26,042 nucleotides of DNA from a virus. A program made the translations under genes and the position numbers. Under the pieces are notes generated by a model that searched no databases, was not told the origin of the DNA, and saw only the letters and a list, made by a program, of their open reading frames with translations. Positions 1-26,042 of the stretch are shown one piece after another. Location: positions 1-26,042 of IMG/VR virus record IMGVR_UViG_3300030943_000155; one strand, given 5' to 3'. Every line of letters begins with the position of its first letter. The first letter of the stretch is position 1.

Positions 1-3000
1 AGTCAAGCCATCTCTCATTACCTCTCTCAATCCTTTATATAGATCTGGATTTTTTGTTTGAATGGAATGTAAAAATTCATGACCGAGAACTCGCGTAACA
101 GCCTGCGCGTCTTCCACATCCTTTATAAATACCGTATTTGGCATATCACCGCGATACTTACCGTTTGCGATACTATCTCCAGAGTAAAAGACAACATCGA
201 GCCCTAACCTGCTACCGAGTTTTTGAACTTGGTGATGTCCAAATTTAAAATCTGTAACAACTTTAGCTCCGGGCATGATTGAAGAGAGCCGTTTTTGTGC
301 CTCTTCAGGAGTGATAACTGGGCGGGAAACGCTCGCGTCTTCTGGTTGAAATGCGTTTGTTTCAAGCATTGACCTTACAGAAGTTTCACCTTTTTGACGG
401 TATTCGTTTAACTGTTGTTGCTTTACCCAAATCTGACCCGCCGAAGATCTTACATCTGGTATGCCTTCGATGCCCATTACGGCGCGGACCTGTGCCGGAG
501 GAATCTTCAGTTCAGAGACGATCTGGCTGCGTGTCTTTCCTTGCTTAGCGAGTTTTACCACCTCTGTCGTCATACCTGCGTCAACAGCCATAGCGTAGTC
601 GGCCTCCATCTTCTGACGGAGACCCGGAAGCATCTTGGATGTATCACCTTTCCAAACGATCTCAGTGACCGCAGGAGTGGTAGTGGTCGTCGCTGGGACA
701 GCTTCAACTCCTTTTGTGGTTGCAACAACATCCGGTGCCTTTTTCGGTGGAAAATTAATCTTAACTGAACGATCATTCACTTTAGGCTGGTCGATCTTCA
801 CTTGGGCCAGCTTGTCCTTGTATGTCGGAGCGGGTGCTGGTTTCTTGGATTCGGATCTCTGGAACTCAGATACCCGGTTGGCCTGTGCCTTGGCTTCAAC
901 TTGGCCCATGATGTCAGGAGAGGCTGTGCCATCTTGGATAGACTTCAGTAGATTCTCGGGAGTCAGGGTGTCAATGGCGTCTTGATTGGCCTCCCACGAC
1001 TTCATGTCTGTGGCGTTGGGTGTTTCGGATTCCAATCGAGCGCGTTCGTTCTCCACCAAGCGTGTCAGCATTGGCACTGCTGCGTTTTTAATCTCATTAG
1101 GTTTAAAGTTACCTTGAGGTACATTCAATGGCTCAGATTTGGTCGTAGCGACTTCCTGCGCCTTGGCTGTGCGCTGTTCAGACTCATTCCAGATCTTTTC
1201 GTAGGCTTGTTGAAGCTGAGGGCTCGAATTAGCTATCTCCCCACCAAATAGATCCTGATACGTCTGTTGTTGATTCTCTCTATCTTTTTGAGCGAGCATG
1301 TCAGGATTTGCCTTGTCAACGCCTTGCTGAATGACTTGAGTCTGTCCAGGAACAGCCGGCTGACCGGGAGTCGTGATAGTCTTCTCTGGTTGGCGAACGA
1401 CGTTTTCTACAGAGATTCCCGGACGTGTTTTTTCATTGACGAAATCAATTGCTTTCCCGGCACCGTTGAGTATTGCTTTTGGAGCCTCTACAATACCACC
1501 GCCAAGAATTGACGCCGGACCTGCGACCGCCATGGCGTTAAGATCATTTGCCGGATTGATGATGCTTTGTTCGTTGGGATTCATTGAGAACACTTTGATG
1601 TCTTGACCACCGACAAATTTATTGACAGCTCCCTCCCACCAGTTCTGAGGAACTTCCTCCCACATTTCTCCGAAGGTTGACTTTGCGTAGTCAACAGCCT
1701 TGCCTATGCCACCTTCGCGATACAATTTATTGATACCTCCACCCTCAAGGATGGATTGACCATAAGCATCCATGAACGCGGTAAACGTAGCACGGAGATC
1801 ATCCATGCCGGATGCGAGATTGCTCTGATAGGCTTGCGCGAATATCTTCATTCCCATAGGAACCGTCTCTGGGCTAACCAATGCTTTTTTAGCAATGGTA
1901 GCCATGGCTATATTCCTAGTTTCTTTTTTTGCAAGCATTTTACCAAGCTCTTTAAATCCAATAGAGGTCGCTTCACCTGCGGTGCTACCTCCACCAGTTA
2001 AGACTGCGAGACCGATGGTTCCGACCATATAAGGAATAACAGAAGCTACCTGTGCGACAAACTTGTTGTCTGCTAATCCAACCATGTCGCCGGACTTCTG
2101 CATTGTTTTCCCACCCTGAGCAATAAGTTCAGATCCGGACTTCCTTGCGGTTTCGGCTTGAGATATTCCTTGAGCGAGATTCTGCTCGACGTTCTTACCA
2201 AAAGAACCGGCCCCACCAATAGATTGACCTAAGGCCATGAATGGATCAGAACCTGATCTCATAGCTTCGCCTGAAGCCAATGGAGATCCAATCTTGCCTG
2301 CCATGGTTTCCAATGTTCCTTGGGTACTTACGAGCGAAGACTTCAACCCGGTTTCTAAATCTCTGAGTACGCCTTTTGGCATGGCTGAATCACGGTTTAT
2401 TTGCGCGTCAAGTTCCGCGAGCTGTGACTTTCTCTCTGCCTCTGCAATAATACCCGGAAGCAGATTCTCTTTTAAAGCGGCGGCGTACTGAGGATTGGTT
2501 TGGTAGTTGTTCAGATCTGCTCTCGGCCTAGACATAGAGATATATTTAAGCCAAGACTGCTCGTCCTGAGGATTAAATGCTACCCTCGCCTTTGCTTGGT
2601 CCAATTCCAATCCTTTTCGAATCTCAGCTTGCGATGGAGGAGTCTTCATCAAGTCAGACTTCTTCTTAAGAATAGAGACCGCACTTGCAAAATTCGTTGG
2701 TGACGTTGGATTGTTTTTGGCATATGAGGAGTTTTTATACGCAGATTCAAGTCCGTCTTGTTCATTAAGAAGCGCATTTTTATAATCCACATCAAGCGTC
2801 TTGATTGCCAGTTCATGTTCTTTTTTCGCATCAAGGTACCTTTTGTTCACCTCTGCGGGATCAATTGGTTGAAATGCTGTCGGAACGACATGTTGACCCA
2901 TTCGCATCTGATCCACAGATTTTGGTTGGTCAAATGTTGAAACTGCCGACTGCACCACGGATTTTACAGGTGCTTGCATCCCGATAGGGGAAGGCGCTTG

Positions 3001-3180
3001 TACATTTGATTGAACAGGTGCTTGAGAGATAGGAACCGTTCCCTCAGGAACGACATGTTGACCCATTCGCATCTCGTCATTCTGTATGCGAGAGAGCAGT
3101 GGGTTCTTGTAGGATGTAGAGTTTTCGGACGCAGAGGCAGACTCCTTGCGAAGTCTGTCTAAATACGCGTTTCCAGCCAT
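1..3180 (-). CDS. Very large internal virion/polyvalent protein with HExxH metallopeptidase motif (3' end beyond window)
   Basis: The frame is open from ATG at 3180 (good SD, GAGGAGG 8 nt upstream) to the window edge, giving 1060 visible codons and no stop. The N-terminus (about 1-110) is low complexity, rich in Gln, Pro, Ser and Val, and holds a repeated peptide MRMGQHVVP (37-45 and 92-100). Residues 120-360 are helical and Ala/Glu/Lys rich. A Gly-rich hydrophobic stretch lies at 381-398, followed by more helical sequence with a WEEVPQ motif. Residues 875-903 look like a small helix-turn-helix. The last 80 residues resemble zincin metallopeptidases of phage polyvalent proteins, with H1034-E-F-L-H1038 at 67-81. 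Last in the tail gene order, where P22-like phages keep ejection proteins, it is probably packaged in the particle and delivered to the cell. That role is inference; the open frame and HExxH are seen directly. Confidence 0.85.
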   Translation of the reverse strand, partial: MAGNAYLDRLRKESASASENSTSYKNPLLSRIQNDEMRMGQHVVPEGTVPISQAPVQSNVQAPSPIGMQAPVKSVVQSAVSTFDQPKSVDQMRMGQHVVPTAFQPIDPAEVNKRYLDAKKEHELAIKTLDVDYKNALLNEQDGLESAYKNSSYAKNNPTSPTNFASAVSILKKKSDLMKTPPSQAEIRKGLELDQAKARVAFNPQDEQSWLKYISMSRPRADLNNYQTNPQYAAALKENLLPGIIAEAERKSQLAELDAQINRDSAMPKGVLRDLETGLKSSLVSTQGTLETMAGKIGSPLASGEAMRSGSDPFMALGQSIGGAGSFGKNVEQNLAQGISQAETARKSGSELIAQGGKTMQKSGDMVGLADNKFVAQVASVIPYMVGTIGLAVLTGGGSTAGEATSIGFKELGKMLAKKETRNIAMATIAKKALVSPETVPMGMKIFAQAYQSNLASGMDDLRATFTAFMDAYGQSILEGGGINKLYREGGIGKAVDYAKSTFGEMWEEVPQNWWEGAVNKFVGGQDIKVFSMNPNEQSIINPANDLNAMAVAGPASILGGGIVEAPKAILNGAGKAIDFVNEKTRPGISVENVVRQPEKTITTPGQPAVPGQTQVIQQGVDKANPDMLAQKDRENQQQTYQDLFGGEIANSSPQLQQAYEKIWNESEQRTAKAQEVATTKSEPLNVPQGNFKPNEIKNAAVPMLTRLVENERARLESETPNATDMKSWEANQDAIDTLTPENLLKSIQDGTASPDIMGQVEAKAQANRVSEFQRSESKKPAPAPTYKDKLAQVKIDQPKVNDRSVKINFPPKKAPDVVATTKGVEAVPATTTTTPAVTEIVWKGDTSKMLPGLRQKMEADYAMAVDAGMTTEVVKLAKQGKTRSQIVSELKIPPAQVRAVMGIEGIPDVRSSAGQIWVKQQQLNEYRQKGETSVRSMLETNAFQPEDASVSRPVITPEEAQKRLSSIMPGAKVVTDFKFGHHQVQKLGSRLGLDVVFYSGDSIANGKYRGDMPNTVFIKDVEDAQAVTRVLGHEFLHSIQTKNPDLYKGLREVMRDGLT
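2882..3074. repeat. 28-bp direct repeat pair inside the large virion protein gene
   Basis: An identical 28-bp segment is present at 2882-2909 and 3047-3074, 165 bp apart and in the same reading frame. It encodes the repeated peptide MRMGQHVVP in the low-complexity N-terminal part of the large protein. The spacing is a multiple of three, so recombination between the copies would remove 55 codons without a frameshift. Confidence 0.9.
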
Positions 3181-3208
3181 AAATTGTACCTCCTCAGGCC
3201 GTGCCTGT

Positions 3209-4432
3209 TTATTTTAGATTGAGGCTGTTTGCAAGTCTATCTTGCTCTGGTTTGTCGAGTCCCGAGTTCATGATCAGTTTAGCTACATCATCCTGCTTGA
3301 ATCTTGGGGTATCGGTTTGCTTTCCATAGTTAGGAGAGTTAACGTCCCCATCAGTGGATTTAATTGTTACACCAATCATGTCCCATGCCTTTTTGAACGT
3401 GTCCTCATACAACTTCGCCTGTGCTCCAGCGCCTTTTGCATCAGCAGCAGCCAACTTGGCAATATTGTCTGGGTTCTTCGGATTTTTCGACCATTCATAC
3501 TGGTCACGATTCAGTTGCAGGTTACCCCATGAGATGGCGTGAGATTCGGATGAATCGCTTGCACTCTGATTAAAATTATTCAACCACTGACCATCAGCAA
3601 TCTTGTCACGGTCCTTTGCGTAGTTAAAGGTCTTCAACCACTGCGCGGACTGTGTATCCGTCTGCTGTTTCTGGAGAGTGTCTTGTCCGTTGTATGTGCC
3701 TGTCAATCCTGCCGTTGCAATCCCCCGGTTAAATTGATCATTGGCAGAGTTGTATTGGTTCGTGAAGGCTCTCGCATTCTCGTCGATCAAAGCTTGATTC
3801 TTTTGGGCCGTGTTTGTGGCAATGAGCTGTTGTTCCTGACTAGATGTCGATGCCTTCAGATCGTTTATGGCCTTCTTGAGGTTGTCGACGAAGCTGATCT
3901 CCTGCTGAGTCAATGCGGTCTTTTGACCCTGACCTGATGCCACAGTCGCGCCTGCGTCTGATTGGACCCCGCCGCTAAATGAGATTCCCTTTGCGGCAGC
4001 TGTCTCGTTTTGTCGTTGCAGTCCTTGATTCGTTGCCACATCAACAGCGTCTCTCTGTGGCTGATACGTCGCAGCAGCACCGTCAATCTGTCCTTGATAG
4101 TTGGAGATACCTTGGTTCATACCCTGTTGCAGAGAGGCCTTCTGAGCCGCAAGCATAGAGTCGTACATCCCACTGATGTTTCCGACTTGGCTCTGGTACT
4201 GAGGGAGATCCGTGCCTGATCCAACCGGAGGCTTGACAAGAGATTGATCCAATGCGATAGTCTGAGACCCGTCCCCACCTCCACTGAACCCGGCCTGCGC
4301 TCGGACAGCCTCCGCGTTGGCGTGGGCAGCCTGCATCGCAGTGGTATCTTTACTTGCAGAGGCTTGGTTATACGCCAGTTTAAAATCTTCAATCTGCTTC
4401 TTTTGAGCGTCGGTCAATGTTCCGATTGCCAT
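3209..4432 (-). CDS. Gln/Ala-rich probable internal virion protein
   Basis: A 407-residue protein with a clear SD (AGGAGG, 8 nt before ATG). The N-terminus (about 8-55) is a charged helix followed by an AxAEAVRAQAGFSGGGDGS motif. I recall this arrangement from envelope-associated and phage proteins of Bacillota, but could not check it. The rest is low in hydrophobic residues and very rich in Gln, Asn, Ala, Ser and Asp. It has long predicted helices (about 95-290, KKAINDLKAST-like) and no membrane segment or recognisable catalytic motif. It lies between the Trx-like gene and the giant HExxH protein, 28 bp before the latter. Composition and position fit a core or ejection protein of a short-tailed phage, or a chaperone of the giant protein. 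Function is not established. Confidence 0.8.
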   Translation of the reverse strand: MAIGTLTDAQKKQIEDFKLAYNQASASKDTTAMQAAHANAEAVRAQAGFSGGGDGSQTIALDQSLVKPPVGSGTDLPQYQSQVGNISGMYDSMLAAQKASLQQGMNQGISNYQGQIDGAAATYQPQRDAVDVATNQGLQRQNETAAAKGISFSGGVQSDAGATVASGQGQKTALTQQEISFVDNLKKAINDLKASTSSQEQQLIATNTAQKNQALIDENARAFTNQYNSANDQFNRGIATAGLTGTYNGQDTLQKQQTDTQSAQWLKTFNYAKDRDKIADGQWLNNFNQSASDSSESHAISWGNLQLNRDQYEWSKNPKNPDNIAKLAAADAKGAGAQAKLYEDTFKKAWDMIGVTIKSTDGDVNSPNYGKQTDTPRFKQDDVAKLIMNSGLDKPEQDRLANSLNLK

Positions 4433-4435
4433 TGG

Positions 4436-4879
4436 TTATACCTCCTCAAGGGGAACTTCTACGTTCAGAGATTTTGATACCTCTGCATCTGAAACTTGTT
4501 TCTTGACTGCAACCGTAATAACTCCACTCACAACCATCTCGTCGAGTAGGTCCAGACGCGCTTTTTTCTCTTTCTGTTTAATGTGCTGGTCAAGACGTTT
4601 GTTATCTTGCTTGTGAACGATTTTCTCTTCCTTATCCTGATGGTCAATCAAGGAAGCGGTCACGTAAGTGAGGCTGTCCACATCATTCTCGTTGAGAAAG
4701 TCGCCCTGCATATCATCACGGATGACAATCAGTGCAGGAGTAGCGCGAATATACTTCTTGAATGGGTTGTCGCCGTCCATGATTTCCACACACTCAACGT
4801 CTAGTCCTTGGGATTCCACCTGTGCTTTGAGGTCTAGGTCAGGCTGTGAGTATTGGTTATAAAATAAAAGTGCTTTCAT
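4436..4879 (-). CDS. Degenerate thioredoxin-fold phage protein
   Basis: 147 residues, started by ATG at 4879 behind AAGGAGGAAACAC. The first 80 residues read as a thioredoxin-like fold: a strand KALLFYNQ, a helix, a strand DVECVEIMD, and the cis-proline signature ATP (47-49) followed by strand ALIVIRDD. The active-site CxxC expected after the first strand is replaced by QYSQPD, and the only Cys (C30) is elsewhere, so it cannot be a dithiol oxidoreductase. Residues 85-115 are a highly charged Lys/Glu/Gln helix. Residues 112-147 form a short Val-rich tail. It lies just downstream of the fibre gene, a place where phages of Bacillota often carry small accessory or assembly proteins. A structural or assembly role is a guess. 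Confidence 0.8.
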   Translation of the reverse strand: MKALLFYNQYSQPDLDLKAQVESQGLDVECVEIMDGDNPFKKYIRATPALIVIRDDMQGDFLNENDVDSLTYVTASLIDHQDKEEKIVHKQDNKRLDQHIKQKEKKARLDLLDEMVVSGVITVAVKKQVSDAEVSKSLNVEVPLEEV

Positions 4880-4891
4880 GTGTTTCCTCCT

Positions 4892-7612
4892 TTATGAAAT
4901 CTGTTGAAGATGTATCGTACCTACAGAGCCTGACGAACCTGAGCCACCCGCTTCGCCTGTGCCGTTTCCTGTTCCTGCGGCTCCCCCAGTTCCTCCAGCA
5001 ACAGAGCGAGTCCCTACAAATGTATTGGCGCCTTTATAGAACTCAGCAATTACTCCGCCACCTGACCCTCCACCACCACCGCCGCCACCTGCTCCTGCGG
5101 CTGTTTGTGCACCCGCTCCACCTGACGCACCCGCTCCACCTGAGGCAAGAATCCCTCCATTTCCAGAAATGTTACCACCAGCTATTAAAAGAATCAACCC
5201 TCCAGAAGCACCATTAGAATCCGCTCCAGATGAAGCAGAAACATTTCCATTCCCGTTCCAAGCTCCACCACCACCGCCACCGCCACCGCCGCCCCCATAA
5301 CCGCCGGCGCCAGCGCACGCCCAACCTGCCGCAGATGACGACGCAGAACCACTTCCTCCACATCCGGGACCACCTTCGTTTCCATTAACAGCCACTTGCG
5401 CGGCAGTCCAACACGTTACCGCATTAGAACGAATAGTAGAAACCATCTCCGCATATATAACCGTGCCACCAGTGCCACCCATGCCACCCTGCGTTGACCC
5501 GCCGCTTCCACCGCCACCAAAACCACCTGTGTTTATTCGCCCACTCCCACCAAAACCACCTATTCGTCTGCCAGTAGCACCGCTGTACCCACCACCATAA
5601 CCGCCATTCCCACCATAACCGCCTCTCAGCGCTTGGAGTTCAGTGGTCATCTTGTAGAACTTGTCGATGGTCTTCGGTGTGTCTGTGTAGGTTGCTGTGT
5701 AGGTGTACTCAGCTACAGGAACGGAGAAGTTGGCTGTATACATGGCTTTGACTTTGACGATGCGGAATTCGTCAATTTGTCCTGCGAAGTAGTTTCCAGA
5801 AACTGACCCTTGTCGCCCTATTGCTAATTTATCTACGCTTCTTAGCATTGTAGATAAAAAATCCGAGGTAACTAATGTGCCATCAACGTAAACACCTATG
5901 CTCCCCTTGTATTTTACTATAGCAATATGATACCAAGTATTTATAACAAAAGTATTTGGAACAGTCAATCCTGCGCCATTCATACTGATTAATAAATTTC
6001 CACTAGCGTTTAAATACGCATACATAGAATAATAAGTTTGTGTTGAATTATGATCAGAAAATATAAATTTATTAGAAGCAAGAGCAGTTGGTCTCATCCA
6101 AAAATCAATCGTAAAGTCATCCTGTCCAAAACTAAAATCATCACTAGCAGGAGTGTCAATCCACTGATTCGTCCCATTAAAACTAATTGCATGAGTCCCA
6201 AACTTCTTATTCGTTGCATCGAACGTAGCCGCACCATTGTTCGTCCAAGTCCTACCGTTATCATCCGTGATGTTGTTGTTAAAATGTAGTAGGCTCGATG
6301 TCTTTGCTGTCTTCTGTGCTTTCTTCGTCACCAGCATCGGAATGATATTCCCATTGGGTGCTATCCCTGCTTTTTGGCTCATGTCGATTGTGCCATTGTT
6401 TATGATGTCGATTTGACTGTAGAGGATTAGTCCTTGATTGGGGTTTTCTACGGTCATGTAGTAGCCTACTGGAAGAGTGATGGATGAGTATTGCTTGATA
6501 ACTGCCGCACCGTTAAGGGATGATGGGAGAATGATGTTCCATACCAGTGTCGTTTGACTTGCACTTAATGCATTGATACTCATTCCTTGACACGAAAAAG
6601 TACACGCAGAACCTCCTGCTAGTAAAACGAGCCTCCAATAGCGATAAGGCACATTTGATATAGTGTTTGTATTCAAAGTCTTATCTACACCCGAAGTTGT
6701 TATAGATGCTGTATTCCCTGCCTGAGTCCAAGTTGCATTATCGTTACAGCATTGTAAAGTTATATTTCTTGCAACTCCTACACTTATAACTGCGTTGTAT
6801 ATAAAACTAAGAGCTACCGAAGAATCTTTGAATAATTGTGGACTTCCAAAATCCAAACTGAACAACACTTGGTCTGCTGTTGTTAATGCATTTGTCGTAA
6901 ATACAGTGCCAGCATTCATATCCCACAGATTCGCTACCGTTCCCCCATTGGGTGCTGTTGTAATGGCAGACAATACTGGAATAGTTCCATCACTGCCATC
7001 CCCGAAAAAATTTCCGAGGCTAGAACTACCCAAGAAAAAACTTGTACCATCGCCCAAAATCGAGTAAACACCTGTGGTGAGCACTTCTGTAATAGCTACA
7101 CCCTCAGCATTCAGCAGATTGACTCCGTTGATAGTGACTGCTCCGCTTGAGTTCGCGTTGAACTTAACGGTGAACAGTCCTGATGCTGGCACAGAACCGA
7201 TAGTCGTGTAGGCATTTCCGATGTTGGTCGTGAGCACGTATCCTCCGATTCGAGCGTCAAGTTCTGCCTGTGTTGCAGGATTAAACGCCAACTTGGCTTC
7301 GGTCACAGAACCGTCCGCAATGCCACCTTGGACCACGGTCATAAATTGTGCATACGCGTGTTTGAGTTTAGCCATTATCGTACTTGAACTTGCGTCCCCG
7401 ATATACATAGGTCCGGCACCAATCTGATCCGCGCCAGATGCATCCTCGGTTGTTGATGTCAGGTCCGCAATCATTCCATTTGTCTGTGACTTCAGTTCGT
7501 TGGTAGATTGGTCAAACCACGATTTTAGAGCCGTTGGAGTCATAGCGGGTTTATCCGGCAGTGCCGAATGTGTCTTAGTGAATGCTGTAATAAGTCTGTC
7601 GATTAATCCCAT
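4892..7612 (-). CDS. Modular tail fibre/adhesin: discoidin-like, LamG-like and poly-glycine domains
   Basis: 906 residues. The N-terminus (1-125) is a helical virion-attachment region with an ALKSWFDQSTNELK segment typical of phage structural proteins. Residues about 225-350 look like a discoidin (F5/8 type C) carbohydrate-binding sandwich, with NITLQCCNDNATWTQ and YRYWRLVL strands. Residues about 438-622 match LamG/concanavalin-like jelly rolls: DFTIDFWMRP, NTWYHIAIVKYKGSIGVYVDG, FAGQIDEFRI. From 664 to about 900 the chain is mostly glycine (GGYGGNGGYGGG-like, with an 11-Gly run), resembling the poly-glycine sandwich adhesins of some phages, and ends SGSVGTIHLQQIS. A GGGGGTA box precedes the ATG. 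The middle is visibly more AT-rich than the flanks, suggesting domain exchange. The role is most likely receptor binding at the host surface. Confidence 0.9.
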   Translation of the reverse strand: MGLIDRLITAFTKTHSALPDKPAMTPTALKSWFDQSTNELKSQTNGMIADLTSTTEDASGADQIGAGPMYIGDASSSTIMAKLKHAYAQFMTVVQGGIADGSVTEAKLAFNPATQAELDARIGGYVLTTNIGNAYTTIGSVPASGLFTVKFNANSSGAVTINGVNLLNAEGVAITEVLTTGVYSILGDGTSFFLGSSSLGNFFGDGSDGTIPVLSAITTAPNGGTVANLWDMNAGTVFTTNALTTADQVLFSLDFGSPQLFKDSSVALSFIYNAVISVGVARNITLQCCNDNATWTQAGNTASITTSGVDKTLNTNTISNVPYRYWRLVLLAGGSACTFSCQGMSINALSASQTTLVWNIILPSSLNGAAVIKQYSSITLPVGYYMTVENPNQGLILYSQIDIINNGTIDMSQKAGIAPNGNIIPMLVTKKAQKTAKTSSLLHFNNNITDDNGRTWTNNGAATFDATNKKFGTHAISFNGTNQWIDTPASDDFSFGQDDFTIDFWMRPTALASNKFIFSDHNSTQTYYSMYAYLNASGNLLISMNGAGLTVPNTFVINTWYHIAIVKYKGSIGVYVDGTLVTSDFLSTMLRSVDKLAIGRQGSVSGNYFAGQIDEFRIVKVKAMYTANFSVPVAEYTYTATYTDTPKTIDKFYKMTTELQALRGGYGGNGGYGGGYSGATGRRIGGFGGSGRINTGGFGGGGSGGSTQGGMGGTGGTVIYAEMVSTIRSNAVTCWTAAQVAVNGNEGGPGCGGSGSASSSAAGWACAGAGGYGGGGGGGGGGGAWNGNGNVSASSGADSNGASGGLILLIAGGNISGNGGILASGGAGASGGAGAQTAAGAGGGGGGGGSGGGVIAEFYKGANTFVGTRSVAGGTGGAAGTGNGTGEAGGSGSSGSVGTIHLQQIS
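4930..5623 (-). repeat. Glycine-codon-rich low-complexity tract in fibre gene
   Basis: On the plus strand this reads as runs of CCN/ACC triplets, for example around 5266-5300, encoding an uninterrupted run of 11 glycines. Interruptions by Tyr, Ser, Asn, Ala and Trp occur at irregular intervals. The G/C-rich triplet repeats contrast with the AT-rich lectin domain just upstream in the same gene. Confidence 0.75.
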
Positions 7613-7614
7613 AA

Positions 7615-9465
7615 TTATCTTACCCCCGATAAGTATTGATAAATGATGTCAATGCTAGAGAATCCCATGAAGTCATCAATTTCTCCCGTACTAGACAGTC
7701 TTGCTTGAAATCTTTGTATTCCGCGAGCGTTGTCGATACGTGTCGTGAATGCCTGCTCGTACTGCGTAGATAGATAAGACCACCGAGAATAATCAACGGT
7801 ATTATAATCCATAAAGTCTAGAGGCTCTTCGTGTTCGGCGTCGTAGTCGCCCTCCTCGGTAGAATATCCTACTACGAGTGTAGCATGGCTGTAAGGTTTC
7901 TGAGTAATAGTCAGCTTCTGCACTAACTTAGTCAGGTCGTCCCGTTCGAAGGTTGAGAAAATCATGTCCCAGTGGCAATCAGGAATGGCTGCTCCGTCAT
8001 CATTGTAAGGGAGAGCCTCAGACGGATCCTTGAATCGGTATACCATTCCGATTGTATCAGAACCAAAGTATAGGTAATCTTCGTCTGAGCACCAGAATGC
8101 AGCATAAACACCAGACCATTTATACCAAACAGGAACATATTCTCCAGACGCCTCGTCTTTTACCTGTTTGTGATAGTCGCAGACCCAAACGATTCCACTG
8201 CCGCAGGACAGGTAGTACCGGTCTCTATGATCGACCGCGTGACCGTGATTTCCATCCGTTGTGATATCAACCAGAGTAGAGACTTTTCGAACGTTGCGTT
8301 CATCTCTCACGTTGGAACCAACGACTTCATACACGCCCGTGTCGGACAGGAAAAATGGATTGTTTTCAACCATCTCGATTGAATCAAACTCCATACATCC
8401 TTCACCTGAGTTGAGCGGAACGGCAGGATACCTTGTCACTGTTCGGCCGTTTGCGTCGGTGGTTATTTCCCATGATCGAAGATAGATGCTATGCTCTTTA
8501 AAAACTACCATGCGGTCATATTGTACGGAATACCCAACGATACGGTCGTTATCTCCACCAATGCGGTCATAGTTCGTGTCGGGCCAGTATGTAGGATCAT
8601 AAGCGCCGGACAAAGGAAGACCCGTCCACCAATCGATATGGGGATAGTCAGGATTACCTGACACAAATACTTTTGAATCACTGGGTCCACCGTAGGTCTG
8701 CGCGACCGTACATTTTTTGATTCGGTCAGCGTTTCCTGATGTAACCTTGCGGACCTGAACAACGAGATTATTTGTCCCCGCACCGGGATTCGCTGTCAAT
8801 GTCACGACTCCGGTTGTCAAATTGACGGTGTAGTCCGTGGTCACTGTCTTGAGAACGCCACCAATCCACACAGATTCAAGTGCGTCAAGCGGAGCTCCAT
8901 ACATTGTGTAAGCTGTGGTTCCTGCCACTGTGGAGAATGACTGCTTCCACCTCGGCTGAATCAGATTCATATCCTCATTCCGTGTACCACCTCCACCCGG
9001 AGGAGTACCGATCAGAAATGTAGGGATATAGGCGATGGTCTCTGCATCTACAGCCGTCGTGCCATCATAGACAACAAACTTCGTACCATCGATGATGCAG
9101 ATCTTCGTTGCCAAATTGAATGCGACTGAGTGTCGCAGTCCTGACATTCCACTGTATATCTCTGCAGGCTGAAATCCTAAAATATCAAACAGATACAACT
9201 TGGTGCCGTGATGAACGATTTTAACCTCGTTCCCTGAGGGATTGAGGTATTTGTGGATGCCGAGAATCTTCCCTGTTCCGAGAGAAGTAGGAAACGCCTT
9301 TTCGTAGCCTGTACGCATCTCCGGCGTTCCTTCGTCGTTCAGGATACAGTTCAGCATGTCAGGACTTCTGCGGATATCTCTGGTCCCGGTGATGTCCATC
9401 CCTTTGAACTCTCTGATGGAGATTGGATTATTCTGTCTCGGAGAAGTTCTTGCAGGTTGAATCAT
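7615..9465 (-). CDS. Tail nozzle/stabilisation protein, P22 gp10-like
   Basis: 616 residues of almost pure beta structure with repeated strand pairs such as KLYLFDI, KFVVYDG, GIVWVCDYH, DYLYFGSDTIGMVYRF and YLSCGSG. These fit a beta-propeller-like tail protein, as in gp10 of P22-type phages. A separate small beta module is inserted at about 175-240 (FSTVAGTTAYTMYG to DYTVNLTTGVVTLTANPG), a module also common in other phage structural proteins. Its ATG overlaps the stop of the adaptor gene by 4 nt (ATGA), with AAGGTGG as ribosome binding site, so the two are probably translationally coupled and made in matched amounts. It comes directly after the adaptor, as gp10 follows gp4 in P22. Detailed homology is inferred from layout and strand pattern, not from alignment. 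Confidence 0.8.
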   Translation of the reverse strand: MIQPARTSPRQNNPISIREFKGMDITGTRDIRRSPDMLNCILNDEGTPEMRTGYEKAFPTSLGTGKILGIHKYLNPSGNEVKIVHHGTKLYLFDILGFQPAEIYSGMSGLRHSVAFNLATKICIIDGTKFVVYDGTTAVDAETIAYIPTFLIGTPPGGGGTRNEDMNLIQPRWKQSFSTVAGTTAYTMYGAPLDALESVWIGGVLKTVTTDYTVNLTTGVVTLTANPGAGTNNLVVQVRKVTSGNADRIKKCTVAQTYGGPSDSKVFVSGNPDYPHIDWWTGLPLSGAYDPTYWPDTNYDRIGGDNDRIVGYSVQYDRMVVFKEHSIYLRSWEITTDANGRTVTRYPAVPLNSGEGCMEFDSIEMVENNPFFLSDTGVYEVVGSNVRDERNVRKVSTLVDITTDGNHGHAVDHRDRYYLSCGSGIVWVCDYHKQVKDEASGEYVPVWYKWSGVYAAFWCSDEDYLYFGSDTIGMVYRFKDPSEALPYNDDGAAIPDCHWDMIFSTFERDDLTKLVQKLTITQKPYSHATLVVGYSTEEGDYDAEHEEPLDFMDYNTVDYSRWSYLSTQYEQAFTTRIDNARGIQRFQARLSSTGEIDDFMGFSSIDIIYQYLSGVR

Positions 9466-10043
9466 GACGTCACCACCTTTACCTGTTTCTGCTGCGTAGG
9501 TTTAACGATAGATCCAAAACTGTCATTGAACAGACCAAGCCATACCTGCGCTCGTGCTGTATCATAGTCCGTACCCTCCTCAGACAGAAACTGATAGTCT
9601 GCAAACTGACAGAGGACAAACGGATCCACGATGCGAGGGTGAAGAGGCACTTCAACATCAAGACCAACGAGAGTCATGTTAGCCGGAAGATAGTCATACG
9701 TTACTTGGATAGTCGAACCAGACTCCACGTTTTTAACCCATACGTCCTCGATTGCATCTACAAAGAATGAACGATCCTCGTTGTTCTGTTTTACTTCTCT
9801 GACTCGTATGCAGGTCCTTGTCAAGTCTGAAATGGCGAATGCCACACCTGACATAATAACGTCGTCCTGCCCTACCGGAGCGTACTTCTCACGGCATACT
9901 TTTCTCAGAGCGTAATTGATCCCAGAAAGAAATCGGGTAGCATACTCTAGTCCCTTACCCACATACCCTTCGGTGGTCCGTGTCATCAGTTTGCTGTTGT
10001 ATGTATTCCTTGCACATTCTTGCAGTAAGTCGTTAAGCGTCAT
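9462..10043 (-). CDS. Head-to-tail adaptor (P22 gp4-type position)
   Basis: 193 residues with SD GGAGG and ATG at 10043. The N-terminal half is helical (LNDLLQECARNTYN; YATRFLSGINYALRKVCREKY). A beta section follows (CIRVREVKQ; FFVDAIEDVWVKN; STIQVTYDYLP), then a C-terminal helical pair with PRIVDPFVLCQFADYQFLSE and ARAQVWLGLFNDSFGSI. This pattern of a short beta domain then a helix ending in a YxxAxAxxWxxxFxxxF-like run is what head-tail adaptor proteins that sit under the portal ring usually show. It overlaps the following tail protein gene by ATGA and starts 3 nt after the previous stop. Other connector classes are possible; the structural role is well supported by position. Confidence 0.75.
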   Translation of the reverse strand: MTLNDLLQECARNTYNSKLMTRTTEGYVGKGLEYATRFLSGINYALRKVCREKYAPVGQDDVIMSGVAFAISDLTRTCIRVREVKQNNEDRSFFVDAIEDVWVKNVESGSTIQVTYDYLPANMTLVGLDVEVPLHPRIVDPFVLCQFADYQFLSEEGTDYDTARAQVWLGLFNDSFGSIVKPTQQKQVKVVTS

Positions 10044-10046
10044 ACA

Positions 10047-10388
10047 TTATCCTCCATAGAGGTAGTCGTTAATCAATGGTCTTCTGAGATCTTTTGCGAG
10101 CGATTCCGCGTATAAACTCTGCGCTCTGTCCATGGAAGCGTCTATCCGGGAGTTGTTTTTCTCAATCTCATCAATGACGTTTCCATTTGTATTTAACCAT
10201 ACCGAGCGCCTGATTTCCGCAACGAGGTTTCTGTCAAATTGACCATATGGGACCCGTTGAAAGTAAGATCCGTTATGGGTAATAGTGTAGGACTCCGACA
10301 CAAAGTCAAACGTTATGTCGAAACCCTTTTCGATTTCCTTGAGAATGGGTATGAGTTCTTTGCATTTTGCTCCCTGTGGATCATTCAT
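10047..10388 (-). CDS. Small virion-region protein of unknown function
   Basis: 113 residues with GGAGAG as ribosome binding site. Residues 1-60 are mixed alpha/beta with a strand pair DITFDFVSESYTITHNGSYFQRVPYG; residues 60-113 are helical and end in LYGG. It sits between the tailspike and the adaptor, 3 nt before the adaptor start, and is surely co-translated with tail genes. I do not recognise its family. A minor connector or assembly role is plausible only from its place. Confidence 0.75.
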   Translation of the reverse strand: MNDPQGAKCKELIPILKEIEKGFDITFDFVSESYTITHNGSYFQRVPYGQFDRNLVAEIRRSVWLNTNGNVIDEIEKNNSRIDASMDRAQSLYAESLAKDLRRPLINDYLYGG

Positions 10389-10408
10389 TTTTTCTCTCCT
10401 CCTGTTGA

Positions 10409-12526
10409 TTACATTGCTGTGCCTCTTGCACCAATTTCATTCCAGTTTGTGCCATCGTAGATGAATGTGATAGTGAATACCTTCGCCGTAACCGCGCCCG
10501 TCGCCAGCACGCCATTACTCTTGAAAGCTGTACCGAAGGTGATGTTGTAAGTGGTAGTGCCTGACGTCGTAATGACGAACGTGCACGTCTGCCCAATATT
10601 ACCACCTGTAGCGTTTAGCGTACACGCGCCCGTGGGTACTAGTGTTTTCAGGCTACCATCCATTGTGACCGAGATTGTGCCAGTTGTGGCTGGTAGAGCC
10701 GTACCTGCGCCACTTGCGGTGATGTTGGGTTTGCACCCCAGCGCAAGGAAAGCGGCCGTGTCGGTAATCATAGTCTTGAGGATGGTGTCATTTGTCTCGT
10801 AGGCCGCATCGACTGCAGTCAGAGTGGACACGTCGTTGTCTAGAAATACAAGTCCTGTCAGCGCGGTAGCCCCAAGGTACAGGGTCTTGAGTGGGGTCTT
10901 GTTTGTGACACCGCCCTTGATGAACTTGTTGCGCTTTATTTCTACCCCAGCACAGTTGTTGAAGTTACACAGACCGTGGTATGTCGCCGTGGATGGTTGC
11001 ATGTAAGCGCAGTCCACCGTGCGGTTGTCGTAGATGCGGATGCGCTTATGCTGTGTGGTTGTGCCAACGAAAGTGAATGCCGCAAACGGCCAACTGATGA
11101 TGGTGTTTCCGAAAACGTCAAGGTCTTCAATCCCATTATCAGTGATACCTTTAATAGCACCACAATAAGTGTAGGCGATTCCACCGCCAAGCCAGTTATC
11201 AATGTCTATCTGAATCGTGATGGCCACAGTCTCAGCGCCTGCCGTAAATGTTGCCGCCGCGAAAGTAAGTGTCTTTGCAGAAACACCAGTTATTCTCTTG
11301 GCTGTGACGTTGTTACCAGCATTGACCGTGCATCCACTAATCTTGATGTAGTCACCGATGGTGAAGTCCTTGAAGTCCAATCCTGTCGTCGTGACTGTAG
11401 TTGTTGTGAAAGTCAGTTGATTCGCGCCCGACACGTAGGATGTCTTGGTATACTCGCTGATATTACCCGATATTTGAACGTTCTTAAAGAAAGCACCATC
11501 AACCATACCGTCTCGAAGTTCGATGGAGGTTGTTGGTTTAAATCCCGATGTCAACCCGCCGCCGTTCCCACCGACATGGGCGTTGTGATAGTTATCCTTG
11601 ATGATAAGATTGCGGCTGATGACACCTGCGATGGTATTTGCACCCCAGCAGGATACGCCTCCAAGGCATTTGAAGAATCGGTTGTGTGTGATTTGGACGC
11701 CGCCGCGGACTAGGTTATCGGGGAATGTGGCATACTGCATTGGGGCTTGAACGTGAATAACACCATTCTTAACGCGAGTTGCTTCATTGTTAAATACAAT
11801 ACCTGCAGGCATGTGAACCTCATAGGCTGTCTCGGGCATCCACTCAGCAATCCCACCAGCGTTGGTTGCGATTACCTCGTTGTTTGTGCAGACTACGTTG
11901 ATGCCATCTAGGTTTACCACGCTGACATCGTAGATAGCGTCGGCCTTTTTAGACCAGTAGAACTTACAGTCTGTAACGATGATTTTATTTCCGTAGCCAT
12001 CGTTTGGCTGTGTAAGTATCTGAGTGATTCCATAACCGTAGAACTGACAATCTCGCACCTCCATCGTGTCGAAAGCGTTGTAGTGTAGGATGTGGCATCC
12101 AAGGACACCCGTCGGTGTGAGCGCAGAATCTCCTGTTTGGTCAAAGCCCATGTTAATCCACCTGATGTTGTCGGCATGGCAGACAGCCATGATGTTGTAG
12201 ATGGCTGTTTCTTTGGTGCAAAGTCGAGCGTCTCCGATTCCCTCAAGAGTCATATTAGCTGGGATGCTCAACGCTCCTGCTGTGATGAGGTATCTACCTG
12301 CTGGGAATAGTACACCAACGCCAATGCTTGCGGCATAGGCCATCGCGGCGTTGATTGCCGCCGTGTCGTTGTGGGTATTGTCACCATAAGCGTCATATCC
12401 CGCCGCTTTGACGCTGATTCTTTGATTGTTGATAGCTGTTAGGCCTGCAGGAGTTCCACCACCACCACCCGATAGTGCTTTAAGAGCCCATGTTCTCGCT
12501 GTGATGTCTACCATTGCTTTTCCCAT
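10409..12526 (-). CDS. Tailspike with right-handed beta-helix (pectate-lyase-3-like)
   Basis: 705 residues from ATG 12526. I prefer this start over a longer frame beginning at 12565 because AAAGGAGG lies 10 nt upstream and the longer form would overlap the preceding gene. Residues 37-130 match the entry of pectate_lyase_3 domains: SVKAAGYDAYGDNTHNDT, AINAAM, and VLFPAGRYLI. About 130-600 is a beta-helix of short Asn/Gly/Val-rich rungs (NVQISGNIS, LDVFGNTIIS, RIYDNRTV). The C-terminus (about 615-705) is a separate beta-sandwich, TISVTMDG to YDGTNWNEIGARG, a module found at the end of many phage fibres. Such spikes usually bind and often cut surface polysaccharide; the catalytic residues cannot be assigned by eye. 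A second receptor protein lies at 4892-7612. Confidence 0.88.
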   Translation of the reverse strand: MGKAMVDITARTWALKALSGGGGGTPAGLTAINNQRISVKAAGYDAYGDNTHNDTAAINAAMAYAASIGVGVLFPAGRYLITAGALSIPANMTLEGIGDARLCTKETAIYNIMAVCHADNIRWINMGFDQTGDSALTPTGVLGCHILHYNAFDTMEVRDCQFYGYGITQILTQPNDGYGNKIIVTDCKFYWSKKADAIYDVSVVNLDGINVVCTNNEVIATNAGGIAEWMPETAYEVHMPAGIVFNNEATRVKNGVIHVQAPMQYATFPDNLVRGGVQITHNRFFKCLGGVSCWGANTIAGVISRNLIIKDNYHNAHVGGNGGGLTSGFKPTTSIELRDGMVDGAFFKNVQISGNISEYTKTSYVSGANQLTFTTTTVTTTGLDFKDFTIGDYIKISGCTVNAGNNVTAKRITGVSAKTLTFAAATFTAGAETVAITIQIDIDNWLGGGIAYTYCGAIKGITDNGIEDLDVFGNTIISWPFAAFTFVGTTTQHKRIRIYDNRTVDCAYMQPSTATYHGLCNFNNCAGVEIKRNKFIKGGVTNKTPLKTLYLGATALTGLVFLDNDVSTLTAVDAAYETNDTILKTMITDTAAFLALGCKPNITASGAGTALPATTGTISVTMDGSLKTLVPTGACTLNATGGNIGQTCTFVITTSGTTTYNITFGTAFKSNGVLATGAVTAKVFTITFIYDGTNWNEIGARGTAM

Positions 12527-12528
12527 GT

Positions 12529-12717
12529 TTATGCGCCTCCTTTGATGAAGGCTGTTCCGTCCCATTTATAGACCACCAAGGTGTCCCACACGATGCAGGT
12601 CTCGCCTACGGATAGTGTACCGTTTGCCGCTGTGACAACGTCGGATAGATTTCCTACGGCGCGGCAGTACCATACGTCTTCATTATCGTCATGCCAGTAT
12701 GTTTGAGCAGATGCCAT
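12529..12717 (-). CDS. Small beta protein paired with the tailspike
   Basis: 62 residues, started behind AAGGAGG, ending 2 nt before the tailspike ATG. The end GETCIVWDTLVVYKWDGTAFIKGG matches the short beta module (GDTxxVxDTxxxYxWDGxxW) that usually forms the last part of phage fibre or baseplate proteins. Here it is a free-standing gene. It may cap or attach the tailspike, or be a minor capsid decoration. The tight coupling to the spike gene favours the first. It lies immediately after an intrinsic terminator, so it is the first gene of its translation unit. Confidence 0.75.
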   Translation of the reverse strand: MASAQTYWHDDNEDVWYCRAVGNLSDVVTAANGTLSVGETCIVWDTLVVYKWDGTAFIKGGA

Positions 12718-12735
12718 ATAAGCCTCCTTATACTG

Positions 12736-12764
12736 AAAAAGGGAGGAGGTGTATACCCCCTCCC
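12736..12764 (-). terminator. Intrinsic terminator after the capsid cassette
   Basis: On the minus strand a 10-bp stem GGGAGGGGGT / ACCTCCTCCC (one G-U pair) with loop ATAC is followed by TTTTT (plus-strand 736-740). It lies 15 nt after the stop of the decoration gene and only 18 nt before the next ATG, so downstream genes depend on read-through or on a promoter inside the capsid cassette. Confidence 0.85.
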
Positions 12765-12778
12765 TTACGAAGTTGTGC

Positions 12779-13075
12779 TTAGTATCCGTATACCGTGACC
12801 TTCATCTTGATCGTTGAAATATCGGCGGCGTTGGCTACTTGAGTACCTGCGGCGACAAACATCACAATCTTGTTGTTGGTGTAGTCAAATACCGCAAAGT
12901 GAGTACCTACAGTTTCAACCTCAGGTATGACTCTCTCGATACTAGACAATCCAAGTTCTGCAGGTGTGAGTGGATATCCACCCGTTGCATAAGAGGAATC
13001 GCAGGTGATCGAGAGATGTGCAACTTTCATGCGGTCTGTAGCATCAAGGAATTGCTTGGTAATTGTCTTTGCCAT
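12779..13075 (-). CDS. Putative capsid decoration/minor head protein
   Basis: 98 residues with GGAGGCGTAAACT before ATG. Beyond a short helical N-terminus it is a small all-beta protein (MKVAHLSITCD; RVIPEVETVGTHFAVFDY; NKIVMFVAAG; TIKMKVTVYGY). It begins 3 nt after the major capsid stop, shares its transcript and is followed by a strong terminator, as expected of an abundant capsid accessory. Placement and fold type suggest a decoration or cementing protein. I cannot name a family, so the function is inference. Confidence 0.75.
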   Translation of the reverse strand: MAKTITKQFLDATDRMKVAHLSITCDSSYATGGYPLTPAELGLSSIERVIPEVETVGTHFAVFDYTNNKIVMFVAAGTQVANAADISTIKMKVTVYGY

Positions 13076-13078
13076 AGT

Positions 13079-14269
13079 TTACGCCTCCGTGATGTCTTCG
13101 AGAACAAAGTGAGCGTTTCTTGCGAAGCATCCCAACTCTGCGTACATGTACAACACTGCCTCGTATGCATCCTTACCAGATACACGAGAGAGGATCGCGC
13201 CGTCGTCGTCCATCCAATCGATGTCAGCCAATTTGAGCATCTTGAGCATGGACTCGTCCAAGCCGAAGATCTTGTTTGCGGGAAGATCTTTGTCTACGAT
13301 GAACGGAAGTCCATTGTATCCGATAGTCTCATAACCACCTTCAAGCTTCATAGTGTTAACCATGGTCTTGGTAGCAGTCAAGAGCGCTTGATATGCTCTG
13401 CGGACGCCAAAGGTTGTGTACAATCCAGATACTTCACCTTGACCGGTTTGAATGACTGTATCAAATGCTGTTTGAAGCAGGATGTCAGAAATTGCACGAT
13501 TTGTCCCAGAGTTTCCGAGCTTGATGGCCTTGTGCCAAGGATACGTAGCAACAGCGAGGTTTTGGAATGATCCATAACCGCCACCGATATCCGCATCAGA
13601 CACGATACCCGTGATTCCCATGATCTCCAAATTACGGCTACCCTTGAGATACACAGCGAATGTGCTGTCTGTCGTGATAGCTGCACCGGAAATAACAAAG
13701 GATGTCGCGTTGGTAATCGATGAAATTGAACGGTCCAGAGCACCTGTGGAAGTCGTGCCATCAGCAGTAACAACAACGTCGATGTTCATGCCTGCGCGGA
13801 GCTTGGCTGTTGAAACAACAACAACAGTTGTGGAAGCAGAAGTTGTTCCGCAGGTAGCCAAGCGTCCAGTGCCATCACCTGCAAGCATACGATTGAGACC
13901 GGATTTGACATCCTTGGTAACACCCTTGATTTCAGAGTCAACCGCGCGGATGAAAGCTCCCTCATTGGTAGCAGCAGCTTTGATTGTAGGACCTGTCAAC
14001 TGGATACGGCCATAGGTGTATCTCATTGGCACGATGGATTCTTTGTAAGCCTGTTGGCCTGCAGTCGGCAAGTTACCACCGTCTGAGGTAGATCCAACGC
14101 CTTCGTTGCGTCCATAATGCATGGGAATTGTGAAGTTCTTGCCTACGACGCTGTCATAGTCAGAACCAATACGCCTCAGGAGTTCTGTGGCGTAATTGAT
14201 TTGCTCTCTGATTGGTCCGAGGTACTGAGTCTTGAGAATCGGGTCTAATGTTGCGAGGGTTGCACCCAT
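13079..14269 (-). CDS. Major capsid protein
   Basis: 396 residues directly after the scaffold gene, with AAGGAGTAATTTTT before ATG. It has the HK97-like layout seen in many podovirus coat proteins: an N-terminal arm, an E-loop-like region (about 45-90, NFTIPMHYGRNEG to YTYGRIQLTG), a spine helix (about 102-132, GAFIRAVDSEIKGVTKDVKSGLNRML), then P- and A-domain strands. A Thr/Ser/Val-rich beta segment at about 141-215 looks like an extra domain inserted in the coat fold, comparable in position and nature to I-domains of P22-like coats. The order portal, scaffold, coat, decoration supports the call. The high density of repeated small residues in the insert and its clear edges suggest a surface-exposed module. 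Confidence 0.9.
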   Translation of the reverse strand: MGATLATLDPILKTQYLGPIREQINYATELLRRIGSDYDSVVGKNFTIPMHYGRNEGVGSTSDGGNLPTAGQQAYKESIVPMRYTYGRIQLTGPTIKAAATNEGAFIRAVDSEIKGVTKDVKSGLNRMLAGDGTGRLATCGTTSASTTVVVVSTAKLRAGMNIDVVVTADGTTSTGALDRSISSITNATSFVISGAAITTDSTFAVYLKGSRNLEIMGITGIVSDADIGGGYGSFQNLAVATYPWHKAIKLGNSGTNRAISDILLQTAFDTVIQTGQGEVSGLYTTFGVRRAYQALLTATKTMVNTMKLEGGYETIGYNGLPFIVDKDLPANKIFGLDESMLKMLKLADIDWMDDDGAILSRVSGKDAYEAVLYMYAELGCFARNAHFVLEDITEA

Positions 14270-14287
14270 AAAAATTACTCCTTCCGA

Positions 14288-14950
14288 TTAACCGCGTGCC
14301 GCCTTAAGCATCTCTATCGAGTTCTTCTTGGCAGTATCAAAGTCTTTGACAGGAGCCTCTCCTGTGCGAGTCGCCCCGCCACCTAATTCAATAGGCGCTT
14401 GTCCTTTTTTCACACGTTCTATGTATTCCTTGATGTGTTTTTCCGGGTTTGCCGCATCCAATAAGTCTGGGAGCTTCTGTGTAAGCACATAGGCCATGGC
14501 TACATTGAGATCGACATTCGTTTGATCCGCGATGGATCTGATATCAGCAAGGTTGTCCGTGACCCACTTGCCAATCTTGGGATCTGATGTCAGCTTCTTT
14601 TCTTCGGCAGTCAGCTTCTCTTTGCGTTCAATCTTTTCAACCTTCGCTTTGAGTTCTGACGCCTCCTGTTCAGCCTTGAGTTGTTCTACTGTCTTTCCCT
14701 GCGACTCTGCCTCGTCCGACAACGCCTGATCACTCAAATGTTGTAGGTACTCAGTTTCCGTCATTCCAGATGCTTGCGCCTGCCGTGAGACAGCGGCCTT
14801 ATACGGTTCATACTCAGCTTTGATCTTGCTTCTTTCGTGACCAAGTCTAGCGGCGAAGGCCTTGTTTGGATCTTTTTCGGCTTGTGCAGGAGCGGCTTCC
14901 CCCTGAGTGTTTTCGCCCGATTCGCTTAAGCCCTGTTCGTTCTCTTCCAT
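14288..14950 (-). CDS. Scaffolding protein
   Basis: 220 residues. I chose ATG 14950 with AGAAGGGA upstream; a longer frame from 15040 would start inside the terminator hairpin and has a non-phage-like N-terminus. The protein is highly charged and helical, with an acidic Glu/Gly/Gln N-terminus, a coiled coil at about 75-115 (EQLKAEQEASELKAKVEKIE) and a short basic helix near the C-terminus. This is typical of capsid scaffolds, which line the procapsid and leave before packaging. It sits between portal and coat genes, where scaffolds are always found in this phage group. No protease motif is seen in it, so it may exit intact, as P22 gp8 does. Confidence 0.85.
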   Translation of the reverse strand: MEENEQGLSESGENTQGEAAPAQAEKDPNKAFAARLGHERSKIKAEYEPYKAAVSRQAQASGMTETEYLQHLSDQALSDEAESQGKTVEQLKAEQEASELKAKVEKIERKEKLTAEEKKLTSDPKIGKWVTDNLADIRSIADQTNVDLNVAMAYVLTQKLPDLLDAANPEKHIKEYIERVKKGQAPIELGGGATRTGEAPVKDFDTAKKNSIEMLKAARG

Positions 14951-15025
14951 GATTATTCCCTTCTGTGCGGCGACCACAGACCTCAACGCCCGTATTTTGA
15001 CTATCATCAGTGTATTACAGCAAGT

Positions 15026-15053
15026 AAAAGGCCCCTGCAATAACGCAAGGGCC
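15026..15053 (-). terminator. Intrinsic terminator between portal and scaffold
   Basis: On the minus strand GGCCCTTGCG - TTAT - TGCAGGGGCC forms a 10-bp stem (two G-U pairs) with a 4-nt loop, followed by TTTT (plus 15026-15029). It is 48 nt after the portal stop. The 75-nt leader between this hairpin and the scaffold ATG contains no convincing consensus promoter. Confidence 0.8.
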
Positions 15054-15101
15054 GGGGCAGTATATGAGGAGGGAAATCAGGAGAGCATAATCATAATAAC
15101 A

Positions 15102-17099
15102 TTATTGCGGAGTTCCACCTGCCATAGCTTGATCCATCAATTGAGGATTTTGCTGAAGGATCTGTTGTTCCTTTGGAGTGAGCGCTCCAGCTATCTTCTC
15201 TGGGTCCGCGCCATCCACTGGTGATGTTGGTTCAGATGCAGGCATCATGGACATCATGAGCATTTCCATGTGCATTCGTACATGCTCGTCAATCAGCATC
15301 TGTGTCTGAGGATCGAGCGCATCGTACTCTTCACCCTTACGGAAGCGGTTATGCTGTGCCACATGCACTTCATGATTGTAGAAGTCTCTGACGATAGGAG
15401 AATAGTCCCCCTTACTCCATTGACCATTCTCGTTCATGGCCTGCTGTACGTCCTGTTCGAGTCCGTCGTACAGTTCATCCGTGATACCGAGTTCCAACAT
15501 GCGGATGATGAGGTCCTTGTCCATTTGAGGATTAAGGACGCCCAGTTTCACTAGCTCAACAATATATGCCTGCCTTGCAGATTTGGAAAGCTGTGTCAGA
15601 CTCATGTCGTCCATACGGATGTCACATGATGTGAGCTCGCTGCCCTTGAATGTAACAGCTTCGGTGCGCTTGTTACGGCCCACTACTTTGACAGTGCGCT
15701 CGATTGTGTACTTGTACTTGATCATCTTGATGCAGTAAGACAGATACTTTTGCTTGTATCTAGCATACTGAGAGATATTCGGACCGAGCTTGGTATCGTC
15801 CTGATCCTGAAGCATTTGGATTGCCACACCGCTTGTTACTCCAGTTGGAGTCGCGCCATGGCTTACTTCCTGTTGCCCAGAAATAAACATAAACTCTTCA
15901 AGGCATCGTTCAACATTCTTTTCTACGTCAGCACCCAGAGATGTGGGCTGAGACATATTTGGGGGATTAAATCCCTTCTGATACATGATAATCCCACCGG
16001 GCATGTTGGTGATGTCATATCCCTCGATCAGGCTGCCCGATTCGACTACCCATTGAGGATTAGCCATCAAGTTCTTGTTCTCTTGGATCTGTGACCGGGA
16101 CTTATTGTATTCGCGCTGTACTGGCATAAGTTGCTCAACCACAGAACTTCCGATGATTTTACCCGGAATATTGATGTGCTTCATTTCAAAGATGGGTATC
16201 TCTCGCTCGCTCTTGTCCTCAGGACCGAACCCTATATCTTCGGAGTAATGAAGCTCTTTGCCACCACCCGTAGTGATCCTGCGTCCTTGTGGGTACTTCA
16301 GCGATGGAGACTCCCACATTTCGCGTACCATGACCATGTTCTTGACTTCGCCTGCACCGCCTGTGCTTGAGCTGAATAGACCTCCAGATGTCAAACTTCT
16401 CAGCTTCCCATCATAGAGGTTGGTCACTGTCATACCTTCGTCTGCGGTCACCTCAACTCCGTATGTCATCTGCACATAGTCGACGGTCCTTGGGCGCTCA
16501 TGAATTACCCACTGCACATCTTTCCATCTGCTTGCAGCCGGGTCCCACTTAACCTCGAACAGACTCATGATTTCCACATCGATGTCACCCTCGCGGATCT
16601 GCTTACCGTTTTCAGTGGCAAGGACAGTTCCCTTGTTTGGGTTCCACAATGGCTTGATGAATCCAATACGTGTCGTAAGAGCCCATAGGATTGCCTCTTG
16701 GTCTTGTTCTTGCAGTTCCAGATCATACTCAAGCCACTCAACCACCTTTTCAGCCAACCTTGCAGCGCGAATATCCTCATCCTCTGTCGAGGCAGGCACG
16801 ACTGTCTTGGTTAGTTTGTTGCGGGTGATCTTGGCAAGTTCTGTACGAACTATAGGCATGATGCGATTGGCGGTGTACTGGACCTGCCAATCTTCCTTAG
16901 GCAGGGGAACGACAGTCTTTGCCGTCCGGCTGACAGCAAGCCATTGCTTCCCGGCGTAATACGCAAGCTGAACGTAGGAGTTGAGATCCTCGTCCGAGTG
17001 TGCTCCTTGCGTGGATCTGTCCTCTACAAGCGTCACACGCTCTTGCTGCTCTGGTGATTGGATGTCTTCATCCCTGATGGGAAGTTCTCTCTTAGGCAT
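15102..17099 (-). CDS. Portal protein
   Basis: 665 residues, with TAAGGAGGACAATC before ATG. The length and features fit the P22/podovirus portal family: an N-terminal region with NSYVQLAYYAGKQW, a basic segment (ANRIMPIVRTELAKITRNKLT), a central wing with IPIFEMKHINIPGKIIGSSVVEQLMPVQ, a long helical stem region around residues 350-450 (VEKNVERCLEEFMFISG; GVTSGVAIQMLQDQD), and a C-terminal Met/Gln/Glu-rich helical tail that may be the barrel. It forms the dodecameric ring through which DNA enters and leaves. It lies between small conserved genes and the scaffold gene. The final 50 residues, with repeated Met-Glu and Pro-Gln, are low complexity. Confidence 0.9.
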   Translation of the reverse strand: MPKRELPIRDEDIQSPEQQERVTLVEDRSTQGAHSDEDLNSYVQLAYYAGKQWLAVSRTAKTVVPLPKEDWQVQYTANRIMPIVRTELAKITRNKLTKTVVPASTEDEDIRAARLAEKVVEWLEYDLELQEQDQEAILWALTTRIGFIKPLWNPNKGTVLATENGKQIREGDIDVEIMSLFEVKWDPAASRWKDVQWVIHERPRTVDYVQMTYGVEVTADEGMTVTNLYDGKLRSLTSGGLFSSSTGGAGEVKNMVMVREMWESPSLKYPQGRRITTGGGKELHYSEDIGFGPEDKSEREIPIFEMKHINIPGKIIGSSVVEQLMPVQREYNKSRSQIQENKNLMANPQWVVESGSLIEGYDITNMPGGIIMYQKGFNPPNMSQPTSLGADVEKNVERCLEEFMFISGQQEVSHGATPTGVTSGVAIQMLQDQDDTKLGPNISQYARYKQKYLSYCIKMIKYKYTIERTVKVVGRNKRTEAVTFKGSELTSCDIRMDDMSLTQLSKSARQAYIVELVKLGVLNPQMDKDLIIRMLELGITDELYDGLEQDVQQAMNENGQWSKGDYSPIVRDFYNHEVHVAQHNRFRKGEEYDALDPQTQMLIDEHVRMHMEMLMMSMMPASEPTSPVDGADPEKIAGALTPKEQQILQQNPQLMDQAMAGGTPQ

Positions 17100-17110
17100 G
17101 ATTGTCCTCC

Positions 17111-17428
17111 TTAGTCAAGGATGCTTGGTTGATTTCGCTTGTCATCACCGAATTCAAATCCCTCAGGAATGATGGCTACGACTTTGCATCCATCTACATC
17201 AGGCATGAGTTGTGCTGTGCATCCGATGGCCCTCAGGACAGGTTCTTTATCGATGAAATTGTTGATGGCCTCTCCGTCATTGCGTGCAACTGTGCGAAGT
17301 GAAATGTTCCCATATCCACCCTCATAGATGCTGACTGTTGCCCCCACCCCTTGTTCAGATATAAGTTGTGCTATTTGGGCGTCTCTTGCGGCAATTATCT
17401 CTCTTAAACTAGCTAATGTTTCTGCCAT
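17111..17428 (-). CDS. Small protein with N-terminal coiled coil, unknown
   Basis: 105 residues with AGGAGG. The first 24 residues are a coiled-coil-like helix (LASLREIIAARDAQIAQLIS). The remainder is mixed alpha/beta with ISLRTVARNDGEAI and a C-terminal CKVVAIIPEGFEFGDDKR. It lies 11 nt before the portal start, within the packaging operon. No family recognised. It may be a portal-associated or terminase-associated accessory. Confidence 0.75.
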   Translation of the reverse strand: MAETLASLREIIAARDAQIAQLISEQGVGATVSIYEGGYGNISLRTVARNDGEAINNFIDKEPVLRAIGCTAQLMPDVDGCKVVAIIPEGFEFGDDKRNQPSILD

Positions 17429-17436
17429 GTGTCCTC

Positions 17437-17685
17437 CTATACGGGCGTTAAGCCCTCCATCTTATTTGGTTTGGTTTTTGGTTGTCTTGGTTCTTGGCTC
17501 ATCGCCTTGTACTCTGGCAGGGAAGCACTCTGGATTCGGTCCATTAGCTGCTGCCGTTCTTCTCGCGATGCGATATCTCGTTCTGTGAGCGTCTTTACAA
17601 ATGCCTTTGTTTGGCTGTTGTACGCAGCCAAACAGATCACATTCAGAATGAAAAACATGATTAATCCTATCCAATACTCGATCAT
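17437..17685 (-). CDS. One-pass membrane protein overlapping terL
   Basis: 82 residues. Residues 3-21 (EYWIGLIMFFILNVICLAA) are a single membrane helix at the very N-terminus, followed by a charged helical part (KTLTERDIASREERQQLMDR) and a Pro/Lys-rich tail. The ATG overlaps the terL stop by ATGA. In many phages of Bacillota a similar small membrane protein sits between terminase and portal and its job is unknown. It might be holin-like or a superinfection or membrane-docking peptide; nothing in the sequence decides this. Confidence 0.75.
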   Translation of the reverse strand: MIEYWIGLIMFFILNVICLAAYNSQTKAFVKTLTERDIASREERQQLMDRIQSASLPEYKAMSQEPRQPKTKPNKMEGLTPV

Positions 17686-19205
17686 ACCTGTTTCAGCCCT
17701 CCTCCTCGTTTTGGCTTGGATAGAGATGCAAGCTTTTCCTTTACTCTCTTGTCCAAACTGTGGCCGTGCTCATCCTCTGGTGGTTTGGTGTTGGTGTAGT
17801 AAATAAATCGGTTAAGAGCCTGTGTAGTGCTGTCTACCTCGTCGTCATGTGCTCCGTTCGGGAAAGCACACATCTCGTCCATATACTCGACTACCCATGG
17901 CGCTATTGATGCATCCGGCAGGTACACGTTGCCACTCTCAAAGGCAGGTGCCACAGCGTTTGCTCTAGCTATCTTTCCTCCATCCGGCTCCACGGCTACC
18001 ATGCCGGGGATCTTAACCTGCAGCATTTGGATGACGGCAGATCCGTTTGCTTTGTCCTCTACGAGTTTAAGCAATGCTCTGGGCCATTTAGCTGACATCT
18101 GTAGTATAGCTGACATTGTCTCAACGATACCCAATCGCTCCTTAATACGGTCGAGCAAGTAGTAGTTTGAGCCTACTCTGCCCCACACTTGACCAGTTAC
18201 ATAGTCGCTGTCGTCCTTGTCCTTGAACGTGCAGTCCCATGATTGGATCACGTCGTCAAACTGTGTCGGCAGCCTCTCGAAGTTCTGCAGCGTAGGTGAA
18301 TGGTTTTCGTCAGTTATAGGATCGCGCGTGTAGAACTTAAACCAGCGACGTTTGAATATGTTGCCCTCTTGGGCTGTTGGATGCCCTTGGTACAGCGCTT
18401 GCCATACCCGGCTGCCTTCCTTGGTCTCATAAACCTTCTTGAACTTACGCATCCACTCGGTATCTTTGCCAAGCACAACGCCAAGCGCTTCACCCGGTTC
18501 TCGGAAGACAGGATCATCATCCTCTGCTTCACACGGGATGTTGAGGACCTTGACTACAGATCCCTCGTTTTTGATCATACGAGCGACAAGATCATCCTCA
18601 TGCCATCGTGTCATGATAACGATTGTCTTGCCCTTGGCGCTGAGACGGGTCCTGATCGAGTTCAGCCACTCATCCCAGACTCGTTCACGATAGATCTCTG
18701 ATTCAGCCTCTTGACGATTCTTTACAGGGTCATCAATGACGATAAGATCTGCAGGATTTCCTGTAATAGCACCACCGACACCCTTGGATAACATGCCTCC
18801 GACACCGTTATCAAGTTCCCATTCAGTCGTGCTGCCAGTTGACTTGGATAGAGAAATGTCAAAGAACTTCTGGCCAAACTCGATGATCTTCTCGCGGTTC
18901 CTGCGGCCAAACTTCTGGGCGAAGTCATCGTTATAGCTGACCTCAATCACTCGGCGAGTCTTATGCTTTCCTATGTACCACGATGGCAGAGTCTCTGTGA
19001 GGCTCATAGACTTACCGTGCTGCGGAGGTAGGCTGATGCAGAAGATTGTATACTCCGTCTGTGTATCCTCAAGAAAAGCCTGTACTTCATCGCACAAGAA
19101 CGTCAAATAAGGAGCGGATATCCACCGTCCTCTATGTACGTATTTGACGTACCTCCAGTATCTAATGTTTGCCAGTTGTCGCTCTACCTGCTGCAGAGAT
19201 ATCAT
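17682..19205 (-). CDS. terL: Terminase large subunit (ATPase-nuclease)
   Basis: 507 residues. I chose ATG 19205, which shares its A with the terS stop (TGATG) and has AAGGAG 5 nt upstream; a TTG one codon earlier is possible but less likely. The ATPase part has Walker A PPQHGKSMS at 60-68, a Walker B LIVIDDP at 154-160, and a coupling motif IVIMTRWHEDD. The nuclease part has the expected acidic residues: SWD (D324), VEDK (E383) and HDDEVD (454-458 region). The enzyme cuts concatemers and pumps DNA into the procapsid with the portal. The length is normal for the family and no lesion is visible. Confidence 0.95.
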   Translation of the reverse strand: MISLQQVERQLANIRYWRYVKYVHRGRWISAPYLTFLCDEVQAFLEDTQTEYTIFCISLPPQHGKSMSLTETLPSWYIGKHKTRRVIEVSYNDDFAQKFGRRNREKIIEFGQKFFDISLSKSTGSTTEWELDNGVGGMLSKGVGGAITGNPADLIVIDDPVKNRQEAESEIYRERVWDEWLNSIRTRLSAKGKTIVIMTRWHEDDLVARMIKNEGSVVKVLNIPCEAEDDDPVFREPGEALGVVLGKDTEWMRKFKKVYETKEGSRVWQALYQGHPTAQEGNIFKRRWFKFYTRDPITDENHSPTLQNFERLPTQFDDVIQSWDCTFKDKDDSDYVTGQVWGRVGSNYYLLDRIKERLGIVETMSAILQMSAKWPRALLKLVEDKANGSAVIQMLQVKIPGMVAVEPDGGKIARANAVAPAFESGNVYLPDASIAPWVVEYMDEMCAFPNGAHDDEVDSTTQALNRFIYYTNTKPPEDEHGHSLDKRVKEKLASLSKPKRGGGLKQV

Positions 19206-19711
19206 CAAGTCTCCTTGCCACTATTGTAGATAGCTTCGATCTGAGCGAGCTGCTCTTCTGATAGGTTCGTCTCTACCTTGACTTCAATTGGATTGCCGGG
19301 TTGACCACCGACATTGACATTCTTCTGATCGATGTATCCCTTGGCATTGTTTGTGACGTAGAACTGAGCACCGCTGTTGTTACCAACGCGAGCGAGCCTG
19401 CGCTCCCACTGAGATAAGATCTTGAGCTTTGCCTCTTCGATAATCTCGTCAAATCCATCCCGCTCTTGATAATTAAGGATAGACTGTCTGCCTCCACGCA
19501 GGCCAATGTGCAGCGCGAGATCCGTGAGCGTGTATGGAATGGGATCTGGGACTTCGCTCACGATGGCGTTTGCTCCATCACCAAGCAGCTTATCTGTCCT
19601 GTTTGTGTCGCACGCCTTAAAATAAGAGTCAATTCTTTCCTGTAATTCCTCTGGCGTCTTGATCTTATACTTCCCTAGACACCTAGAGTTATCCTTACCA
19701 GTTTCTGACAT
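19205..19711 (-). CDS. terS: Terminase small subunit
   Basis: 168 residues, with GAGGAGGTATTTAAT before ATG. It matches the DNA-packaging small subunit family: KYKIKTPEELQERIDSYFKAC near the start, PYTLTDLALHIGLRGGRQSILNYQ (a helix-turn-helix DNA-binding unit at about 57-82), FDEIIEEAKLKILSQWERRL, and a GAQFYVTNNAKGYIDQK segment toward the end, with an acidic C-terminus. It binds the packaging site and recruits terL. It is the first gene of the minus-strand structural operon, next to the divergent intergenic region. Confidence 0.92.
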   Translation of the reverse strand: MSETGKDNSRCLGKYKIKTPEELQERIDSYFKACDTNRTDKLLGDGANAIVSEVPDPIPYTLTDLALHIGLRGGRQSILNYQERDGFDEIIEEAKLKILSQWERRLARVGNNSGAQFYVTNNAKGYIDQKNVNVGGQPGNPIEVKVETNLSEEQLAQIEAIYNSGKET

Positions 19712-19735
19712 ATTAAATACCTCCTCACTCCCTAG

Positions 19736-19741
19736 ATTATA
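19736..19741 (-). promoter_or_regulatory. Candidate -10 box for the structural operon
   Basis: TATAAT on the minus strand (plus ATTATA), about 25 bp upstream of the terS ATG. The only TTG-type -35 (TTGCAG, plus 19762-19767) is 20 bp away, longer than the best 17 bp spacing, so this promoter is weak or needs an activator. It is a plausible late promoter but unproven. Confidence 0.35.
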
Positions 19742-19787
19742 GTCATTATGCGTGTCCTATCCTGCAACCGAGGAGGATTATGTAGCT

Positions 19788-19877
19788 ATGGCAACCAACC
19801 GCAGAAACGCTATTGACCCTTTTCGGGTCATGTTGTATAATTGCCTCAAGGCCCATTATAATCGTTGTCGCCCTTGA
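19788..19877 (+). CDS. Possible 29-residue leader peptide
   Basis: An ATG at 19788, 11 nt after AGGAGG, opens a basic peptide that begins MATNRRNAIDPFRV and stops at 19877. It overlaps the strong promoter that drives the downstream cassette, so it could only be made from an upstream start site. It might be a leader peptide or chance; treat it as low confidence. Confidence 0.2.
   Translation: MATNRRNAIDPFRVMLYNCLKAHYNRCRP
19813..19841 (+). promoter_or_regulatory. Strong sigma70-type promoter of the plus-strand cassette
   Basis: TTGACC (-35, 19813-19818), a 17-bp spacer and TATAAT (-10, 19836-19841) give an almost ideal vegetative promoter. Transcription should start near 19848, about 50 nt before the first plus-strand gene. 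A second TATAAT at 19857-19862, preceded by TTGTAT at 19833-19838 (18-bp spacer), may be an overlapping second promoter. Confidence 0.85.
19814..19830. promoter_or_regulatory. Palindrome over the -35/spacer (likely operator)
   Basis: TGACCC - TTTTC - GGGTCA is a perfect 6-bp dyad that covers five bases of the -35 box and most of the spacer. A dimeric repressor bound here would block RNA polymerase. No partner protein is identified. Confidence 0.5.
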
Positions 19878-19881
19878 GGCA
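19842..19881. promoter_or_regulatory. Second inverted repeat at the transcription start
   Basis: TGCCTCAAGG (19842-19851) and CCTTGAGGCA (19872-19881) are a perfect 10-bp inverted repeat with a 20-nt spacer that contains the second TATAAT. If transcription begins near 19848 the left arm would be only partly in the RNA, so a DNA-level operator with two half-sites fits better than an RNA hairpin. Confidence 0.5.
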
Positions 19882-20055
19882 GAAAGAGAGCAAATTATGT
19901 GTGATACAAACTGTGTAGACTGCAAACGGTATTACTCATGTAAATCTGAAATGAAACTAGAAGAGGCAATAAGAGATTTTTGGTTAAACGAACGCGAGGC
20001 AAATGAAGAGGTCGAAGAACAATAAGTCGCCTGAGGGCAGAAGGAGCGCATTATG
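19869..20055 (+). repeat. Duplicated leader/RBS element in front of two cassette genes
   Basis: The leaders at 19869-19899 and 20028-20055 read alike: CGCC, TGAGG, GGCAGAA, then AGAG or GGAG, then GCA and ATTATG with a few indels. The resemblance points to a duplicated translation-start unit that drives separate small genes. Confidence 0.5.
19897..20025 (+). CDS. 42-residue Cys-rich mini-protein
   Basis: ATG 19897 follows AGAAAGAGAG. I prefer it to a longer frame from 19813, which would begin inside the promoter. The N-terminus has four Cys spaced C-x3-C-x2-C-x5-C (residues 2, 6, 9, 15), which could bind one zinc. The remainder is a strongly acidic helix rich in Glu (EEAIRDFWLNEREANEEVEEQ-like). 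First gene of the plus-strand cassette. No family recognised. The acidic helix is the kind of feature seen in DNA-mimic or anti-defence peptides, but that is only a thought. Confidence 0.65.
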   Translation: MCDTNCVDCKRYYSCKSEMKLEEAIRDFWLNEREANEEVEEQ

Positions 20056-20511
20056 AAGACAATCACACTCGAAGAGGCCATCCACCTGATCCAACACAGG
20101 AACGGTCCGCACAAAACTCAATACATCCCGGTTTCCAATCGCTCAACTCAGGTTTATCAAATTGAAGGTACAGATATCCAACTCACCCTATGTTGTAAAG
20201 AGTATTCTCACACATGGCAGACATGGAAATACTGGCTTGAGGACTCAAACACAGGAAACACCTACATGGATATCCGCTATCTCAAGAGGCTACTTAAACG
20301 CAATCAGATTGAGGGCAAAAAATGGGGAGATCTAACCAAGTCACAGCAGACGGCATTCCTTGCAAAATCCAACGTGTCCGACACAGGCAAGAGTGGGAAA
20401 TTCCTCGTAGACTCCGGTAAATACACGGTCTCCGGGACAGTCATTGAAACCGAGTATGAAACATTGATTGAAATTAATGATGACGCAGTTATCTATGATC
20501 CAGCGAAGTGA
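20053..20511 (+). CDS. 152-residue protein of unknown function
   Basis: ATG at 20053 with AGAAGGAGCGCATT upstream, a good SD. The N-terminal 100 residues are alpha/beta, with YIPVSNRSTQVYQIEG, a pair of Cys (CC at 47-48), and aromatic residues HTWQTWKYWLED. A Lys-rich helix follows (YLKRLLKRNQIEGKKW). The C-terminal 45 residues look like a small beta hairpin unit (KFLVDSGKYTVSGTVIETEYETLIEI). No catalytic motif or membrane segment is visible. It is the largest gene in the inverted cassette and is spaced 27 bp from the previous gene. Confidence 0.75.
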   Translation: MKTITLEEAIHLIQHRNGPHKTQYIPVSNRSTQVYQIEGTDIQLTLCCKEYSHTWQTWKYWLEDSNTGNTYMDIRYLKRLLKRNQIEGKKWGDLTKSQQTAFLAKSNVSDTGKSGKFLVDSGKYTVSGTVIETEYETLIEINDDAVIYDPAK

Positions 20512-20524
20512 AGGAGGTAGTCAT

Positions 20525-20773
20525 ATGAATAAGCAATTAGTTGCAGCAGTTAACAGGTCAAACCAAGTTAAAAACAACATGATGACAAATCTATCTTATG
20601 CCCTCAAGTTCAATCAATCAAGCGTGAACGAACTCTACCACCAGATTAAAGGCCACATAACAGGAGTTGTAATCGCACTCAATGGTTACTGCTACGGAAG
20701 CGATGATGTCAAATTTCTTGGTGATTGGCGAGATAGCGCAATCGATGACCTCGAAATTCTTAGATGGAGGTAG
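20525..20773 (+). CDS. 82-residue protein of unknown function
   Basis: Start ATG 20525 with AAGGAGGTAGTCAT, so a longer frame beginning at 20468 inside the previous gene is rejected. The N-terminal half is helical, rich in Asn and Gln (MNKQLVAAVNRSNQVKN). The remainder has a mixed pattern ending DWRDSAIDDLEILRWR. No family is recognised. It lies 13 bp after the previous gene and 4 bp before the next, so it belongs to one transcript. Confidence 0.7.
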   Translation: MNKQLVAAVNRSNQVKNNMMTNLSYALKFNQSSVNELYHQIKGHITGVVIALNGYCYGSDDVKFLGDWRDSAIDDLEILRWR

Positions 20774-20777
20774 CCGA

Positions 20778-20963
20778 ATGAAAAGGTGCAAATGTGATCC
20801 ATCAGACCGCCGGGTGTTGTTTTTGAATCTGAACGGGCAGAACCTGTACATGTGCTGCAAGTGCGGTAGGTACCACGACTCAAGACAAAGAGAGTCATCA
20901 ATCGTGTTCTGGTCCATCTTCTGGGGGGTATTCGTTTCATTCTTAATTTTACTAGCAGATTAA
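20778..20963 (+). CDS. Zinc-ribbon plus single membrane helix protein
   Basis: 61 residues, GGAGG 7 nt before ATG. The N-terminal part has C-x-C (4, 6) and CC-x-C (26, 27, 29), a small zinc-ribbon-like pair. Residues 43-60 (VFWSIFWGVFVSFLILLA) form one membrane helix at the C-terminus, so the Cys domain should face the cytoplasm. The last gene before the terminator. It could be a membrane-anchored regulatory, holin-like or exclusion protein. Function is not determined. Confidence 0.75.
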   Translation: MKRCKCDPSDRRVLFLNLNGQNLYMCCKCGRYHDSRQRESSIVFWSIFWGVFVSFLILLAD

Positions 20964-20972
20964 ATTTCAAAT

Positions 20973-21002
20973 AAAAAAGCACCTTTTGCAGGGTGCTTTT
21001 TT
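20973..21002. terminator. Bidirectional intrinsic terminator
   Basis: AAAAAAGCACC - TTTTGCAG - GGTGCTTTTTT is an 11-bp stem with an 8-nt loop and runs of A and T on the two sides, so it can stop transcription of both the plus-strand cassette and the convergent minus-strand operon. It lies 10 nt after the last plus gene and 20 nt from the minus gene's stop. Confidence 0.92.
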
Positions 21003-21021
21003 CCATTATGTTCACACGTTC

Positions 21022-21327
21022 TCAGGTATCTTTTTGGGTCATGTTTGGATTTCCTCTTGGCCTACGTGGGATGCAATTTCGTACTAGTTTGCGGTGGATA
21101 CATCCCACGGAGCAGAAGCATTCATCAGCCATCTCACGAAGGGTCATCGTCTTTGCCATCTGCCTCAGTTTACGTTCTGACACTACAACCTCGTCAAGTA
21201 CAGTCCATCTGTAACTTATGATCCTGCGATTGATTGTATCCCGTGTCAGGCCTGTCTCCAGAGACAACTCATCCAGTGTAATCTTCTCAATGCAGTGTTT
21301 ATGCCACAAGTATCTAGTCAACTCCAT
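21022..21327 (-). CDS. Tandem helix-turn-helix DNA-binding protein
   Basis: 101 residues. Two HTH units are visible: 16-38 (ITLDELSLETGLTRDTINRRI) and 61-83 (TLREMADECFCSVGCIHRKLV). The latter carries two or three Cys. The C-terminus is basic (RRPRGNP). Similar tandem HTHs occur in phage regulators and in sigma-like late activators. Its ribosome site (GGGGGT) is weak. The last gene of the minus-strand early operon, it is a candidate activator of the structural operon or repressor of the inverted cassette. Confidence 0.78.
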   Translation of the reverse strand: MELTRYLWHKHCIEKITLDELSLETGLTRDTINRRIISYRWTVLDEVVVSERKLRQMAKTMTLREMADECFCSVGCIHRKLVRNCIPRRPRGNPNMTQKDT

Positions 21328-21351
21328 CTGTACCCCCGTTTATCATTTGTA

Positions 21352-21546
21352 TCAATCCAAATGAGAAGCGCTAACTCTCTTAGATAGGAGATCTGCTCTT
21401 TGGATTGAGTTCTTTATACCTTTTTGATCAATCACGGTGATGAAATATGTGCTCTTGCTGACGACTGTTGAGTTCCCAGTATAACATGCCTTATCCTTGG
21501 AACTAAACCGGATCTTCGTACCCGGAACCATGTCTTTATACAGCAT
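21352..21546 (-). CDS. Small beta-rich protein, unknown
   Basis: 64 residues. ATG 21546 overlaps the end of the previous gene by 11 nt and has GAGAGG 10 nt upstream. An ATG at 21531 is an alternative. The chain is a beta barrel candidate: VPGTKIRFSSKDKACY, NSTVVSKSTYFITVIDQKGIKNSI, with an SH3-like spacing. It may bind nucleic acid or protein; no family recognised. Confidence 0.65.
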   Translation of the reverse strand: MLYKDMVPGTKIRFSSKDKACYTGNSTVVSKSTYFITVIDQKGIKNSIQRADLLSKRVSASHLD

Positions 21547-22204
21547 CCTTTTGCAACCTCTCAATCAACCAGTTCAGATGCAATCTTGCTTTGAGCAGAT
21601 CCTCTAATCCACCTTTATTCTTCCACCTGCAGACGTAATTGATTATTTTCCCGGTCATATATGCCTCTTCAGGATTAAGATCCGCGTGTCTGAGAACAGA
21701 TAAAACAATTTCAAACACTTCATCCTTTACTAAGTCGCAGCAAGTTGTCTTAATCTCATGATTAATCTTCCTATCCTCTTTAAATACCTCGGCAGCATTC
21801 ACTATTCTCACCTCTCTCGGAACGGGATCAACTCTTGCAGGCATCTCTTTCTCCTCTTTCGCTTCTTCCCAATTCTTATACGTCCACTGTGTCAAATTTT
21901 CCGTAGAATAGCATATATCACACGGAGAAACTTGATTTGATTGATACAGATAAAGACAAGTTATACAACTTATATCTGTCGGACCAATTGACTTATAATA
22001 TCGTGGCTTCTCGGCAGTGTCACATTGGCTGCAAGGCGTTTCATCTTTGTTGTTTTTGAAATTCAAACAAGTTGAACAGCTATATTTGGCTCTCCAATTT
22101 TTGTACGGCTCAGGATCTTCTGGGTTTGTTACACATCCTTGGCAAGGCATTTGGTTTTTAGGTACCTTTTCATATCTGCAACCAAAACAATTTCTTTTTA
22201 TCAT
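21536..22204 (-). CDS. DUF3310-type protein with three N-terminal Cys4 modules
   Basis: 222 residues. The C-terminus (about 138-219) matches DUF3310 phage proteins: EVFEIVLSVLRHADLNPEEAYMTGKIINYVCRW-like and then KNKGGLEDLLKARLHLNWLIERL, a helical family seen in many phages and of unknown function. Before it are three similar zinc-binding units: C6/C9/C21/C24, C43/C46/C58/C61 and C80/C83/C95/C98. Each is CxxC, about 11 residues, then PCxxC. Start ATG 22204 overlaps the previous stop by ATGA, with AAAGGA upstream. The units resemble each other and most likely arose by duplication. Confidence 0.85.
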   Translation of the reverse strand: MIKRNCFGCRYEKVPKNQMPCQGCVTNPEDPEPYKNWRAKYSCSTCLNFKNNKDETPCSQCDTAEKPRYYKSIGPTDISCITCLYLYQSNQVSPCDICYSTENLTQWTYKNWEEAKEEKEMPARVDPVPREVRIVNAAEVFKEDRKINHEIKTTCCDLVKDEVFEIVLSVLRHADLNPEEAYMTGKIINYVCRWKNKGGLEDLLKARLHLNWLIERLQKDAV

Positions 22205-22362
22205 CTGCGTATATCCTTTCTCATGAGGTGACCCGTTTCCATGTCAGGTCCGAACCGGGTGTCAGGTTTGTCGGACCATATCTTTAATTTCTTGCCACAC
22301 TTCTTGTTGGTGCAGGCACCGTTTTTGATGATGGAATTACAAGTCTTGCAGAACTCTATCAT
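22201..22362 (-). CDS. 53-residue zinc-knuckle protein
   Basis: Starts at ATG 22362, which overlaps the previous stop by ATGA and has AAAGGT upstream; an earlier start would lie inside the previous gene. Four Cys at 5, 8, 17 and 22 form a CKTC - x8 - CTNKKC unit. The tail (SDKPDTRFGPDMETG) is polar. The CTNKxC motif recurs in the gene at 23175-23417. A small zinc-binding protein; function unknown. Confidence 0.7.
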   Translation of the reverse strand: MIEFCKTCNSIIKNGACTNKKCGKKLKIWSDKPDTRFGPDMETGHLMRKDIRR

Positions 22363-22580
22363 TCTCTGACCTTTCCCCCGTTGTCCCACGTTACCTCATA
22401 GACTCGTAGGCAGGTCTTGCAGTCACATTGGGCCGTCACAGCCTCAAGCCCGTTTATATCCGTTGTATCAATCCCGCAAAGTGTCTTTGACATCCACTCA
22501 TCTTCGATATGTACTTTACGCTTATGTTTTCTCGGAGAAATTATGATATTTCTAAACCCAATATCATCCGTTACCATCAT
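22359..22580 (-). CDS. Small zinc-binding-type protein
   Basis: 73 residues. Start ATG 22580 (AAGGAGG upstream; overlaps previous stop by ATGA). It carries H24, C35 and C52/C54/C57 in the pattern KVHI...TLCG...CDCKTCLRVYE, a layout seen in many small phage proteins with HxnCG...CxxC. This suggests one metal site. Function unknown. Confidence 0.75.
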   Translation of the reverse strand: MMVTDDIGFRNIIISPRKHKRKVHIEDEWMSKTLCGIDTTDINGLEAVTAQCDCKTCLRVYEVTWDNGGKVRE

Positions 22581-22921
22581 GCCGTCTTACCTCCTTGTTG
22601 CAGATCGATGTTAAACTTCTTGGCAGCCTCCACTAGCATGTCCGTCTTGAAGTCACTCTCTGACTGCATCACCTTCCACACATGCTCGTTGCATAGGTTG
22701 ATGACCTTCTGCAGGCGTTTGGCTCTCCATCCGTAGCACTCAGCCATAACCAGTGAAAAGGCAGCCATCACAATTTCGATAGTCCTCGCTATTGTGTTGT
22801 CCTTTTCCATCTTCCGGCGCATGTCATAGTACGCACGATTCGATGCCACCAGTTCATCCTTGGTCATGATAATCGGCTTCTCTTCCTGTCTGCGCCGTTC
22901 CCGTCTCTCATTCTTCCCCAT
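22577..22921 (-). CDS. Helical phage protein, unknown
   Basis: 114 residues, with AAGGGAGATCAGG before ATG. The N-terminus is basic (KNERRERRRQEE), followed by three helices (LVASNRAYYDMRRKMEK; IARTIEIVMAAFSLVMAECYGW; AKRLQKVINLCNEHVWKVM). No metal motif. Such all-helical early-operon proteins are common in phages of Bacillota without a known role. It lies about 29 bp after the S4-domain gene. Confidence 0.75.
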   Translation of the reverse strand: MGKNERRERRRQEEKPIIMTKDELVASNRAYYDMRRKMEKDNTIARTIEIVMAAFSLVMAECYGWRAKRLQKVINLCNEHVWKVMQSESDFKTDMLVEAAKKFNIDLQQGGKTA

Positions 22922-22949
22922 CCTGATCTCCCTTCGTACTCTCTGTAAT

Positions 22950-23135
22950 TTATGACACGTTTACTATTGCAATATTTGTTTTCCCAATTTTAATTACATC
23001 ATTTCGTTTGACTTCAAAATTAAAATCATCCACTATAGTATCATTAACAAATACCGCATTTTGTGTAATTAACCGTCTACATTCGGCGTATCCTTTTACT
23101 AATCCTAAATCAAACATTGCTTTTTTTATGTTCAT
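22950..23135 (-). CDS. Solitary S4 RNA-binding domain protein
   Basis: 61 residues from ATG 23135 behind AAGGGAGAAAAT; a TTG five codons earlier is less likely. The chain is an S4-type domain and nothing else: MFDLGLVKGYAECRRLITQN, then AVFVNDTIV, then RNDVIKIGKT. It matches the S4 signature (helix with xxRRLIxxxxVxVN, then DxI.IG) found in tyrosyl-tRNA synthetase and ribosomal protein S4. A free S4 unit could bind structured RNA, such as phage transcripts or host rRNA. The call is by motif only. Confidence 0.8.
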   Translation of the reverse strand: MNIKKAMFDLGLVKGYAECRRLITQNAVFVNDTIVDDFNFEVKRNDVIKIGKTNIAIVNVS

Positions 23136-23174
23136 ATTTTCTCCCTTCAATTCTTCGCAATCGAACGCGTTTAT

Positions 23175-23417
23175 TCAGTTGTCTTCATGTATTGATTTTA
23201 TTCCTGCAATAGTAGTTGATTCTGCAATACATGTTTTGTTGGTACATGTAGGAGCCTCTTCAAAGTTGTCACACTCACGACAGGTGGCTTTATCAACAAA
23301 TCTATGTTTACTTCTCTCTGATATAATTGCTTTCGGACAACTTTGTTTAACAAATACTAATACAATTCCTGTGCTTTCAATATGCTTGCATTTATGAGCC
23401 TTAAGATATTTTCTCAC
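23175..23417 (-). CDS. Cys-rich small protein, GTG start
   Basis: 80 residues. The start is GTG at 23417, which overlaps the previous stop by 4 nt (GTGA) and has GGAGG 7 nt upstream. Cys at 10, 27, 46, 49, 58 and 63, with CREC - x8 - CTNKTC at the C-terminal half, the same unit as in the gene at 22201-22362. The N-terminal half is Lys-rich with a small hydrophobic strand (GIVLVFV). It is probably zinc-binding. Function unknown. Confidence 0.65.
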   Translation of the reverse strand: MRKYLKAHKCKHIESTGIVLVFVKQSCPKAIISERSKHRFVDKATCRECDNFEEAPTCTNKTCIAESTTIAGIKSIHEDN

Positions 23418-23821
23418 CTCTCCACCTCCGCATCGTTCCCGAAAATCGCATTCAGATCAAGAGGAACAAAGTCATTTGCTTGTTTTGCTTCCTGCACAGC
23501 TTTGTAGTCGTGTTCTTGTTCTGCTGCTTCCGCGACAGTTTTCCAATCCATCTTTGATCCGCAATGTGGACAATAGTTTTGAATGAAGGAATCTTTTGTG
23601 AGGATTGATTTCATACAGTTACATAGGTATAAATTGGTTATTTTTGATTTTTTCGGAACCACGACCTTCGGCTCTTTACACCTTGACTCACACAACTCCC
23701 TGTTTAGATTACGGATGTATTCCATCATCTGTTTGCTGTCAGATATAAGCCGGTTGATTAAATCCATCGTGTCTTTGTTAACTGATTCAAGTTTGCATAT
23801 AAAATCATCTGTGATGTTCAT
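23414..23821 (-). CDS. Coiled-coil and zinc-ribbon protein
   Basis: 135 residues; AAAGGA before ATG, and ATGA overlap with the previous gene. The N-terminus is a coiled coil (VNKDTMDLINRLISDSKQMME). A zinc ribbon follows: C67, C69 ... C84, C87 (LYLCNCM ... YCPHCGSKMDW). The C-terminus is acidic and Ala-rich. The pattern resembles phage proteins that dimerise and bind nucleic acid; not more specific. Confidence 0.75.
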   Translation of the reverse strand: MNITDDFICKLESVNKDTMDLINRLISDSKQMMEYIRNLNRELCESRCKEPKVVVPKKSKITNLYLCNCMKSILTKDSFIQNYCPHCGSKMDWKTVAEAAEQEHDYKAVQEAKQANDFVPLDLNAIFGNDAEVER

Positions 23822-24030
23822 ACCTCACGTCCTTTCACTGCATCCATTAGCTTAATTCCTGGCTTTCTTGACATCCTCGACAGTGTTTCCCTGTAATGTT
23901 TTCTTGCCTCTTTTGTCATTCTCTGGGTACATTCGCTTTCATCTGGTTCTTCCATGTCTTTAAACATGTTTTCAGCTTCTTCCTCGGTAGTTGAAAATCT
24001 GATGTTTCCGTTTTCATCTGTATCAATCAT
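23818..24030 (-). CDS. Acidic small protein, unknown
   Basis: 70 residues, very acidic (DTDENGN; TTEEEAENMFKDMEEPDESE), ending with a basic helix (RKHYRETLSRMSRKPGIKLMDAVKGREV). Its leader is AAAGGACGTGAGGTGA, part of the 18-bp repeat. It ends 4 nt into the following gene (ATGA). Role unknown; the charge split (acidic N-terminus, basic C-terminus) is notable. Confidence 0.7.
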   Translation of the reverse strand: MIDTDENGNIRFSTTEEEAENMFKDMEEPDESECTQRMTKEARKHYRETLSRMSRKPGIKLMDAVKGREV

Positions 24031-24050
24031 TCACCTCACGTCCTTTCACT
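23822..24050 (-). repeat. 18-bp repeated translation-start element
   Basis: ACCTCACGTCCTTTCACT occurs at 23822-23839 and 24033-24050. On the minus strand it reads AGTGAAAGGACGTGAGGT and supplies the AAAGGA of two successive genes (ATG at 23821 and 24030). The copies lie just before each start, so the element is a duplicated RBS module. Confidence 0.8.
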
Positions 24051-24238
24051 TATTCGAATTTTTCGCCACAGCAGAAACAATATTTTTGACCTGCATCAAG
24101 CAAAAATGTTCGACAATTCGAGCAATACGGTAAATCAGTTTTAATAGGCTTATCAATTTGCATATTATGTCCACATAGTTCGCAAGTTGCATATTTATAA
24201 TTACCAAACAACCTGTTTTTCATTTTTATCGCTGCCAT
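24050..24238 (-). CDS. Zinc-ribbon protein with two CxxC pairs and CxCC
   Basis: 62 residues. GAGAGGTGG precedes ATG 24238. Cys at 19/22 (CELC), 39/42 (CSNC) and 54/56/57 (CFCC) allow one or two zinc sites, with the last pair ending a zinc-ribbon-like GEKFE. A basic N-terminus (MAAIKMKNRLFG) suggests nucleic-acid contact. Function unknown. Confidence 0.75.
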   Translation of the reverse strand: MAAIKMKNRLFGNYKYATCELCGHNMQIDKPIKTDLPYCSNCRTFLLDAGQKYCFCCGEKFE

Positions 24239-24272
24239 AGTTTATCCACCTCTCTTGCGTACTCCACCCGGT

Positions 24273-24428
24273 TTATGAAATTCGTTCTCCTAGTTTATCA
24301 ATCCATCCGCATACATTAGCATCATAAAATATTTCGCAATCGATATCTTCATCTTTCGCTAACGCTATAGAGCAATTACCGTTCATTAATCGATATGAAC
24401 ACTTTTCATTTCCACATTGATTTCTCAT
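24273..24428 (-). CDS. 51-residue Cys-rich mini-protein
   Basis: ATG 24428 follows GGAGGAAAAATC, one of the best ribosome sites in this region, and overlaps the end of the membrane-peptide gene by 23 nt in another frame. It has five Cys (5, 10, 19, 31, 40), in an acidic chain (AKDEDIDCEIFYD). The spacing C-x4-C-x8-C-x11-C-x8-C could hold zinc or an iron-type cluster, or be a disulfide-free structural motif. It continues the Cys-rich series. Function unknown. Confidence 0.7.
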   Translation of the reverse strand: MRNQCGNEKCSYRLMNGNCSIALAKDEDIDCEIFYDANVCGWIDKLGERIS

Positions 24429-24597
24429 GATTTTTCCTCCTATACCAAACATTAATCCAAATAATGAATAGCACTAGACAAATTAGGTACATTGAGGCGA
24501 AGAAAACGTCTGAATTGTGGAATCCCTTAATCAGTTTTTGGTTGTAATAGATTGCGACTACCGGGATATCTAACCACTTCATAAATCTGTCGATCAT
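24406..24597 (-). CDS. Single-pass membrane peptide
   Basis: 63 residues; the ATG shares its A with the previous stop (TGATG), with GGAGG upstream. Residues 32-51 (FFASMYLICLVLFIIWINVW) form a membrane helix, after a soluble N-terminus (MIDRFMKWLDIPVVAIYYNQK). Basic residues follow (RRKNHEK), which predicts a cytoplasmic C-terminus. Its role may be membrane-directed regulation or superinfection control. No family recognised. Confidence 0.72.
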   Translation of the reverse strand: MIDRFMKWLDIPVVAIYYNQKLIKGFHNSDVFFASMYLICLVLFIIWINVWYRRKNHEKSMWK

Positions 24598-25067
24598 CAG
24601 TACACCTCCACAATTCTCATCATTGGAAATTGATGCTCAAACAGTCGTTTTTTTAACCTGTAAATATCTGTCAAAAACCCTTTACAGTCAATCACATCAG
24701 AGGTTCCATCCAGTTTAAAAACAACGAAGTCCGCCTTATAAATAATCACAGTACCATCACCATCCTGAAGAATGAACTCAGGTTGCCGACAAAATCCCTT
24801 GATGTCTTTTGCGGCAAGTCTTAATTTTAGATCTGAGTAGTAGTTTGCCTCTTGAAGAGAGTGAAACTTGACACCGTCGATGATAGTCATCTTCGATTTG
24901 TACTTTGATGGCACTTTGCTTGACTCTGTGACTGATTTTGATGCCTTAGACGTGTCTGTATTCGTTTTCGATTTATTTGAGCCCACAATCGATTCTAGAC
25001 CCATAAATTTTCGATATTCAATTAATGTCATCCGGTCTGTGTTAACTGGTTTATCCATTGATCCCAT
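24597..25067 (-). CDS. DUF1064-type nuclease
   Basis: 156 residues. After a short Ser/Lys/Thr-rich linker (about 28-55), it has the pattern KYKSKMTIIDGVKFHSLQEANYY, then RQPEFILQ, IYKADFVVF and DVIDCKG, then LTDIYRLKKRLFEHQFP. That is the DUF1064 phage family, PD-(D/E)xK-like and related to Holliday-junction resolvases such as T7 gp3. Candidate catalytic residues are E73, D113 and D127-x-K129. It probably resolves branched DNA during replication or packaging. The start may be ATG 25067 (AGGGGGAACT) or 25058. Confidence 0.82.
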   Translation of the reverse strand: MGSMDKPVNTDRMTLIEYRKFMGLESIVGSNKSKTNTDTSKASKSVTESSKVPSKYKSKMTIIDGVKFHSLQEANYYSDLKLRLAAKDIKGFCRQPEFILQDGDGTVIIYKADFVVFKLDGTSDVIDCKGFLTDIYRLKKRLFEHQFPMMRIVEVY

Positions 25068-25278
25068 AGTTCCCCCTAACCATCTTTACGATATCGTCGA
25101 TCTCGTTTTTCAGCGCGTCCCACGCAAAAACATTGAAATTTAACGCTCCGTTTCGAGTTGTTACAAACTGAACTTCACCGTTCTTAATCGCGTAAAATGC
25201 GTCTAAATCAGGTATCATGGACTGGATCACCGTGTATTTCGCTTTTTCGAGTTTGTCCGCTGTTCTTGTCAAATCCAT
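25051..25278 (-). CDS. Small alpha/beta protein, unknown
   Basis: 75 residues, AAGGAG before ATG. The chain runs helix (TADKLEKAKYTVIQSM), acidic turn, strands (GEVQFVTTRNGALNFNVF), and a C-terminal helix (LKNEIDDIVKMV). It overlaps the nuclease gene by 17 nt. No family recognised. It may be a partner of the nuclease. Confidence 0.7.
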   Translation of the reverse strand: MDLTRTADKLEKAKYTVIQSMIPDLDAFYAIKNGEVQFVTTRNGALNFNVFAWDALKNEIDDIVKMVRGNYGING

Positions 25279-25279
25279 T

Positions 25280-25801
25280 TCAAAAACTCCTTATGCAACT
25301 TTTTCCAAGTCCTCTTCTCGCCCATTCGATTGTCTTTGGTGTTGTCATTTCTGAAATTTTATACTCTCGTAGTTCTTCCGCGTCATTTTTAAAAACTATC
25401 TGACCTAGAATGTTAACCCTTCGTTCTAAAATCATATCCTTCGTAAGTCTTGCTATACGCCCACTAATACCTTCACCGCGATCACAAATACATCTCATAC
25501 AGGATATCGTTCCTCTTCTTACTTCTACTTGTGCAAACCCCGAACCGCCACAAGAATCACACCCATTTGAAACGACATCCTGAGATCCACCTGCAACTGT
25601 GTTTTTGCTTAAATAATTTAATAAATCAGCTATTTTAGGTTTCGTTGTCATTTCTGTGGCGGCCCTATTCACTGCGTTTCTAAACTCAATTTCATTAAAT
25701 TTTTGGAACTGTTCAAACCAATAATCATAAACACTTGGTGGGAATCCACCGAAAGCAGCATTTAAGTTAAACATTTGTTGTCTGAATTCTTCATTTGTCA
25801 T
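25280..25801 (-). CDS. Helicase-loader-like protein with zinc module
   Basis: 173 residues from ATG 25801 (GGAGG 4 nt upstream); a longer frame to 25864 starts in the previous gene. Residues 1-65 resemble the N-terminal domain of G39P/DnaI-type loaders: EEFRQQMFNLNAAFGG, PPSVYDYWFEQF, EFRNAVNRAATEM, KPKIADLLNYL. Residues 81-106 hold a DnaJ-like CDSCGGSGF ... CMRCIC zinc unit. A basic C-terminus follows. It overlaps the C-terminus of a probable replication initiator by 11 nt, which supports a replication role. Assignment is by pattern. Confidence 0.72.
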   Translation of the reverse strand: MTNEEFRQQMFNLNAAFGGFPPSVYDYWFEQFQKFNEIEFRNAVNRAATEMTTKPKIADLLNYLSKNTVAGGSQDVVSNGCDSCGGSGFAQVEVRRGTISCMRCICDRGEGISGRIARLTKDMILERRVNILGQIVFKNDAEELREYKISEMTTPKTIEWARRGLGKSCIRSF

Positions 25802-26042
25802 ACTTCCTCCAAAATCCTTCGGGATCTTTATTGAGTTCATCCTTTTTAAATGGTTTCGATACAATTGGTTTTACCTCTTCAGCCGCCAGTGAATTTTCTT
25901 TTGGGATCCACTCGGAAGCTTCTTTTTGTTCTTTTGCTTGCCACGAATTACTTTCTTTTAATGCGAATAAACCCTTCCAGCTACACATAATTGACTTGTT
26001 TATAATTTTTATTTTAATATCGTTGTCATCTGTTAACCTATT
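25791..26042 (-). CDS. Replication initiator C-terminus (5' end beyond window)
   Basis: 83 residues are visible and the frame is open to the window edge. An internal ATG at 25988 has no ribosome site, so it is probably not the start and the gene continues upstream. INKSIMCSWKGLFALKE is the kind of segment (INKSI..GWxGLFxxK) found at the end of DnaD/replisome-organiser-type phage proteins. The terminus (DPEGFWRKYDK) is also typical. It precedes the helicase-loader-like gene. Function by inference. Confidence 0.65.
   Translation of the reverse strand, partial: NRLTDDNDIKIKIINKSIMCSWKGLFALKESNSWQAKEQKEASEWIPKENSLAAEEVKPIVSKPFKKDELNKDPEGFWRKYDK

Follow-up and report, generated by a model that had tools for sequence, protein, structure and literature searches.

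Organization of the cassette

The stretch of viral DNA analysed here, referred to as the window, is a linear IMG/VR contig of 26,042 bp. All its credible genes lie on the minus strand, with the exception of a cassette of four small plus-strand genes placed between terS and the gene for a 101-aa HTH protein (Table 1). The minus-strand genes code for terminase, a P22-like portal protein, the major capsid protein and structural proteins, and, on the early side, for a nuclease of the Holliday-junction-resolvase type. Very large proteins (over 1000 to 2771 residues) are encoded downstream of the structural genes in the window (1-3180, minus strand) and in relatives (L105:103-7272, L109:9120-17435), and in the window the contig ends within the gene.

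Table 1. Features of the cassette and of its two flanks in the window.
Feature	Position	Strand	Description
terS, terminase small subunit	19205-19711	-	first gene of the late side
putative terS promoter	19736-19767	-	TTGCAG-N20-TATAAT, read by eye
cassette promoter	19813-19841	+	-35 TTGACC (19813-19818), -10 TATAAT (19836-19841), 17-nt spacer
putative palindromic operator	19814-19830		TGACCCTTTTCGGGTCA, overlaps the -35 hexamer
leader hairpin	19842-19881	+	TGCCTCAAGG...CCTTGAGGCA, in the 5' untranslated region; z -2.5
ORF1	19897-20025	+	42 aa, acidic (pI 4.4), four Cys, without family
ORF2	20053-20511	+	152 aa, without family
ORF3	20525-20773	+	82 aa, predicted three-helix bundle (AlphaFold2)
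ORF4	20778-20963	+	61 aa, CxC...CCxC cluster, C-terminal membrane helix
intrinsic terminator	20973-21002	+	bidirectional by sequence
101-aa HTH protein	21022-21327	-	last gene of the early side; kept in relatives with and without cassette

The four reading frames reported in the initial annotation (42, 152, 82 and 61 residues) were all located, and Shine-Dalgarno-like stretches precede each of them, that of ORF1 being the weakest. The codon-usage scores of ORF2 (0.253) and ORF3 (0.228) are phage-like and exceed the maximum (0.107) reached by the 107 other plus-strand ORFs with a length of 42 aa or more, which served as controls. Codon bias is neutral in ORF1 and, by the same score and against the same 107 control ORFs, gives no support to ORF4, so that the ORF4 call depends on its Shine-Dalgarno site, its Cys pattern and its membrane helix. 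The strong terminator described earlier was also recovered: its stem has a z of -3.8 and folds better than all 200 shuffled sequences. Since A- and T-runs flank it on both sides, the convergent early operon probably uses it as well. The 3' arm of the leader hairpin, together with the ribosome-binding site, is partly repeated upstream of ORF2. This partial repeat is weaker than the hairpins of a related cassette (L085:4060-4730), where a G+C-rich hairpin (AAAGGACCGGCGG...) precedes the ribosome site of genes 2 and 3. An Rfam search gave no match.

None of the four products has a recognisable family, as had been stated, since PHROGs, Pfam, PADLOC and NCBIfam gave no meaningful match, whether to an HTH family, to the AcrIC5 family PF22147 or to any known anti-defence family. 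The Cys-rich acidic product corresponds to ORF1, and the product with a Cys cluster and a membrane helix to ORF4, where the zinc-ribbon-like cluster is followed by a hydrophobic C-terminal helix (maximum KD19 2.46). Nothing above chance was found in phage records, either for ORF2, ORF3 and ORF4 at the protein level or by tblastn of ORF3 and ORF4, and single-sequence scans of viral contigs with ORF2, ORF3 or terS returned no match. A search of 398 genomes from the phylum to which a Bacillus sp. locus belongs gave no match for ORF2 and one weak match for terS (E=4e-4). The C-terminal half of ORF2 (residues 88-152) aligns in 74 columns, at 42% identity, with the N-terminal part of a hypothetical Terrisporobacter plasmid protein; as the collection-wide E-value is only 0.4, we take this similarity as a lead. 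Structure prediction, suggested in the initial annotation, was confident for ORF3, modelled as a three-helix bundle (pLDDT 91.8), but poor for ORF2 (pLDDT 51), and the PDB matches of the ORF2 model were discarded as meaningless for that reason. The fold search with the ORF3 model returned generic helical bundles, none with an E-value under 0.001, and no specific structural relative.

The same site in related phages

Relatives were gathered from viral contigs by TerL and by a terS alignment search; the same terS search of genome contigs gave no match. As far as their contigs reach, close relatives retain terS, TerL, portal, capsid and the HTH gene in this order. In the near-identical L002, L003 and L088, and in L082, the gap between the HTH gene and terS measures about 165 bp and holds the early-side terminator only, with no cassette, whereas in L004 and L084 (99.9% identical to each other), L005 and L085 it is filled by inverted cassettes of small genes. 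The window, L004, L005 and L085 thus have additional genes at the point where, in L002, L088 and L082, the HTH gene and terS are direct neighbours. Comparison of the proteins of different cassettes gave no convincing similarity. In all four cassettes G+C content is lower than in the surrounding phage DNA (0.429 against 0.462, 0.405 against 0.469, 0.455 against 0.553, and 0.506 against 0.587). A noncoding motif, TGTTCACAC, adjoins the terminator (window 21009-21017); L002, L082, L088 and L005 retain it and L085 has it in nearly the same form, so that it is present at occupied and empty sites alike.

The likeness to phage morons noted at the outset is therefore sustained by a site that is variably occupied or empty, by the cassette's own promoter and terminator at the sequence level, and by its lower G+C content. 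These observations support a real, moron-like, horizontally variable accessory cassette at the early/late junction of a tailed phage.

One of the sister cassettes carries a recognisable anti-CRISPR domain. Gene 2 of L085 codes for a protein of 194 aa (pI 4.1) that contains a complete AcrIC5 domain at its C-terminus, matching Pfam PF22147 over 53 of 53 positions (E=1.6e-20) and PDB entry 7yhr with E=4.5e-8; the roughly 130 residues that precede the domain match no family. AcrIC5 is an inhibitor of type I-C CRISPR, with homologues in Proteobacteria, Firmicutes and Actinobacteria (PMC7913775), and the L085 protein presumably blunts host defence. Among the four cassettes, that of L085 is the only one in which an anti-CRISPR domain can be recognised; the nine products of the sister cassettes gave no HTH or aca match. 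The anti-defence role that had been proposed is thus supported for the site; for the four genes of the window, it is their position and their promoter that suggest such a role.

The flanking HTH gene is retained in relatives that have neither cassette nor operator, so that a role in late transcription fits it better than that of a cassette repressor, and we regard it as a candidate late regulator. The putative terS promoter has a spacing unlike that of sigma70 promoters, which suggests the participation of an activator; counterparts (CCGTTGCGG-N20-TATAAT or TACAAT) were read by eye in L002, L082 and L085. A late promoter upstream of terS may be conserved; its TTGC(R) element would lie some 20-22 nt ahead of the -10 (CCGTTGCGG-N20-TATAAT in L002 and L082).

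Promoter, operator and early genes

The cassette promoter is the best in 4 kb and carries 11 of the 12 consensus bases, in agreement with the near-perfect sigma70 promoter first described, and the operator-like dyad seen there is a 17-bp palindrome, TGACCC-TTTTC-GGGTCA, lying over most of the -35. The dyad combined with a -10 at the right distance was encountered once in the window, and 2000 Markov shuffles of window size yielded it a single time in all. A palindrome of equal position and size, TGACGCA(NNN)TGCGTCA, is found in L004, L005 and L085, and the four cassettes have in common a promoter design in which a palindrome contains most of the -35 box. In the window palindrome (CCC/GGG), the inner portion of each arm is unlike that of the others. 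L005 carries two perfect copies of its palindrome at the cassette promoter (L005:529-586), and a further, almost matching copy lies where the HTH gene has its 3' end (L005:95-115).

The GC version of the operator, TTGACGCANNNTGCGTCA, followed by a -10 (pattern TTGACGCANNNTGCGTCAN{4,6}TATNNT), was found in only 4 of 2.9 million viral contigs, in every case at this site in this clade. It gave three scattered matches in about 85,000 genomes; as these are so few and belong to unrelated phyla, we judged it unlikely that the operator is the site of a host regulator. A wider operator pattern retrieved several more contigs, with an unrelated gene for a secreted-looking protein downstream, which were judged unrelated. 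A similar palindrome with promoter (TTGACGCATCCAGCGTCAT...TATAAT and variants), probably of independent origin, was seen in L115, L116, L120 and L122, and in L115, L116 and L122 a gene whose small product looks secreted lies downstream of it.

The early region could be compared in a single relative, L084, whose contig includes it as L105. There, TTGACGCATTATGGGTCA with a -10 is found at L105:7357, upstream of a 55-aa HTH_3 (Cro/Xre-type) gene that opens the early block, and again at L105:9812, upstream of a second block of early genes. When the four cassette promoters are aligned with these two, TTGAC, GTCAT and other dyad positions are common to all, and the spacing to the -10 is equal, that of L005 being one base longer. 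The second early promoter is nearly identical to the cassette promoter of that same phage, so that in L084 the cassette has a promoter and operator of the early-gene type. The window operator is a symmetric form of the TGACCC half found in L105. The window contig ends before its own early promoter region, and by analogy with L084/L105 its cassette may share promoter and operator with its own early genes as well.

The initial annotation had suggested early or lysogeny-independent expression. Early expression is backed indirectly, by the presence of the same promoter type at the head of the early operons of L105, the corresponding region of the window lying beyond the contig end. The second suggestion was not supported, as an operator common to the cassette and the early promoters points to control by a phage regulator.

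Proposed function and comparison with known systems

Anti-defence genes are small, change fast and are hard to detect by sequence. Here, position, the promoter/operator signature and one anti-CRISPR domain together nominate about a dozen small proteins in four cassettes, with no aca gene as bait. A site with an AcrIC5-bearing sister, with turnover of its content and with an early-type promoter makes the four products of the window good candidates for proteins that disarm immunity, and we consider it rather likely that the cassette is a moron-like anti-defence cassette tied to the early regulon of the phage and not to an aca gene. According to this model, host sigma70 RNA polymerase would read the cassette as soon as the DNA enters the cell, against the direction of the rest of the genome. 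A Cro/Xre-type protein from the start of the early operon, probably the regulator, would then bind the palindrome over the -35, and its accumulation would turn the cassette off together with the other early genes. With such a shut-off, the four small proteins would be produced in a pulse as infection begins, most likely to blunt host defences. A logic of this kind has been described for Aca proteins (PMC9410906) and for the early anti-defence genes of viruses of archaea (PMC11065993). Both the timing of expression and the identity of the repressor are what we infer from the arrangement in L105.

The same regulation could serve an early takeover of the host, the four proteins being directed at host transcription, replication or metabolism. 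The early-type promoter and the mixed character of the small products (acidic, zinc-ribbon-like, helical bundle) are in keeping with this, but the only recognisable product at the site is an anti-CRISPR domain, and a content that changes rapidly at a single site is better explained by an arms race than by host targets that stay fixed; we therefore hold host takeover to be unlikely. A lower probability is given to lysogenic conversion, in which expression from the prophage would exclude other phages or change the host, with ORF4 as the exclusion protein. The cassette does have its own promoter and terminator on the opposite strand, ORF4 and gene 2 of the L005 cassette each have one hydrophobic helix, and some relatives are temperate, L082 and L088 deriving from records with integrase, CI-like and Cro-like genes. 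However, the cassette is missing from these two relatives, which have a full lysogeny module, and their accessory bacterial defence genes lie elsewhere, downstream of the endolysin; this speaks mildly against a lysogenic role of the window cassette. Moreover, the cassette shares its operator with early promoters, and these one would expect to be silent in a lysogen, so that this reading seems quite improbable. The defence islands just after the endolysin in temperate relatives (L109:697-7460 and L106:4941-12152) include a C5 methylase, a nuclease with a FokI cleavage domain and Vsr, as a restriction system; SMEK_N and DUF2326 genes are also present in the L109 island, and a HATPase protein and a methyltransferase-like gene in that of L106. 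Finally, an autoregulated operon of the acr-aca type, with the convergent HTH gene or one of the four small proteins as regulator, would account for the palindrome over the -35, for the HTH gene next to the cassette and for a presumed recognition helix that changes in parallel with the operator (LTRDTINRRI in the window, LSRYQVHRAI in L004 with its GC operator), but it is very improbable given that L002, L082 and L088 retain the HTH gene without cassette or operator, that no HTH family matches any of the four products, and that the L105 operator heads an operon starting with an HTH_3 gene.

Returning to an anti-defence cassette within the early regulon, a more specific version can be put forward tentatively: the early/late junction of this clade may be reserved for anti-defence genes and marked by an early operator specific to the clade, and the four window proteins may be several unrelated, undescribed inhibitors, among them a three-helix bundle and a zinc-ribbon-like membrane protein. 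Should this be true, a search guided by the promoter would find new inhibitor families.

Among known systems, AcrIC5 (PF22147; PDB 7yhr; PMC7913775) is represented by the full-length domain that ends L085 gene 2 at the corresponding site, although it is absent from the window and in L085 follows about 130 family-less residues. Phage morons have in common with the cassette their own promoter and terminator, presence or absence at one junction and a lower G+C content, but whereas a moron runs freely in the lysogen, this cassette is probably under early phage control. In acr-aca operons (families Aca1 to Aca10; PMC9410906) Aca represses by way of an inverted repeat that lies in the core promoter, and the core promoter of the window cassette contains such a repeat; small genes and a sigma70 promoter are also shared, and a sister cassette (L085) carries an AcrIC5 domain. 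Unlike those operons, the four cassettes contain no aca gene that we could find, and the operator is common with early promoters in L105. Another parallel in regulation comes from archaeal viruses such as SIRV2, whose anti-defence genes share early promoters (PMC11065993). In both cases a regulatory sequence that early genes also have allows anti-defence candidates to be recognised, but here the viruses are tailed phages of bacteria, the promoter is of the sigma70 type, and a single opposite-strand cassette occupies one variable site. The kind of cassette is already known; what is new is the arrangement, a probable anti-defence slot under an early-type phage operator without an aca gene, which suggests that a bacterial phage can put its anti-defence genes directly under the early-gene switch.
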